Assembly (NCBI GenBank): GCA_004000515.1
Contig: CP034537.1
Span: forward strand, 2,232,001-2,296,000
Source: Pseudomonas poae
GTDB lineage: Bacteria > Pseudomonadota > Gammaproteobacteria > Pseudomonadales > Pseudomonadaceae
Reading direction: 5' to 3'
Length of the DNA: 64,000 nt
The notes beneath the pieces are model-generated. The model made no database searches, was not told the DNA's origin, and saw only the letters and a program-made list of their open reading frames with translations. The stretch's first letter is position 1; each line of letters starts with the position of its first letter. Positions 1-64,000 of the stretch are shown here, in pieces. The translations under genes were made by a program, and so were the position numbers.

Positions 1-460
1 GATCAACGCCGTAGCGGTCTTCGATTTTCTGCAGGATATCGGCGTATTTCACCAGCAACGCCTGGCCATTGCGCACGCGCAGTGGCGACAGGGCGCCGTC
101 GAGGTATTCCCACACCGGGCGAGAGAATTCCGGCTGGCTGCGGTCGGCGCGGATCACCGCCATGTCAGGGGTGACATTGGCGAAGGCAGTGTCGAACACG
201 GCAGCTGTGATGCCGGCCTTCAACGCTTGTTCGCGGAAACCGGCCTGCCATTCGGCAAAAGTCTGGGTCGGTTGAATATCTAGGTTGTCCACCGCCAAAG
301 GAGCCACGACAGCGGGAGCCACGACCGGTGCGGTCTGGAGTGGCGGCAGGGGTTGAGCGTCGGCAGCGGTGGGTTTTTCCGCGCAGGCGACTAGCAGAAT
401 GAGGCTGGAGGCAGCGATCAATTGGCGAAGGTGCCAACGACGGGAAAGACAAGAGGGCAT
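1..460 (-). CDS. Lytic murein transglycosylase (MltB family), 3' end outside window
   Basis: N-terminal 153 codons of a lipoprotein that cleaves peptidoglycan glycan strands in the periplasm. The start ATG at 460 opens a signal peptide with a hydrophobic stretch ending in the lipobox LLVAC (Cys26), then a Pro/Ala linker. The SLT_2-type domain follows, recognisable from AEWQAGFREQALKAGI, DRSQPEFSRPVWEYLD and KIEDRYGVD, as in the MltB/Slt35 family. The gene runs off the left edge, so the catalytic Glu region cannot be checked. It is encoded on the same strand as arfA-holA-lptE-leuS but separated from arfA by about 60 bp. Confidence 0.85.
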   Translation of the reverse strand, partial: MPSCLSRRWHLRQLIAASSLILLVACAEKPTAADAQPLPPLQTAPVVAPAVVAPLAVDNLDIQPTQTFAEWQAGFREQALKAGITAAVFDTAFANVTPDMAVIRADRSQPEFSRPVWEYLDGALSPLRVRNGQALLVKYADILQKIEDRYGVD

Positions 461-521
461 GCACAGGTCCAGGGGTTACAAATCAGGAACAGACCTTATC
501 ATGTCAGAGGGGGGCTTGCCT

Positions 522-685
522 TCAGGCAGCCAGAAAGTAAGAAGCCTCCCAGCTATTAGACTGGAAGGCTTCGCGGCGGTAGCTGCCTTTGCCCTTGCCG
601 GCGCGTTCCTGACGGCTGCGGAACAGTGGCTGGGCGATGATGGATTTGGCCTTGTTGGGGCCATGCTTGGATGGCTTTTGCTCAT
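522..685 (-). CDS. arfA: Alternative ribosome-rescue factor ArfA, frameshifted as assembled
   Basis: ArfA recruits RF2 to release ribosomes stalled on non-stop mRNA when trans-translation fails. The reading frame ending at 522 encodes the family core QPLFRSRQERAGKGKGSYRR and the tail WEASYFLAA. The natural start is ATG at 685, preceded by AGAGAG, but an A-run of four (676-679) puts that ATG out of frame. A fifth A would give a 54-residue protein starting MSKKPSKHGPNK, the expected length and start. As printed only an upstream ATG reaches the conserved frame, so I read this as a homopolymer deletion, not a lost gene. The 3' part of the gene contains the regulatory hairpin described separately. 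Confidence 0.75.
541..572 (-). promoter_or_regulatory. Hairpin inside arfA 3' coding region
   Basis: On the minus strand GAAGCCTTCCAG and CTGGGAGGCTTC form a 12-bp stem (one G-U pair) around an 8-nt loop, inside the codons for the last 20 residues and upstream of the stop. In other ArfA genes a hairpin at this place causes RNase III cleavage or termination, so that the mRNA lacks a stop codon and the protein is made only when tmRNA is limiting. The hairpin is seen; its role is inferred from E. coli and relatives. Confidence 0.7.
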
Positions 686-816
686 GCTCGTTACTCTCTG
701 GGTGGGTTGAAGCGGTGCAAATCATCTGCCGAAGTTTGAGCGCTGTAAAGCCCTGCAATAGGTAGGAAACTTCACAAGATCACCTGGAAGGCACTCAAGG
801 TAGGAGCTGGAGGAGT

Positions 817-1854
817 TTATTCGGCGGGAAGAGTCAGGCGCTGACCAGCCATCAACAGCGACAACCGGCTCAGGCTCATCCACGGCGAACCGGCCGCCTG
901 GCCCTTGATCTGCGCGTCAATGCGCTGCGCTTCCAGCAACAGTTGCGCCCAGCGTTGCGCCGAGTGCCGTTGCAGTGCCTTGCTCATCAGCGGTTTGCGT
1001 TTGTCCCACACCGGGGGGCGTGCCTGGCTGAAACATTTGTCCAGCGGCGTACCTTGGCTGTATTGCAGGGCAATATTGGCCAATACCCGTAGCTCCCGGG
1101 CCAAGGCCCAGAGAATCACCGGAGGTTCTACGCCCTCACCACGCAGGCCCTCGAGCATGCGCAGGGCGTGGGCGGGTTCGCCGTTGAGAATCGCATCCAC
1201 CAAGCCGAACACGTCAAACCGCGCACTGTCCGCTACGGCGCCCTGCACGGTTTCGACGGTGATCTGCCCGTCTTCAGCCATCAACTTGAGCTTTTCGATC
1301 TCCTGGGCCGCGGCAAGCAAGTTGCCCTCGACCCGGGCGGCGATCAACTCCACCGCGTCCTGAGTCGCCGAGAGCCCCGATTGGGACAAGCGCTGGCGAA
1401 TCCACTGCGGCAATTGATTGCTGTCTACCGGCCAGATCTGGATGAACTGGGTTTGCGCCCCTTCTACCAAGGCCTTGCCCCACTTGGTTTTCTGCGCGCT
1501 GCCATCAAGCTTGGGCAAGCTGATCAGCAGTACCGTGTCTTCGGCGGGGCGCGAGCAATATTCCATCAGCGCGGCTGCGCCCTTGTCGCCTGGCTTGCCC
1601 GATGGCAGACGCAATTCCAGCAAGCGTTTTTCGGCGAACAGCGACATGCTCGCGCCGGCCTGCAGCAACGTACCCCAGTCGAAACTGGCGTCGGCGGCGA
1701 ACACCTGGCGTTCATCGAAACCTTGCTGGCGCGCGGCGGTGCGAATGGCGTCGGCGGCTTCCTGGCACAGCAACGGGTCATCACCGCTGACGATGTAGAC
1801 AGGCGCGAGGCCACCTTGCAGGTGTTTGGCGAGTTGGGCGGGGGCGAGTTTCAT
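817..1854 (-). CDS. holA: DNA polymerase III subunit delta
   Basis: Delta subunit of the clamp loader, which opens the beta sliding clamp during chromosome replication. The 345-residue product begins MKLAPAQLAKHLQGGLAPVY and shows the HolA pattern YIVSGDDPLLCQEAADAIR, FDWGTLLQAGASMSLFAEKR and a C-terminal collar region ending SLLMAGQRLTLPAE. Length is normal for the family. It follows lptE at 39 bp on the same strand, the conserved leuS-lptE-holA order of pseudomonads, so the three are probably cotranscribed, with a hairpin between lptE and holA. Confidence 0.95.
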   Translation of the reverse strand: MKLAPAQLAKHLQGGLAPVYIVSGDDPLLCQEAADAIRTAARQQGFDERQVFAADASFDWGTLLQAGASMSLFAEKRLLELRLPSGKPGDKGAAALMEYCSRPAEDTVLLISLPKLDGSAQKTKWGKALVEGAQTQFIQIWPVDSNQLPQWIRQRLSQSGLSATQDAVELIAARVEGNLLAAAQEIEKLKLMAEDGQITVETVQGAVADSARFDVFGLVDAILNGEPAHALRMLEGLRGEGVEPPVILWALARELRVLANIALQYSQGTPLDKCFSQARPPVWDKRKPLMSKALQRHSAQRWAQLLLEAQRIDAQIKGQAAGSPWMSLSRLSLLMAGQRLTLPAE

Positions 1855-1863
1855 AGGCAGGGT

Positions 1864-1890
1864 AAACGGGGCGCTTGGGGCGCCCCGTTT
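1864..1890 (-). terminator. lptE-holA intergenic hairpin
   Basis: AAACGGGGCGC and GCGCCCCGTTT form a perfect 11-bp stem around 5 nt, filling the gap between the lptE stop and the holA start. No U-run follows on the minus strand, so it may be an attenuator or mRNA-processing hairpin rather than a full terminator. Confidence 0.5.
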
Positions 1891-1893
1891 GGC

Positions 1894-2499
1894 TTACTCG
1901 ACAGGAACTTCAACAGGCGATTGTTTCGGCGTGTTGTCTTCGTACTCTTGCGCGGCTTTCAGCGCGTCGGCGTCAGCCTTGGCCTTGTTGTCAGCAGCTT
2001 GCTGCAAGGTCTCAAGTTGTTCCGGGGTCAGCATCGACAGGCGCTGGACCATACGTTGCACCAGTTCACGACGCATTTCTTTGCGTACCTGGATGACTTC
2101 GGAGTCCGAACCCACCAGGTTGTTGCCGTCATGGCTCACGATTTTCTGCACCTGGATCTTGTCACCCATTAGCGGCAGATGGTCGCGGCCCTGGATTTCG
2201 AAGTTGAGCGTGGTGCTCAGTTCGATATCAGACGCACGACCGGCGCTGGCGTAGCTCAGGTTACGCTGGGTTTCTTGTTCGTTGGCCAGGAACAGCTTGT
2301 AGGTCGCGCCGGTATAAACGTGCACACCGCTGTTTTCCAGAACCTGGCGCAGTTGGGTCACGGTTTGGCTGTAGGCGTCGCGGGCGCTGACGTCCAGTTC
2401 CTTGATCGACAGGTTATTGGTGCCGGTACCGCGCAGCTGGAAGCCGCAAGCGCTCAGCAGTACGGCAAGGCCCATAACCAGCAGATTGCGTTTGATCAT
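1894..2499 (-). CDS. lptE: LPS-assembly lipoprotein LptE
   Basis: Outer-membrane lipoprotein that plugs the LptD barrel and helps insert LPS into the outer leaflet. The 201-residue product starts MIKRNLLVMGLAVLLSACGF, a lipoprotein signal with lipobox LSAC (Cys18), then FQLRGTGTNNLSIKELDVSA typical of LptE. The C-terminal part is charged and helical (QAADNKAKADADALKAAQE) and ends in a Pro/Val tail, as in pseudomonads. It lies between leuS and holA. Confidence 0.95.
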   Translation of the reverse strand: MIKRNLLVMGLAVLLSACGFQLRGTGTNNLSIKELDVSARDAYSQTVTQLRQVLENSGVHVYTGATYKLFLANEQETQRNLSYASAGRASDIELSTTLNFEIQGRDHLPLMGDKIQVQKIVSHDGNNLVGSDSEVIQVRKEMRRELVQRMVQRLSMLTPEQLETLQQAADNKAKADADALKAAQEYEDNTPKQSPVEVPVE

Positions 2500-2555
2500 T
2501 TTGTTGCTCCCCTTGAAACCATGTGGGCCTTATCGAGGCCCTGAAGGCTTTGTTC

Positions 2556-2579
2556 GGCGCAGGGTTTGAACCCTGCGCC
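2556..2579 (-). terminator. leuS-lptE intergenic hairpin
   Basis: GGCGCAGGGTT and AACCCTGCGCC pair perfectly over 11 bp with a 2-nt loop, just after the leuS stop. Without a clear U-tract it may tune readthrough into lptE-holA rather than stop transcription. Confidence 0.5.
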
Positions 2580-2587
2580 CGATCCGA

Positions 2588-5442
<2,855 letters not shown>

Positions 5443-5458
5443 TCAATGAGGTGAGGGG

Positions 5459-5776
5459 ATGGTTGAATCGCAGCGAACTTTAACGAAACCGCAGTTGTAT
5501 GAAGGGCTGATCGACCGTTTGGGTCGGGCATTGGATGCAGCAAGAACCGCAGGCCGATTGCGTGATGAGCGGCCTCAGGAGCTGGAGTTGCGAGGCTTGA
5601 GCCAGGCAGAGCTTGAACTGATCAAGGGCTACCTGGAATTGCATCACCACCACGCCTCTCCTGGGCAGGCCTCCCCGCCAGCCCAAGAGCCCTCGCGTTC
5701 GGCCAAGGTGATCTGGCTGAAGGACTTTTCCACAGGTCGCGGGCCGGAAAAACTTCGGGCCGTACGGTGGAAGTGA
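5459..5776 (+). CDS. Hypothetical protein next to leuS
   Basis: A 105-residue protein I do not recognise by family. The start ATG at 5459 has a GAGGTGAGGGG stretch immediately upstream. The N-terminal half is helical and charged (LYEGLIDRLGRALDAARTAG, then LSQAELELIKGYLELHHHH); the C-terminal half is Pro/Ser-rich and basic, ending in WLKDFSTGRGPEKLRAVRWK. No signal peptide or membrane segment. It is divergent from leuS across about 260 bp. Confidence 0.6.
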   Translation: MVESQRTLTKPQLYEGLIDRLGRALDAARTAGRLRDERPQELELRGLSQAELELIKGYLELHHHHASPGQASPPAQEPSRSAKVIWLKDFSTGRGPEKLRAVRWK

Positions 5777-5873
5777 AAAACATTGTTTTCCATAAGCCTT
5801 CTCAAAATGTGCTGGTAAAGATTGTCGCTATATCCCGTTGCATCTAGGCTTCGGGCATCTTTGGAGATGCCCG

Positions 5874-6635
5874 ATGCCTTTTCGTTATTTCATCAAACAA
5901 TTGTTGTTGCCCCCCGGCATTCTTTTGCTGCTGTTGGCGCTTGCCTGGTGGTTTCGCCGAAGCCGCCCGCGTCTGGCCGGGCTTTGTTTTGCCCTGGGTT
6001 TTGGCGGGATGTGGCTAATGAGCCTGCCGGTGATGGTGGAGTGGGGCGCGCGGGCGCTGGAGACCGAGCCGCCGCTGGCGCGTGAAGACTGGTCGACCCT
6101 GGCCCAGCGCGCAGACGCCATCGTGATATTGGGCTCGGGGCGCGAGCGCGGTGACCCGGCCTGGGGCTCCGACCAGCCCACCGGTATAGGCCTTGAGCGC
6201 CAGCGCTACGCGGCGCGACTGGCCAAGGCATCCGGGCTGCCGGTGCTGACCACTGGCGGCTTGCATTACGGCACGCCGCCCAGCGAGGCAGAATTGATGG
6301 CGGTGTCGATGCAGGATGACTTCGGCGTGACGGTGCGCTGGAAAGAAGAGCGCAGTCGGACCACCTGGGAAAATGCGCAGATGAGCGCCGAGATTCTATT
6401 GCCCGAGGGCATCAAGCGTGTAGTGGTGGTGACCCAGGCCTGGCATATGCCACGCTCAGTGTGGAGCTTTGAAAAGGCAGGTTTTACCGTGGTGCCCGCG
6501 CCGGTGGGTTTTCTCGGCGTGGACAATGCCCGACCGCTGGGTGGTTGGATGCCGGAGTTCGTGTCGGTGTGGCGCAGTGGGCAGTTGATCAATGAAGCGG
6601 TGGGGCAGGTGGGTTACCGATTGTTTTACCGATAA
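5874..6635 (+). CDS. YdcF/ElyC-family membrane protein (DUF218)
   Basis: A 253-residue protein with two N-terminal membrane helices (LLLPPGILLLLLALAWWF, then LCFALGFGGMWLMSLPVMV) followed by a periplasmic DUF218 domain. The domain is marked by ADAIVILGSGRERGDPAWGS, GLPVLTTGG, RTTWENAQMSAEIL, VVVVTQAWHMPRSVWSFEKAG and a closing hydrophobic segment. E. coli ElyC and SanA of this family affect envelope precursor metabolism; the activity here is unknown. ATG at 5874 is chosen over an upstream start because it directly precedes the first helix and follows TTTGGAGATG. It converges on lnt. Confidence 0.85.
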   Translation: MPFRYFIKQLLLPPGILLLLLALAWWFRRSRPRLAGLCFALGFGGMWLMSLPVMVEWGARALETEPPLAREDWSTLAQRADAIVILGSGRERGDPAWGSDQPTGIGLERQRYAARLAKASGLPVLTTGGLHYGTPPSEAELMAVSMQDDFGVTVRWKEERSRTTWENAQMSAEILLPEGIKRVVVVTQAWHMPRSVWSFEKAGFTVVPAPVGFLGVDNARPLGGWMPEFVSVWRSGQLINEAVGQVGYRLFYR

Positions 6636-6660
6636 CACCACATTGGTTTGGTGCTGCTCT

Positions 6661-8184
6661 TTAAACTGTCTTCGCCATCCGACCCGCCAGCAGCGCCCAA
6701 CCAAACAACACCAGGCACACTATGATCAACGGCCATGAACGCCATTGCAGGTACGGCGTCAGGTTGTGCATCGGCACCACTTCACCATAAAGAATGCCGC
6801 GTTCGAACTGCGGGATCTGCGCGGTGATCTGCCCAAACGGGTTGATCAGGCCGGTCACGCCATTGTTGGTGGCGCGGATCATCCAGCGGCCAGCCTCCAG
6901 CGCACGCATCTGCGCCATTTGAAGGTGTTGCAGCGGGCCGATGGAGCGGCCAAACCAAGTGTCGTTGCTGATGGTCAGCAGCAGGTCGCTCTGGGCCGAC
7001 AGGCCGGCGGCGAACTCGGGGTACACCACTTCGTAGCAAATGAAGGGGGCGATTTGATAGCCCTTGGTTTGCAACATCGCCTGGTCGGCGGGGCCACGGG
7101 CGAAGTCGGACATGGGCAGGTCGAAGAAGGCGATCAGGCCGCGCAGCATGTCTTGCAGCGGTACATATTCACCAAAAGGCACCAGCTTCTGCTTGAGGTA
7201 AGTGCCATCACCTTCGCCGACCACGGTAATGCCGTTGAAGTAGCGCTTCTGGTGGTGCACTTCCTGGCGGATCGGTACGCCGGTGATGAGCGCGGTGTGC
7301 CGGTCTGCGGCGAACTTGCCCATCATGCCCAGGTAGCCCTCGACGGACTCCTTGAGTACCGGTACTGCGGTTTCCGGCCACACCAGCAGGTCAACCGGTT
7401 TGGAGCTGAAGCTCATGTCGCGGTACAGCGCCAACTGCGCATTGAGCTGTTCCGGGTCCCATTTCATGCTCTGCTCGACGTTGCCCTGGATCGCAGCCAC
7501 GGTCAGTGGCGCGCCGGAAGGCGTGGTCCAGGCATGGTGCTTGAGGGCCAGGCCGATGGCCCAAGGTGCGACCAGCAGCACCAGGCCCGCGCCGATAAAG
7601 GCATTGCGCTTGCTGGCCAGCAGGCGTGGCAGGTTGCATAGCAGCGCTGCTGTGAGTGCCAGGGCAAACGAAATCAGCCACATCCCGCCTACCGGCGCCA
7701 GGCCGGTCAGGGGGCCGTCAAGCTGGCTATAGCCGGAATACAACCACGGGAAACCGGTAAGGAACCAGCCGCGAAATGCTTCCTGGCCAACCCACAGTGC
7801 TGCGAAAGTCAGCGCGTCGGCCAACGGTGCTTCATTGCGGCGTAACCAGCGCGCCCATAACCAAGCGGGCAGCGCGAAGAACCAGGCAATGGCGGCAGTG
7901 AACAACAGCATCAGGAAACCCGCCAGCAGCACTGAAGCGCCGCCGAAGTGGTGGATGCTGTAGTAGATCCAGCTGGTGCCGGCACCGAACAGACCGAAAC
8001 CGAAGCACCAGCCACGACCCAAGGCCTGGCGTGGGCTCAGCTCCCGCAACCCGATATAGAACAATCCGACGGCCACCAGCGCAAACGGCCACAGATCGAA
8101 TGGCGCCAGCGCCAGGGTAGTCATGGCGCCGGCCACCACGGCCAGCAAGTTACCGGGCCAGCCGGGTGCGATCAAACGGCGCAT
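6661..8184 (-). CDS. lnt: Apolipoprotein N-acyltransferase
   Basis: Adds the third acyl chain to the N-terminal cysteine of lipoproteins at the inner membrane. The 507-residue protein has an array of hydrophobic N-terminal helices, a periplasmic nitrilase-fold domain, and a last helix near the C-terminus (WPLIIVCLVLFGWALLAG). The catalytic triad is visible: Glu in LVWPETAVP, Lys in KQKLVPFGEYVP, Cys in FICYEVVYPEF. It starts 8 bp after the corC stop, the conserved corC-lnt arrangement. Confidence 0.96.
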   Translation of the reverse strand: MRRLIAPGWPGNLLAVVAGAMTTLALAPFDLWPFALVAVGLFYIGLRELSPRQALGRGWCFGFGLFGAGTSWIYYSIHHFGGASVLLAGFLMLLFTAAIAWFFALPAWLWARWLRRNEAPLADALTFAALWVGQEAFRGWFLTGFPWLYSGYSQLDGPLTGLAPVGGMWLISFALALTAALLCNLPRLLASKRNAFIGAGLVLLVAPWAIGLALKHHAWTTPSGAPLTVAAIQGNVEQSMKWDPEQLNAQLALYRDMSFSSKPVDLLVWPETAVPVLKESVEGYLGMMGKFAADRHTALITGVPIRQEVHHQKRYFNGITVVGEGDGTYLKQKLVPFGEYVPLQDMLRGLIAFFDLPMSDFARGPADQAMLQTKGYQIAPFICYEVVYPEFAAGLSAQSDLLLTISNDTWFGRSIGPLQHLQMAQMRALEAGRWMIRATNNGVTGLINPFGQITAQIPQFERGILYGEVVPMHNLTPYLQWRSWPLIIVCLVLFGWALLAGRMAKTV

Positions 8185-8192
8185 TTCAGTCC

Positions 8193-9033
8193 TTAACGGG
8201 CAATAGGTGTCAGGCGAATCAAGTGAATTCGACGGCTATCTGCATTCAGGATGCGGAAGCGATAAGCGCCGATCTCGGTGGTTTCGTTACGCTTTGGCAG
8301 ATGCCCAAACGCACTCATCACCAGGCCGCCCACGGTGTCGAACTCGTCGTCGGAGAATTCGCTGTCGAAGAACTCGTTGAAGTTCTCGATCGGCGTCAGC
8401 GCCTTGACCAGGAAGTCTCCGCTCGGCAGCGGCTTGATGTAGCTGTCTTCTTCGACGTCGTGCTCGTCTTCGATGTCGCCGACGATCTGTTCCAGCACGT
8501 CTTCGATGGTCACCAGGCCAGCAACGCCGCCGTATTCGTCGATCACGATGGCCATGTGATTGTGGTTGGCGCGGAATTCACGCAGCAACACATTCAGGCG
8601 CTTGGATTCGGGTACGAAGGTGGCCGGCCGCAGCAGGTCCTTGATGTTGAAGTTGTCGCCGTTCTCCTTGAGGATCAGCGGCAGCAGGTCCTTGGCCAGC
8701 AGGACGCCCATGACGTCGTCATGGCTTTCACCGATCACCGGGTAGCGCGAGTGCGCCGAGTCGATTACGGCCGGGAGGAATTCCCGCGGGGTCTGGGTCG
8801 CCTTGATGCTGATCATCTGCGAGCGCGGGACCATGATGTCCCGCACTTGCAGGTCAGCCACCTGGATGGCGCCTTCGACGATGGCCAGCGCTTCGCTGTC
8901 CAGCAACTTGTTCTGGTGGGCCTCGCGCAGGAGCTCCAGCAGCTCCTGGCGGTTTTTTCGGCTCGTGGGCAAAAGCCTGGGTCAGTTTACCCAGCCATGA
9001 CTTCTGCCCGTTGCTCGATCGGTCTTCGCTCAT
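8193..9033 (-). CDS. corC: CorC/YbeX HlyC-type CBS-domain protein, frameshifted as assembled
   Basis: Cytosolic protein linked to magnesium/cobalt export and, in the ybeX context, to ribosome homeostasis. ATG at 9033 gives MSEDRSSNGQKSWLGKLTQA; a T-run of six at 8953-8958 (five expected) then shifts the frame. The rest reads NRQELLELLREAHQNKLLDS, two CBS domains (VRDIMVPRSQM, ESHDDVMGVLLAKDLLPLIL, IDEYGGVAGLVTIEDVLEQI) and a C-terminal transporter-associated domain. Corrected length is 279 residues, normal for the family. It lies between ybeY and lnt. Confidence 0.92.
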
Positions 9034-9074
9034 AGCGATTACTCTGAATCCTTTGTTGTTACAGTTGAGTGTTT

Positions 9075-9533
9075 TTAAGCTTCGTCGTCGGCATACGGGT
9101 CCGGATGACCCAATTCTGCAAGCAACGTTTGTTCCAGTGTTTCCATTTCCTCGGCTTCGTCATCGTCTATATGGTCGTAACCCAAGAGATGCAAGCAGCC
9201 GTGGATGACCAGGTGAGCCCAATGGGCTTCAAGGTCCTTGCCTTGTTCCTTCGCTTCGCGTTCTACCACCTCGACGCAGATAACCAGGTCGCCCAGCAGT
9301 GGGATATCCAGTAACTCATCCGGTACGTCGGCGGGGAAGGACAGCACGTTGGTCGCGTAGTCCTTTTGGCGCCAGGTGTGATTCAGTTCGCGGCCCTCGG
9401 GTTCGTCCACCAGACGAATGGTCAGTTCCGAGTCGGCGGTGCGCTGGCGCAGTGCCAGGGCGCACCATTGGCGGAACTGTTCTTCACTGGGGGCGGGCGC
9501 TTCGGTGGCCAGCTGCAGGTCTAGCTCAAGCAT
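9075..9533 (-). CDS. ybeY: rRNA maturation endoribonuclease YbeY
   Basis: Zinc-dependent single-strand endoribonuclease for 16S rRNA 3'-end maturation and ribosome quality control. The 152-residue protein carries the signature [15 protein letters not shown] with the three zinc histidines (HxxxHxxxxxH), preceded by [12 protein letters not shown]. The start at 9533 overlaps the last codons of phoH by 8 bp, suggesting translational coupling. Confidence 0.95.
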
Positions 9534-10529
9534 CGCGGCGGGCGTCCTTGGACAAACCATCATCACGGTGTTCGAAGCGCTCGTAGGCCTCGACAATGCG
9601 CTGCACCAGCGGGTGGCGCACGACGTCCTTGGGCGAGAAGTGCGTGAAGCTGATGCCTGGCACGTCCTTGAGCACTTCAATCACATGACCCAAGCCCGAC
9701 TTGGTGCCCTTGGGCAGGTCGACCTGGGTTATGTCGCCGGTGATGATGGCCGTGGAGCCGAACCCGATGCGGGTCAGGAACATCTTCATCTGCTCGACCG
9801 TGGTGTTCTGGCTTTCGTCGAGGATGATGAAACTGTTGCTCAAGGTGCGGCCGCGCATGTAGGCCAGCGGGGCGATCTCGATCACCTGGCGCTCGATCAG
9901 CTTGGCCACGTATTCAAAGCCGAGCATTTCGTACAGCGCGTCGTAGAGCGGGCGCAGGTACGGGTCGATCTTCTGTGCGAGGTCGCCGGGCAGGAAGCCG
10001 AGCTTTTCGCCCGCTTCGACCGCCGGGCGCACCAGCAGGATGCGGCGCACTTGCTCGCGCTCAAGAGCATCCACTGCACAGGCCACGGCCAGGTAGGTCT
10101 TGCCGGTACCGGCGGGGCCGATGCCGAAATTGATGTCGTTGCCGAGGATCGCCTTTACGTACTTCTGCTGATTCAAGCCCTTTGGGCGGATCATGCCTTT
10201 TTGGTACGCAAGGCCACGCTGGCTTCAGCGACAGGGTTGTTGGCCAAATCTTCCACAGCCGATTCCTGCAAATACAGGTGCACGGTTTCTGGCGACAGCT
10301 CGCTACCCTTGGTTTCGCGGTAGAGACGGCGCAGCAGGTTTTCTGCTGATTTAGTGGACTGGGTTTCACCAACGAGCTCGAACTGATTGCCGCGATTGCG
10401 GATCTCGATGCCCAGGCGTTGTTCGATCAGACGCAGGTGCTCGTCGAACTGTCCGCACAGGTTGGCGAAACGGCGAGCCTCAAATGGCTCGAGGAGAAAA
10501 CGATGGGGTTCTGCTATGGGTGCGTTCAA
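9526..10529 (-). CDS. phoH: PhoH-family ATPase, frameshifted as assembled
   Basis: PhoH-like P-loop ATPase, thought to act with YbeY in RNA metabolism. The N-terminal part from ATG at 10529 ([20 protein letters not shown]) ends in VALRTKKA where a T-run of five (10198-10202; six expected) breaks the frame. The next frame resumes at [11 protein letters not shown] and contains Walker [30 protein letters not shown] and Walker [10 protein letters not shown]. Corrected length is 334 residues, as expected. It sits between miaB and ybeY, the usual order. Confidence 0.92.
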
Positions 10530-10629
10530 GGTCGCTTTTAGCCGCCCTTTGGCTGTTGAGGTGAAAGAGAGAATAACGCCAGTGGCGCGGGTACGAAAGC
10601 ACTTACGTCATTGGAATGTTGCGCAGTTC

Positions 10630-10724
10630 CAATGTGGGAGCGGGCTTGCTCGCGAAGGCGGTGGGCCAGTCAATACCTGTATCAACTGATCTGCCGCCTT
10701 CGCGAGCAAGCCCGCTCCCACATT
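10630..10724. repeat. REP doublet 1
   Basis: Two inverted copies of the Pseudomonas REP sequence (GTGGGAGCGGGCTTGCTCGC and its complement) separated by about 45 bp, between phoH and miaB. Such doublets (REPINs) are mobilised by RAYT transposases; none is encoded in this window. Confidence 0.9.
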
Positions 10725-10755
10725 TTGATCTCCATCAGTCAGACATATTGATGGG

Positions 10756-12083
10756 TTATTGGATCAGCGAGCCCCGCAACGAGTGCGGTTGCGCCGCATC
10801 GATGTGCACATCGGCAAACTGGCCGATCAAGGTCGGATTATCGCAGCGGAAGTTGACGATTCGGTTGTTCTCGGTGCGACCTTGCAATTCGCCCGGGTCT
10901 TTTTTCGAATAGTCGGTGACCAGGATGCGCTGGGTCGAGCCGACCATTTGTCGGCTGATCTCGAAACCTTGCTGGTTCAACCGATGCTGCAACGCGTTCA
11001 GGCGTTCTTTTTCAGCGCTTCCGGGGTCTCGTCCGCCAGGTCGGCCGCCGGCGTGCCAGGGCGCTGGCTGTAGACGAACGAGTAGGAGAAGTCGAAACCG
11101 ACGTCTTCGATCAGCTTCATGGTCTGCTGGAAGTCTTTCTCGGTCTCGCCGGGGAAACCGACGATAAAGTCCGAGCTGATGCAGATACCCGGCACCGCCG
11201 CACGCAGTTTGCGCAGTTTGGATTTGTACTCCAGGGCGGTGTGGTTGCGCTTCATCGCCGAGAGGATACGGTCCGAGCCCGATTGCACCGGCAGGTGCAG
11301 GTGTTTGACCAGTTCCGGCACTTCAGCGTGGGCCTGGATCAGGCTGTCGGAAAACTCCAGCGGGTGCGACGTGGTGTAGCGAATACGCTCGATGCCATCG
11401 ACGGCGGCAACCACACGGATCAGCTCTGCCAAGTCGGCCAGGCGTCCGTCGTGAGTCAGCCCACGGTAGCCGTTGACGTTCTGGCCCAGCAGGGTCACTT
11501 CACGCACGCCGTTTTCGGCCAGGTGGATGATTTCCGACAGCACGTCGTCAAATGGACGGCTGACTTCTTCACCACGGGTGTAGGGCACCACGCAGAACGT
11601 GCAGTACTTGCTGCACCCTTCCATCACCGACACATATGCGCTTGGCCCGTCGATGCGCGGCTCGGGCAAGTGGTCGAATTTTTCGATTTCGGGGAACGAC
11701 ACGTCGACTTGCGGCAGCTTGCTGATACGCGCAGCGTCGATCATTTCTGGTAGGCGGTGCAGGGTTTGCGGGCCGAAGACCACATCGACATAGGGTGCGC
11801 GGTCGCGAATCGCGGCGCCTTCCTGGCTGGCGACGCAACCGCCGACGGCGATTACCATGTCCGGGTTAGCCAGTTTCAGTTCGCGCCAGCGGCCCAGCTG
11901 GGAGTACACACGGTCCTGGGCCCGCTCGCGGATCGAGCAGGTATTGAGCAGGATCACGTCGGCATCTTCTGCGCGGGCAGTGACTTCCAGGGCCTGGTGT
12001 TCGCCCAGCAGATCGACCATGCGCGAGCTGTCGTACTCGTTCATCTGGCAACCGTGGGTTTCGATGTAAAGCTTCTTGGCCAT
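10756..12083 (-). CDS. miaB: tRNA-2-methylthio-N6-isopentenyladenosine synthase, frameshifted as assembled
   Basis: Radical-SAM methylthiotransferase modifying A37 of tRNAs. ATG at 12083 gives [20 protein letters not shown] with the first Fe-S cysteine; the radical-SAM motif is CSKYCTFC. The frame stops at [10 protein letters not shown] because a T-run has five bases (11008-11012; six expected). The next frame continues [19 protein letters not shown] into the TRAM domain, ending HSLRGSLIQ. Corrected length is 442 residues, normal. Transcribed toward phoH-ybeY-corC-lnt. Confidence 0.93.
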
Positions 12084-12214
12084 GGGAATCGTCAACTGGT
12101 GGTAAAGAACCGCGCATTATAGGGGGCATGCCCATTGGTTCCTAGCGTTGTGCATCGGGTGCCATGCTATAGTTCGCGCCCTCTTTTATATCCCCGATGT
12201 GTTATTCGCCCACC

Positions 12215-12541
12215 ATGACCAAACGTGAAGCTCCAATCTACAAGGTGATTTTCCTCAACCAGGGCCAGGTGTTCGAAATGTACGCCAAGCAGATCTATCA
12301 GAGCGATCTGTGGGGGTTCTTGGAAGTGGAAGAGTTCGTCTTTGGCGAGCGCACCCAGTTGGTCGTCGACCCGGGCGAAGAAAAACTCAAGGCTCAATTC
12401 GAAGGCGTGGTGCGCAGCTTTGTGCCGATGCATTCGATTGTGCGCATCGATGAAGTCGAGCGTTTGGGCACGCCGAAGATCAGTGAGGCTCGGGGCGTGA
12501 GCAATGTGATGCCGTTTCCGATGCCGATGCCTGAGAAGTAA
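12215..12541 (+). CDS. DUF1820 family protein
   Basis: A 108-residue cytosolic protein of the DUF1820 family, common in gammaproteobacteria and of unknown role. Recognised from IYKVIFLNQGQVFEMYAKQI and GFLEVEEFVFGERTQLVVDP, ending in a Pro/Met-rich tail. ATG at 12215 is preferred to one six codons upstream because the conserved part starts right after it. Divergent from miaB. Confidence 0.85.
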   Translation: MTKREAPIYKVIFLNQGQVFEMYAKQIYQSDLWGFLEVEEFVFGERTQLVVDPGEEKLKAQFEGVVRSFVPMHSIVRIDEVERLGTPKISEARGVSNVMPFPMPMPEK

Positions 12542-12560
12542 GACTTTAGACCGCGTTGCA

Positions 12561-12649
12561 CCCTTCGCGAGCAAGCCCGCTCCCACATTTAACTGCATTC
12601 CAAACTTGGAACTCGGTCCAATGTGTGAGCGGGCTTGCTCGCGAAAGGG
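12561..12649. repeat. REP doublet 2
   Basis: Two inverted REP copies (TCGCGAGCAAGCCCGCTCCC and its complement) about 30 bp apart, with one base difference (GTGTGAGCGG) in the second. Located in the convergent gap between the DUF1820 gene and the Sel1 gene. Confidence 0.9.
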
Positions 12650-12669
12650 CCTTTAAAAGCCCGGAAGAT

Positions 12670-13224
12670 TTAAGGCAAGGGTGAGAAAGGCGAACGCCCA
12701 TCCGCACTCTGCAATTCCTGCAAATAGTTACGGAAAATCTGCCCCAGTACCTGCGTTGCCACTTCCAGTTCATCGCGCTGCATATGCTCGGCCACTTCGT
12801 CGGCTGTATCCAGTGCATCCTCTGCACCGTTGACCGCCGCCATTTTCAGCACGATATACGCCTGGACGTTATTGGCTGGCACGCCTTCGCCATGGAAGAA
12901 CATGGTGCCCAGCTGGAATTGCGCCTCGGCATGGCCCTGCAGCGAGGCTTTCTCGAAGTAGCTCAAGGCTTTATTGAGGTCGCGGGCGGGGTTCTTGCTG
13001 TCGTGGTAATACGCGCCCAACTCGTATTGCGCCTGCGCATCCCCGGCATCGGCCTGTTTCTGGCACGCGCTCAGCGCTTCGGCCTGGCCGTCTGGCTGGG
13101 TATTGAGGGTGCAACGACCCATCGCTGGGATTAACAACGAGTTGCCGCCTGCTTGTGCATGTGCCAGCAGCGGCTGAAGGAGCAACAGGCAGCCCAGAAC
13201 CAGGGTGCGGCCGGTGCGTTTCAT
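12670..13224 (-). CDS. Exported Sel1/TPR-repeat protein
   Basis: A 184-residue protein with a Sec signal (MKRTGRTLVLGCLLLLQPLL, cut near AHA-QA) and Sel1-like repeats: DAQAQYELGAYYHDSKNPA and AEAQFQLGTMFFHGEGVPA, each a helix pair of about 36 residues. Such proteins act as periplasmic adaptors; the partner is unknown. The C-terminus is short and unstructured. Confidence 0.8.
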   Translation of the reverse strand: MKRTGRTLVLGCLLLLQPLLAHAQAGGNSLLIPAMGRCTLNTQPDGQAEALSACQKQADAGDAQAQYELGAYYHDSKNPARDLNKALSYFEKASLQGHAEAQFQLGTMFFHGEGVPANNVQAYIVLKMAAVNGAEDALDTADEVAEHMQRDELEVATQVLGQIFRNYLQELQSADGRSPFSPLP

Positions 13225-13410
13225 GGGAATCGACTTACCTCTGACGGGGCACGCGGATCCTCAGGGGATCCAATAAGCGCGCATTATGAAATAAGCAGGC
13301 CTCTGCTTACAAAGTCTTTACTCGTTTTTCTGCTGGTTGGGCAAGTTATCTGCCGGATTGCAGGTGAATTCTCGAAAAAACTCGGAAATATCTGTCAGCA
13401 AAGTAGCAAA

Positions 13411-13436
13411 TCAGACACCGCTCGGGCGGTGTCTGA
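13411..13436. terminator. Terminator after hemL (strong in + direction)
   Basis: TCAGACACCGC, loop TCGG, GCGGTGTCTGA: a perfect 11-bp stem. TTTT follows on the plus strand and TTTGC on the minus strand. It lies just past the hemL stop at 13448, so it probably ends the thiD-thiE-hemL transcript. Confidence 0.7.
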
Positions 13437-13447
13437 TTTTTGGCCAT

Positions 13448-14731
13448 TTATTTCAAGGCAGCGAACGCGCGCTCGGCAGCGTCGAGGGTCAATTTCAATT
13501 CGGCTTCGCCATGGGCGATCGAGGTGAAGCCGGCTTCGAACGCGCTCGGCGCCAAGTACACGCCGCCTTCCAGCATCAGGTGGAAGAAGCGCTTGAACAG
13601 ATCGGCATCGCTGCCCATCACGTCGTCAAAGGTGACGATATCGTCGGCACCGCTGAAGTACAGGCCGAACATGCCACCCGCCTGGGTCGTCACAAACGGG
13701 ATGCCGGCGGCGTCTGCGCGCTGTTGCAGGCCGTCCAGCAGGCGCGTGGTGTAGTCGGTCAGCTCGGCGTGGAAGCCCGGACGGCTGATCAGGCGCAGGG
13801 TCGTCAGGCCGGCGGCCATGGCCAATGGGTTACCGGACAAGGTGCCCGCCTGGTACACCGGGCCCAGTGGCGCGATGTGCTGCATGATCTCGCGTTTGCC
13901 GCCGAAGCAGCCCACTGGCATGCCGCCGCCGATGATCTTGCCGAAGGTGCTCAGGTCCGGCGTTACGCCGTAGTAAGCCTGGGCGCCGCCGAGGGCCACA
14001 CGGAAACCGGTCATCACTTCGTCGAAGATCAGCACCACGCCGTGCTTGTCGCACTGCTCGCGCAGGCCTTCAAGGAAACCCGGTGCCGGCGGTACGCAGT
14101 TCATGTTGCCGGCCACCGGCTCGACGATGATGCACGCTACGTCCTGGCCCACTTCATTGAGCATCTGCTCGACGGCGGCGATGTCGTTGAATGGCAGGGT
14201 CAGGGTGTGTTTGGCAAAGTCTGCAGGCACACCGGCCGAGCTCGGCACGCCCTGGGTCAGCAGGCCGGAACCGGCTTTCACCAGCAGGCTGTCGGAGTGG
14301 CCGTGGTAGCAGCCTTCGAACTTGATGATGCTGTCGCGGCCAGTGAAGCCACGGGCTAGGCGGATCGCGCTCATGGTGGCTTCGGTGCCGGAGCTGACCA
14401 TGCGCACCATTTCCATCGACGGCACGATGGCACACACCAAGTCAGCCATTTCGGTTTCCATGGCCGTTGGTGCACCGTAGGACAGGCCGTGTTCCAGCTG
14501 CTTGCGTACCGCGTCCAGTACGTCCGGGTGGCTGTGGCCGAGGATCATCGGCCCCCAGGAACCTACGTAGTCAACGTAGCGTTTGTCGTCTTCGTCGGTG
14601 ACGTAGGCGCCTTCGGCATGCTTGAAGAACAACGGCGTGCCGCCCACGCTCTTGAACGCACGCACGGGGGAGTTCACACCGCCGGGGATGTGTTTCTGGG
14701 CATTGGCAAACAGCGTTTCGGAACGGGACAT
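13448..14731 (-). CDS. hemL: Glutamate-1-semialdehyde 2,1-aminomutase
   Basis: PLP enzyme converting glutamate-1-semialdehyde to 5-aminolevulinate, the C5 route to haem. The 427-residue protein begins [20 protein letters not shown] and contains the substrate region [33 protein letters not shown] and the PLP lysine in [13 protein letters not shown]. The start at 14731 is the family start; the open frame upstream of it is not conserved. It is the last gene of thiD-thiE-hemL, 16 bp after thiE. Confidence 0.97.
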
Positions 14732-14747
14732 GGCAGGCTCTCTGAAA

Positions 14748-15371
14748 TCAGGAATTAAGAAGGGCGTTGAAGGCGCGGGCGCGGCGCGTGACTTCCTGGG
14801 TGCTTTCGGCACCGAACAGGCCGTGGACCACTGCCAGCAGGTCGGCACCGTGGGCCGCCAGGGGTTCGGCGTTCTCCAGGGTGATGCCGCCAATCACGCA
14901 GATCGGCAATTGCAGGCGCGCGCGGGCCTGGGCCAGCATTTCGACGGTGGCCGCTGGAGCGCCAGGCTTGGTGCTGGAATTGAAGAAGCGTCCGAAGGCT
15001 ACGTAGCTGGCGCCTTCCTTCGCCGCCTGCTCGGCCAGTTCGATCTGGCTGTGGCAGGTGGCGCCGATGATCGCCTTGGAGCCCAGCAGCGCACGCGCCG
15101 GGGTCAGCGGACCGTCGGTCTGGCCCAGGTGCACGCCGACACCGAGGCGTGCGGCCAATTCGGCGTCGTCGTTGATGATCAACTGAGTCTTGTAGCGTGA
15201 GCACAACTCCCGCAGCTTTTGCGCTTCACGCAGGCGTCGGGCTTCGTCGCTGCTTTTGTCGCGGTACTGCAGCAGCGTCACGCCACCGTCCAACGCCGCT
15301 TCGACGTAGGCGAGGAATTTGCCGGCCAACAGTTGGCTGTCGGTTATGGCGTAAAGGCCACGTAGTTTCAT
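14748..15371 (-). CDS. thiE: Thiamine phosphate synthase
   Basis: Joins HMP-pyrophosphate and thiazole phosphate to give thiamine phosphate. The 207-residue TIM-barrel protein starts [15 protein letters not shown] and shows [35 protein letters not shown], and [17 protein letters not shown] near the phosphate site, then [13 protein letters not shown]. It lies 21 bp after thiD on the same strand. Confidence 0.96.
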
Positions 15372-15392
15372 CGAGCAGGCCTCTTTAGAGTC

Positions 15393-16190
15393 TTACGAAC
15401 AAAAATCCAGCGGCAACCGGCGCGGTACAAACTGGCCTTGGCCGAGTTGTTCGGCGTCACGCAGGGTGCGCCAAGTGTAGTTGAGCGCCGATTGCACGGC
15501 GCTGACCAGGCCTTCGCCCTGAGCGATCCGACCGGCCAGCGCACTGGCCAACGTACAGCCGGAACCGTGGTAGCTGCCGGGCAGGCGCTGGCAGGTGAAG
15601 GTCTGCTGGGTGCCGTCGCGGCTATATAAACGGTTGTGCACTTCATGCTCATCGCCATGGCCGCCGGTGATCAGCAGATGCTTGATATACGGCAGTAACT
15701 TCGCAGCGCATTCGTCCGCCGTGCCCTCGGGCAGTTCGGCGAGGATGCGCGCTTCGGGCAGGTTCGGCGTGGCGATCAGCGACAGCGGCAACAGCCGCTC
15801 GCGCATCGCATAACCGACTTCATCCTTGCCCAGGCTGCCGCCGCCGCCGGCGCGCAATACCGGGTCACAGACCACCGGCAGGTGCGGATGCGCTTGCAGC
15901 AGTTCGACCACAGTGTCGACCATTGCGGTGGAGCCGAGCATGCCCAGCTTGACCGCCGCCACTTCGGAATCGCCGAGCACGGCATTGGCCTGGGCCAGTA
16001 CCCACTCGCGGTCGAGCACGCGGAAATCGCTGACGTTGACGGTGTTTTGCACGGTCAAGGCGGTGACGGCCGGAGCCGCATGGCAACCCTGGGCGAGCAG
16101 GGCTTCGATATCTGCCTGCAAGCCGGCGCCACCACTGGGGTCGTGGCCGGAGAGACAGAGGACAACGGGGCGAGAGCTGTAGATATTCAT
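15393..16190 (-). CDS. thiD: Hydroxymethylpyrimidine/phosphomethylpyrimidine kinase
   Basis: Phosphorylates HMP and HMP-P in thiamine synthesis. The 265-residue ribokinase-fold protein begins MNIYSSRPVVLCLSGHDPSG and has GGAGLQADIEAL, the DPVLRAGGGGSLGKDE loop and the anion-hole/catalytic GSGCTLASALAG. ATG at 16190 is the conserved start, seven codons inside the longest open frame. It heads the thiD-thiE-hemL run. No TPP riboswitch was seen upstream. Confidence 0.95.
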   Translation of the reverse strand: MNIYSSRPVVLCLSGHDPSGGAGLQADIEALLAQGCHAAPAVTALTVQNTVNVSDFRVLDREWVLAQANAVLGDSEVAAVKLGMLGSTAMVDTVVELLQAHPHLPVVCDPVLRAGGGGSLGKDEVGYAMRERLLPLSLIATPNLPEARILAELPEGTADECAAKLLPYIKHLLITGGHGDEHEVHNRLYSRDGTQQTFTCQRLPGSYHGSGCTLASALAGRIAQGEGLVSAVQSALNYTWRTLRDAEQLGQGQFVPRRLPLDFCS

Positions 16191-16465
16191 GGTGCGCGAG
16201 CTTACCACCAAACGCTTTTGGCGTGGCCGTCCGGCGATGGCTGAATTTTGCTTGTGCAGCGACGATTTTTTGGCGCTTTTACGATGCTTGAAATGCGCTG
16301 AAAGCCGCGTTCTAGAGCCTCTAGAAAAATTATTTCAATGGTGTCCAATAGCCTTTAATGGCTATGCTAGAGTGGATCCAAACTACTAACTGTATCGCCG
16401 GTATACGTCTTCTCAAAAGGAATGGGGGCTTTTTGACATAACCGGACAGGTCACGCTGGGGCTCT

Positions 16466-18835
16466 ATGCGCTATTTGCTGATTTTATTGTTGTGTGGGCT
16501 TCCGATGCTCGCCAGCGCCGTCGAGTTCGACCAGGACACGCGAAGCCTGCCGCTGGGCCGAGTCATGCAAGTGCTCGAAGACCCGAGTGCCGCCCTCACC
16601 ATCGCCGAAGTCAGTTCCCCCGCCTACGCTGCGCAATTCAAGACCCATGACAAAGCCACGCTCAATGCCGGTTACTCACGCTCGGTGTTCTGGCTCAAAA
16701 TCGACCTGCACTACCTGGCCAAAGACCCTCGCGCCCCGCGCACCTGGTTCCTGGAACTGGCCTACCCGCCGCTGAACCACCTGGACCTTTACCAAGGCGA
16801 TGGCGCCGGTGGTTATCGACTGACCACCCGCACTGGCAGCGCGCTGCCGTTTTCCAGCCGTGAAGTGCGCCAGAGCAATTACCTGTTCAAGCTCAACTTC
16901 GTGCCCGATCAGCAAGAAACCCTCTACCTGCGCCTGCAAAGTCAAGGATCGATCCAGGCGCCATTGACCCTCTGGGCCGGCACCGCTTATCTGGAGCAAC
17001 AGCCACTGCGCCTTTACGTACTCGGAGCGATCTACGGTGTATTGCTGGGCATGTTGATCTACAACCTGTTCATTTACCTGAGCGTGCGCGACACCAGCTA
17101 CCTCTACTACATCTTCTATATAGCCTCGTTCGGCCTTTACCAACTCTCGGTCAATGGCGTGGCCGTGGAGTACTTCTGGCCCAACAACCCCTGGTGGACC
17201 AATGCGGCGGTGCCGTTCCTGATTGGCTCGGCGGCGCTGTTTGGCAGCCTGTTCGCTCGCAGCTTCCTGCACACCGCGCAGCACAGCCGTTGGCTTGATC
17301 GCATTCTGCTAGGGCTGGCGGCCTGCGGCGCGGTAGTGATGGCATTGGCCCTGCTGACCAGCTACGCCGTGGCCCTGCGCCTGGCGACTGGGCTGGCGCT
17401 GGTGTTTACCGTGACCATCTTTGTTGCCGCGATCAAGGCGTGGTACTGCGGCCAGCGCATGGCCCGTTATTTCATCATCGCCTGGTCGGCGTTCCTGCTG
17501 GGTGGGGTCATCAATACGCTGATGGTGCTGGGCTACCTGCCCAACATGTTCCTGACCATGTACGCCAGCCAGATCGGCTCGGCCATCGAGGTCGCGTTGC
17601 TGTCCCTGGCCCTGGCAGATCGCATCAACAGCATGCGTGAGCAGCAGGCGCAGATTCTCTTCGATGCCAGCCAGAAACTCGAAGTGCTCAACCAGCAATT
17701 GGCCCGCAGCAACCGGCTAAAGGACGAATTCCTCGCCACCCTGACCCACGAACTGCGCACGCCCATGAACGGTGTAATCGGCTCCCTGGAGTTGATGCAG
17801 ACCGTACCCCTGGACGCCGACCTGGCGCAGTACCAGCAAACCGCCGCCGGTTCGGCGCGGGACATGATGCGCATGGTCAACGGCATCCTCACCCTCACCG
17901 AGTTGCAAGCCGGGCGTTTGAGCGCCCAGCCCCAGATGTTCAGCCTGCGGGGTGTGCTCGACACGCTGCGCCAGCAGTTCGCCGCCAGTGCTCAAAGCAA
18001 GGGCCTGGCGTTTTCCATCGACGTGGCGGTTGAGCTGCCGGACCGTGTGGTCGGCGACTCGGACAAGTTGCTGCAGTGCCTGGATTGCCTGTTGGACAAC
18101 GCGTTCAAGTTCACTCACACAGGTTCTGTGCGGCTGCGCGTCGTTGGCGTGCCTCACAGTGACGGCGGCCTTCGGCTGAGCTTTATCGTCACCGACACCG
18201 GCATCGGCTTTGCCTTCCTGGATGAGGCAACCCTTTACCAGCGCTTCTTCCAGCTCGATGGCTCCACCACCCGCGAATATGGCGGCCTGGGCATCGGCCT
18301 GGCCATCTGCCGGCAATTGATCGAGCTGCTGGGCGGGCGTCTCACCCATCACTCCGAGCCGCGCAAGGGCAGTCGCTTCCAGTTGGAAATGGAAGTCGCC
18401 GCAGTACCGCCGGAGCCAAGGCAGGTGCTCGATCAACATCGCGCCCCACAGGACTGCGCGGTGCTGCTCGTGGATGGCAATAGCGTCGGCCAGTTGGTCG
18501 TGCGCGGCATGCTGCTGAAACTGGGTTACCGCGTGAAAACCGCAGACAGCGGCCCAAGTGCACTGGCGACCTTGCAAGGCGAAACATTCGATGCCGTGTT
18601 GTTGGATATCCCCGAGGGCGGGTTCTCGTTGTGCTGCCAGATCCGTGCATTGCCGGGCTGCGGTGAATTGCCGGTGATTGCCTTGAGCGCGTCGCTGAGC
18701 GTGTCGGAGCGTGAACAATGCCATGGCATTGGCGTGACTGACCGCTTGGCCAAGCCGGTGCGTTTCGAAGCGCTCCAAGCGGTGTTGGAGCGTCGGTTGC
18801 TGTGTCCGCTTGAGGGCGAAAGCGCCGGACATTAG
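16466..18835 (+). CDS. 7TMR-DISM hybrid sensor histidine kinase with degenerate receiver
   Basis: Membrane sensor kinase of 789 residues. Order: signal peptide (to about 18), extracellular DISM domain (20-180), seven membrane helices (about 180-390), short coiled coil, HisKA with the phosphorylated His in THELRTPMNGVIGSLELMQ, HATPase with DNAFKF and DTGIGF, then a C-terminal receiver domain. The receiver keeps a likely phospho-acceptor Asp (AVLLDI) but the usual acidic pair reads LLVDGNS, so one acidic residue is lost and phosphotransfer may be weak. No response-regulator gene is adjacent. The ligand is unknown. Confidence 0.92.
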   Translation: MRYLLILLLCGLPMLASAVEFDQDTRSLPLGRVMQVLEDPSAALTIAEVSSPAYAAQFKTHDKATLNAGYSRSVFWLKIDLHYLAKDPRAPRTWFLELAYPPLNHLDLYQGDGAGGYRLTTRTGSALPFSSREVRQSNYLFKLNFVPDQQETLYLRLQSQGSIQAPLTLWAGTAYLEQQPLRLYVLGAIYGVLLGMLIYNLFIYLSVRDTSYLYYIFYIASFGLYQLSVNGVAVEYFWPNNPWWTNAAVPFLIGSAALFGSLFARSFLHTAQHSRWLDRILLGLAACGAVVMALALLTSYAVALRLATGLALVFTVTIFVAAIKAWYCGQRMARYFIIAWSAFLLGGVINTLMVLGYLPNMFLTMYASQIGSAIEVALLSLALADRINSMREQQAQILFDASQKLEVLNQQLARSNRLKDEFLATLTHELRTPMNGVIGSLELMQTVPLDADLAQYQQTAAGSARDMMRMVNGILTLTELQAGRLSAQPQMFSLRGVLDTLRQQFAASAQSKGLAFSIDVAVELPDRVVGDSDKLLQCLDCLLDNAFKFTHTGSVRLRVVGVPHSDGGLRLSFIVTDTGIGFAFLDEATLYQRFFQLDGSTTREYGGLGIGLAICRQLIELLGGRLTHHSEPRKGSRFQLEMEVAAVPPEPRQVLDQHRAPQDCAVLLVDGNSVGQLVVRGMLLKLGYRVKTADSGPSALATLQGETFDAVLLDIPEGGFSLCCQIRALPGCGELPVIALSASLSVSEREQCHGIGVTDRLAKPVRFEALQAVLERRLLCPLEGESAGH

Positions 18836-18924
18836 GCGGGTATGTCACTTTTTTAAGCCGGGTGGCGGTGCTTAACTGAGATTCGGGCCTCAACTCAATG
18901 TGGCCTTTTTCCAGGAGGCCCGTC

Positions 18925-20577
18925 ATGAACCTGCATCAGTTCGCCGAAACCCACGACGTCACCAACCAGCCCCCATCCCTGGACGGCACCAACCTGTATC
19001 GCATCGACTTGCCCCTGCAAGAGTGGTCGCGTCGCTTTGGCGCCGGTTGGGCAGAAGGGCGCATCGATGCCTACGGTGCACTGGCTGGCGGGCCGCTGAT
19101 GGAGGCCGGGTTCCTGGCGAACCAGAACAAGCCGGTGTTCAGCAGTCACGACCGTTATGGCCATCGAATCGACTTGGTGGAGTTCCACCCGGCCTATCAC
19201 GAGTTGATGCGAACCGCTGTCGAACATGGCCTGCCGTCGCTGCCGTGGGCTCACCCACAGTCCGGCGCGCATGTGGCCCGAGCCGCGATGACCTACCTGC
19301 ACAGCCAGGCCGAAGCGGGCACCGGTTGCCCGTTGACCATGACCTTCGCCTGCGTGCCAGCCCTGCGCTTGCAGCCGGACTTGGCGGATATCTGGCTGCC
19401 GAAAATCCTTGGCACCCAATACGACCCGCGCAATGTCGGCATCGCCCACAAGGCGGGCGCCACCATTGGCATGGCCATGACCGAAAAACAGGGCGGCACC
19501 GACGTACGTGCCAATACCACCCGCGCTTATCCGGTGGGTGCGGGTGGGCCGGGGCAGGCCTATGAACTGGTGGGGCACAAGTGGTTCTGTTCGGCGCCGA
19601 TGTGCGACGCGTTCCTGACCTTGGCCCAGACCGACAAAGGACTCACCTGTTTCCTGTTGCCTCGGCATCGCCCGGATGACACACGCAACGAGTTCTACAT
19701 CCAGCGCCTGAAAAACAAGCTTGGCAACTGCTCCAACGCCTCCAGCGAAGTGGAGTTCCGAGGTGCCTTGGCGTGGATGATCGGCGAAGAAGGCCGAGGC
19801 GTGCCGACCATTATCGAGATGGTTGCCATGACCCGCTTCGATTGCATGGTTGGTTCAAGCGCCTTGATGCGCCAGGCGTTGACCCAGGCCAGTCATCATT
19901 GCGCCCATCGCTCCGTCGGTGGCCGCGTGCTCAGCGAGCAGCCGTTGATGCAAAACGTGTTGGCGGACCTGGCCCTGGAAAGCGAAGCTTCATTGGCCCT
20001 GAGCATGCGCATGGGCCGCGCCCTGGACCACTTGGGCGATGAACAGGAAGCCAAGTTCGCCCGCTTGGTGACGGCGGTGGGCAAGTACTGGATCTGCAAA
20101 CGTGCCCCCGCAATGATCAACGAAGCGGCCGAATGCATGGGCGGTGCGGGGTATGTCGAGGACAGCATCCTGCCGCGCCTGTACCGTGAGGCACCGGTGA
20201 ATTCGACGTGGGAAGGTTCTGGCAATGTGCAATGCCTGGATGTGCTGCGGGCGCTGTCCAAGGAGGCCGGCGTGCTGGAAGCGTTGTTTGTCGAATTGGG
20301 GGATGGGCAGGGAGACAAACAGTTGGCGCGGCATATCGAACAGTTGAAATCGGCGTTCATGGATACCCAGGACATCCAGTATCGAGCGCGGCAGCTGACT
20401 GAAGATATCGCGCTGGCGTTGCAGGCCAAGCTGTTGCTGGAAGCGGGGAATGCGGCGGTGAGTGATGGGTTTATTGCCAGCCGGTTGGGTGAGTCGTCTG
20501 GGCGGGTGTATGGAACCTTGCCGCGCGGGGTGGATGTGGCAACCATCGTCACCCGTTCTACCCCCGAATCCCTCTGA
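18925..20577 (+). CDS. AidB-like acyl-CoA dehydrogenase
   Basis: FAD-dependent acyl-CoA dehydrogenase family protein of 550 residues, closest in pattern to AidB, the alkylation-response isovaleryl-CoA dehydrogenase homologue. Seen: FHPAYHELM, GMAMTEKQGGTDVRANTTRA, HKWFCSAPMCDAFL, RLKNKLGNCSNASSEVEF, MTRFDCMVGSSALMRQALTQ and PVNSTWEGSGNVQCLDVLRA. AidB also binds DNA through a C-terminal region; whether this one does is unknown. ATG at 18925 follows a CAGGAGG ribosome site. Monocistronic, bounded by a REP doublet. Confidence 0.88.
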   Translation: MNLHQFAETHDVTNQPPSLDGTNLYRIDLPLQEWSRRFGAGWAEGRIDAYGALAGGPLMEAGFLANQNKPVFSSHDRYGHRIDLVEFHPAYHELMRTAVEHGLPSLPWAHPQSGAHVARAAMTYLHSQAEAGTGCPLTMTFACVPALRLQPDLADIWLPKILGTQYDPRNVGIAHKAGATIGMAMTEKQGGTDVRANTTRAYPVGAGGPGQAYELVGHKWFCSAPMCDAFLTLAQTDKGLTCFLLPRHRPDDTRNEFYIQRLKNKLGNCSNASSEVEFRGALAWMIGEEGRGVPTIIEMVAMTRFDCMVGSSALMRQALTQASHHCAHRSVGGRVLSEQPLMQNVLADLALESEASLALSMRMGRALDHLGDEQEAKFARLVTAVGKYWICKRAPAMINEAAECMGGAGYVEDSILPRLYREAPVNSTWEGSGNVQCLDVLRALSKEAGVLEALFVELGDGQGDKQLARHIEQLKSAFMDTQDIQYRARQLTEDIALALQAKLLLEAGNAAVSDGFIASRLGESSGRVYGTLPRGVDVATIVTRSTPESL

Positions 20578-20591
20578 CAGCATGCGGTCAA

Positions 20592-20684
20592 AATGTGGGA
20601 GCGGGCTTGCCTGCGATAACGGTCAATGAGTCAAATCATTGTTGACTGATCCACCGTTATCGCAGGCAAGCCAGCTCCCACATT
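20592..20684. repeat. REP doublet 3
   Basis: Inverted REP copies of the GTGGGAGCGGGCTTGCCTGC subtype; one half carries GAGCTGG instead of GAGCGGG. Between the acyl-CoA dehydrogenase gene and amn. Confidence 0.9.
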
Positions 20685-20744
20685 AATTGCATTCCAACTC
20701 TGCTGTTTCAGTGGGGCTGGGATACAGGCAAGATAAAGGCCTGC

Positions 20745-22232
20745 ATGTCAGAACACAGGATGCTTACCGTGACCGAAGCTTTTGTTGTCGTTCAATCCGC
20801 CGAAGAAGCCGTGGACCGGCTGGCGGCTCTGCATGAGCGTGCTACCGGCGCACTCAATCAAGCCCTCAAGCAATACCTCAAGGACCGCGTCGAACCCGAT
20901 GCCGAACAGCGCGCGCTGTTTCGCTACCCGGAGCTGCGCCTGACCTACCACTGCCACGGCGAAGTCCCACAGACCACCCGCGCTTATGCCAAGGTCCAAC
21001 TGCCGGGGACCTACAGCGTCACCGTCACCCATCCTGCAGCGTTCCGTAAATACCTGCTGGAGCAGTTGGTGCCGCTGATGCACGATTTCACCGTGACGGT
21101 GGAAGTCGGCGTCAGCCAACAGAATATTCCGTACCCGTACGTGGTGGAGCAGGGCGACGAACTGGCCGGCTCCGGTGTGACCGCCGCGACCCTGGCCCGT
21201 GTGTTCCCCAGCACCGACTTGTCGGCTGCCACCGATGGCATTGCCGATGGCCTCTACGACTGGGAAAACACCGATCCGCTGCCCCTGGCGCTGTTCGATG
21301 CGGCCCGCGTGGACTTTTCCCTGCGTCGCCTGGTGCACTACACCGGCAGTGACTGGCGCCATGTACAACCGTGGATCCTGCTGACCAACTACCACCGCTA
21401 CGTTGACCAGTTCATCCTGCATGGCCTGGAACAACTGCGCAGTGACCCGCGTTTTGTGCGCATGGTGCTGCCGGGCAACGTGGTGATCGACAAGAGCATG
21501 GACCACGGTGAAGCGTCTGCCATTGCCGCTGGCGTGGTCTGGCACCGCTACCAGATGCCGGCCTACCACCTGCAAGCCAGTGATGGCCACGGCGTGACCT
21601 TGGTGAACATCGGCGTCGGCCCGTCCAACGCCAAGAACATCACCGATCACCTGGCCGTGCTGCGTCCGCATTGCTGGCTGATGATCGGCCACTGCGGCGG
21701 CCTGCGCCAATCCCAGACCATCGGCGACTACGTGCTGGCTCACGCCTATATGCGCCGCGACGGGATTCTCGATCGCGTGGTACCGCCTAACATCCCGATC
21801 CCGGCCCTGGCCGAAGTGCAGATGGCCTTGCAACAGGCGGCCGCCAATGTCACCGGCGAAAAAGGCGAAGAACTGAAAAAACGCCTGCGTACCGGCACTG
21901 TGCTGACTTACGACGACCGCAACTGGGAGCTGCGCTGGGCCCAGGAACGGCCGCTGATCAACCTGTCCCGCGCCGTGGCCGTGGACATGGAAAGCGGCAC
22001 CATCGCTGCCCAAGGCTATCGCTTGCGAGTGCCGTACGGCACGTTGTTGTGTGTATCGGACAAGCCGCTTCACAGCGAAATCAAGCTGCCGGGTTCGGCC
22101 AACGCGTTCTATGAGCGCGCGGTCAGCCAGCACTTGAAGATCGGCATCGAGGCGGTGGATTTGCTGCGCACTGAACTCAACTCGCTGCACTCGCGCAAAC
22201 TGCGCAGCTTCGACGAGCCGCCGTTCCGCTAA
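20745..22232 (+). CDS. amn: AMP nucleosidase
   Basis: Hydrolyses AMP to adenine and ribose 5-phosphate, balancing the adenylate pool. The 495-residue protein has the N-terminal AMP-nucleosidase domain ([40 protein letters not shown]) and a C-terminal nucleoside-phosphorylase fold ([59 protein letters not shown]). Starts at 20745 or 20760 are both possible; neither has a strong ribosome site. Confidence 0.95.
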
Positions 22233-22250
22233 GCGGTTGGGATGGTTATT

Positions 22251-22289
22251 TAACGGTCAGGCCACTAGCATTGTCGGTCCTGACCGTTA
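22251..22289 (+). terminator. Terminator after amn
   Basis: TAACGGTCAGG and CCTGACCGTTA form a perfect 11-bp stem around a 17-nt loop, between amn and the pseudouridine synthase gene, followed by GATGTTCCTTT. Confidence 0.6.
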
Positions 22290-22303
22290 GATGTTCCTTT
22301 GCC

Positions 22304-22939
22304 ATGTCCCGTCCCACTCGTCCTGATTCGCGCCGCCCTGGTGTGAAACCCCCGTATTCAGCTGCACGCCGCGTTGCGAAGGCGCCACCGGCCGAGCCGA
22401 AGCTGATCCTGTTCAATAAACCCTTCGACGTGCTGACCCAGTTCAGCGACGAAGGCGGGCGCGCGACGCTCAAGGACTTTATCGACATCCCCGGCATCTA
22501 CCCGGCAGGCCGCCTGGACCGTGACAGCGAAGGCTTGCTGCTGCTGACCAACGATGGCCAGTTGCAGGCGCGCATCGCCGACCCCAAGCACAAGTTGGCG
22601 AAGACTTACTGGGTGCAGGTGGAAGGTGAACCCACTGAAGAACAACTGCAGCGCCTACGCGATGGCGTGGAGCTGAACGACGGCATGACCTTGCCCGCCG
22701 AAGCCCGGCAGTTGGAAGAACCCACGTTATGGCCGCGCAACCCGCCCGTGCGTTTTCGCAAAAGCGTGCCTACTCATTGGTTGGAACTGGTGATTCGCGA
22801 AGGGCGCAACCGTCAGGTGCGGCGCATGACGGCGGCGGTGGGCTTGCCCACGTTGCGCCTGGTGCGAGTGCGCATTGGCGAATGGTCGATCGACGGCCTG
22901 GATCAAGGCCAATGGAAGGAAGTGCCGGCGCGCCTATAG
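22304..22939 (+). CDS. rluE: rRNA pseudouridine synthase (RluE type)
   Basis: RsuA/RluE-family enzyme that isomerises a uridine in 23S rRNA. The 211-residue protein has [20 protein letters not shown], the catalytic loop [19 protein letters not shown] with the active Asp, [11 protein letters not shown] and [20 protein letters not shown]. There is no N-terminal S4 domain, only a basic tail, which fits RluE rather than RluB or RsuA. ATG at 22304 was chosen because conserved residues begin soon after. Confidence 0.88.
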
Positions 22940-23151
22940 GGCGCCGGACTCGATCAGGCCGATCACCACGCTCTTGATGATGAACGCGGCCACACCCAGC
23001 CCCAGCACGAAGAACAGGATGAACGAGCCAAAGCGCCCGGCTTTGGACTTTTCGCCAGGTCCCACACGATAAAGCCCATGAAGATGATCAGGATGGTGAC
23101 CAGGCCGGTCATCATCCATTCTTCAAACAGGGCGGGGTCGATGTTGTTCAT
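22934..23151 (-). CDS. DUF2788 membrane protein, frameshifted as assembled
   Basis: Small inner-membrane protein of about 72 residues. ATG at 23151 gives [20 protein letters not shown] and a first helix ending FIVWDLAK; the second frame gives [20 protein letters not shown] and a second helix. A T-run of four at 23049-23052 (five expected) separates them. Function unknown. It ends convergently against rluE with a 6-bp overlap. Confidence 0.8.
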
Positions 23152-23229
23152 GGAGACATTTCCGACAAAGGCAGGCGGGAAGTATAAGGCAGCATCGCAG
23201 GCGCAACATTGACCTAAGTCGGTCGCGGT

Positions 23230-23321
23230 CAATGTGGGAGCTGGCTTGCCTGCGATAGCATCACCTCGGTTTTGCTGACATACCGAGTTGCCTGCATCGC
23301 AGGCAAGCCAGCTCCCACATT
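23230..23321. repeat. REP doublet 4
   Basis: Inverted REP copies of the GTGGGAGCTGGCTTGCCTGC subtype separated by about 45 bp, between the DUF2788 gene and the Lrp-type regulator gene. Confidence 0.9.
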
Positions 23322-23336
23322 TGTTTTGCGGCGGTC

Positions 23337-23816
23337 TTAGGTACGCAAGTGAGTCAGTGGCAACTCAGTGCTATTGAGCACCTGGTTCAGCACAAAACTC
23401 GACCGCACGCTGGTCACCCCTTCAATTCGGGTCAAATGCCCCAGTAGCAGTTTCTGGTAGTGGTCCATGTCCGGCACCACCACTTTCAACTGATAGTCGG
23501 CGTCCATCCCGGTCACCAGGCTGCATTCCAACACCTGGGGCAGGGTGCGGATGGCCGCTTCGAAGTTCTCGAAACGCTCCGGTGTATGTCGGTCCATGCC
23601 GATCAGCACGTAGGCGGTAAGGCTCAGGCCGAGCATCTTGCGGTCGAGCAAGGCGACCTGGCGGGCAATGTAGCCGTCGTCCTCCAACTGCTTGACCCGG
23701 CGCGAGCACGGCGAAGGCGACAAGCCGATGCGTTCGGCCAACTCCTGGTTGGAGATCCTCGCGTCGCGCTGCAATTCCGCCAAAATACTCAGGTCGTATC
23801 GGTCAAGCTTGCTCAT
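23337..23816 (-). CDS. Lrp/AsnC-family transcriptional regulator
   Basis: A 159-residue leucine-responsive-type regulator. The N-terminal winged helix reads LDRYDLSILAELQRDARISN, ELAERIGLSPSPCSRRVKQL; the C-terminal RAM domain (LECSLVTGMDADYQLKVVVP) normally binds amino acids and drives oligomerisation. The target genes are not shown by context: downstream lies a REP doublet and upstream a 430-bp gap. Confidence 0.9.
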   Translation of the reverse strand: MSKLDRYDLSILAELQRDARISNQELAERIGLSPSPCSRRVKQLEDDGYIARQVALLDRKMLGLSLTAYVLIGMDRHTPERFENFEAAIRTLPQVLECSLVTGMDADYQLKVVVPDMDHYQKLLLGHLTRIEGVTSVRSSFVLNQVLNSTELPLTHLRT

Positions 23817-24019
23817 TGGGTTGGCCTTTGTCGTAACTATTGCGGCGAATTATCTATGAAGGGTTAAAAATTGCGCAAGCACTGTTTATTGACGCAATCT
23901 TCGCAATCATCTGTCGGGCGCAGGCGGGTATCTTTATCAACAGAATCACCGCCTGGACAACAGTCCATCGCAGCTCGCCCAATCAGGCCTGCTGCGGCCG
24001 CCACCCCAGCAGGGTTGAG

Positions 24020-24135
24020 CCGGCCTCCAGGCTGCACACTGTCCACAAGACGGCGTGAGGTGAGCCAACGCCAAAAGCGTTGAGCCAGGACGAAGTTCTC
24101 AAGGGGTGGCCGACGGGTCACCCCTTTTCTTTGCC
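24020..24135 (+). ncRNA. Candidate small RNA with terminator
   Basis: The 430-bp gap 23,817-24,246 has no gene. Its right part shows a hairpin AACGC-caaaa-GCGTT (about 24,066-24,080), then GAGCC and GGACGAAG, and a strong terminator. The boundaries are guesses and I recognise no known family. Alternatively it is just the 3' end of an untranslated transcript. Confidence 0.3.
24101..24126 (+). terminator. Rho-independent terminator
   Basis: AAGGGGTG and CACCCCTT form a perfect 8-bp stem around 10 nt, followed by TTCTTT. No coding region lies immediately upstream on this strand, which supports a non-coding transcript ending here. Confidence 0.65.
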
Positions 24136-24246
24136 TGTAAAAATACTTCTCGTGACTGATAACCTGTCTCAGAACCGGGTGAGGCTTTTCCAGTCTCATG
24201 TTATGAGGCCGGACACTCTAGGCCCTAATCCGCAGTGAGGAATAGC

Positions 24247-25338
24247 ATGAAGCGCATCTGGCGTTTGGCAGGTGTAGGTTTGCTGATGGTCACCGTTGGC
24301 ACGCAAGTGATGGCTGACGACCGTGATAACCCACCGCGCCCTGAGGGCGGCGGTCAGCATGAACGAGGGCAAGAGGGTGGTCGGCCAGGCAATAACCAGC
24401 CACGGCCGCAGAACAACCAGCCACGCCCGGAAAACAATCAACCGCGTCAGCAGCAGGCGCCGCGCGTCGAGAACGCGCAGCCGCGTCCGCAGAACCAGCA
24501 TTTCGACCGCGCCGAGCAACAGCCGCATAACGGCGGGCAGTGGCAGGGCCGGCCACAAAACGCAGAACAGCCACGGCCCGCGCCGCAACCGGCGAACAAC
24601 CTGCCGATCCAGGGGCGTCCAGACACCGTTCGGCAAACCCAAGAGCCGCGCCAGGGCAACTACCAGGACATCCCGCGTCGTAACGATGGCAACCCGCATT
24701 GGCAGGCCGGCAATGGGCCGGGGCCACGTCCTGGCGGCGGCTTCAACAATGGCCACCCGAACGACGTGCGCTGGGCAGGTCGCCCTGATGGGCACGGCAA
24801 TGGTTGGGGCCCAGGCCCGCAATATCGCCCTGGTTATACCGTCGACCGCTTCCCCGACCGCAACTACCGCGTGCCTTACCGTGGCCAGGATTACTTTTTC
24901 TCCGGCGGCTACTGGTACCGTCCGCAGGGCCCGCGTTATGTGGTGGTGACGCCGCCGTACGGCATCCGCGTGCAATACCTGCCGGACTACGCACGGGAAG
25001 TGTGGGTGGGCAGCGCGCTGTTCTTCCTCGCCGCCGGTGCGTATTACACCTACGAGAGCAGCACCCAGCAGTACGTGGTGGTGCAACCGCCAACGCAGGT
25101 GCCCGCGCCACAGCCCGCGCCGCAAGGCAATGGCTATGATGTGGTTGCCTACCCCGCCAACGGCCAGTCACCGGCCCAGGTGCAGCAGGACGGCTACGAC
25201 TGTTATCGCTGGGCGGTGCAGCAAAGCGGTTTCGACCCGCAGCAAGTCACCTACGCTCCCGACCCGGCAGTGGTACAAACCTACCGCCAGGCCCAGGGCA
25301 ATTGCCTGACCAGCCGCGGCTACCAGGTGCAGTACTAG
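24247..25338 (+). CDS. Exported Pro/Gln/Asn-rich protein, DUF6515-like
   Basis: A 363-residue protein with signal peptide (MKRIWRLAGVGLLMVTVGTQ, cut near VMA-DD). Residues about 25-150 are a low-complexity stretch with repeated NNQPRP and QNxQPRPQN units, likely disordered. The globular C-terminal half has GQDYFFSGGYWYRPQGPRYV, VVTPPYGIRVQYLP, a hydrophobic segment and DGYDCYRWAVQQSGFDP. The pattern fits DUF6515-type envelope proteins; function unknown. Its last 4 bp overlap the convergent cation transporter gene. Confidence 0.75.
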   Translation: MKRIWRLAGVGLLMVTVGTQVMADDRDNPPRPEGGGQHERGQEGGRPGNNQPRPQNNQPRPENNQPRQQQAPRVENAQPRPQNQHFDRAEQQPHNGGQWQGRPQNAEQPRPAPQPANNLPIQGRPDTVRQTQEPRQGNYQDIPRRNDGNPHWQAGNGPGPRPGGGFNNGHPNDVRWAGRPDGHGNGWGPGPQYRPGYTVDRFPDRNYRVPYRGQDYFFSGGYWYRPQGPRYVVVTPPYGIRVQYLPDYAREVWVGSALFFLAAGAYYTYESSTQQYVVVQPPTQVPAPQPAPQGNGYDVVAYPANGQSPAQVQQDGYDCYRWAVQQSGFDPQQVTYAPDPAVVQTYRQAQGNCLTSRGYQVQY

Positions 25339-26228
25339 GCCTTGTTGCCCGTGACCACTTCCCGCGGGTCGGCGTGCACCAGCACTTCGGCACGCGGGTA
25401 GGCCTGGTGAATGGCGTCGGCGGCTTGGTCGCTGATGCCGTGAGCGACTGACAGCGTCAATTCCCCCGGCAATTCCAGGTGCAACTGCACGAACCAGTGG
25501 TTGCCCGAGATGCGCGTGCGCAAGTCATGGGCACCCAGCACCCCCGGAACGCCACGAGCCAGTTCCAGCATGTGCTGGCTGACTTCCGGCGGCAGCTCTT
25601 CATCCATCAACACCGCAAAGCTTTCCCGGGCGATCTGGACCGCGCTCCACAAAATATAGACGGCGATGCCCAGGCCGAACCACGCGTCCACCTGATGAAA
25701 GCCCATGCCCGCGAGCACCAGCGCTACCAGGATGCTGCCGTTAAGCATCAGGTCCGAGCGGTAATGCAGCGAGTCCGCCCGCACGGCGTTGGAGCCGGTT
25801 TCGCGGATTACCCGGTGTTGCAGCATCAGCAGCGCCACGGTCAGTACCAGCGAAAAGATGATCACGCCGATGCTCAACCACGGCGCGCCCACCGGTTCCG
25901 GGTGCTGTAAACGCTGGTAGGCCTGGAACGCGATCAACACCGCACTGCCGCCGATAAACAGCGCCTGGGCCATGCCCGACAACGATTCCGCCTTGCCATG
26001 CCCGTAACGGTGATCGTCATCTGCCGGGCGCAGCGCGTAATGCACTGCAAGCAAATTGAGCAGCGACGTCACGCCGTCCAGCAGCGAGTCGGTCAACCCG
26101 GCGAGCATGCTCACCGAGCCGCTAAGCCACCAGGCGATGGCCTTGGTGATAATCAGCGCACAAGCCACGCCCACCGAGGCGCGGGTGGCCAGGCGCAAAA
26201 GCCTGGCGTGTTCGGGACTGCTGGTCAT
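25335..26228 (-). CDS. Cation diffusion facilitator transporter (FieF/YiiP type)
   Basis: Proton-coupled exporter of divalent metals (Zn, Fe, Co or Cd) in the inner membrane. The 297-residue protein has six helices; the metal-site acidic residues appear in LAGLTDSLLDG and LHYRSDLMLN, with DDDHRYGHGKAESL following helix 2. The C-terminal cytosolic domain (HDLRTRISGNHWFVQLHLEL) is the dimeric metallochaperone-like fold. The exact metal cannot be told. Confidence 0.9.
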   Translation of the reverse strand: MTSSPEHARLLRLATRASVGVACALIITKAIAWWLSGSVSMLAGLTDSLLDGVTSLLNLLAVHYALRPADDDHRYGHGKAESLSGMAQALFIGGSAVLIAFQAYQRLQHPEPVGAPWLSIGVIIFSLVLTVALLMLQHRVIRETGSNAVRADSLHYRSDLMLNGSILVALVLAGMGFHQVDAWFGLGIAVYILWSAVQIARESFAVLMDEELPPEVSQHMLELARGVPGVLGAHDLRTRISGNHWFVQLHLELPGELTLSVAHGISDQAADAIHQAYPRAEVLVHADPREVVTGNKA

Positions 26229-26243
26229 AGACGGATCGAATCC

Positions 26244-26663
26244 TTAAGCGGCGGGTTGCAGGCCCAGGGAAGCCAGCTGTTGCACGCTGCCCTTGAACTG
26301 GATCATGCGTGGGTCGTCCAGCGGCAGGCTGCGGCCGGTTTCTTTCTGGATGATGGTTTGCAGCTTGGCGTTGTCGACCTTGCCATCTGCGCCGATGGCT
26401 TCGTGGAGTTTTGCCGGGTCGACCTGGGCGGTCTTGCCCGGTTCGAAGTAGATGGCGCCGGTGGCGAAGTCGACGCCGAAGGCAATCAGGCCCGGGATCA
26501 CGTAGAACAGCAGGCCGATGGCATCGAGCACCGCCACGGTGGGGTCGATCTTGCCGTCGATCTGGCCACGGCGGTCGGGGAAGAAGATCGAACCGCAGGC
26601 GGTCAGTTGGCTCAGCAGGGTAACGGTGAGGACACCGCCGATGATACGGGACGCGATACGCAT
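26244..26663 (-). CDS. Small lipoprotein of unknown function
   Basis: A 139-residue lipoprotein: signal MRIASRIIGGVLTVTLLSQL, lipobox LTAC (Cys23), then GSIFFPDRRGQIDGKIDPTV, a hydrophobic segment (LDAIGLLFYVIPGLIAFGVD) and a charged C-terminal domain. Pseudomonads have conserved homologues of this type, but I know no proven role. Cotranscription with the metal transporter gene 15 bp downstream is likely. Confidence 0.75.
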   Translation of the reverse strand: MRIASRIIGGVLTVTLLSQLTACGSIFFPDRRGQIDGKIDPTVAVLDAIGLLFYVIPGLIAFGVDFATGAIYFEPGKTAQVDPAKLHEAIGADGKVDNAKLQTIIQKETGRSLPLDDPRMIQFKGSVQQLASLGLQPAA

Positions 26664-26725
26664 GAAATTCTCCTGAACACAGTTTTAGGGTGACTAGTGA
26701 ACCAGATCTGTCAGGCAGCGATTAT

Positions 26726-26822
26726 CCAATGTGGGAGCGGGCTTGCTCGCGAATGCGGTGTACCAGTCACCTATGCATTAACTGACAGACTGCATTCGCG
26801 AGCAAGCCCGCTCCCACATTGG
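26726..26822. repeat. REP doublet 5
   Basis: Inverted REP copies of the TCGCGAA subtype, about 45 bp apart, upstream of the interrupted native hrpB. This is the last REP element before the island; none is seen to its right. Confidence 0.9.
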
Positions 26823-26916
26823 ATTATGTTCACAACCCACGCCAGTGGTGTTTCTACGACCACCGCCGGCATCCGGCAGTTCGCCGTTATACTCGCCGCT
26901 CTGCTTTGGAGCCAGT

Positions 26917-27297
26917 ATGAATTCGTTGCCGATCGATGATGTTTTACCCGCCCTGCGTGACGCCTTGGCGACTCGCCATGAAGCCGTGCTGGAAGCGCCC
27001 CCGGTGCCGGTAAAACCACCCGTGTACCCTTGGCGTTGTTGAACGAGCCATGGCTGGCAGGGCAGACCATCCTGATGCTCGAACCCCGCCGCCTGGCCGC
27101 CCGCGCCGCGGCGGAGCGACTGGCCAGCGAATTGGGCGAGAAGGTCGGCGAAACCGTGGGCTATCGCATTCGCCTCGACAGCAAAGTCGGCCCCAACACC
27201 CGTATCGAAGTGGTCACCGAAGGCATCCTCACCCGTCGCCTGCAAGACGACCCGGCGCTGGACGGCGTGGGCCTGCTGATCTTTGACGAGTTCCACG
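26917..27297 (+). pseudogene. hrpB: Native hrpB, 5' fragment cut by island
   Basis: First 127 codons of the DEAH-type helicase-like HrpB. From ATG at 26917 the product reads MNSLPIDDVLPALRDALATR; a C-run of five at 26998-27002 (six expected) shifts the frame inside the Walker A region, then [20 protein letters not shown] onward continues. At codons FDEFH (DExH motif) the similarity stops after base 27,297 and unrelated sequence follows. The expected rest of the gene is not in the window. Truncation by insertion is genuine; the small frameshift is probably sequencing error. Confidence 0.85.
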
Positions 27298-27424
27298 TTT
27301 TGCTGAATGCACAGAAATCATCACTTTCTTGTCAAAAACTCTCAAGCAACGCCATCTCAGTCTGACCGCTTAATCTCCACGTTTGATCCCCGTCGTATAC
27401 TGCTTCCCTGCTTTGGGAGCCTCG

Positions 27425-29948
27425 ATGATTTCTCTACCTATTGACCTCGTATTGCCAGACCTACGAGAGGCCCTGGCCAACCGCCACGAAGTAATCCTTG
27501 AAGCACCACCTGGTGCGGGTAAGACCACCCGAGTGCCCTTGGCGCTGCTCAACGAACCTTGGCTTGCTGACCAGAAGATCATCATGCTCGAGCCCCGTCG
27601 ATTGGCTGCTAGGGCTGCTGCTGAGCGCTTGGCAAGTGAACTGGGTGAGAAGGTTGGTGAGACTGTCGGCTACCGCATTCGCCTTGAAAGCAAAGTAGGC
27701 CCGCGAACCCAGATCGAAGTGGTCACCGAAGGCATCCTGGCGCGCCGTCTCCAGGATGACCCCGCGTTGGACGGTGTGGGTGTGGTCATCTTCGATGAGT
27801 ACCACCTTCGAAACCTTGACTCTGACCTTGCGCTGGCCTTGTGCGTGAGTGCTCGTGAGCTGCTGCGGGATGAGCCCCCACTGAAGTTACTTCTGATGTC
27901 CGCAACGCTGGAAGGCGCTCGGCTTTCAAAGCTTCTGAATGACGCGCCAGTTATCACGAGTGAGGGGCGGATGTATCCGGTCTCTACGGTTTGGAGTAGC
28001 CCATATCAGCCGGGGGAGCGAATCGATTCGAGGGTCACGGATACCTGCTTGGCCGCCATCAACGAACAGCCGGGAAGCGTTCTGGTTTTCCTCCCAGGGC
28101 AGGCAGAGATTCGGCGGGTGGCTGAGGTGCTCAAGGAGCAGTTGAGCAGTCGTCCAGAGGTGATCGTATGCCCGCTGTACGGTGACCTTGACCTGAACGC
28201 ACAGCGTGCTGCGATAGGCCCGGCACCAAAAGGCTCCCGGAAGATCGTACTGGCCACGAACATCGCGGAGACCAGCTTGACCATCGAAGGTGTCAGAGTG
28301 GTGGTGGACAGTGGTCTCGAGCGAGTGCCGAAATTCGATCCTCGCAGTGGAATGACCCGGCTCGACACACAGCGTATTTCGAAAGCCAGTGCTACTCAGC
28401 GTGCAGGACGGGCAGGGCGATTGGAACCAGGTATCTGCTATCGCCTTTGGTCTGAGTCGCAGCACGAACAAATGGCTGGCTACAGTACACCTGAAATTTT
28501 GCAGGCTGATCTTGCAGCCCTGGCTCTCCAGTTGGCCCGGTGGGGAATGGAGCCGGAGGAGATGACCTGGCTCGACCAACCTCCATCAGCTCCCCTTCGG
28601 CCAAGGTAGAGACCTGCTGAAGCGCCTGGGCGCACTCGACGATACTGGACAGCTCACACCACACGGATCAGCCATGAGCGAGCTCCCAGCGCATCCACGG
28701 ATCGCTCACATGCTCATCAAAGGCAACGCAATGGGCCTGGATGACCTCGCGTGCAACATCGCGGCGCTGCTCGGTGAGAAGGACATCCTACGTGGAGCCG
28801 GTGCTGACCTTCACACTAGGCTGAGTGCCCTGTCAGGCGAGCAACATTCACGTCGTAGTGGTGGTTCTCTCCAGCGGGTGAAGCAGTCGGCTCGGCAGTA
28901 CCGATCCCTACTGCGTGGGAAGGCCTCCAGCCCTGTCAGCGAGCCCGATCACCCACGGTGGGTAGGGTGCCTCCTGGCGTTTGCCTACCCTGACCGAATC
29001 GGCCAGCAGAGGCGTGCAAGTGCATCCGAATACCGTATCTCCAACGGTCGTGCTGCGGTGTTCTCAGAGCCCGATGCCCTCACCAAGCACGAGTGGCTGG
29101 TGGTGGCAGATCTGGGTAGTCGGCAAGGGCAGCGCGAAGAGCGGATCTACCTGGCGAGTGACCTCGATCCGGCTCTGTTCGATGACGAGTTGGCTGACCT
29201 AGTGAGGTCGGTGGATGAGGTCGACTGGGACGAAAGGGAAGGGGTGCTGAAGGCTGAGCGGCAGTTGAAGGTTGGGCAACTCATCTTGTCGACGAAGGCG
29301 CTGCCGAGTCTTGATGAGCAAACCCGGTCGCAGGCCCTGGTCAACCTGGTGAGGCGCAAGGGCATTGAGCTCCTGCCGTGGAGCCCTGAGCTACGGCAGT
29401 GGCAGGCGCGGGTCGATCTGCTGCGTCAGCTGGACATCCAGAATGGTCAGGCAGAGAGCAAATGGCCTGATCTCAGCGATGCCAATCTTCTCGACACACT
29501 CGAAGAGTGGCTCGCGCCGTATTTGGGCAAAGTCACCAGGCTCAGTCATTTCAGCCAGCTGGATCTGTCTTCGATAGTCAGAAATCTCCTGTCTTGGCCG
29601 CTTCCACAGGAGCTGGAAGTTCAAGCGCCTAAGGCGATCCAGGTGCCTTCCGGCTCGAATATCCGTATCGACTACTCGCAGCATCCACCTATCCTCGCGG
29701 TACGGCTGCAGGAGTTGTTTGGGCTGGCAGAAACACCACGCATCGCTCAGGGCAAGCAGCCGTTGATTCTGCATCTACTATCGCCGGCTCGTAGGCCTGT
29801 GCAGGTCACCCAGGATCTTGCGAACTTTTGGCGCAGCACCTACTTGGAGGTGAAGAAGGATCTTAAGGGCCGGTACCCCAAGCACCATTGGCCTGATGAT
29901 CCACTGGTAGCGGAAGCTACTGCACGGGCGAAGCCGAGAGGGACTTGA
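27425..29948 (+). CDS. hrpB: Second, divergent HrpB (ATP-dependent helicase), frameshifted as assembled
   Basis: Complete island-borne HrpB of 840 residues once an extra C at 28592-28595 (four, three expected) is removed. Start ATG at 27425 (MISLPIDLVLPDLREALANR). Motifs: Walker [19 protein letters not shown], DExH box DEYH, SATLEG, ATNIAETSLTIEGVRVVVDS and QRAGRAGRLEPG; the C-terminal HrpB domain starts after the frameshift and ends at 29948. Its upstream region also resembles that of native hrpB (GTATAC, CTGCTTTGG). The box reads DEYHLRNLDSD where the native type has DEFH followed by ERSLD. It probably replaces the function of the interrupted gene. Confidence 0.88.
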
Positions 29949-30030
29949 GTCGACTTTTCGCGCTAGGTGGCTACTGGACTTGAGAGGATAGATTCGTCTT
30001 GGCGACAGATTTTTAGGAGTGGTACGTGTG

Positions 30031-30744
30031 ATGAAAAAGGCGCTGGAGAAATACGCCAAAAAGCTTCAGAAGGACGCGGAAGTCGCCTTTATCAGACGAG
30101 TGATGTGGACTGATATGGAAGTGCGCATCCGTGAGATGTTCAAAGATATCGAAAATTCGCCCCAAGCTGATTGGTACGGAGGGATGAAAGTCCACAGCGG
30201 TCTACACCCTGAAGCCAATGAGATCCCTGTGAACAATAGATTGAATCATCTCCAAGTCACTTGCATGACTAGGCTGCTTGGGCTTTCGAGCGTGAAGGAA
30301 GTTGATGAAGTCAAGGATTGTGAGGGAGTTGAGCAGAAGGTCAGAGTGACCAAGCGCACTACCCACCTAGAAAGCGATTCCGCAATGTGGTTCACGCAGA
30401 CTCCTACCGGAGGGGTCACGGTCTTTATGGCTCCCTACAGGTCTGATCTCGTTTCCATGAATGAGAGGGAAATCATCATTGGGATGTTCAAAGATCCCGT
30501 TCAACTGACAGAAGGCAGGCTCAGACGGCTGTTTGCGAGATATTTCAAATACGTGTCCATCACCAGTGCGCTTCACGACCACACGGTATTTGACTACGCC
30601 TGGAGGCTGCTGCTCATGTATTTCGACGTCCGCAATCGCCGGGTCTGGAAGACCTTTGTAGCAATCAACGTGCTGGTCATCTTCGGCGCCGCGCTATTCA
30701 CGATTTTGGGGTATTTCATCAACTCATCAGCCCCATCACCGTGA
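30031..30744 (+). CDS. Unknown protein with C-terminal membrane anchor
   Basis: A 237-residue protein I do not recognise. ATG at 30031 is preferred over the upstream GTG at 30019 by spacing from TAGGAG. The N-terminal part is charged and helical (ALEKYAKKLQKDAEVAFIRR); the centre has PTGGVTVFMAPYRSD and EREIIIGMFKDP; a single hydrophobic helix (FVAINVLVIFGAALFTILGY) lies near the C-terminus with a 10-residue tail. It follows hrpB closely but no operon link is evident. Confidence 0.6.
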   Translation: MKKALEKYAKKLQKDAEVAFIRRVMWTDMEVRIREMFKDIENSPQADWYGGMKVHSGLHPEANEIPVNNRLNHLQVTCMTRLLGLSSVKEVDEVKDCEGVEQKVRVTKRTTHLESDSAMWFTQTPTGGVTVFMAPYRSDLVSMNEREIIIGMFKDPVQLTEGRLRRLFARYFKYVSITSALHDHTVFDYAWRLLLMYFDVRNRRVWKTFVAINVLVIFGAALFTILGYFINSSAPSP

Positions 30745-30836
30745 TTACCAACTCACAGGCATCTGCGAACAATAGCCCGCCTACTTTAAAGCTGACCGGG
30801 TCAGAGCCCGTTGATTAATCCCCTTGACCAATGTTG

Positions 30837-31553
30837 TTAGACCTTGGACTGTGCTTGGTGGCATTCCAGCAAAAACAGGCCAAGTGCGCCGGCCACGTTG
30901 ACGCACAGAGCTGCTTCAGCACTTGTGAGATCGGAGGAGGCGTCGCTTGGGCCATGGGCATCGCCATGCTTGTTCCTAACCTGCGCGATGCTCAGCAACA
31001 ACTTGTCGATGTCTTTGAGTAAGCCGGACATGGAAGTCCCTTGGTCGGTCAGCCCGACTTGCTTCAGCGTCGCCAAAAGCAGCGTTCTACGATCTGAAGT
31101 CGAGATACCACCTTGCTCCAGAATCCATTTTTGAGTGGACTCCAGAAAGCTCCTCGCGGCTGTGATCGCTCCGCTAGGATCTGACTGGCGTCGACTCAGA
31201 GCCTTATCCCATTGTGAGCGCAAATGTGGATCAGGAAGCTGCCCGAATGCACCATTCAAAGCTCGGTCAGTCGGTGTTGGCTGACCTTGGGCTTTTTCCA
31301 GCAGTTGCCTGCCCCGATGAGTGAGGTTGCCTGTGACAATAACTGTGCGGTACTCCAGTTTGCCTCCGTTGGATTCCTTTATGGGCATAACTCCATCAAC
31401 ATGACCTTGTCTGTGAGCTTCAACCAGAGCGCAAGCTAGGGGCTGGAAGTCTTGGAAAGCCTGCTTTGAGGTATCTGCCGGATCAAATGCTGTATCTCCG
31501 GCTTCGATGCGTCTTAAGACTTCGACTAGCTTCCAGTCCATTTCCCTACCCAT
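30837..31553 (-). CDS. Abortive-infection (Abi_C) family protein
   Basis: About 238 residues. ATG at 31553 is 8 bp after GGAGGT, so it is preferred to an ATG 48 bp upstream. The N-terminal half contains a winged-helix-like segment ending YRTVIVTGNLTHRGRQLLEK. The C-terminal half matches the Abi_C pattern: SQWDKALSRRQSDPSGAITA, ARSFLESTQKWILEQ, LLKDIDKLLLSIAQVRNKHG, DAHG. Families with this domain include phage-exclusion proteins, but their chemistry is unknown. It lies downstream of an XRE regulator gene on the same strand and may form a two-gene unit with it. Confidence 0.7.
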   Translation of the reverse strand: MGREMDWKLVEVLRRIEAGDTAFDPADTSKQAFQDFQPLACALVEAHRQGHVDGVMPIKESNGGKLEYRTVIVTGNLTHRGRQLLEKAQGQPTPTDRALNGAFGQLPDPHLRSQWDKALSRRQSDPSGAITAARSFLESTQKWILEQGGISTSDRRTLLLATLKQVGLTDQGTSMSGLLKDIDKLLLSIAQVRNKHGDAHGPSDASSDLTSAEAALCVNVAGALGLFLLECHQAQSKV

Positions 31554-31715
31554 CTGAGCACACCTCCGCCATTTAGTTGTGATGATCATACTGGAGCTCA
31601 TGGGCCTTGAGTCCAGGCTTCTGGATGAGTCGCAAATTGGTCATGCGCGGGTTGCTAGAAAAGAGCGGTCACCCCTCGAGAAGCGTGACCAGTCAATCTG
31701 CTTTCTGGGATCGCC

Positions 31716-32408
31716 TCATGGCAGCGCCATCTTCCTGGGCAGGGCCAACTCCTCTGGCGCGTCACCTTCTCTGAATCCGATCAGGTAGAGCACATCTCCT
31801 ATAGGGAGTGCTTCTATCTGCTGATCCGATGTGCCTTTGCGTATCACTGGACAGGTCGCATAGCGCAAGGTGACGCGCTGTTCTTTGAGACGGTCAAGCA
31901 GGGTCTGCAGTTCTTCAAACACCTCCAATAGTGCTGTGCTTGAGTAGAACTCGGCACATTCGCGATAGTCCCGTAGATAATCGGTCAGTTCCGCGAGTGC
32001 CACTGCCTGATCCCTGGAGGGCTCGAATGCGGGCTCGATGTAATCGCCTATGCTCTCAGCCGCAAGCCTGGCCAGGTTCCTTCCAGATTTGATCTTCAAT
32101 GCCTTCGTAAGCACATATTTTTTGGCGAAATGCTCACGAGCGTCGCGTAGTTGCTCCTCAGTAGGGATCGCCATCGGTTTGGTGAGTGCGTCGATGTCCT
32201 GAAATTCGAAAGCGGTGGAAAGAGAGCGAAGTGTGTTGAGGCTAGTTCCCGCCCCTGCTTCAACACGCTGTATTGTCCTAGGCGTCGTACGGGCGAGTTC
32301 CGCCAAGGTCTCTTGTGACCACTGGCGCACTTCGCGCAGGTATCTGATTACTTCGCCCAGTTCACCTTTGCTCAATACACGGGTTTCAACGGTGTCAAAA
32401 CTGCTCAT
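31716..32408 (-). CDS. XRE-family transcriptional regulator
   Basis: A 230-residue regulator with an N-terminal HTH (LGEVIRYLREVRQWSQETLA, TTPRTIQRVEAGAGTSLNTL) and a helical C-terminal region of about 150 residues that I cannot assign. The Abi_C gene follows at about 160 bp on the same strand, so it may control that gene. The 250-bp divergent gap 32,409-32,659 probably holds promoters for both sides; I see no clear operator. Confidence 0.75.
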   Translation of the reverse strand: MSSFDTVETRVLSKGELGEVIRYLREVRQWSQETLAELARTTPRTIQRVEAGAGTSLNTLRSLSTAFEFQDIDALTKPMAIPTEEQLRDAREHFAKKYVLTKALKIKSGRNLARLAAESIGDYIEPAFEPSRDQAVALAELTDYLRDYRECAEFYSSTALLEVFEELQTLLDRLKEQRVTLRYATCPVIRKGTSDQQIEALPIGDVLYLIGFREGDAPEELALPRKMALP

Positions 32409-32711
32409 CTTTTGTCTCCTGCCATAGGGCTTTACAGATGACTACAGTATGGAATCAGGGAGGTCTGGACGACACGACACCTACCCGACATGCGGCTTGT
32501 TGTCAGCGCTTTTGCACTGATTAGCGCCGTCGAGCGGCATAACAGCTCAAGCTATGGCGCTTACGATCATAACCATGGTTTCGACTCCAAGATTGGCACG
32601 TTGAGACCGGTATTTAAAAGTGGCATCATCTGGCTATCAATATGGAGAGGGAATTCCACATGACGCCATTCGGACTTGCCGAGGGCCGCGCTTTTATCAG
32701 GGGGCGCGTTG

Positions 32712-33356
32712 ATGACTGAGGCGACGCTTGAGTGCCGCCATACGGGACAGCAGGTGCCCTACCAGATCCATCAGGGCCTGGCACCCATGTACGTTTTCCA
32801 GCTGAGCGAGCAGTGGGACACTGAGAAGCGCCAGATTCTGAGGCAACTGATGGCTGATGTCCCTACAGCCGCTGACGACCCCAACGTGCTTTTCGACCAA
32901 TTGCCGGCGTATGGTCTGACGGATTTCCATTGGAGCTGGCTCGATAAGGCGTTCGCCTTCCGTAGCGATGACTACCACTGGTTCTTCCTGAGTGCCCAAG
33001 GGCGGATTCAGGCGACCTGCGTCATCTACCACCCCAAGGAAAGCCGCCTGGATGGGGAGCGCATTTTCTACATCGACTACGTCGCGTCCGCCTACTGGAA
33101 CCGGGATCGACCGAACTACGTGAAGCAGTTCGGCAACGTTAGCCGGATCCTGATCGCCCATGCCTCCCACTTCGCCATCAACCAGCTGGGCTACCGTCCA
33201 GGCTTCTGTTTGCACTCGCTACCGACTGCGGAAGGCTACTACCGCTACCTCGGCATGATTGAGTACGACGCTGATGCAGATAAAGAGAACTTGCGCTACT
33301 TCGAGGCGCCTCCTGAGATAGCTGGGAAGCTGGCAGGGGAGGCGCATCATGTCTGA
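32712..33356 (+). CDS. GNAT-like acyltransferase (first gene of a four-gene group)
   Basis: About 214 residues, start ATG at 32712 (MTEATLECRHTGQQVPYQIH). The pattern fits a GNAT fold: a strand-rich centre (YHWFFLSAQGRIQATCVIYH, IFYIDYVASAYWN), a probable acyl-CoA helix (GNVSRILIAHASHFAINQLG) and GFCLHSLPTAEGYYRYLGMI near the end. A short frame from ATG at 32660, with better GGAGAGG spacing, stops exactly at this start; if the G-run at 32699-32703 has one extra base the two would fuse and give a longer N-terminus. It overlaps the next gene by 8 bp. Confidence 0.6.
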   Translation: MTEATLECRHTGQQVPYQIHQGLAPMYVFQLSEQWDTEKRQILRQLMADVPTAADDPNVLFDQLPAYGLTDFHWSWLDKAFAFRSDDYHWFFLSAQGRIQATCVIYHPKESRLDGERIFYIDYVASAYWNRDRPNYVKQFGNVSRILIAHASHFAINQLGYRPGFCLHSLPTAEGYYRYLGMIEYDADADKENLRYFEAPPEIAGKLAGEAHHV

Positions 33357-34215
33357 CTCTCCAGAAGGGCTTCCAGGCGACTTCGAGGTTTATCCGTCCT
33401 CGCGGGATGCTGCAGTTGAGTTCTCGGCGGCGCTGTCCAGCTTGAAGAAAGCGCTGAAGCCAGCGGATGCGAAGACGCATGCGCGGCCCGGTGAAGCCTA
33501 TGACGACTTCATCATTCGGCTCGCCCTCAACGCGACCAATAACAAGGGCGTGCTCTATCGCAAGAATGACTCTGCGGAAGAGACCAAGATCCAGGCGTGG
33601 TTGTCGCTGATTAACGAGAAGTCCAAGTTCGCTGTGCTGAGCCGGAGAGTTCTCGATTTTCAGGGTTTGAGCGCTCAACATCTCCGGCAGATCGCGCTCC
33701 TGAGTCTCAAGTCTGAAAACATTACCACCCTAGTCGATGTCTTGGCCGAGTCCTATGGCGTGCTCCTCGTGGTAGAGCCGGGCTTCAAGTCGATGAAAAT
33801 GGATGGATGTACCTTCAAGTTGTCGCAGGGTACGCCAGTTGTTGGAATAGCGCTTCGCTACAACCGCTACGATAATTTCTGGTTCACACTCATGCATGAA
33901 CTTGCCCATATCCATAGGCATTACGATTATCTCGATAATCCGATCCTGGACGACCTTGAAGAAGACAACGACTCTGATCGTGAGGTCGAGGCAAATATCA
34001 TTGCCAAAGATAGCTTGGTATCCCGCCAATATTGGCGCATGGCCTGGAATGTTAGGGCAGATAAACAGCAGCTGCTGGATGTTTGCGTTAAGGCTGAAGT
34101 GCATCCTTCCATCATGGCGGGGATGATTCGTCACCAGGCCAAGAACTACAAGCTTTACCCTGAATTGCATCACTCTATGGACGTTAAAAGCGCTTTCGGG
34201 TTTGCCAATGATTAA
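33349..34215 (+). CDS. ImmA/IrrE-type zinc metallopeptidase
   Basis: A 288-residue protein with the zinc motif HELAH at residues 183-187 in FWFTLMHELAHIHRHYD, the hallmark of ImmA/IrrE peptidases that cleave phage-type repressors. The N-terminal 110 residues (IIRLALNATNNKGVLYRKND) are of unknown fold; no clear HTH is seen. Strong overlaps with the upstream acyltransferase-like gene (8 bp) and the downstream beta-family gene (8 bp) show a single translation unit. No XRE repressor substrate is encoded in the group. Confidence 0.8.
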   Translation: MSDSPEGLPGDFEVYPSSRDAAVEFSAALSSLKKALKPADAKTHARPGEAYDDFIIRLALNATNNKGVLYRKNDSAEETKIQAWLSLINEKSKFAVLSRRVLDFQGLSAQHLRQIALLSLKSENITTLVDVLAESYGVLLVVEPGFKSMKMDGCTFKLSQGTPVVGIALRYNRYDNFWFTLMHELAHIHRHYDYLDNPILDDLEEDNDSDREVEANIIAKDSLVSRQYWRMAWNVRADKQQLLDVCVKAEVHPSIMAGMIRHQAKNYKLYPELHHSMDVKSAFGFAND

Positions 34216-35284
34216 ATACGTTCCTTTTTTAAAGCTTAAGCAGAATGAAATCCAGAGTGTAGGGGTTTTGGATGAAGGGATTCGCGATCAAATAGCTCCG
34301 ATGTATGACATTCCCCGAACGCAGAAAGTGATGGATGAAGCTGAGGTCATTGATCGTTTGAGGATTGCAGATAAAGAGCTAGGGAGTGCTCAGGAAAAGG
34401 ACATCAGTTACAAATTCTTTGTCGATAACTTCGATGTCGACGATAGTGTAGATCTGGGCGGTATCCCGCAATACAGGGCCATACTTGCAACGCTGTCGAA
34501 TTATCGGGTTATGCCAGTTTTGGCATTTGATCGGCATCCGGATCATAACGTCGCGGCGCTTGATTTCGTGAAGTCGCGGCCAGGGACAGATGTCGGTATC
34601 CGTCTGCAGATGATCGACATTGAAAGTTATAACCTCACAAAGAGTAATCTTCAGGCACTTTGGGCAGACTTGGCTGTGGCCAAGCCGCAAACAGTAATCC
34701 TTCTGATTGATCTACGCATCATCGGAGATCCAGCAGACTCCAAGAGAAAAGTGGAAAGGTTTGTGGCTAGCTTTCAAGGTGACTTTGCTGGTGCCAAAGT
34801 GGTTGTCTCTGGGTCGGTAGTGCCTGCGTCTATCGCAGGGCTCCTCCCGACAAACTCCACGGCTCATATTCCTCGGGAGGAGTACAAGCTGTGGCGGGCC
34901 CTGAGTTCAACCCCAGACTTCAAGGAGGTGTTGTTTGGAGATTACGGCGTTGTCAGCCCGGAGTATTCTGACTTTGAGATGGAGCCCGAGTATATTAGTA
35001 GCCGGGCGGCGCCTAAGGTTTTTTACACTTACAGCGATAGCTTTTTCATTGCACGTGGGCGACGGTTCAAAACTCACAAGTTTAGACAGTATTTCGATAT
35101 TTCTGACGTAATTGTGAATGAGCTGTTCTTTAGGCTACGTACACCGCATTACTCATATGGAGAGCAGTACATTCATGAGCGGAGCTATAAGGCTCCGGCA
35201 AGGTCGAAGAAGACAGGCAACCCAGGAACGTGGATTAAAAGCCCAACTGCCGCTCACATCACTTTCGTAGTTAACAACATTTGA
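34208..35284 (+). CDS. Beta-family protein (sce7725-like)
   Basis: A 358-residue protein starting at ATG 34208 (MIKYVPFLKLKQNEIQSVGV), typical of the 'beta protein' family, with a TIM-barrel-like run of strands (VMPVLAFDRHPDH, DVGIRLQMIDIESYN, TVILLIDLRIIG, AKVVVSGSVVPASIAGLLP). Members are often next to sce7726-type genes, as here. The activity is unproven. Its 3' end overlaps the opposite-strand sce7726-like gene by 132 bp. Confidence 0.7.
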   Translation: MIKYVPFLKLKQNEIQSVGVLDEGIRDQIAPMYDIPRTQKVMDEAEVIDRLRIADKELGSAQEKDISYKFFVDNFDVDDSVDLGGIPQYRAILATLSNYRVMPVLAFDRHPDHNVAALDFVKSRPGTDVGIRLQMIDIESYNLTKSNLQALWADLAVAKPQTVILLIDLRIIGDPADSKRKVERFVASFQGDFAGAKVVVSGSVVPASIAGLLPTNSTAHIPREEYKLWRALSSTPDFKEVLFGDYGVVSPEYSDFEMEPEYISSRAAPKVFYTYSDSFFIARGRRFKTHKFRQYFDISDVIVNELFFRLRTPHYSYGEQYIHERSYKAPARSKKTGNPGTWIKSPTAAHITFVVNNI

Positions 35285-35830
35285 GCGCCTTTCGATGAGG
35301 GCGCCTTGGATTCCTGCTAGGGCGTCGTCCCGGCTCAACTGATAGCTGATTTGCTCAGCGATAGCGTCACGGTTGAAGGATTTTTTGAAGACCACTTCAG
35401 GGTGTGCGGTCGCAATGGCCGTCAGCTCTGCCTTCCAAAGCATTAGAAGGGCATCTCTCTTGGAGAACATTGGGTTGGTGCCGGCCTTGCGGACGTAACG
35501 CAACATTGTCCTTTCTTTGCTAGGTGTGGCGAGAATGATGCCCCAATAGGCAGGGATCTTTTCCATTGCCCAGCGCACATGGTTTTCTGTTGTTACCAAA
35601 GTCAGTTTGGGGAACGACCTTGAATAGAACTCTGACTGCGACAGAATCCGGCGAACATTATCGGTCTCGCCTTTGATTTCATAGCAGTGCATCTCCCGAT
35701 AGCAGGCAACTACGTCGGCAATGGCATTACCATTATCGATGGTGAGCTCTTCGAGCACGCGAGCAGGTTTAGGCGACCGCTTCATCAAGTGGTCAACTAA
35801 AGCGGTTCGGATTTCTTTATCTCTGAGCAC
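35153..35830 (-). CDS. sce7726-family PD-(D/E)XK nuclease-like protein
   Basis: A 225-residue protein from GTG at 35830, preceded by GGAG. The nuclease core is visible: Asp39 in NAIADVVACYR, Glu51-x-Lys53 in CYEIKGETDNV, then RILSQSEFYSRSFPKLTLVT, the arrangement of restriction-endonuclease folds. The C-terminal 45 residues, which lie in the overlap with the beta-family gene, look unlike a domain and may be an antisense extension. Convergent to the beta gene, so expressed separately from the acyltransferase-ImmA-beta operon. Confidence 0.75.
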   Translation of the reverse strand: MLRDKEIRTALVDHLMKRSPKPARVLEELTIDNGNAIADVVACYREMHCYEIKGETDNVRRILSQSEFYSRSFPKLTLVTTENHVRWAMEKIPAYWGIILATPSKERTMLRYVRKAGTNPMFSKRDALLMLWKAELTAIATAHPEVVFKKSFNRDAIAEQISYQLSRDDALAGIQGALIERRSNVVNYESDVSGSWAFNPRSWVACLLRPCRSLIAPLMNVLLSI

Positions 35831-36022
35831 TCAGAGCTCCAGGCGGGCACAAACGCAAGATCTTAGCCTATGAGGCCACCTGTTGGGGAGTCCGCTCGCC
35901 TCTTCCTGAACGCGTCCCGACCGATAGCGCTTTGGTGGTATGGAAGGTTGATTCGGGCTTGGAGGGTTGGGGGTGATAGCCTAGTGGAGTCTCGTCGCTA
36001 CCATCCACACTTGGAGCCCCGC

Positions 36023-36565
36023 ATGATCACCCTCGACCGCTTTGTTGCTTGGCTGTTTCCCGACCGCCGTCCCGACTGCGAGCAGAAGCGTGAGCGCGAA
36101 TTCATACAGGCAGCGAACGGCTTAAAGACCCTCAGGGTGACACCAGAGGGGGGAATGTTTATCGACCCTGAAGAGCTCCGTGAGCAAATTGTCGCAGCAC
36201 GTGAGCAGTTGAAGCACCTTGTCCACGCCCCAGGGACGCGTAGTGGGCCGTACCAAGCCGTTGCGGTAGTCGAGGTGGCTCAGGAGGCTGATCCGTCTGT
36301 TGAGGGGCCGCATGACTGTATTGAGGTGGTGGCCTGGCGTCGGCTTCTGAATGGCGGTGCCGTGCGCTACGTATGCCTTCAGTCCACGCATACCGGGAGG
36401 TACTCTGTCGCGACGGCTAGTCTCTTCTCTGGAACCTCGGAAAGTCTACCGACCTGCGTCGACGGCAATACCCACAGGCAAGTCGCTAACGCCCTTCAGG
36501 GTGGTGAACGCCACTGGTACGCGACTGTGAATAAGGCCATGGATACTTGGGATGCAGAGCTCTGA
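36023..36565 (+). CDS. Hypothetical protein
   Basis: About 180 residues from ATG 36023 (MITLDRFVAWLFPDRRPDCE). No signal, no membrane helix. Residues 50-65 are a charged helix (DPEELREQIVAAREQLKHL) and the C-terminal half is strand-rich (CIEVVAWRRLLNGGAVRYVC). Not recognised. It stands alone between two minus-strand genes. Confidence 0.55.
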   Translation: MITLDRFVAWLFPDRRPDCEQKREREFIQAANGLKTLRVTPEGGMFIDPEELREQIVAAREQLKHLVHAPGTRSGPYQAVAVVEVAQEADPSVEGPHDCIEVVAWRRLLNGGAVRYVCLQSTHTGRYSVATASLFSGTSESLPTCVDGNTHRQVANALQGGERHWYATVNKAMDTWDAEL

Positions 36566-36690
36566 AGGTAGTGCAGGTTTTACTGGCGCCAAATGATGCT
36601 CATCGCTCCTGGTCTACAAATTTACAGCCCGGCGCAGATAAGTTACAGGGGCTCATTTGAGGCCGAAATTGCACACGCCTGCTTTAGCCT

Positions 36691-37305
36691 TTAATCACGA
36701 GGCTCAATTGGCTGGCTTGCTCTGCGCGCCAACGATTTACTTCTCATCTGTAAATATTCGCTTTCCTTTTGCGTCCTTTCTCTTTTACTTCGCTTTTTAA
36801 TATCATTATAAAGACTATCTCGATGCTTATTGAATTGCATCCGCTCCCGCAGCATTTCCGACGTCGATGAAGAAGGCCAGGCCAAAAGTTCTCCTTCATT
36901 AAATAATAGCCCATTGCTTATCACATCCAGCGGCCACAGATTTTCGACATAATGATCAATCGTACGACACACGTGTGCATGCCTAAAGGCCTTGTATCCG
37001 AGGCAGTTGGCTACAAGATCATAAGCAAAGCTAAGTTTCATCGGGCTACCATCAGCCCTAACTAACTTAAGGAGCTTTTTGGCTCGGTATTTGATTTGTG
37101 CAATACTCATTCCTTTAGCAGTACCAAGACAAACCAGTACATCAGCTACTCTATCCTCTCTCAGAACGTAATCATCCGTAGGTGCCCAGCTTGAAATATT
37201 ATTTGCATTCAAGAACGCTTGGAGATGATCTCCCAGATGTACAATTGCAGCTTTTGCAGTAAGGGGCTTTTCGGCTTGCTGCGCAGGGTACACTGTGTAG
37301 TTCAT
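36691..37305 (-). CDS. Hypothetical low-GC protein
   Basis: About 204 residues from ATG 37305 (MNYTVYPAQQAEKPLTAKAA). The DNA is clearly more AT-rich than its surroundings, a sign of separate acquisition. The product is basic and helical, with FAYDLVANCLGYKAFRHAHV in the middle, resembling the small helical 'kinked' domains of some plasmid proteins, and a Lys/Arg-rich C-terminus (DIKKRSKRERTQKESEYLQM). No family recognised. Confidence 0.55.
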   Translation of the reverse strand: MNYTVYPAQQAEKPLTAKAAIVHLGDHLQAFLNANNISSWAPTDDYVLREDRVADVLVCLGTAKGMSIAQIKYRAKKLLKLVRADGSPMKLSFAYDLVANCLGYKAFRHAHVCRTIDHYVENLWPLDVISNGLLFNEGELLAWPSSSTSEMLRERMQFNKHRDSLYNDIKKRSKRERTQKESEYLQMRSKSLARRASQPIEPRD

Positions 37306-37568
37306 TCTCACAAAAGCTCGTCGGTCGATTATTCTCAATCATGCTAATCAAAAATCTCCGACTTGCAAGCCCCAAAAAGAACGAGCTGTCAATACATGGT
37401 TAATGTTTTATTGATATATTGACGCTGCTCTTTCAGGTGCGGGGTATTCTTCTATCGCAATCGTTGGCTAAGGCACAGGATTCTTCGGGATGTTACCGTC
37501 TTGCCCAAGGTGACGTCCCTCGCAAGCTGATTGTTATTGCAAACAGAGTTAGCCACCTATTCGATGGC

Positions 37569-38033
37569 TTAAGTTTGAAAGAAAGCGTGGCAGGCGTTCA
37601 TCAAAGCGATTGCGTCGTCGAGAGCGCGATGGTGCGTGGTGGTTGGTAGTAGGCAGTAGATCTTACTGGCAGCTTCCCGTCCCACAAACACCTCCAGAGG
37701 CTTCAACTCGAAGGTGGGCATCAGGTCTGCTGCTTCGTAGAGTACATCGAGCCAGAAACCGTCCTGAGGCGAGTCGCTACATAGCACTTGTCCTGAGAAC
37801 AACTGATTCATATGCCTCGCCACAACGTCGGCGGGATCACCTTGCTGATGCAACTGATCCTGACAGATGCCGTGCATGTCTTGGGCATCAAACGACCAGT
37901 GCGTCCAGTAGCGGGCTGGCTTGATCAGCGAGCTGTAGGAGGCCTCACTCGATACGACAGCGACTTCGATAGGATAGCTATCAGGAGCTATCCCTGAGGC
38001 CTCGAAATCGATAAAGAATGAGGGCTGTTCCAT
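37569..38033 (-). CDS. DnaQ-like (DEDDh) 3'-5' exonuclease
   Basis: A 154-residue single-domain exonuclease. DEDDh residues: Asp9/Glu11 in FFIDFEASG, an internal Asp region (SDSPQDGFWLDVLYEA), and His-x4-Asp in HHRALDDAIAL. The size and lack of extra domains resemble small accessory exonucleases rather than the polymerase epsilon subunit. ATG at 38033 follows AGGAG. A second exonuclease of similar layout lies at 54,416. Confidence 0.8.
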   Translation of the reverse strand: MEQPSFFIDFEASGIAPDSYPIEVAVVSSEASYSSLIKPARYWTHWSFDAQDMHGICQDQLHQQGDPADVVARHMNQLFSGQVLCSDSPQDGFWLDVLYEAADLMPTFELKPLEVFVGREAASKIYCLLPTTTHHRALDDAIALMNACHAFFQT

Positions 38034-38084
38034 CCTGCTGCTCCTGTTAGAAGATTGCGATTCCGCTACGCCGAACCAGTCGCT

Positions 38085-38486
38085 TTAGCCGCTGGCTGCC
38101 TGCGCTACTCGGTGATTGTGCAGGTGCTGCATCTCACGCTCCCACTCAACCAGAAATTTCTGCCAGTCGTGCGCATATGGGCCTTCGGGGAGTCGCGTTG
38201 ATCCAACGCTGGCCTGCAGAAAGCGCTCTCTCCAGGGCTGCGGGATTTCTTGCTCCAAGACTATATCGATGCCGGAGTGATGGCGTTTCACCAGGGCAGA
38301 ATGACGAACCTTGTTGAGCTCGAGTGGCTCATGGATGAAGGCTGTGCTGCTTCGCTCCTGGTTGTCGAGATCGTCAAGGATGGCTAAGACACCAAGTGCC
38401 ATTGAATCACCAGGATGGAGGCTGGCATGTGCCCAGAGAGCCCTTCGTCTTGCTCTCTCAAGCTCGCTGAGCTCCTTACTGGCCAT
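38085..38486 (-). CDS. Hypothetical protein
   Basis: A 133-residue soluble helical protein (MASKELSELERARRRALWAH) with no recognised domain. It lies 51 bp upstream of the exonuclease gene on the same strand, so the two may be cotranscribed. The structured element at 38,531-38,630 lies just upstream of its start, in the opposite orientation. Confidence 0.55.
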   Translation of the reverse strand: MASKELSELERARRRALWAHASLHPGDSMALGVLAILDDLDNQERSSTAFIHEPLELNKVRHSALVKRHHSGIDIVLEQEIPQPWRERFLQASVGSTRLPEGPYAHDWQKFLVEWEREMQHLHNHRVAQAASG

Positions 38487-38530
38487 TGCAGGCTCCTCTG
38501 AGGTGTTTCAAAGCTGAGTAGCGACAATGG

Positions 38531-38630
38531 CGTGCCGCCTAACGGCGGATGGCTGGCGTGAACCGAGCCACAGCAAGCCGTGTCTCGGCCCTCCGGGCGC
38601 TCATCCTGCACGCCTGCGCGCTCCGCTTGC
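38531..38630 (+). repeat. Structured non-coding element, copy A
   Basis: A GC-rich non-coding stretch: hairpin CCGCC-taa-CGGCGG, then GGCTGGCGTGAACC, hairpin GCCC-tcc-GGGC, CATCCT and CGCGCTCCGCTTGC. The same order of blocks recurs at 63,444-63,560 on the minus strand with compensating stem changes. It may be a structured RNA or a DNA site of the island; I cannot assign it. Confidence 0.55.
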
Positions 38631-38740
38631 TAGATGCTCGCATGGTATGGAGGCCTCACGCTGCGAATCTGGGATTCCTGCTGCGCTTTCTAGCGAGTGG
38701 GGCACGATGTTGCACGTACCCCAGCGTACCGCCAAGTTGG

Positions 38741-39292
38741 CTACTTATGAAATTTACTGAAGCGACTCGAAAGTGTCGCAGGCTCGATGCTTTCCCAACC
38801 CTCTGGATTCGCCGTTGCACTGAGCATCACCTGAGCGCGCCAAAGAAAAAACAGCGCAGCCAAGCTGCCTTCAACTGTCGCGAGGACGGTAGCGTTAGAG
38901 AACACGTCTGGATCAGGCCCAAACAGAAGTCCCAGAGCAAATAAAGTCGGAACCCAACCAACTACGAACATCAGGCAAAACGCGATGACTGCAAATCCTG
39001 CAAGAGCGACAGGTACTTTGAACCGCTGACTGGTATCAAATATTTTCTCACCGCGCTGGGTCAGGCCGTAAAGCACTCCATGATTTTTTCTCTTTTTCTT
39101 ACTCCGGTTGAAAATTCCATAGAGGGTCGCAGGTTCACCTGCTTCTAGCTCTTCGTAGAGCTTGTTGGAGACCTGGAGATTCGGAATCACCGCGCCATCA
39201 ATGCTGACCAGGATTTTGTGACCACCATTTATGAGGTTTACCGACCTTACATAGTCGACCTTTCCGGCGAATTTCACACAATCAAACTTCAT
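38741..39292 (-). CDS. Hypothetical membrane protein
   Basis: A 183-residue protein with a soluble N-terminal half (VDYVRSVNLINGGHKILVSI, small strand-rich domain) and two membrane helices (VALAGFAVIAFCLMFVVGWV, then TVEGSLAALFFLWRAQVMLS). Function unknown. It is divergent from the HTH regulator gene at 39,573. Confidence 0.6.
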   Translation of the reverse strand: MKFDCVKFAGKVDYVRSVNLINGGHKILVSIDGAVIPNLQVSNKLYEELEAGEPATLYGIFNRSKKKRKNHGVLYGLTQRGEKIFDTSQRFKVPVALAGFAVIAFCLMFVVGWVPTLFALGLLFGPDPDVFSNATVLATVEGSLAALFFLWRAQVMLSATANPEGWESIEPATLSSRFSKFHK

Positions 39293-39517
39293 TACTAACT
39301 ATCCCTGCCATCGCGAAAAAAAGATCCCGTTGATGCCAAGAAGCCGCTTGATAACGACTGCGGGCTGGCTTACGCGGTTCATGAACATCGGCTCAATGGC
39401 GCATCTTATGAGCGTGGTGGTCGCCAAGACTCCTCTGCTATGCCAGTCCTCACATCACGCCACCGTGAATAAACGGCTGCCTGGCAAACGACATGTCACG
39501 ATAATATCATTATGATC

Positions 39518-39561
39518 TGTTTATCGGAATACGCCAGCCGTGGCTCTATCCTCAGTTTTGG
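39518..39561 (+). promoter_or_regulatory. Shared upstream element of the HTH paralogues, copy 1
   Basis: TGTTTATCGGAA, 11 variable bases, then a 21-bp block (39541-39561) that starts TGGCT and ends TTTTGG. The same two blocks with the same 11-bp spacing lie upstream of the paralogous regulator at 47,319. Only 11 bp separate it from the start codon, so it is probably the promoter/operator. Confidence 0.7.
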
Positions 39562-39572
39562 GGGTATGGTTC

Positions 39573-40040
39573 GTGCAACTGAAAGAGGCCCTAGCGGCGG
39601 CGTTGCGTGGAGCGCGTGCTCATCAAGGCTTGAGCTACGACGAACTAGCAGGGGCAACCCACAGGACTTACGTTGGAATGCTTGAGCAAGCACGAGCAAA
39701 TCCGACGCTGGAGAAGCTCGACGAAATCGCTGAATACCTCGGTCTCGATCTACTGACGATGGTTGCCTTGGCCATTGCAGCCCAGGGCGATGAGCTTCCG
39801 TCGGAGGTTTTGCAGCGTACCGCCCTAAAAGTCAGGGAATTCGAAGAGACCGGAGGGTGGGCGTTGGTAGAGGAACAATTCAGCGAGGGTAAGCTTGTCA
39901 AGCGCTCTCAAGGAAAGCCTAGGCGGCCCTTGAATGCGGAAAGCGTCAAAGCCCTGAAGGCGCAAGGCCTGGACAGGAAAACAATCGCGGAAAAGCTTGG
40001 GCTTGCTAGGAGCACAGTCCAAAAATATTGGAACTCATGA
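39573..40040 (+). CDS. Double-HTH regulator, paralogue 1
   Basis: A 155-residue regulator with an N-terminal XRE-like domain (LSYDELAGATHRTYVGMLEQ) and a second C-terminal HTH of resolvase type (LDRKTIAEKLGLARSTVQKY). GTG at 39573 is chosen because its product (QLKEALAAALRGAR) then aligns with the paralogue's MHLKIALAGTLRALR at 47,319. Shared middle segment: FEETGGWALVEEQFSEGKLV against FEANGGMELLAEQFADGALI. It likely regulates itself through the common upstream element. Confidence 0.75.
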   Translation: MQLKEALAAALRGARAHQGLSYDELAGATHRTYVGMLEQARANPTLEKLDEIAEYLGLDLLTMVALAIAAQGDELPSEVLQRTALKVREFEETGGWALVEEQFSEGKLVKRSQGKPRRPLNAESVKALKAQGLDRKTIAEKLGLARSTVQKYWNS

Positions 40041-40188
40041 AACCAGCCTGGCAGGGTTCAGCAACGATAACGTCACTCAGGCGCCGAAGTTTTTCTTCTG
40101 AGCTCCTGTGGCTTGGTTTGGTTGCTCCTGCTCTGGGCAGCTGACAGTATGATTGAGCCAGTGCACTCTGGGTCAGAAGGAAGGTTGC

Positions 40189-40779
40189 ATGGACGACGCA
40201 GGACGGTTTGCTTTTTACGAGAAAATCTATTTTTACGAGCTTGAGCGCAAAGAAAAACTCATCTCCAGACTCAATCTCCCCCTTGCGATACTAGGCGTAC
40301 TACTCTCATTTCTCTCCTACATGCTGGGCAAAGCACCAAGCTCAGAGGACGGTTTTGCTGGCGTCGCATTTTGGATTTTGTACCTGTGCGCCGTTCTGTG
40401 CCTGCTTTGTGGCGCATACTACTTTCGTTCTTCATGGCAACTGCGTGACTTCGACAGGGGGATGCCCACGTTGGCCGAGCTGGAGAGGTACAGAGCAGAG
40501 GCAACGGCTCATTTCGCAGTTCATGGAGAAAATGACGATGACGCAGAAACCTACTTCAAGGCGATCATTCTGAGCTACTACATTGAGGGGGCAACCGTTA
40601 ACACGGTGAACAACGATAAACGCGGTGCGAAACTCGTTTCGTTATCGAATTACGTAACCCTCACCATGATTCTCTCGGTGTTGTCATTCGTTCCGTTCTA
40701 CACCCACCAGCAGGAGCTTACCAAGCATGAGCAATCAAAAGCCGCCGCCGCCTCCCCCCCCGCCAATGCGCTTCGTTAA
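40189..40779 (+). CDS. Three-helix membrane protein, SLATT-like architecture
   Basis: A 196-residue protein starting at ATG 40189 after AGAAGGAAGG. An N-terminal amphipathic helix (FYEKIYFYELERKEKLISRL) leads into two membrane helices (LPLAILGVLLSFLSYML and GVAFWILYLCAVLCLLCGAYYF). A charged cytosolic part of about 80 residues follows, then a third helix (LTMILSVLSFVPFY). The layout recalls pore-type effectors that accompany sensor proteins, but I cannot assign a family. Its 3' end overlaps the proline-rich gene by 53 bp. Confidence 0.65.
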   Translation: MDDAGRFAFYEKIYFYELERKEKLISRLNLPLAILGVLLSFLSYMLGKAPSSEDGFAGVAFWILYLCAVLCLLCGAYYFRSSWQLRDFDRGMPTLAELERYRAEATAHFAVHGENDDDAETYFKAIILSYYIEGATVNTVNNDKRGAKLVSLSNYVTLTMILSVLSFVPFYTHQQELTKHEQSKAAAASPPANALR

Positions 40780-40918
40780 AGATCACGGAAAAGACCTTCC
40801 GAAATCTCCGCCACCGCCTCCGCCGCCCAAAAATGATCCACAGGACGCAGACATGATCTGCCTGTCGTCCTCAATCATTGGAGAGAAAACGGAAGCCCGA
40901 TCCCATGCGAGTTACTGA
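40727..40918 (+). CDS. Proline-rich microprotein overlapping the membrane protein gene
   Basis: A 63-residue frame beginning ATG at 40727, 10 bp after GGAG, in the +1 frame relative to the upstream gene. It has two runs of eight and seven prolines (KPPPPPPPPMRF, KSPPPPPPPKND) around a short basic segment. Polyproline runs stall ribosomes without EF-P. Alternatively it is the true C-terminus of the upstream protein joined by a frameshift at the C-run (eight C near 40,756). Confidence 0.45.
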   Translation: MSNQKPPPPPPPPMRFVKDHGKDLPKSPPPPPPPKNDPQDADMICLSSSIIGEKTEARSHASY

Positions 40919-40921
40919 TCA

Positions 40922-41179
40922 ATGAAGCTCGTTGGGCTGATCCGTCACGGCAAGAGCGCTGCGAATCCCGGCGTAGCCAGCTTGGATCACGCGACCATTC
41001 CTCTTACGCTAAAGGGGGTTGAACAGGCGCACTTGGTGGCTCGTTCTTCCACCAGCGTTCCTGCTCTGATCGTCGCCTCTCCGTTTTCTCGGGCTCAATT
41101 GACAGCTATGGCTGCCGAGTTCGGCCCTGGCTTAAAGTGCCGTAAACCAGCAGATACAACACCACTGCCTTGGCCGTAG
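40922..41179 (+). pseudogene. Truncated histidine phosphatase
   Basis: The N-terminal 70 residues of a phosphoglycerate-mutase-like enzyme: GLIRHGKSAANPG with the catalytic RHG, LTLKGVEQAHLVA, and LIVASPFSRAQLTA. The sequence then loses similarity (GLKCRKPADTTPLPWP, stop), so about half of the domain, including the second catalytic His, is missing. I take it as a decayed remnant. Confidence 0.65.
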
Positions 41180-41337
41180 CCGAGGCAGATTAATCGTCAA
41201 AATGTAGCTTGCCTGCGACCGTAATGGCTTCCCGCTGACCGTCATGCTGTCTCCAGGTGCAAGCTGGCGAACAGCTTTAAAGCCATATTTGCACGAGCTG
41301 CAATGCTTGCAAGCTGACTATTTTGACGAAGTCTAGC

Positions 41338-41851
41338 TTAAGAAGGTTTCCAGCGATCTACCTCGCAGCTCGGCCCTGTAGCGGTGGGTATGGAGATCAA
41401 CTCAATCAACGAGCCCCATGGCGCTCGGACGTAGTGCATAGAGTTGCCTGTCCCTTTTTCGATACCAAAAAGTGCGTTTGGCCCGCGAAGCTGAGTACCT
41501 CCAGCAGCCAAGACACGATTGAGCACTGAGCCCAGTTCATCACAATAGACGGCGAAGTGCTGGAGCCCCTAAAGAGCCTATTCCGTCAACGCCCTGCGCC
41601 GCGCCTTCGATCTCGAACAGCTCGATGTTGGCACCGTTCCCAAGACGAATCATGCGGGTTGCCACAATTAATTGCTCTTCTTTCAGGGCAACCGTAGCGG
41701 CAAGCTCTTCAGGGGATCGGCGCGGATGGCTATCGACCACCGTGTCGTAGACGATAGCTGCATCGAAGGCCTCGTGAAAGAACCGGGTTGCTGCCTCGAT
41801 ATCTGGAACCGTGATTCCTATATGATCTATGCCACGTATATTGTTAGACAT
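41338..41851 (-). CDS. VOC-family (glyoxalase-like) protein, frameshifted as assembled
   Basis: A 170-residue vicinal-oxygen-chelate protein: RGIDHIGITVPDIEAATRFF (first metal ligand His) in the first frame, then LQHFAVYCDELGSVLNRVL and MHYVRAPWGSLIELISIP (last ligand Glu) in the second. A C-run of four at 41566-41569 (three expected) separates the frames. It lies 13 bp after the hydrolase gene on the same strand. Substrate unknown. Confidence 0.8.
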
Positions 41852-41864
41852 TACGCATTCCGCC

Positions 41865-42857
41865 CTATGGTCGATCCAAGAAGGAGTTGATCAAAGGGTT
41901 CAACGCAGGAGCGCACTCCTCTGGAACCCAATGGCCACAATCTGGCAACACGTGGGATTCAACATTAGTGGCGTAGCGACGGATGTTCTCAGGCTGCTTA
42001 GCACCGAACCCGCCGTTACCCCCACCGCCAACCGCGAGGACAGGCATTGTCAACTTAGTAGCCACCAGCTCCTCGTTCTGCTTAATCGATTGGGGAAGCG
42101 CACGATAATATTCAAATGCGTGGTGGAAGGTCTGGGGCTTAGAGTATGACCGCACGTAACGGTCTACCAATTCGTCAGTGAACACCGCTTGGTTGCTGGC
42201 ATGATGACGAATGAAATGCGTCAGAAACAATCGCTCGTTTCCTTTGACCATTGCGTCGGCCAACTGACCCGAGGCTGCGAAGAAGCTGTGGTGCCATCCA
42301 GGTGCCTCTCCGGTCGCGACAAAGGCTGGCAGCGAATAAAGAGTGTCGTCAGGAATGGTCGCTTCGATGAACGCAGCCTTCACGATGTCCCCAGGATGGC
42401 GGGCAACCATTGGATAGCTGTTCCAGATACCAATATCGTGGGCAACAAGGTAGAAGGGCTTGTCCGCACTCATCCGCTTGGCAAGCTTGTGCAGATATTC
42501 CGAAACATCCACTCCAGTGTAAGTAGTTTTCGGCGGCGCTGACAGGCCAAGACCTGGCAGGTCGACTGCTACGACCGTATAGCGTTCTGCGAGTTGCGGC
42601 ATGAGGCTATTCCACTCATACCATGTCTGGCCGAAGCCGTGGACAAGCAGCACAAGGGGGCCTTTACCGCCACGTACGAAATGCAGCTTCACACCGTCAA
42701 CAGTCTCGTAGGCGCTGGTAAAACCTTCAGGTATCGGAAACTCTGTATGTTGGGCGCTGACAGCTGAAGGCGGCACAGGATTGGTCTGTGCTGCGTTGGC
42801 CTGAGTTACACCCATAGCGAGCGCAGCAACGGCTAGTGCAATTGCGTGGAGCTTCAT
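41865..42857 (-). CDS. Exported alpha/beta hydrolase, epoxide-hydrolase type
   Basis: About 330 residues with a Sec signal (MKLHAIALAVAALAMGVTQA, cut at ANA-AQ). Oxyanion segment LVHGFGQTWYEW; the nucleophile elbow reads VAHDIG, an Asp as in epoxide hydrolases and dehalogenases rather than Ser; the catalytic His is in LPDCGHWVPEE. ATG at 42857 is 7-8 bp after AAGG and is preferred to GTG 42866. Between the MFS gene and the VOC gene, it suggests periplasmic breakdown of a xenobiotic or signal. Confidence 0.85.
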   Translation of the reverse strand: MKLHAIALAVAALAMGVTQANAAQTNPVPPSAVSAQHTEFPIPEGFTSAYETVDGVKLHFVRGGKGPLVLLVHGFGQTWYEWNSLMPQLAERYTVVAVDLPGLGLSAPPKTTYTGVDVSEYLHKLAKRMSADKPFYLVAHDIGIWNSYPMVARHPGDIVKAAFIEATIPDDTLYSLPAFVATGEAPGWHHSFFAASGQLADAMVKGNERLFLTHFIRHHASNQAVFTDELVDRYVRSYSKPQTFHHAFEYYRALPQSIKQNEELVATKLTMPVLAVGGGGNGGFGAKQPENIRRYATNVESHVLPDCGHWVPEECAPALNPLINSFLDRP

Positions 42858-42893
42858 GTTTTTCACCTTGTGGGACGATAAATGATTGGACGA

Positions 42894-44108
42894 TCAACGA
42901 TCTTGTTGAGCGCGATTACCGGGGGGAAAGGCATAGCGACGTGCTGCCAGTGCTATTACAAAAGCGAGCAGTGCAAGAATGGCGACAGCAGGCGGCAGCA
43001 TTGACGTACCACCTTGCGTAAGGAGTGCCCCGCCAACAGCCCCGCCTGCCGCGATTGCCAGGTTCCACGCAGTTGTTACCATGGCTTGGGCCAAGTCGAC
43101 GCCATCGCCGGCGGCATCTGCTGACGCTGTCTGCATCATGGCGCCCGCGCCGCCAAAGCCCAGGCCCCAGACGACGGCGCCCAGATAGACAGCGACGCCA
43201 TGCTCTCCCGCGATAGTCAAGAGCACAGCGGTCAATGCGAACGAACCGATAGCTGAAAGCACCATAAGGCGGAGCATCCGGTCGACCCAACGCCCGACTA
43301 CCCATATCCCAACAAGCGAACTTATTCCGAACGCCAGCAGGACTAGATCGACTCGCGATTGCGAGGCAGTAGAGAACGGCGCAATGTAGGTATAGAGAAT
43401 GTTGTGGGCAGTCATCCAGGCCAGAATGACAAGTAGAATCGGCAGGACACCCTTGGTTCTGATGACGCCTGTGAGCGAGGGGCGGTTGTCCCCGGTTCGA
43501 CCAGGAGCATCGGGAACTTTGACGATGATCCAAACGATCAACATGACAGCGAGTGCCGATAGAATAAGGAACGACCCACGCCACCCTACTAAGCTCCCAA
43601 GGAACGTACCCAACGGCACACCCAGTGAGAGCGCCAGGGGCACACCTACCATCGCGACCGCCATTGCCGGCCCAGTCTGTTCGGGACGGACTATGATGCG
43701 TGCGTATCCCGCAAGTATTCCCCACGCCAACCCTGCGGCACATCCTGCTATGAATCGTGCGATCAGTACGACACCGATTGACTCAGCCATCGCGGTCAAC
43801 GTGTTGCCGACAACGAAGCAGATGATCGTTGCAAGCAGGACAGGCCTGCGGCGCAAACCTTGAGTCAGACTGGTTAGTGGGATTGCCGCCAACAACGATC
43901 CAAGTGCGTATATCGCGACAAGTTGCCCTGCAATAGCTTCAGATATCTGAAGGCCAGAGGCGATGCTAGGCAACAAACCGGCGGGCAGTGTCTCAGTGAC
44001 GATGCATAGAAAGCCTGCGGCGGCTAGGCCAGCCAGTGCCGCTATGGGTAGTCCGGGGCCCTTAGCAGGAGCCTCATCGGACAGGCTTTGAGATGTGGAG
44101 GGCTGCAT
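42894..44108 (-). CDS. MFS transporter, DHA1/AraJ type
   Basis: A 404-residue 12-helix exporter (PIAALAGLAAAGFLCIVTETLP with the usual motif region, QGLRRRPVLLATIICFVVGN between helices 2 and 3, MVTTAWNLAIAAGGAVGGAL late). DHA1 members usually export small drugs or sugars. It is the first gene of a minus-strand group with the hydrolase and VOC genes and is divergent from a TetR gene, which probably represses it. Confidence 0.88.
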   Translation of the reverse strand: MQPSTSQSLSDEAPAKGPGLPIAALAGLAAAGFLCIVTETLPAGLLPSIASGLQISEAIAGQLVAIYALGSLLAAIPLTSLTQGLRRRPVLLATIICFVVGNTLTAMAESIGVVLIARFIAGCAAGLAWGILAGYARIIVRPEQTGPAMAVAMVGVPLALSLGVPLGTFLGSLVGWRGSFLILSALAVMLIVWIIVKVPDAPGRTGDNRPSLTGVIRTKGVLPILLVILAWMTAHNILYTYIAPFSTASQSRVDLVLLAFGISSLVGIWVVGRWVDRMLRLMVLSAIGSFALTAVLLTIAGEHGVAVYLGAVVWGLGFGGAGAMMQTASADAAGDGVDLAQAMVTTAWNLAIAAGGAVGGALLTQGGTSMLPPAVAILALLAFVIALAARRYAFPPGNRAQQDR

Positions 44109-44223
44109 AATTTTCCTCGCGATTGGCGTACTGGCTGCCGTGCAGAGCGCAACCTGACAGCATGGATATTTACGTTAACAACCACTATAGTATTCATAAA
44201 TCCCAAAGTAAACGGATTATGTA

Positions 44224-44836
44224 ATGTCCATTAACGTAAATAAGCGATCCCGTGGGCGACCGCGCCAATTTGTCCTAGCAGACGCCATCCAGGTCGGGCA
44301 GCATCTGTTCCACGAGTACGGGTATGAGAACGTCAGCGTCGCAGCGCTGACCGAAGCGATAGGGATTACTGCGCCGAGTTTCTATACGGCCTTTGGCAGC
44401 AAGGGTGCGTTTTTCAACGATGCGTTGAAGCACTACTCCGCGACTGTCGTGCCACTTGACACTTTCTTGATCCCAGACAAACCGCCGCAGACTGTACTGA
44501 GGGGAGATGCTTAGGGCTGCGGCGCATGCATACGCCGCTCATCCGAACCGCCGAGGTTGTTTTATTCTGGAGCATGCGAAGGCCGGAACCACTGAGTCGG
44601 GAATAGCTGCTAAGCAAATCGCAGACGAGAATCGTGCAAAAGTGATGGCGTTTCTCGAAGCATCTGGCATCTCCGCTGCTAGCCACGTCGTAGACTATGT
44701 CTCCGTGACTATGCTTGGCCTGTCGGCTGCGGCGAAGGAGGGTTGGGAGGAAGATAGGCTGATTGCAGTTGTGAAGACCGCCGTAGTAGGCCTCAACCAA
44801 CTAATAGCCAGGGCAAAGGATATAAAGTGTCGCTAG
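44224..44836 (+). CDS. TetR-family regulator, frameshifted as assembled
   Basis: A 203-residue regulator: RGRPRQFVLADAIQVGQHLF and the HTH NVSVAALTEAIGITAPSFYT in the first frame, then LRAAAHAYAAHPNRRGCFIL and the ligand domain in the second. A G-run of four at 44501-44504 (three expected) separates the frames. Divergent from the MFS-hydrolase-VOC group; the 115-bp gap should hold its operator, which I could not define. Confidence 0.85.
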
Positions 44837-45150
44837 CAGGGATTCACTACCCAGATACCGATGCGTTTTTTGGTGACACGGGCATCACTGACGCGACCGA
44901 GCAGCTCAGGAAGCGCGGCTGGCTCGTCGAGGACAATAAGGTCTTCATGGCTGGCTACTACAGATCCGCAGCAGACATGGTCGTGAAGTGGGCGTTGAGC
45001 GATTCACTACACTGCAATGTAGAAGTCGCGGAATGGTTCCCTTCCCCTGAGGCGCGAAGTCGGCTGCTCGAGCTACTGAATATTGGCAAGCCCAAGCTTT
45101 GGGAGCTGAGCAGGCTGCAAAAAGTGGAAGCTTGGCTAAGCTCGCAATAG
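44827..45150 (+). CDS. Hypothetical small protein
   Basis: A 107-residue frame from GTG 44827, overlapping the TetR stop by 10 bp. It reads MSLAGIHYPDTDAFFGDTGI, then VVKWALSDSLHCNVEVAEWF and a helical end KLWELSRLQKVEAWLSSQ. Not recognised; the weak start lowers confidence. Confidence 0.45.
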   Translation: MSLAGIHYPDTDAFFGDTGITDATEQLRKRGWLVEDNKVFMAGYYRSAADMVVKWALSDSLHCNVEVAEWFPSPEARSRLLELLNIGKPKLWELSRLQKVEAWLSSQ

Positions 45151-45198
45151 GTGATGACGTCAGGTTGGTCAGGAAGACAGCCGTGTAATACGTGCTGA

Positions 45199-45747
45199 AT
45201 GAGAGCAATGGATATGCGCAAGAAGTCCCAGTCATGGTTTGTCCCGCTCCTGATTCTTTTTGCCGTCCTGTGGGCAATGGGGAAGAAAGACTCGCCTCCT
45301 GCCCCGGTACAACCAAGCACCCTGAACACGCCGAGTACGCTAGCGGGGATTTCTCCGACTCCGTCCTCGGCGCCGGCCCCTGTCTCTGCGACTGAGCACT
45401 TTGTAAGTGCTGATAATCTCAATGTCCGGGATCAACCAGGCGGTAAGGTCGTCTCGAAGCTGAAGCGTGGGGAAAAGGTTCAGGTTTTCGAGACCCGGAA
45501 TGAATGGGCGCGCATCAGCACTGATAGTCAGTCTTCCCAATGGCTTTCGTTGAAAAGCCTGTGCAGCGGGTCGGGCTGCTACGTCGTTTCGAAACCCAAA
45601 CCAGTGACTCAGCCAGTACAGCCTGCTCGCCAGCAGATTCCTGCGTACGGCTCGGCCTGTCCTTGTTCATCGGGCAATGTGTGCATCGGGCCTCGCGGTG
45701 GTCGGTACTGCATTACATCAGGAGGTAACAAGCGCTACGGTGTTTGA
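45199..45747 (+). CDS. Membrane-anchored SH3-domain protein with GPRGGRY tail
   Basis: A 182-residue protein: N-terminal membrane anchor (WFVPLLILFAVLWAMG), a Pro/Thr/Ser linker, a bacterial SH3 domain (SADNLNVRDQPGGKVVSKLK, then WARISTDSQSSQWLS) and a cysteine-rich C-terminus ending CIGPRGGRYCITSGGNKRYG. The tail resembles the short 'PBCV basic adaptor' repeat (GxxGGxYY...GxKxY). ATG at 45199, 45208 and 45214 are all possible starts. Possible role: binding to cell wall or an extracellular partner. Confidence 0.65.
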   Translation: MRAMDMRKKSQSWFVPLLILFAVLWAMGKKDSPPAPVQPSTLNTPSTLAGISPTPSSAPAPVSATEHFVSADNLNVRDQPGGKVVSKLKRGEKVQVFETRNEWARISTDSQSSQWLSLKSLCSGSGCYVVSKPKPVTQPVQPARQQIPAYGSACPCSSGNVCIGPRGGRYCITSGGNKRYGV

Positions 45748-45758
45748 GCAAGTAACTG

Positions 45759-45905
45759 ATGACATCTTACGGGGGATTGCAATTTCTCGGGCGCTTTGAA
45801 GACGTGAAGACCGGTAGACGAGTCCATCTCGTGACGTTAGGTTTGGCTGCTGATAGCCAAGTTGTTGGCTATCAAATCCAGCAATTTTACAGAGGTGAGT
45901 GTTGA
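45759..45905 (+). CDS. 48-residue protein coupled to the DUF2971 gene
   Basis: A short frame from ATG 45759 to a TGA at 45903-45905: MTSYGGLQFLGRFEDVKTGR, then VHLVTLGLAADSQVVGYQIQ, QFYRGEC. The composition is protein-like (balanced, alternating strand pattern), and it overlaps the start of the next gene by 7 bp, as in coupled genes. The ribosome site is weak. Too short for most gene finders; unrecognised. Confidence 0.4.
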   Translation: MTSYGGLQFLGRFEDVKTGRRVHLVTLGLAADSQVVGYQIQQFYRGEC

Positions 45906-46630
45906 AGATTGTATTTAACGAAACTATCGATCCGGACGAGTCCTTATGGCGCTATTTGAGACCTGATCGCTTCTTAGAACTGATGGATCAGGGATATCTC
46001 TATTTCGCATCTGCCCGACAATTTCAAGATCCCTTTGAAGGCGCCACTGCAGTGCTACCGCCCGGAGCATCGCCTGACCCCCGTTTTTTACCGCAAGATG
46101 AACACGGTGAAAGAGCCTTCGAGGAATTGCGTCGTCTAACGAAAATTTGCTGCTGGCACCGAGCGACTTATGAAAGCGATGCGATGTGGCAGTTGTATGC
46201 CGCAGCATGGAAAGGGGTCGCCATTCGGACAAGCCCCGCCAGGTTGGTCGAGGCAATTAAACCCTTTAAGCTGAGGGAGGATTACGCAGATGAAACACTA
46301 TGGGGAGGTAATGTTCGGTATCTCGATCTGTTAAAGGAGAGGCTAAAGGTAAGCATGCTTGAACGCTTCATGTACAAACATAAGGCATTCTCTTGGGAGC
46401 AGGAATTTCGTTTGATGATATCACTTCGGTTAGCGGAGGAGTTTGGTGTGAAGGTTCCAGAGTCTGGAATTAGGGTGGCCGTAGACCTTCGGTTGCTCAT
46501 AGACCGAATTTATCTTGGCCCCGAACTATCTGTCGATGACGCTCACGCTATCCGTTTAGCTGCAGAGTCTGCCGGGCTTGGCGATAGAGTCAGGGTGTCA
46601 AGCATGTTGGGAATTCCTAGATATACGTGA
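45899..46630 (+). CDS. DUF2971 family protein
   Basis: A 243-residue protein from GTG 45899 after AGAGGTGA. The N-terminal pattern LWRYLRPDRFLELMDQGYLY, FASARQFQDPFEGA defines DUF2971, with CCWHRATYESDAMWQLYA and AIRTSPARLVEAI in the middle. The family is common in mobile and defence-rich regions, but its role is unknown. Confidence 0.8.
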   Translation: MLKIVFNETIDPDESLWRYLRPDRFLELMDQGYLYFASARQFQDPFEGATAVLPPGASPDPRFLPQDEHGERAFEELRRLTKICCWHRATYESDAMWQLYAAAWKGVAIRTSPARLVEAIKPFKLREDYADETLWGGNVRYLDLLKERLKVSMLERFMYKHKAFSWEQEFRLMISLRLAEEFGVKVPESGIRVAVDLRLLIDRIYLGPELSVDDAHAIRLAAESAGLGDRVRVSSMLGIPRYT

Positions 46631-46827
46631 GGTAGACAATCACTAGGTGCGATTTTCCTCAAATCTGGATTGACGCATCAAGTCGTTGGTTAGGCCCTGC
46701 TGCCGCATCGCGGCAGTAGAAACTATGCTGGCATGAACCTGTAAGAACCATCCTCGCTTTGGCGCGGATCAAAACCGCTGGTGAGAGTCTCGCGCCTGCT
46801 TTTTTGGACACCGCCGCCGAATCCTAT

Positions 46828-47319
46828 TTATGTGCCCGAATCCTCAGTCAGAATCCGCTTCCAATGACGATTGACGAGGCTAGGCGACAAGCCCAACTCT
46901 TGGGCGATCTGCGCCTGTGTCATGCCGGTTGCTTTGAGCCTCCTGACGGCGTCGAGGCTTTCAGGGTTCTGAGGCTTTCCGCGTGTACGCTGAATCAGAG
47001 CCCCATCGGCAAATTGCTCTGCTAATAGCTCCATGCCCCCATTAGCTTCAAACGCTCGAAGCTGCTCTTGTGCTTTTTTCATGAGGTCAGGATATGGCGT
47101 CCCCAGCCGTGCGGACATGCACAAAGCCAACAAGGCGAGCGGATCCATCCCAAGTGCTTCAGCTAGGCTGTCGAATTTCTCAAGCGTGATGCTGGTTTCA
47201 CCGCGCTCCAGAGCGCTGATCTTAGACTTGGCGCTGGCATCCGAAAGCTTCTCATACCGGATGCGTTTGTTCAGGCGTAGAGCCCTGAGGGTACCTGCTA
47301 AGGCGATTTTGAGATGCAT
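46828..47319 (-). CDS. Double-HTH regulator, paralogue 2
   Basis: A 163-residue paralogue of the regulator at 39,573: LRALRLNKRIRYEKLSDASA, ETSITLEKFDSLAEALGMDP, then the C-terminal HTH GMTQAQIAQELGLSPSLVNR. It points toward paralogue 1, enclosing about 7 kb of accessory genes. Its upstream DNA carries the same two-block element, so the two may cross-regulate. Divergent from the DUF6957-like gene. Confidence 0.75.
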   Translation of the reverse strand: MHLKIALAGTLRALRLNKRIRYEKLSDASAKSKISALERGETSITLEKFDSLAEALGMDPLALLALCMSARLGTPYPDLMKKAQEQLRAFEANGGMELLAEQFADGALIQRTRGKPQNPESLDAVRRLKATGMTQAQIAQELGLSPSLVNRHWKRILTEDSGT

Positions 47320-47326
47320 GGCTTGA

Positions 47327-47370
47327 CCAAAAGTCAGGATATAGCCATACCAATGGGTTTCCGATAAACA
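47327..47370 (-). promoter_or_regulatory. Shared upstream element of the HTH paralogues, copy 2
   Basis: On the minus strand TGTTTATCGGAA (47370-47359), 11 bases, then a 21-bp block (47347-47327) starting TGGCTATATCC and ending TTTTGG, 7 bp before the start codon. It differs from copy 1 at three positions in the second block and none in the first. Confidence 0.7.
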
Positions 47371-47496
47371 TCAATATGAGGTATTATTGTAAATATCGGA
47401 GCGGCTCCAATCCCTCTCTCCAGGCCTGACGCCAACAGGGGGGAGCTGACAGCGACCACGGCCTGACAATTTATGATAAATCCTAAGGGTGAAGAG

Positions 47497-47898
47497 ATGG
47501 ACGTGGATAGTCCCATTCAAGACGGTCTGTTGGGCGTTCCTGGTGTCAGCCTAATGGGCGCGGAGCTTTGTCTTGATGACGCCCTGCAGGCGGCGAGAAA
47601 GCACTACAAGCACCTTCCATTATGCGTCGTCGAAGAGTGGATCATCCTGGATGCCATGGTCACCGACGATGAGCGAGCGAAAGTAATCGCTGCAGGCTGC
47701 CAGCCAATGTTCCTGTTTGCTCACAAAGTTGTGCATGACGAGCAGAGGCGATTTGAGCCCGGTGATTGGGTGAGGTCGAGCATGGGGACTGCGTTCAAAG
47801 ACGAATTTATGTTCGCGACCCGAAATACAGTTTACGTTCTGATCGGGCCGGGCCATCGCAAGTCTTCCTCCATAGAAGCGATATTTTCCCTTTTCTGA
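47497..47898 (+). CDS. DUF6957-like protein
   Basis: About 133 residues from ATG 47497, 7 bp after AAGGG (an upstream ATG at 47473 is less well placed). Pattern GVPGVSLMGAELCLDDALQA, YKHLPLCVVEEWIILDAMVT, FLFAHKVVHDEQRRFEPGDW, VRSSM, ATRNTVYVLIG. I recognise this as the DUF6957 type found in Pseudomonas accessory regions; role unknown. First of three plus-strand genes in a row. Confidence 0.65.
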   Translation: MDVDSPIQDGLLGVPGVSLMGAELCLDDALQAARKHYKHLPLCVVEEWIILDAMVTDDERAKVIAAGCQPMFLFAHKVVHDEQRRFEPGDWVRSSMGTAFKDEFMFATRNTVYVLIGPGHRKSSSIEAIFSLF

Positions 47899-47950
47899 TT
47901 ACCAACCGTTCTGCTGGGCAACTGACGTGTTCCAGCAGGTGAGGCGACAC

Positions 47951-48397
47951 ATGTTCAGAACCATTAATAGCGACCTCATAGGCGTACCAGGATTGTTCGG
48001 TGAGGGCGTGTCCCATTGGCGCGGAGTATCAAGGCTGCTCCGGACGCCGTGGTATCACGTCACCCTCAGCGTCGAAAACGATGGAAGGCACAGCGAGTGC
48101 GCGCTGATGATTGACGACACGCGCCAGCTTCAAGAAATTTTGATGATCCAAGGCTCTGATTTAGGTATCGCCGACATCATGGCTGTGACGCCGTCCTGGA
48201 TGAATAAGACTGGTAGTTGGCAGATGGAGCGATTGACCAGATTAAGCGTAGGTGAGGACAGAGTTGGCTCTGAGGTTTGTGTCCTGGAGGTGGGTGATGG
48301 CGAGGTTTATCACACCTCGCACCAACCAGATTTCCAGATCGAAGCGCTGGCAAACGTAAGGCCCGTCTTCCTTTTAAGCATGATTCGATCAGCCTGA
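47951..48397 (+). CDS. Hypothetical protein with GVPG segment
   Basis: About 148 residues from ATG 47951 after GGTGAGG. It opens MFRTINSDLIGVPGLFGEGV, echoing the GVPG segment of the preceding DUF6957-like protein, then HVTLSVENDGRHSECALMID. A soluble mixed protein with no recognised domain. The 52-bp gap to the preceding gene suggests an operon. Confidence 0.55.
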   Translation: MFRTINSDLIGVPGLFGEGVSHWRGVSRLLRTPWYHVTLSVENDGRHSECALMIDDTRQLQEILMIQGSDLGIADIMAVTPSWMNKTGSWQMERLTRLSVGEDRVGSEVCVLEVGDGEVYHTSHQPDFQIEALANVRPVFLLSMIRSA

Positions 48398-48484
48398 AAG
48401 TTACCATTAACCTCCCACGATACCAGCGCTCCTGGTCACGTGTGCAATTCTTGATAACCACCTACAGACTGCAACCGGAGCCCA

Positions 48485-48871
48485 ATGATGCTGGACACGA
48501 TAGATGTGAATTTTCACGGCAAACGCCATACAGATTTTGATCTAAAGCGAATTATAAGGGCTCAAGAGCAGGGCTTCGACATGCCCGTCACTGCGTACCT
48601 TTGCGGGGTATCCATAAGGGCGCGCGCAGGCATCGGCGTGGTGTTTGGCCACAAGCGAAAAGACCAGCACGGACGGTTTGGCGATGGCCACCTGATCAGG
48701 ACTTCTGATGTGGTCAAGGTCGAGCGCGAAGGCCGATTCTGGGTTATGACAACCGTTAATTCACGGTATGTGCTCGCGACGTTTCAGAGGGGTAATGGGC
48801 GTAAAAGTTTGAGGGATTACCAGCGTCTGGCATCAGGGCAGCCACACTTCACTCCCCGCATTCTGCAATAA
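48485..48871 (+). CDS. Hypothetical protein, third of the cluster
   Basis: A 128-residue protein from ATG 48485 after GGAG. It reads MMLDTIDVNFHGKRHTDFDL, then IRARAGIGVVFGHKRKDQHG and a basic C-terminus (SLRDYQRLASGQPHFTPRIL). Possibly strand-rich. Unrecognised; grouped with the two preceding genes by strand and spacing. The 290 bp after it, to 49,160, show nothing I can name. Confidence 0.55.
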   Translation: MMLDTIDVNFHGKRHTDFDLKRIIRAQEQGFDMPVTAYLCGVSIRARAGIGVVFGHKRKDQHGRFGDGHLIRTSDVVKVEREGRFWVMTTVNSRYVLATFQRGNGRKSLRDYQRLASGQPHFTPRILQ

Positions 48872-49160
48872 CCCTCTTCAAGTCAGATTCGACATGTGGT
48901 GGGGCAGGTATCTAACAATTTGTGGGCGTTTTGGATGGTGAATGGAAGATAAGGAACTGTGCTTCACTGTAAAAACGACCCAGTCAGAAGCGCTTTTGCC
49001 ACGGTTAAATTGCACTGGCATTGCCGATTGAAGACTCTAGGTTGCGCGACACTGCGTTCGGAGCAGACACAGCGTCGCCACCTGTATTTACATTCGTATG
49101 ATCCGTATTCGAACGTCAAGGCTCTGCGTCATATTAGGTCGCCAATGCTCAGCTATGCAG

Positions 49161-49793
49161 CTATTTTCCGTTAGGTGGTTGTTTAGATAACTGCTCCACG
49201 CGCTGGGTTATGAACAAGTAAAGATTGGTAGAGAACATGCCTACTAATATTGCCACCAATGACATAGTGTAAAAGCTATTAGGGGTGCTTAGTGCATCCT
49301 TCATATCAATCCCGCGTGGAGCTAGATGTGGCGCTACGAGAGACACCAATACTCCGCTCTTTATGCTTATCCAAGAAAAGCAGGCCATGAAAGCCGACCC
49401 TCCTACCAAAGGCAGCTTATCCACAATGCGCACTTCGGAAAGGAGCAAGCGAGTTCCCGCACCTACGGCACCTAGCAAGAATGGGATCGTGAGCAGTACC
49501 CCTGCGTTGAATGCCTGACTAAGAAAGGCCACAGTCTGCTCGTCGAGCTTGTAAACCCCTGGATTCACGTACACGGCGGTGGCAATGATGGACATCGCCC
49601 CTACAAACACTGCGAAGGCCAGGATCAACCTGTAGTTTTCGCTCCTCCTCTTAGCACGAGCGGCGGTGTCATCAACACCAACTGAAGCAGCCTCATTGAA
49701 AGGATTCAACTGGGACGACTGCGGATCTTGCGATGCATCTGAGGCGTTCGACGGGGTAGCGGATTGGTGATCCTGATCACACGTACAGCTCAT
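49161..49793 (-). CDS. Hypothetical four-helix membrane protein
   Basis: A 210-residue protein: a Ser/Gln/Asp-rich N-terminal tail of about 60 residues, then four membrane helices (LILAFAVFVGAMSIIATAVY, AFNAGVLLTIPFLLGAVGAG, LVGGSAFMACFSWISIKSG, TMSLVAILVGMFSTNLYLFI). No recognised domain. It is divergent from the Gabija-like operon across about 250 bp. Confidence 0.6.
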   Translation of the reverse strand: MSCTCDQDHQSATPSNASDASQDPQSSQLNPFNEAASVGVDDTAARAKRRSENYRLILAFAVFVGAMSIIATAVYVNPGVYKLDEQTVAFLSQAFNAGVLLTIPFLLGAVGAGTRLLLSEVRIVDKLPLVGGSAFMACFSWISIKSGVLVSLVAPHLAPRGIDMKDALSTPNSFYTMSLVAILVGMFSTNLYLFITQRVEQLSKQPPNGK

Positions 49794-50040
49794 GTATCTT
49801 CCTTAGTAATGTATTGCCATCGAACCCGACAAGGGGGGGCACGGAAGCTTGTTCTTTTCCGCTTAGCAAGCTTATACCAATGCAGCGGGAGAAGACGAAC
49901 TGGTCATTTGCGTCATGTTGAGGGCTGTACCAATGTAGACCTATGTCGGTAGATGGCCTTCTACCGCCATCGCTTCAAATCAGCTTATTCTCCAACCTAC
50001 CTGACTGGTGAATGCCAGCACACACGGACGGAGATAGGTA

Positions 50041-51955
50041 ATGAAGCTGCAGAGTGTTCGCCTGAGTAATTTTCAATCCTTCGGGGAGCCAACCTCAATT
50101 TCATTCGAGGACTCCACCTTTTGATCGGCCCTAACGGGGCTGGCAAGACCGCCGTCCTACAGGCTTTATGCCGCATGTTTTGCTTCGACCCGTCACTTCG
50201 TAGGATCCGGCGATCCGATTTCTTCGTTCCTTTTGATGAGGTTGAGCCCCTGAAGAGCGCTCTCTTTGGCTAGAAGCCGACTTCATCTTCCCCGAGCTGC
50301 TGGAGGAGGAAGACAACGCAACCGTAGCTCCTCACTTCGCCCACATGCGCATGGACTCGCCAGATGACATCCCTCGTGTCAGATACCGTCTGGAGGCTAC
50401 GATGGGCGTTGCTGGTGATATCGAGGAGGCGCTTTTGTACGTGCTGGATGCCAGCGATGAGGGGGTTGCACTTACCACTACACCGGTGACTCGGCATCAT
50501 CGCAATGCAATCCAGATGCATTACCTACCAGCAAGGCGCGATCCTGCTGATCACATTACCTACGGAGCCAACGCATTGCTTGGGCGTTTGCTTCGTGCGG
50601 TGGATTGGGAGTTGGATCGTGAAGTCGTTCAAGAGCTCACTGATCAGATCAGCGAATCGCTGTCCTCCAACGTATCCATCAAGGCCTTCAGTGAAATCCT
50701 GAGCAGCACTTGGAAGGGCCTTCATCGTGGCACCTTCTTTTCTGATCCGAAGCTGACCTTCATCACGTCGGAAATCGAGTCTCTGCTTCGTCACATGTCG
50801 GTGTCTTTCACTCCTGGGCATGACGATCACCTGGTGGATTTCTCGCGGCTGTCCGATGGTCAGAAATCGATGCTGTATCTCTCACTGGTCTTGTCATCTC
50901 ATGCGATAGGTCGTGCAGTGTTGAAAGGGGAGTCGACGGCATTCGATGTACAGCGGCTCAAGCCACCATCGTTCACCCTGATCGCAATCGAAGAACCTGA
51001 GAACAGTCTCTCACCCCACTATCTGGGGAGAATCGTCAATGCTTTGAATAGCTCGATTGGCGGATCAGACTCTCAAGCGCTGATTGCTACCCATGCGCCC
51101 TCCATGTTGCGTCGTGTAGAACCTGAGCATATTCGGTATCTACGACTCAATGAAAAACGTGTCACCAAGGTATCGACGATCCAGTTGCCCGAGACTGACG
51201 GGGACGCTAGGAAGTTCGTCAGGGAAGCCGTCCAGGCGTTTCCAGAGATCTATTTCTCTCGCTTAGTTGTTCTAGGGGAAGGTGATAGTGAGGAAATCGT
51301 TCTCCCACGAATCCTCAAGGCCAAGGGGGCACCGGTTGACGAGTCTGCTGTCACCATTGCTCCGTTGGGAGGACGCCATGTGAACCATTTCTGGCGGCTC
51401 CTGGAGGGCCTGGGTACTCCGTATCTAACGCTGTTGGATTTGGACGTTTCCAGATACCAAGGAGGGTGGGGCCGGATCAATTACGTCAATACTCAGTTAA
51501 AAATTCACAATCCAGCGAAACAGCTACCCACCCATTGGCAGATCCCGGCATGGAACGTGGTGAACGTACCAATTGGGGAAGGAACTCACTGTGGTGGCCT
51601 CTATGTACTCCAAGAGCTCGAGAAACGGGGAGTCTTTTTCTCAGCCCCCATGGATCTCGACTACTCAATGATAAGCTCATATCCGGAAGCCTACAGTGTA
51701 GAGCGCGAAGTTCCGGATGACGATGTTCTCAAGGCTGTCCTAGGCAAAAAAAGACATGAGCCAGGACAGTATTCAAAAGAACAGCTGGAGCTTTTCGCCA
51801 CCTATCACTCTAAGTTCAAGCTGGGCAGCAAACCTGCTGCTCATATCGCAGCACTCGCCGAACTCACCGATGAGGAAATTTTAGAGAACTTACCGTCTTC
51901 GTTCAGCCGACTTGCTGATGCGGTGATTGCTGCCCTAGAAGGGTTGCCGGAATGA
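50041..51955 (+). CDS. gajA: OLD-family ATPase-nuclease (GajA-like), two frameshifts as assembled
   Basis: Corrected length 638 residues. From ATG 50041 (MKLQSVRLSNFQSFGEP) the ABC-type ATPase has Walker A GPNGAGKTAVLQAL, signature LSDGQKSMLYLSL, Walker B FTLIAIEEPENSLSP and LIATHAPSMLRR. The C-terminal TOPRIM nuclease has VVLGEGDSEEIVLPRIL and LTLLDLDVSRY. Two runs are one base short: T at 50119-50122 (four, five expected) and C at 50247-50250 (four, five expected). With the UvrD-type gene that overlaps its stop by 4 bp it matches the Gabija anti-phage layout, in which GajA nicks DNA when nucleotide pools fall. Confidence 0.82.
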
Positions 51956-53615
51956 CCTCCGTGGAAGTTTGGTTGCCCGCTGACGGGTTAACACTTGAGA
52001 AGAATGCGTTGCTTGCGGTTAAGGAGCTGGAACAATCACTGGCTTTAACGGCAGGGCCGGGAGCCGGTAAGACGGAGGTGTTAGCGCAGCGTGCCGACTT
52101 TTGCTCAGAACTGGCGAGTCGCGATACCCCAAACGAATTCTGGCCATCTCATTCAAGGTCGATGCAAGCAAGAACCTGAAGCAGCGTGTACAGAAGAGGT
52201 GTGGTTTCGAGCTTGCATTACGCTTCGATAGTTACACCTTCCACGGCTTCGCAAAGCGCATTGTCGACCGGTTTAGACCGGTATTGGTGGGAGCAGACTA
52301 CCTGGAGCCTGGCTACAAGATTGGTACCGAATTCGTTCATGGAAAGCAGGTCAAGTTCGACCAATTGATTCCGCTGGCCTTCAAGATACTGTCCTCTTCT
52401 GCGGCGGCTCGCAACGCTCTCTGCCAAACCTATAGCGATGTCTTCCTAGATGAATTCCAGGATTGCACCGCTGAGCAATACGAGCTGCTGCACCTCATTT
52501 TTCTAGGTAAGCCTATACGCTTGACGGCTGTGGGTGATGTGAAGCAAAAGATCATGGGATGGGCGGGGGCAATGGACGGAATCTTTGCTCGATTTGTCGA
52601 TGACTTTGGCGCGAAGCCCCTTCATCTTTTCAGAAACTTCAGGTCGAAGCCTCGGTTGCTGCGTATGCAAAATGAGGTAATTCGAGCCCTCGATCCTGAT
52701 GCCGTCATGGCCGGGGAGCTTATTGCCGGCGACGAAGGAGAGATCATTGCTTACCACTTTGATAACTCTGAGCGAGAGGCGGCCCACATAGTCAACGCGA
52801 TTCAGCAATGGGTCACGGTTGACCAGATTCCGCTGCATGAGATCGCCATCCTGTTTTCCCGGCAAATTAGTGATTACGGGACATTCATCATGGATGGCCT
52901 AGACGCAGCTGGCATCCCGTATCGAAACGAGCACCTATCTCAGGATCTGGTCAATGAGCCGGTCGCACGCCTGATCATTGACTACCTCGCATGCCTTTAT
53001 AGGCCGAGCGAGCCGAAAGGATGGATGCGGCTGATGGAGCAATTTTCTGTGGTCGATTCGGAAGACAGCGAATCAAAGGTGCAGGCAGTCTTCGAATCGA
53101 TCTACGGAGGTCATCGTAAGCGAGTTAAAGCGTTAGCTCGTTCTACTCAGCCTTATGATTTCTGGTGGGAAATGGCTCAAGAATTTCTTGGGCAAGTGGG
53201 GCTACCCATGTTGACGTCAATGTCCCCAGACTATGAGGCAAAAGCTAGACTCGGAGAAGTTGTGGATCAGACCCATCAGCAGCTCAATGTGCTGTATGAG
53301 CAAGGTTATGATCTGCTGAGTGCTTTGGATCGATTCTCCAATGATCAGGCAATCAGACTGCTAACGATTCACAAAAGCAAGGGACTAGAGTTCCACTCGG
53401 TCATCATGCCTGCGATAGAAACTCAGACGTTTTGGGGAAAACCTTACGATGAGCGATGCTCTTTCTTTGTCGGAGTTTCTCGAGCGAAAGACCGGTTGCT
53501 GCTGACGAACTGCGAGAGGCGCTTTACGCCGCCGACACATCCTGCGAGGTGGCGTGAGGCACGTAGCCAGCATGCCGAGTTCATAGGGTACATCGCCCCG
53601 TTCCTATCCACATGA
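51952..53615 (+). CDS. gajB: UvrD/Rep-type helicase (GajB-like), frameshifted as assembled
   Basis: Corrected length 554 residues. From ATG 51952 the first frame has Walker A LTAGPGAGKTEVLAQRADF; a T-run of four at 52099-52102 (five expected) shifts to LLRTGESRYPKRILAISFKV. Other SF1 motifs: YSDVFLDEFQDCTAEQYELL (II), LTAVGDVKQKIMGW (III), LFRNFRSKPRLL (IV), LTIHKSKGLEFHSVI (V), FVGVSRAKDRLLLTNCE (VI). The ATGA overlap with the upstream gene shows coupling. In Gabija, GajB assists GajA by sensing DNA ends. A strong terminator follows. Confidence 0.82.
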
Positions 53616-53691
53616 GGCGTGAACGCAGATCCAATTCATCTGGGGCGAATCACCAGTAATTTTTCTCAAAGGTCTCGCTAGGCTAGCAAAT

Positions 53692-53720
53692 AAAAACGCC
53701 GTGTTCGTCGCGGCGTTTTT
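53692..53720 (+). terminator. Bidirectional terminator after the Gabija-like operon
   Basis: AAAAACGCCG and CGGCGTTTTT form a perfect 10-bp stem with a 9-nt loop and A/T runs on both sides. In the 508-bp gene-free stretch 53,616-54,123. Confidence 0.9.
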
Positions 53721-53805
53721 ATGCGTACTGGACAGTCTTCACGTGGCTTCTGGATACCCCCCTCGATCTCGATACCCTCGTGTTTGGAAATGAGCTACAG
53801 CGAGG

Positions 53806-53870
53806 TGTCGGCGCTGATTGAAAACTGACCCACCCTGCCGATTGAAAAATGACCCAGGGCAGATTGCCGA
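53806..53870 (+). mobile_element. Remnant of an IS21-type end
   Basis: TGTCGGCGCTGATTGAAAAC and then a second GATTGAAAAATGACCCA unit 24 bp on: repeated GATTGAAAA(A)xTGACCCA units and a TG start are typical of IS21-family termini, which carry several internal repeats. No istA or istB gene is next to it, so only the end remains. The rest of this gap, to 54,123, shows no convincing gene. Confidence 0.5.
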
Positions 53871-54123
53871 TTGGTCATCAGCAATTGTGAATTAGCGTAG
53901 CAGTCCGCTCCCCAAAGGCCTAAAGCCCCATCACATGTGTGCATATGACAGGGCATATTCCAATGGAGATCAAAATGGCTCGTCGTCCTCAGCGGCAACA
54001 CTTCTGCATGACCCTCATCTATATTGGTGTGATGGCCGAAGCGTTCAGCGCATTAGGGCATTCTTCAGGCAGTGAGTCGGTCTGGTCACTCAGCCATCAT
54101 GGTCGTGGTTCGAGGAGAAAGGC

Positions 54124-54426
54124 ATGAGCCCCACTGACGCGATACGAGGAAAGGAAGGGGAGGTTCGACGTCTGATCGAGGCCTATGGCTTCATTGAGCC
54201 CAGACTATTCGGCTCTGCCGCTCGAGGCGATGATCACGAAGGGAGTGACCTCGATCTGCTCGCCACTATCCCTCCAGCTCTAATCGGCAAGATTTCCTTG
54301 TTCGACATCGCCGAGCTCGAGGATGAGCTCCAGGCCATGGTGGGCGTCCCGGTCGACTTCCACGTCTGCAACAACATGCCCGAGCACCTCAGGCAATCCA
54401 TTGAGCGTGAGATGGTTACGCTGTAG
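54124..54426 (+). CDS. Nucleotidyltransferase (MNT/MntA type)
   Basis: A 100-residue minimal nucleotidyltransferase: PRLFGSAARGDDHEGSDLDL with Gly30-Ser31 and Asp42-x-Asp44. Such proteins AMPylate and silence a HEPN RNase toxin as MntA-HepT. No HEPN gene lies next to it here, so it is an orphan or acts on another target. Its 3' end overlaps the opposite-strand exonuclease-like gene by 11 bp. Confidence 0.78.
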   Translation: MSPTDAIRGKEGEVRRLIEAYGFIEPRLFGSAARGDDHEGSDLDLLATIPPALIGKISLFDIAELEDELQAMVGVPVDFHVCNNMPEHLRQSIEREMVTL

Positions 54427-54865
54427 CTGTGAACATGCTTGCGATGATCCTGGCGTCGAGCAGGGCATGGTGAGGCAGGTCTTCCCCATCGTTTGTCGCG
54501 GCCAGGGTCGTGGCATCAGTAGGAAAGTTTCTGACGTTCTTGGGCCATTTTCCATCGTGATAGGCGAGCTCGCAAAACAGCTCCCAGTCGTAGACAGGGG
54601 CGTCAGTGACAATCTCGAGCTCTTCATCGTAGGTTGCCAAGAAACGTAGGAGTGCTGACCTGGCCTCGGTCAGAGGCATGGCGTACTCACCACCCCAGAG
54701 CTGTGGCAGTACGATCTTCTTCACGAAGTCACTGCAGTCATCAACCTGCCACGTATCCTGCAATTCAACGTAGAATTCCCGGCGATCCTGGCCAACCAGA
54801 GCCAGGGAGATCAGCTTCGCCTGCTCGCTGAGCTGAGAGAATTCAGAATCTAGAAAGAGCCTCAT
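54416..54865 (-). CDS. Small 3'-5' exoribonuclease-like protein (DEDDh)
   Basis: A 149-residue protein with MRLFLDSEFSQL (Asp-x-Glu), an Asp in TDAPVYDWELFCELA, and the His-x4-Asp end DLPHHALLDARIIASMF. The pattern is that of the Rv2179c-like exoribonuclease family. It is convergent on, and slightly overlapping, the nucleotidyltransferase gene. Confidence 0.7.
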   Translation of the reverse strand: MRLFLDSEFSQLSEQAKLISLALVGQDRREFYVELQDTWQVDDCSDFVKKIVLPQLWGGEYAMPLTEARSALLRFLATYDEELEIVTDAPVYDWELFCELAYHDGKWPKNVRNFPTDATTLAATNDGEDLPHHALLDARIIASMFTATA

Positions 54866-54882
54866 GCTTTTGAAACTCCGTA

Positions 54883-55248
54883 ATGACTAGGGCACGCCTG
54901 ACTATGGCGCATGAGGGGCAACTATGGGAGATGGCCCTCGAGCATTTTGGCTCAGACGGACTGCTCCAGGTGGTAGTAGATATGTGGAGCCATGCCGCTC
55001 TTCCACCCAGGCCAGTGGTGGAACACCTGACCACCAAACAGGTGAGCCAGGGTGTTCTGAATATACTGAAAATTGCCCAAGAACGGGGCGGGGCGTTCGT
55101 ACTAGGTCGAGCGCCAGTTGCGGGCACAGTGACTTTATACGCTCGTCACGCCAGTGACCTGGCTGACGGGCTTATTACGCGACTGCCGAAGGAGCTGCTA
55201 TCGCGAGCATGGAGAGGCTCCTGTCTAGAAATCGACCTAGGCATTTAA
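54883..55248 (+). CDS. Hypothetical protein
   Basis: A 121-residue soluble protein (MTRARLTMAHEGQLWEMALE; VLNILKIAQERGGAFVLGRA; LADGLITRLPKELLSRAW). It starts close to the divergent exonuclease-like gene. Unrecognised; ATG at 54904 is a second possible start. Confidence 0.5.
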   Translation: MTRARLTMAHEGQLWEMALEHFGSDGLLQVVVDMWSHAALPPRPVVEHLTTKQVSQGVLNILKIAQERGGAFVLGRAPVAGTVTLYARHASDLADGLITRLPKELLSRAWRGSCLEIDLGI

Positions 55249-55318
55249 AGTCAGGGCACCGTGGCGTAGCCATCCTACTAGAATCCATTGAGCTAATTTC
55301 TGCTCCATTGAGAAGTTT

Positions 55319-55654
55319 ATGAACGCTGACTTAACTGAAGAAGAAATGCGTCGTGCATTGTTTGGTACGGCTGAGGCTGAAAGTCAGGTGCCTGCTGTTC
55401 CAGTTCAAGAGCCTGTGCCTGAGGTTGTATTCACGAAGCCGGTAGCAGCTCCCGTAGCCAAGAAGAAAGTGGCGAAAGCATTCACGCCAAGACTCAAGGT
55501 CACGCTACGGGTCGGAAACGAATTCGAAGGGAAGATGCATGAGTTGATCCACGAGGCCGACACGTTGAGCTCGTTGCTCGCTGAGCAAGAGGCTGTGAGG
55601 GCTGCAAGGAAGAAATACAAATACGTGGAAGTGGAATCCGTTAAATCGATGTAG
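55319..55654 (+). CDS. Hypothetical protein with Ala/Val/Pro linker
   Basis: A 111-residue protein: acidic start (MNADLTEEEMRRALFG), a linker of Val/Pro/Ala (PAVPVQEPVPEVVFTKPVAA), a Lys-rich turn (KKKVAKAFTPRLKVTLRVG) and a helical end (LIHEADTLSSLLAEQEAVRA). The layout suggests a small DNA-binding or adaptor protein. The 256 bp after it hold nothing I can name. Confidence 0.5.
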   Translation: MNADLTEEEMRRALFGTAEAESQVPAVPVQEPVPEVVFTKPVAAPVAKKKVAKAFTPRLKVTLRVGNEFEGKMHELIHEADTLSSLLAEQEAVRAARKKYKYVEVESVKSM

Positions 55655-55910
55655 CACACGCCTCAAGTTTAGGTCGGACAAGTGCAATGTATTTTCAGAT
55701 AGTCCGCCGACAAGTCACTGTAAAACCCGAGGGGTAGAAGGTTAAAACTTTCTGAAGCGCCTGTTCTTTGATATTTGAAAACCACCAAGCCCGAACAGCC
55801 GTGATTTTTTAATGATCAGTGGCTGTCTAAAAAATGGCACAGGAGGGCTTCTTGGGGCGCTGCTCGGCGGTATCTCGGCCCACTTGGCCCCCACCAAGTT
55901 GTGGTTGACG

Positions 55911-56873
55911 CTACGCTTTTCGCCAAACCAATGCAGGAATTACCCGGATGTAAATTAGCTCGCTGACCAATTCAATCAGCGTTTGGGTGATGACTGCTGC
56001 CGCAGCTAGCCCTCTGATTTCTTCGGGTAGAGCAAGTGCCAAGGGCAGAACCACCAACGAGTTCCGTGTCGAGCTACTGAACGCTACTGATCTTGCAGTG
56101 ATGGCCGGCAATTTGAATACTCGCGCAACCAGCGCACCAACCAATGGTGCCAAGAGCATGAAACCAATGTAGACAGGAATGACGGGCAGCAGCTTGTCCA
56201 TGTCTCTGACCACCGCTGAAATCTGAGAGCCGATCACTACGACCAGTACAGCCGCCATAGCCGGCACAGGCATCCAAGCCCAAGCATTGTTCCAACCCTC
56301 AACGACGCGTGACCTTTTTGCACCGGCAGCTGTTGCTACCGCCAAGACCAAGGGCAAAGCGATCAGCACTACGAAGGCCTCGACAAATGGGCCGAGAGAT
56401 ATAACCACTGCCGAGTCATTACCCAGCATGAAGGCCAGATACAGGGGCAGTAGAACAAGCTGTAGCAAGAGTAGTAATGGCGTTGCCGCCAGAGTCAGCT
56501 TGGAGTCGCCCTTACCGATATGGGTAAACACCACCACATAGTCGATACAAGGCGTCAGCAAGACCAACAGTGCACCCACCAAAATCGCTGGGTGATCCGT
56601 TAGGCCCATGGTCAACGCCCAAACCAACAGGGGGATGGCGACGAAGTTGGCTGTGAGCAGCGCCGTCATGAAACGCTTGTTTGCGAGCCCTTCACGGAGA
56701 TCCAGGAATGGTATCTGTAGAAACATGGCGTACATCAGCACAGCGATGGCTGGTGTCACCAACGCACCTAACGCTTGAGAAGCATTAGGTGCGAGCAGAC
56801 CTCCGATAGCAGCGACAATGACCGCGACGAAGTAGACTGGAATCTGGTTCTTCTCTAGCTGTTCTCTGTCCAC
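55911..56873 (-). CDS. ACR3/bile-acid-symporter-family transporter (arsenic resistance type)
   Basis: A 320-residue protein with about ten membrane helices (YFVAVIVAAIGGLLAPN, AVLMYAMFLQIPFLDLREGL, LVLLTPCIDYVVVFTHIGKG). The last segment, the core motif LLTPCIDYVV, carries a Cys in the helix where ACR3 arsenite exporters have the essential Cys. The family is usually labelled arsenic resistance protein; length is a little below Acr3. Divergent MerR gene and a MerR-type promoter face it, so the inducer may be a thiophilic metal ion rather than the ArsR ligand. Confidence 0.75.
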   Translation of the reverse strand: MDREQLEKNQIPVYFVAVIVAAIGGLLAPNASQALGALVTPAIAVLMYAMFLQIPFLDLREGLANKRFMTALLTANFVAIPLLVWALTMGLTDHPAILVGALLVLLTPCIDYVVVFTHIGKGDSKLTLAATPLLLLLQLVLLPLYLAFMLGNDSAVVISLGPFVEAFVVLIALPLVLAVATAAGAKRSRVVEGWNNAWAWMPVPAMAAVLVVVIGSQISAVVRDMDKLLPVIPVYIGFMLLAPLVGALVARVFKLPAITARSVAFSSSTRNSLVVLPLALALPEEIRGLAAAAVITQTLIELVSELIYIRVIPALVWRKA

Positions 56874-56913
56874 GAAATGCCCTTAAACGCGTGAAATCAA
56901 TTTTCGATTCAGC

Positions 56914-56944
56914 AGGGTAATATCTGTAGCCACTACAGGTTCAA
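56914..56944 (-). promoter_or_regulatory. MerR-type promoter with 19-bp spacer
   Basis: Reading toward the transporter: -35 TTGAAC, a 19-bp spacer holding the dyad CTGTAG-TGG-CTACAG, and -10 TACCCT. A 19-bp spacer with a dyad between the elements is the hallmark of promoters that MerR proteins untwist. The -10 lies about 40 bp before the transporter start. Confidence 0.8.
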
Positions 56945-56965
56945 GAAAATGCTTGGGGAATTCGC

Positions 56966-57399
56966 ATGTCAGGAATCGGGGCGTTGTCTAAATCAACGGG
57001 TTGCCACATTGAGACGATTCGCTACTACGAGAAAATAGGCCTTTACCTCCGGCCCTGCGGTCGACCGGCAGGCACCGAATCTACACAGAGAAGCACCGTT
57101 CAAGACTCGTGTTCATCCGTCAGAACCGTGAGTTAGGCTTTCCCCTCGACGATATACGAGAACTCATCGCGCTCGCAGCAGATGCTGATCGTCCGTGTGC
57201 TGAAGCACTGTCCGTGGTCAAGAAACACTTGGCAGAAGTAGAGTCTAAGGTCGCTAAGCTGCAGCAGATCCGGGGAGAACTGCTTTCCATGGCTGGCACG
57301 TGTGAATCAACCTGCTTGGGTTCAAACACCCCAGATTGCACGATTGTAGAGTCCTTGTTTGAACCCGCTGCCGGGACGCGCTCCGGTTGCTGCTCCTAG
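56966..57399 (+). CDS. MerR-family metal-sensing regulator, frameshifted as assembled
   Basis: Corrected length 144 residues. First frame: IGALSKSTGCHIETIRYYEK with the MerR HTH; a T-run of three at 57042-57044 (four expected) shifts it. The second frame gives the wing (TGRHRIYTEKHRSRLVFIRQ), LGFPLDDIRELI, a coiled coil (LAEVESKVAKLQQIRGEL) and a Cys-rich sensor end (TCESTCLGSNTPDC, GCCS). The Cys placing suggests a thiophilic metal. It is divergent from, and probably controls, the transporter. Confidence 0.8.
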
Positions 57400-57549
57400 C
57401 TAACAGATCCCCGTACCAGTTATAAAGCGCCTGTGTACAGGGGGGCGAAGCTTCAGATGTGCGAATTCACCACCTATTTTTGAGTTTGGCAGGAACTGTT
57501 GGGCTGAAAGCCTTCACGCGAAAAACTGAATTGAATCAGGGATGACCCT

Positions 57550-58107
57550 ATGGCTTTGAAAATTCGTACGGCAGTGGCATCAGATGCAGAAGCCATCCAG
57601 CGCATTTATGCCCCCATTGTTCTGAACACTGCGATCTCATTCGAAGAGACACCACCAAGCGTTGAGGAAATTTCTCAGCGGATCGCGACAACGCTTCAGA
57701 CATATCCCTATCTAGTGGCCGAGGACGGTGGGGAGATCAAGGGATATGCTTACGCAAGCCAGCATCGTGCACGTGCAGCCTACCGATGGGCTGTTGACGT
57801 GACGGTGTACATAGCTGAATCAGCTCGCCGCCAGGGTGTTGGCCGCGAACTCTACGAGACTCTACTTCCAATACTTGAGAAACAGCGGTTTCGCGCCGCT
57901 TACGCTGGAATTGCGCAGCCCAATGAAGGCAGCGTGGGCCTGCACGAGTCGCTAGGATTCACCCATATAGGGACGTATCCAGAGGTAGGCTTCAAGCTTG
58001 GGAAATGGCACGACGTCGGCTATTGGCGGCTCGGGCTGTGCCAGGCAACCCCTCCACTGGAACCTATTCTCTTCCCCCAGGTTGAAATCAAGCCAGTGAT
58101 GGGGTGA
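57550..58107 (+). CDS. arsN1: ArsN1-type (phosphinothricin-like) N-acetyltransferase
   Basis: A 185-residue GNAT enzyme: LKIRTAVASDAEAIQRIYAP, ISFEETPPSVEEI, WAVDVTVYIAESARRQGVGR (acyl-CoA loop RRQGVGR) and LHESLGFTHIGTYPEVGFKL. This pattern is shared by phosphinothricin acetyltransferases and ArsN1, which acetylates the arsenic antibiotic arsinothricin. Within an arsenic block ArsN1 is the better call. It converges on the arsO end. Confidence 0.8.
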   Translation: MALKIRTAVASDAEAIQRIYAPIVLNTAISFEETPPSVEEISQRIATTLQTYPYLVAEDGGEIKGYAYASQHRARAAYRWAVDVTVYIAESARRQGVGRELYETLLPILEKQRFRAAYAGIAQPNEGSVGLHESLGFTHIGTYPEVGFKLGKWHDVGYWRLGLCQATPPLEPILFPQVEIKPVMG

Positions 58108-58261
58108 AGGCTCGTAGTTTGGTGAATGCGACCAAAGCGCCGATGCCCAATATCCCGGCCATGAGCAGATAAAACGTGGAGCCCCACGCAAGAATTTGGT
58201 TACAACCCATTGAGCCAATCAGGGTCGCATGCTGCCTTGTCGTCGGGGCTGCGGTAGACAT
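58088..58261 (-). pseudogene. Internally deleted MFS transporter remnant (ArsJ/ars-linked type)
   Basis: A 57-residue frame whose start shares its A with the arsO stop (TGATG). It begins with an MFS-like N-terminus (LIGSMGCNQILAWGSTFYL) and continues directly into what looks like a C-terminal helix (LMAGILGIGALVAFTKL). The middle of the transporter, some 350 residues, has been lost by deletion. It overlaps the arsN1 end on the other strand. Confidence 0.6.
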
Positions 58262-59335
58262 CAGTCCAACTCAGCGAGATAGCTTTGCACTTGCTTGACT
58301 ACATCTCGAGCGGTGCGGGTTACTCCGATCAATGTCGCAGAGGCGAGCCCCGTCCAATCGCCGTAACCCACCAGCCACAGATTGGGTGAAGCAACACTCC
58401 GGTTTTCGTTCACAGCCACTTTGCCATCCTGGCCTACAATGCCCAGGCTGTTCAGGTGGTCGAGCGCTGGAGAAAACCCAGTGCACCAGATGACGACATC
58501 CACCGCTGTTTCGTCTCCTGATGACCAGACAACGCCTGTTGAAGTGAAGTGCGTGAATGGCCGTACAGCGCTCAATACACCGCGTTCACGAGCGTCCTTC
58601 ACCGATGGCACCATTACGATGTCGCCCAGCCCTCCAACGGGTTTTTCAGGCTCCACGCCATCCTGTTGCGCCTTCAATCGAGCAGTAGCTCGTTCGAACA
58701 GGACGCGCCCATCAACCTCATCAGGTAGAAACTTTGGGGCCTCTTGAGTTACCCAGGTTGCCTGAGCCACTTTAGAAACCTCGGCGTAAATCTGGGCTCC
58801 CGAGTTGCCACCACCCACGACAAGGACGGTTTTCCCCTCAAACTCATTCGGCCCAACGTAATGAGCGGAATGAAGCTGCCGCCCTACGAACAACTCCTGT
58901 CCGGCATAGCTCGGGGTAAATGGGCGGCTCCAGGTGCCTGTTGCACTGATAACCGCCTTGGCATCCCAGTTTCTATCCCCGGAGACAACCCGTAATCCTT
59001 CTTCGATTTTTTTCGACACGGGTCACCCTGGTGGATCGGATGATGGGGAAGTCATATCGACGCTCGTACAGAGTCAGATAGTCGATAACATCATCACGGT
59101 GAGGTGTTTCTTCTGATACGGCAGGCATCTGCCAGCCCGCAATCGAGCTCCATGCCGATGGAGAGAAGAGTCGCAGCGAGTCCCAGCCATGCCGCCAGGC
59201 TCCTCCTGGTGCCGACTCCGCATCGAGCAGCACGTAAGACAAGCCTGACCGCTTCAAAAAATAGGCGACTGTCAGCGCGGATTGACCACCGCCAATGACC
59301 ACAACATCAAGTTTCGAATTCTGACTCACCAGCAT
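58261..59335 (-). CDS. arsO: ArsO-like flavin monooxygenase, frameshifted as assembled
   Basis: Corrected length 357 residues. The N-terminal FAD Rossmann site is [17 protein letters not shown]; after an extra base in an A-run (59007-59013, seven, six expected) the NADP site [17 protein letters not shown] and the end [15 protein letters not shown] follow. The pattern fits the NAD(P)/FAD monooxygenase type called ArsO in arsenic operons; its exact reaction is uncertain. Minus-strand operon from arsR. Confidence 0.8.
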
Positions 59336-59372
59336 CCTCCAGGCTCAATCGCGGCACCTCACCGTCGTCGTA

Positions 59373-59794
59373 TCAGACTCTGCGACCGTGCTCATCAATG
59401 ACCAATTGGCCGTCCTCTTTGACGAAACTCCCACGCTGCTCTTGCGGTAACAAATCGAGCACAGCTTCTGACGGACGACACAAACGCGTCCCCAAAGGCG
59501 TCACGACGATGGGGCGATTGATCAGGATAGGGTGAGCTATCATGGCATCGATGAGCTGTTCGTTCGTCAGCGATGCATCGCCCAATCCCAGCTCTTCGTA
59601 CGGAGTGCCTTTGATACGCAAAGAGCCCGCACCCCGATACCCATATCCTCAATGAGTCTGACAAGTGTGGTGCGATCAGGCGGGTTCTTCAGGTACTCGA
59701 TGACCGTCGGTTCTTCCCCGCTGTTACGGATCAACTCCAAGGTGTTGCGAGAGGTGCCGCATTCGGGGTTGTGGTAGATCGTGATCTGGCTCAT
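59373..59794 (-). CDS. arsC: Arsenate reductase, glutaredoxin-coupled (ArsC1), frameshifted as assembled
   Basis: Corrected length 140 residues. Active Cys12 is in ITIYHNPECGTSRNTLELI; the frame breaks at an A-run of three (59620-59622; four expected) after GIGVRAL and resumes at LRIKGTPYEELGLGD. INRPIVVTPLGTRLCRPSE carries the usual substrate Arg. This thioredoxin-fold family reduces arsenate to arsenite with glutathione and glutaredoxin. It coexists with a second, phosphatase-type ArsC in the same operon. Confidence 0.9.
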
Positions 59795-59814
59795 ATCGCT
59801 TCCTCGTACTGACG

Positions 59815-60528
59815 TTAGATGGAGCGCTGGTTGACGCGTTTGGAAAGCTCTTCGGCGGACTCTTTACGCTCGGAGTACCGATCAACCAAATAATCCTGGC
59901 GATCCCGCAACAGCAGGGTGAACTTCATCAGCTCTTCCATCACGTCCACGAGACGGTCGTAGTACGAGGACGGCTTCATACGACCTGTCTCGTCGAACTC
60001 GGTAAATGCCTTGGCCACCGAAGATTGGTTTGGGATGGTGAACATCCGCATCCATCGACCCAGTACGCGCAGCTGATTGACCACGTTGAAAGATTGCGAG
60101 CCGCCGCAGACCTGCATCACAGCAAGGGTTTTGCCTTGCGTAGGTCGTACAGCGCCAATCGCCAGCGGAACCCAGTCAATTTGGGCTTTGAATACTGCAC
60201 TCATGGAGCCGTGACGCTCAGGGGAGCACCACACCTGTCCCTCAGACCATTGCATCAGCTCGCGCAGCTCAGCGACCTTGGGATGTGTATCGGGAGCGTC
60301 ATCCGGAAGCGGCAGACCCGATGGGTCAAAGATCTTGGTTTCAGCACCAAACTCATTCAGCAGGCGTGCCGCCTCTTGCGTGACTAACCGGCTGAATGAG
60401 CGTTCTCGCGTTGATCCGTACAGCAGAAGAATGCGAGGTTTATGGAGCGAAGGAGTACGAGGCGACAGTTGCTCTAGCGAAGGAATGTCGATCAGGTCGG
60501 CGTGTACGTTCGGCAATGTGTCTTGCAT
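59815..60528 (-). CDS. arsH: Arsenical resistance protein ArsH
   Basis: A 237-residue NADPH-dependent FMN reductase: [20 protein letters not shown] (FMN phosphate loop), [39 protein letters not shown]. ArsH oxidises trivalent organoarsenicals. It lies between arsC1 and the phosphatase-type arsC. Confidence 0.95.
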
Positions 60529-60575
60529 ATAAACTCCTACGGCGGCGCCTGGTTGGGTGCCGCCTCGGTAGATCT

Positions 60576-61046
60576 TTAAAGCGAACCGATTCGGTTCAGT
60601 TCAGCCTTCAACTGTTCAGCGCTGATGGTCTTCAGTGGCAGCGCAAGAAATGCGCTCACGCGCTCGTGAATTTTGGCGAGTGTGGTTTCAAAAGCTGCGG
60701 TGATCTCGGCTTCCGAACCGCTAGCGTCAGACGGGTCGGCCAGACCCCAATGCGCCTTCAAAGCTGGCCCAAAGAAGATTGGGCATGCCTCACCCGCTGC
60801 CCGGTCACAGACAGTGATCACGATGTCTGGCGGTGAGCCCTCAAAAGCATCCGAAGCCTTGCTGCTCAAGCCCGCCGTGGAGATACCCGCCGCCTCCAGC
60901 GTTTGCAATGCCCGTTGATTCACCCGGCCACTGGGAAAGCTTCCTGAGCTGACGGCTTCTACACCCTCGGGCGCCAAGTGGTTGAAAAGCGCCTCGGACA
61001 GAATGCTGCGGTAGCTGTTGTGAGTGCACATGAACAAGACTTTCAT
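60576..61046 (-). CDS. arsC: Arsenate reductase, low-MW phosphatase type
   Basis: A 156-residue enzyme with the P-loop CTHNSYRS (Cys7, Arg13; CX5R), [20 protein letters not shown], and the Asp-Pro loop [15 protein letters not shown]. It reduces arsenate with thioredoxin. It follows arsB by 16 bp. This is the second reductase class in the operon. Confidence 0.93.
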
Positions 61047-61062
61047 CAGACGATTCCTTGAT

Positions 61063-62345
61063 TCAGAAACTGAGGCGCAGTGCCAGGGCGGACAATGTGG
61101 CGACGAGGATGGGCACGGTCAGCACGATCCCGGTCTTGAAGTAGTAACCCCAGCTGATCGTTATGTTTTTCCGGGCGAGCACGTGCAGCCACAACAGAGT
61201 TGCCAAGCTCCCAATTGGGGTGATCTTCGGGCCCAAATCGCAGCCGATGATGTTGGCGTAAACCATCGCTTGCTGGACTACACCATTGACTTCAGCGGCA
61301 TGAATGGATAAGGCGCCTACCAGAACGGTGGGCATGTTGTTCATGATCGAAGACAGCAACGCTGTTAGCAGCCCTGTACCAAGGGACGCGCCCCAAACGC
61401 CATAACCGGCGAACACGTTCAGGATCTGCGCAATGTGGTCGGTCAGGCCGGCGTTCTTCAGGCCATAAACAACCAGGTACATCCCCAAAGAAAAGATCAC
61501 TACCTGCCATGGCGCCTCTTTGAGCACCTTGCTTGTGTTGATGGCGTGACCACGAGCCGCGATGACGTAAAGAATGAATGCACAGACTGCTGCAATGGCG
61601 CTGATTGGCACCCCCAGTGGCTCAATGACAAAGAAGCCGATCAGGAGTAGTGCCAACACCCACCAGCCGGCTACAAAAGTGGCCCGGTCGTGGATTGCTT
61701 CGTCCGGATTGTCCAGTTGGTTGAGGTCATAGGTCTTTGGTAATTCTTTGCGGAAAAACCACAGCAGCATGGCTAACGTCGCCGCCACGCTGACGATGTT
61801 TACCGGCACCATGATCGATGCATATTCGTTGAAGCCGATATCGAAGTAGTCGGCAGAAACGATGTTGACCAGGTTGGAAACCACCAGCGGTAAGCTCGCC
61901 GTATCGGCGATAAAACCGGCTGCCATGACGAATGCCAAAGTAGCCGCAGGAGAAAAACGCAACGCCAACAACATCGCGATCACAATGGGTGTGAGGATCA
62001 ATGCTGCTCCGTCATTGGCGAACAGGGCCGACACTGCTGCGCCTAGCAGGACGATAAATGCGAACAGCTTGCGGGTACTCCCGCCTCCCCATCGGGCCAC
62101 ATGCAGCGCAGCCCACTTGAAAAAACCTGCTTCATCAAGCAGCAGACTAATGATGATGACCGCGATGAAAGTCCCAGTGGCATTCCAGACAATGCGCCAA
62201 ACCTCTGGTATGTCGGCAAGGGTAACGACACCTGCCAGCAACGCTACGATGGCACCGAACATCGCACTCAGCCCACCCCCAGCCCCTTGGGCTGCCAGAT
62301 GACAAGAACGATGGTGGCGATAAAGATCAATACGGCAATCAGCAT
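61063..62345 (-). CDS. arsB: Arsenite efflux transporter ArsB, frameshifted as assembled
   Basis: Corrected length 427 residues, normal for ArsB. ATG 62345 gives [17 protein letters not shown]; a C-run of five at 62276-62280 (six expected) ends the first frame and [20 protein letters not shown] resumes. Signature parts: [73 protein letters not shown]. Pumps arsenite/antimonite using the proton motive force. Confidence 0.93.
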
Positions 62346-62369
62346 TTCATTAATCCGGTTGGGCGTGAA

Positions 62370-62726
62370 TCAGCTACACACGGCTTGATTAATCGGACGG
62401 TCGTTCATGCCGCAGAGGCGCTTAGCCTCGGTTTCCAGCCATTGCTGATTGGCGTCTACCACTTCCTTCAAAACTGCAGTCACCCATGTGGGCAAATCAG
62501 GATTCAGCCGGTAGTACACCCATTGGCCTTGGCGACGATCCAACAGCAAACCGGCAGAGCGCAGCAGCGCCAAATGACGAGAAATCTTCGGCTGACTCAG
62601 GTCGAGTGCTGCCGTTAGCTCGCATACACACAGCTCACCTTCACTCACGACAAGCAGCGAAATTTTTGCTCGGGTGTCGTCCGCCAGGCACTTGAACAAG
62701 GTGGTGGGGTTCATGGGTTCTGTCAC
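62370..62726 (-). CDS. arsR: Arsenic-responsive repressor ArsR
   Basis: A 118-residue ArsR/SmtB repressor. The metal site is ELCVCEL (Cys33, Cys35), the HTH is ALDLSQPKISRHLALLRSAG, then the wing QGQWVYYRLNP. GTG at 62726, 4 bp after GGAGG, is preferred over ATG 62714 by spacing. It heads the arsR-arsB-arsC-arsH-arsC-arsO operon, releasing its operator when arsenite or antimonite binds. Confidence 0.93.
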   Translation of the reverse strand: MTEPMNPTTLFKCLADDTRAKISLLVVSEGELCVCELTAALDLSQPKISRHLALLRSAGLLLDRRQGQWVYYRLNPDLPTWVTAVLKEVVDANQQWLETEAKRLCGMNDRPINQAVCS

Positions 62727-62840
62727 AGATCCTCCAGGTGTTTGGTCTTGACCAAAACGAAGAGCTTGATGCGCTCGTGGATGTCGTGGAGCGTGTGGCG
62801 AAATGCGCCGGGATCGTCGCTAGCTAATGCATACGAAAAA

Positions 62841-62879
62841 TCGAATATATGCTTTGTCGAATATTCGGTAAAGCGAATA
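62841..62879 (-). promoter_or_regulatory. arsR promoter/operator region with three CGAATAT units
   Basis: CGAATAT occurs at 62841, 62857 and 62873, exactly 16 bp apart; the middle one is part of the perfect palindrome CGAATATTCG. It lies about 115 bp upstream of the arsR start and also faces the arsN2 remnant, so it may serve both directions. A leader of about 100 bp would precede arsR. Confidence 0.6.
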
Positions 62880-62945
62880 TGATGATTGCTGCTTCGGCTT
62901 GAGCCGTGACAGGCCATACCAACCGGCACAGAAGGAGACGAAGGG

Positions 62946-63415
62946 ATGGGTAAGGAGATGGTGATACAGGCAACGGAAATAGCCGAAGGGCAACGGCAGC
63001 GTTTTCGCGACGCGCTGAAGTCCGCTGACCTTCCAGCAGATGATATTGATCTTCCAGGCCGAACCTTTTTGAGTTCTCACAGGATGGTGAGACTGTTGGA
63101 TGGGGAGGATTTGAAACGCATGGTACTGACGGGTTGTTGCGTTCTCTGGTTGTAGTCTCGACACACAGATCGAAGAGGGTCGGTGTCACGGTGCTTCGGG
63201 TCATTGAAGCGAAGGCCGCCGAGCAGGGAATCGCTCGACTTCATTTGCTGACAACAACTGCGTCAGGCTTCTTTGAGCAGCAGGGCTATGCAGCAAACCA
63301 ACGAAGCTCTGCGCCGCCTCTGATTTCTCAAACGGAGCAGTTCAGGGGCTTTGCCCTGACTCGGCTTGCTACATGTGCAAGGCGTTATCTGCGTTGGCGA
63401 GAAGATAGTCGTTGA
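62946..63415 (+). pseudogene. arsN2: Decayed ArsN2-type acetyltransferase
   Basis: The start (ATG 62946) reads ATEIAEGQRQRFRDALKSAD and LPADDIDLPGRTF, like ArsN2. The middle is damaged, and the frame changes near 63,130. The C-terminal half appears in another frame: LLRSLVVVSTHRSKRVGVTV, IARLHLLTTTASGFFEQQGY. The central strand pair of the GNAT fold appears shortened, so more than one indel is involved and this looks truly decayed, unlike the neighbouring genes. Confidence 0.65.
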
Positions 63416-63443
63416 GATAAACATGTACGTTGTGGTCAAAAGT

Positions 63444-63560
63444 GCAAGCGGAGCGCGCCGGCCCATGACGGGCCAAAGGCTTGAGGATGGACGCCCGTAG
63501 GGCCAAAACCCGGCGCAGCTGGGGTTTGGTTCACGACAGCCGTACCCCGAGGGGGCAAGC
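63444..63560 (-). repeat. Structured non-coding element, copy B
   Basis: On the minus strand: hairpin CCCC-tc-GGGG, GGCTGTCGTGAACC, GCCC-tac-GGGC, CATCCT, hairpin GGCCC-gtcat-GGGCC, then CGCGCTCCGCTTGC. It repeats the block order of copy A at 38,531. Further inverted repeats surround it (GGTTCACG at 63528 and CGTGAACC at 63576). In the 190-bp gap between arsN2 and the Sir2 gene. Confidence 0.55.
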
Positions 63561-63606
63561 CCAAAGCGGATATACCGTGAACCGCCATCACACTAGAAGG
63601 TAGAAG

Positions 63607-64000
63607 TTAGCCGAAGGCATCACGAAGCAGTGTCTGCATCATCAACGAGGCAGGGCCCTGAAGAAAATGCTCCTGACTGCTGATATCGAACCGCACAGGA
63701 TTAATATGAGCGACAGTGGCACCATGGCCCAAAGCACGTAGCGGTAGCTCAGCAGCCGGATACACAACCCCGGACGTACCAATCGAGAGGAACACATCGC
63801 ATTCCTCTGCAGCGGCTAGGCCCGCACTCCAAGCGTCCTCAGGCAGCATCTCACCAAACCAAACGACTCCTGGTCGAACATACCCATCACACGCGCTGCA
63901 TCGCGGCGGCTCAATTCGACTTCCCTCCTCAGGCAGTGCGCCACACGTGAGGGGCAACCTATATGCCAGCCCGCAATCGATGCACCTAGGAGAATGCAGG
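63607..64000 (-). CDS. Sir2-family NAD-dependent deacylase, 5' end outside window
   Basis: The C-terminal 130 residues of a Sir2 protein. Both zinc CxxC pairs are seen (CIDC and CSAC), then YVRPGVVWFGEMLPEDAW, SIGTSGVVYPAAELP and HINPVRFD, the NAD-binding parts. Sir2 proteins remove acyl groups or cleave NAD; some act in phage defence. Whether this is a CobB-type single-domain enzyme or part of a larger protein depends on the missing N-terminus. Confidence 0.9.
   Translation of the reverse strand, partial: LHSPRCIDCGLAYRLPLTCGALPEEGSRIEPPRCSACDGYVRPGVVWFGEMLPEDAWSAGLAAAEECDVFLSIGTSGVVYPAAELPLRALGHGATVAHINPVRFDISSQEHFLQGPASLMMQTLLRDAFG

Follow-up and report, generated by a model that had tools for sequence, protein, structure and literature searches.

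A genomic island that splits hrpB in Pseudomonas poae carries a complete hrpB copy recoded at the attachment site

An island of approximately 46.0 kb splits hrpB at its DExH codons in Pseudomonas poae and carries a second, complete hrpB, in which the sequence corresponding to the attachment site is recoded. The same arrangement was observed in other genomes of the genus, and the island probably makes good the damage to its target by bringing an entire recoded hrpB, which escapes re-insertion. The usual targets of integrating elements are tRNA genes or the ends of genes, where the short segment that is lost is regenerated. The element described here inserts at the catalytic centre of a gene, yet it would spare the host by means of a whole gene with a rewritten attachment site.

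Results

Locus architecture in Pseudomonas poae

The window, i.e., the whole stretch of 64,000 nucleotides analyzed here (contig CP034537.1, positions 2,232,001 to 2,296,000), contains the 5′ part of the native hrpB on the forward strand at 26917–27297. Left-junction comparison identified this part as the host side of attL; it breaks off after TTCCACG within the codons of the DEFH motif. It is followed by the left end of the island (TTTTGC...GCAC...TTGTCAAAA) and the upstream region of the island hrpB (27298–27424, forward strand). This left end, as judged by eye, forms an inverted-repeat-like pair with the right end. The second hrpB starts with an ATG at 27425, which is 127 bp inside the left end, and terminates at 29948 on the same strand. 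It matched the HrpB profile TIGR01970, for which its first frame scored 636 bits, above the family cut-off of 546 bits, and its second frame alone scored 526 bits. A first-pass annotation of this DNA had placed the end of native homology after TTCCACG and a full-length hrpB about 130 bp further on, and both statements agree with the present data. It had also described the upstream region of the second gene as resembling the native one. The resemblance is modest and covers about 33 bp; 1 of 300 shuffles scored at least as high.

The island copy is read in two frames in this assembly because of a one-base frameshift near 28,590. Since both parts of the native hrpB and recombinase gene A of the P. 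poae assembly also change frame, these frameshifts are probably homopolymer sequencing or assembly errors rather than signs of decay. The recoded attachment site within the island copy (27794–27814, forward strand) reads GAT GAG TAC CAC CTT CGA AAC, which encodes DEYHLRN, while the native genes encode DEFHERS. Neither the recoding of the replacement copies nor the frameshift had been mentioned in the first-pass annotation.

The in-window part of the island, to which no strand is assigned, spans 27298–64000, and the island extends to approximately 2,305,266 of the chromosome (G000:C1; L006 10266). A recombinase module, A-B-C-D, is located beyond the window near the right end on the reverse strand (L006 3814–10214). 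It is followed by the 3′ part of the native hrpB (L006 10267–12390, corresponding to G000:C1 ~2,305,267–2,307,390). The missing 3′ part was hence present where it had been predicted, at the right end of the island and beside tyrosine-recombinase genes. The 46 kb in between, which contains recombinase genes and defence cargo, agrees with the earlier reading of an island rather than a simple tandem duplication. The defence cargo of the island consists of an Abi_C/AbiJ-like protein (30837–31601, reverse strand), the B and C components of PD-Lambda-2 (33349–35284, forward strand), and Gabija GajA and GajB (50345–53615, forward strand). The profile matches of GajA and GajB exclude the N-terminal parts, which are absent from the listed frames, possibly because of assembly indels.

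The recombinase module

The module is composed of four genes at the right end of the island, three of which encode proteins with a tyrosine-recombinase fold or motifs. Their order is A763 (a degenerate recombinase), B694 (a recombinase), C200 (a small protein of 200 aa), and D475 (XerD-like). The R-K-HxxR-H-Y columns that define tyrosine recombinases, whose motif positions were assigned by us, were invariant or nearly so in the alignments of D and B. Protein A has the recombinase fold without the HxxR histidine, and almost every row listed in the VIA table for its model (pTM 0.54) was a tyrosine recombinase, a repressor related to these, or a type IB topoisomerase. When the profiles of A, B, and D were compared with one another, no significant match emerged, and no solved-structure relatives of A and B were found by sequence.

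Relatives of the module were also located at other genes, for which the names comM, yggL, and antiporter are our own reading of the sequences rather than family calls. In four genomes (G286, G048, G049, and G101; L121–L124), such islands split comM near the LFLDEL codons, and a second comM was absent from all four. The antiporter-type islands were accompanied by a close second copy in 0 of 2 cases, and only paralogues of 34–38% identity were detected. Whole replacement was thus rejected as a rule for the module family. In the yggL-type islands (G005 and G151; L350, L351, L352, and L118), relatives of the module adjoin a 5′-truncated yggL. A second complete yggL with 91–92% identity, which may be linked to the island, was found in both genomes.

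A second type of element is inserted at codons KGRYPK, close to where hrpB ends, in G217, G255, and G559 (L110, L109, and L247), and contains three large tandem genes. In G255, which was the one tested, the first tandem gene matched Phage_integrase above the cut-off and the third matched it below the cut-off. A further recoded full hrpB follows this element in each of the three genomes.

Distribution of hrpB islands among relatives

Relatives of recombinase A were detected in 31 of the 298 genomes of the genus sample. These gave 32 matches, for 30 of which a locus was returned, and the 3′ part of hrpB directly adjoined A in 18 of the 30 (P. poae included). A complete extra hrpB accompanied the split native gene in all 18 genomes and was always co-oriented with it. 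The combination of a split and a complete hrpB, which the first-pass annotation had suggested seeking in other genomes, therefore recurs in 17 others of this sample. All four genes of the module were found in 15 of the 18 islands; only a fragment of A was present in G198, and in G085 and G143 the sequence that was read stops within the module. Pieces of the island and hrpB are spread over different contigs in G143, G085, and G235. In eight of the 18, no more than about 250 bp separate the extra copy from the left junction, and the others lie 2–10 kb inside, deeper, or beside the recombinases.

The left junction falls at an identical base in all 18 rows (P. poae and 17 relatives), where GAYGAR-TWY-CAY-G is directly followed by island sequence. 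The left side thereby keeps CCAYG, indicating that part or all of a 6-nt core is retained at this junction. At the right junction, about six variable nucleotides precede the host arm in the 18 rows. These six nucleotides vary widely and are mostly unlike hrpB, while a simple hrpB-to-hrpB movement would predict otherwise.

A family sample of 398 genomes contained the left-junction pattern in 25 and its reversed-pattern control in none. Since this junction recurs at one base in 17 relatives and in these 25 genomes with a control of zero, it is not a product of chance. The carriers include strains of P. marginalis, P. cichorii, P. fluorescens, P. helleri, P. viridiflava, P. putida, and Stutzerimonas, and the recombinase module is also present in other Gamma- and Betaproteobacteria.

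Recoding of the attachment site in the extra copies

Twenty-one extra hrpB copies were read, comprising 18 in hrpB islands, one in G063, and two with the second element type. The motif DE[FY]HER was present in all 12 intact native genes and in 13/13 readable outgroup proteins (14 were tried, one of which had no readable frame), and it was found in none of the 21 extra copies. The glutamate of this motif is replaced by L in 18 copies, S in two, and I in one, and the next residue after the motif, which is serine in the native proteins, is N or T in 20 of the 21. The D, E, and H residues of the DExH motif are retained. Among 837 aligned columns, 172 were conserved in the native and outgroup proteins, of which only the glutamate column is lost from every extra copy, and just two others drop to 50% or less.

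The site was also compared at the DNA level for 20 copies, i.e., all except that of the window. The first two bases of the glutamate codon are never native in these copies, and the G of the serine codon is lost in 19 of the 20. The serine codon AGY and the wobble base of arginine, which belong to the right arm of the site, are altered as well. DNA divergence is high along the whole hrpB gene, and the site ranked 15th of 831 windows for excess divergence, so that divergence at the DNA level was rejected as a weak test of the site.

All insertions sit in an unrecoded hrpB, both in the genus set (18/18) and in a second locus set (24/24), which overlaps with the former by strain. Fourteen complete copies were visible in the 26 loci of the second set, and all of them were recoded. 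In the family sample, 32 of 398 genomes contained the recoded motif, for which the reversed-pattern control was zero, and 22 of them also contained the left junction (p about 2e-25).

Coding constraint, exceptions, and sole recoded genes

An open frame of about 840 codons was found in 20 of the 21 extra copies. The dN/dS ratios were 0.05–0.13 for seven pairs of island copies and 0.01–0.07 for four pairs of native genes, which on the sequence level indicates that the island copies are kept intact by purifying selection. The earlier proposal that the host regains HrpB from the island is supported to this extent, at the level of constrained reading frames.

Three of the 25 genomes with the junction pattern have no recoded copy. 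In G577 (L340 and L341) and G493 (L339), a 5′ remnant with the island left end is followed by a full unrecoded hrpB, which in G577 is placed before the native downstream genes; no hrpB 3′ remnant was found when it was looked for in these two genomes. The third, G572 (L335–L338), contains a 5′ remnant with the island left end, and no full hrpB was found in its genome, so that HrpB appears dispensable in this strain. None of the A–D genes was present in the DNA retrieved for G577, G493, and G572. Because the full gene is missing in G572 and unrecoded in G577 and G493, HrpB is not considered strictly required. An hrpB deletion mutant of Xanthomonas citri is described as viable with reduced biofilm formation and adhesion (PMC4804567).

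Ten genomes with the recoded motif gave no match to the junction pattern. They are G628, which has a split hrpB plus a full copy, G559, which has the second element type, and eight genomes with no hrpB found besides the recoded gene (8/398; G142, G528, G623, G026, G675, G639, G544, and G467; L239–L246). The eight sole genes occupy the native locus, and their upstream neighbours are the native ones. Those of G528, G623, and G026 are mosaics, native over the first ~120–360 bp and island-like thereafter, as expected from recombination between a 5′ remnant and an island copy. Those of G675, G544, and G467 are native-like in nearly all windows. The recoded hrpB of G528 is followed, after about 3.5 kb of other DNA, by the gene that comes directly after the native hrpB in P. 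poae. A different situation was observed in G063 (L114 and L252; L304), where an island with a recoded hrpB lies outside hrpB and the native hrpB is intact elsewhere. The right-hand six nucleotides of this island are CCACGG, close to the hrpB core, which fits the core carry-over described for the strand-biased circularizing integrative elements (SEs).

Origin of the island copies

In trees evaluated by SH-aLRT, the island copies appeared in three places with starred branches, and the sole copies were located among them. The island copy of G243 is 93% identical to the remnant of its own host and at most 78% identical to other island copies. A single origin of the island copies was not rejected by AU tests (p = 0.24 and 0.78), one of which left out the copy of the window and the other of which used 8 of the 21 copies. 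Neither several independent captures nor convergent recoding is hence claimed.

Discussion

The first-pass annotation had proposed target repair by a complete hrpB copy, and the native 3′ part at the far end, together with a complete copy in all 18 islands of the genus sample, supports it. The island belongs to a site-specific family that inserts at one position of hrpB, with crossover in the codons FHER of DEFHERS. We suppose that insertion removes the HrpB of the host and that the island copy replaces it at once. As its attachment site is recoded with the DExH residues kept, this copy would be no target for the recombinase of the island or for a related one. Should the native 5′ part and the island copy then undergo homologous recombination, the host could be left with only the recoded gene and be permanently immune. 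Several observations do not sit easily with this explanation, namely the absence of a full hrpB from one junction genome and its unrecoded state in two others out of 25, the AU tests that do not reject a single origin of the copies, the rank of the site for DNA divergence, the mostly un-hrpB-like six nucleotides at the right junction, and the frameshift in the P. poae copy. We lean slightly toward the broader view that the island is a natural disrupt-and-rescue element, whose rescue gene would resist the same recombinase as well as tandem insertion and competing elements at hrpB, and would in time supplant the native allele.

It is rather unlikely that the repair is real and the changed site is a by-product, arising as an excision scar or by drift under less constraint and not by selection for immunity. 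GInt-kind elements leave altered attachment sites upon excision (PMC5385486), and the high divergence along the whole gene would fit such an origin. A swap of the 6-nt core would, however, spare the right arm, in which the serine codon and the arginine wobble base are changed, and an excision scar is disfavoured as the full cause of the recoding for this reason. The loss of only one of 172 conserved columns in all the extra copies and the reading frame kept in nearly all of them also speak against a by-product. An account in which the recoded allele first arose in chromosomes as resistance to the island and was later captured by islands seems doubtful to us. It draws on the sole recoded genes of G544, G467, and G675, which are native-like over nearly the full length and branch near the base of a large island clade, but an old domestication followed by amelioration would look alike, and the mosaics with island sequence in G528, G623, and G026 point in the opposite direction.

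We regard it as very improbable that the extra hrpB is ordinary cargo, such as a defence or regulatory helicase, with an incidental link to the split gene. The varying position of the copy (left end, interior, or beside the recombinases), the defence genes in the island of the window, and the location of the G063 island outside hrpB would be compatible with this idea. Against it, the copy is present in 18/18 islands of the hrpB target versus no second comM in any of the four comM islands, it shares the orientation of the target, and some genomes have no other hrpB. The frame errors of the P. poae assembly might suggest an artefact, but the same structure in many other assemblies rules out this and a tandem duplication, the chance of which is negligible.

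Repair by a recoded hrpB copy, which we prefer, leads to a testable rule for how the most highly conserved protein sites become usable to such elements, and a single codon may reveal immunity. For annotators, a duplicated hrpB or DE[FY]HLRN variants can serve as a marker of such islands, present or past.

Comparison with known systems

Gamma-Mobile-Trio (GMT) islands resemble the hrpB island in possessing a recombinase trio and defence cargo. The NCBIfam cut-offs for this family were not reached, since only GmtY was listed, for the XerD-like protein, with an E-value of 0.056 and 12.7 bits versus a cut-off of 340 bits; GMT identity was thus not supported. GInts are ginABCD islands with three recombinase-like proteins and one small protein (PMC5385486). 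Their large size, this protein set, the site-specific insertion in protein genes, and the variable cargo are shared by the hrpB island, but the small protein follows the three recombinases in the ordered GInt operon, whereas it is third in A763, B694, C200, and D475. GInts are reported to spare the target by placement at the 3′ end or by an outward promoter, and a whole replacement gene is not described for them in the part of that paper available to us. The SEs (PMC10214605) are similar in having several recombinase genes and in occurring in Gammaproteobacteria. The 6-nt footprint of the hrpB island is also SE-like, with the core kept at one junction and six foreign nucleotides at the other. 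By their description, SEs differ in gene order (intA-tfp-intB-srap) and sizes, and no rescue copy of the target is described in the accessible portion of the text. In P. aeruginosa, hrpB has been named as a structural gene used for genomic-island insertion (PMC8373256), and the passages seen mention neither a replacement copy nor recoding; the parts of PMC4821235 and PMC7809047 that were available contain no mention of hrpB.

As far as our searches show, a recoded whole rescue gene has no description in the open-licence literature. Islands with several recombinases are known, as is the restoration of genes by integrating elements. Cleave-and-rescue gene drives are synthetic constructs in which a recoded, attack-resistant copy rescues the target that has been disrupted, and the hrpB island would be a natural parallel to them. 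Such drives are nuclease-based and used in animals, whereas the hrpB island is an integrating bacterial element, the precise excision of which would restore the native gene.
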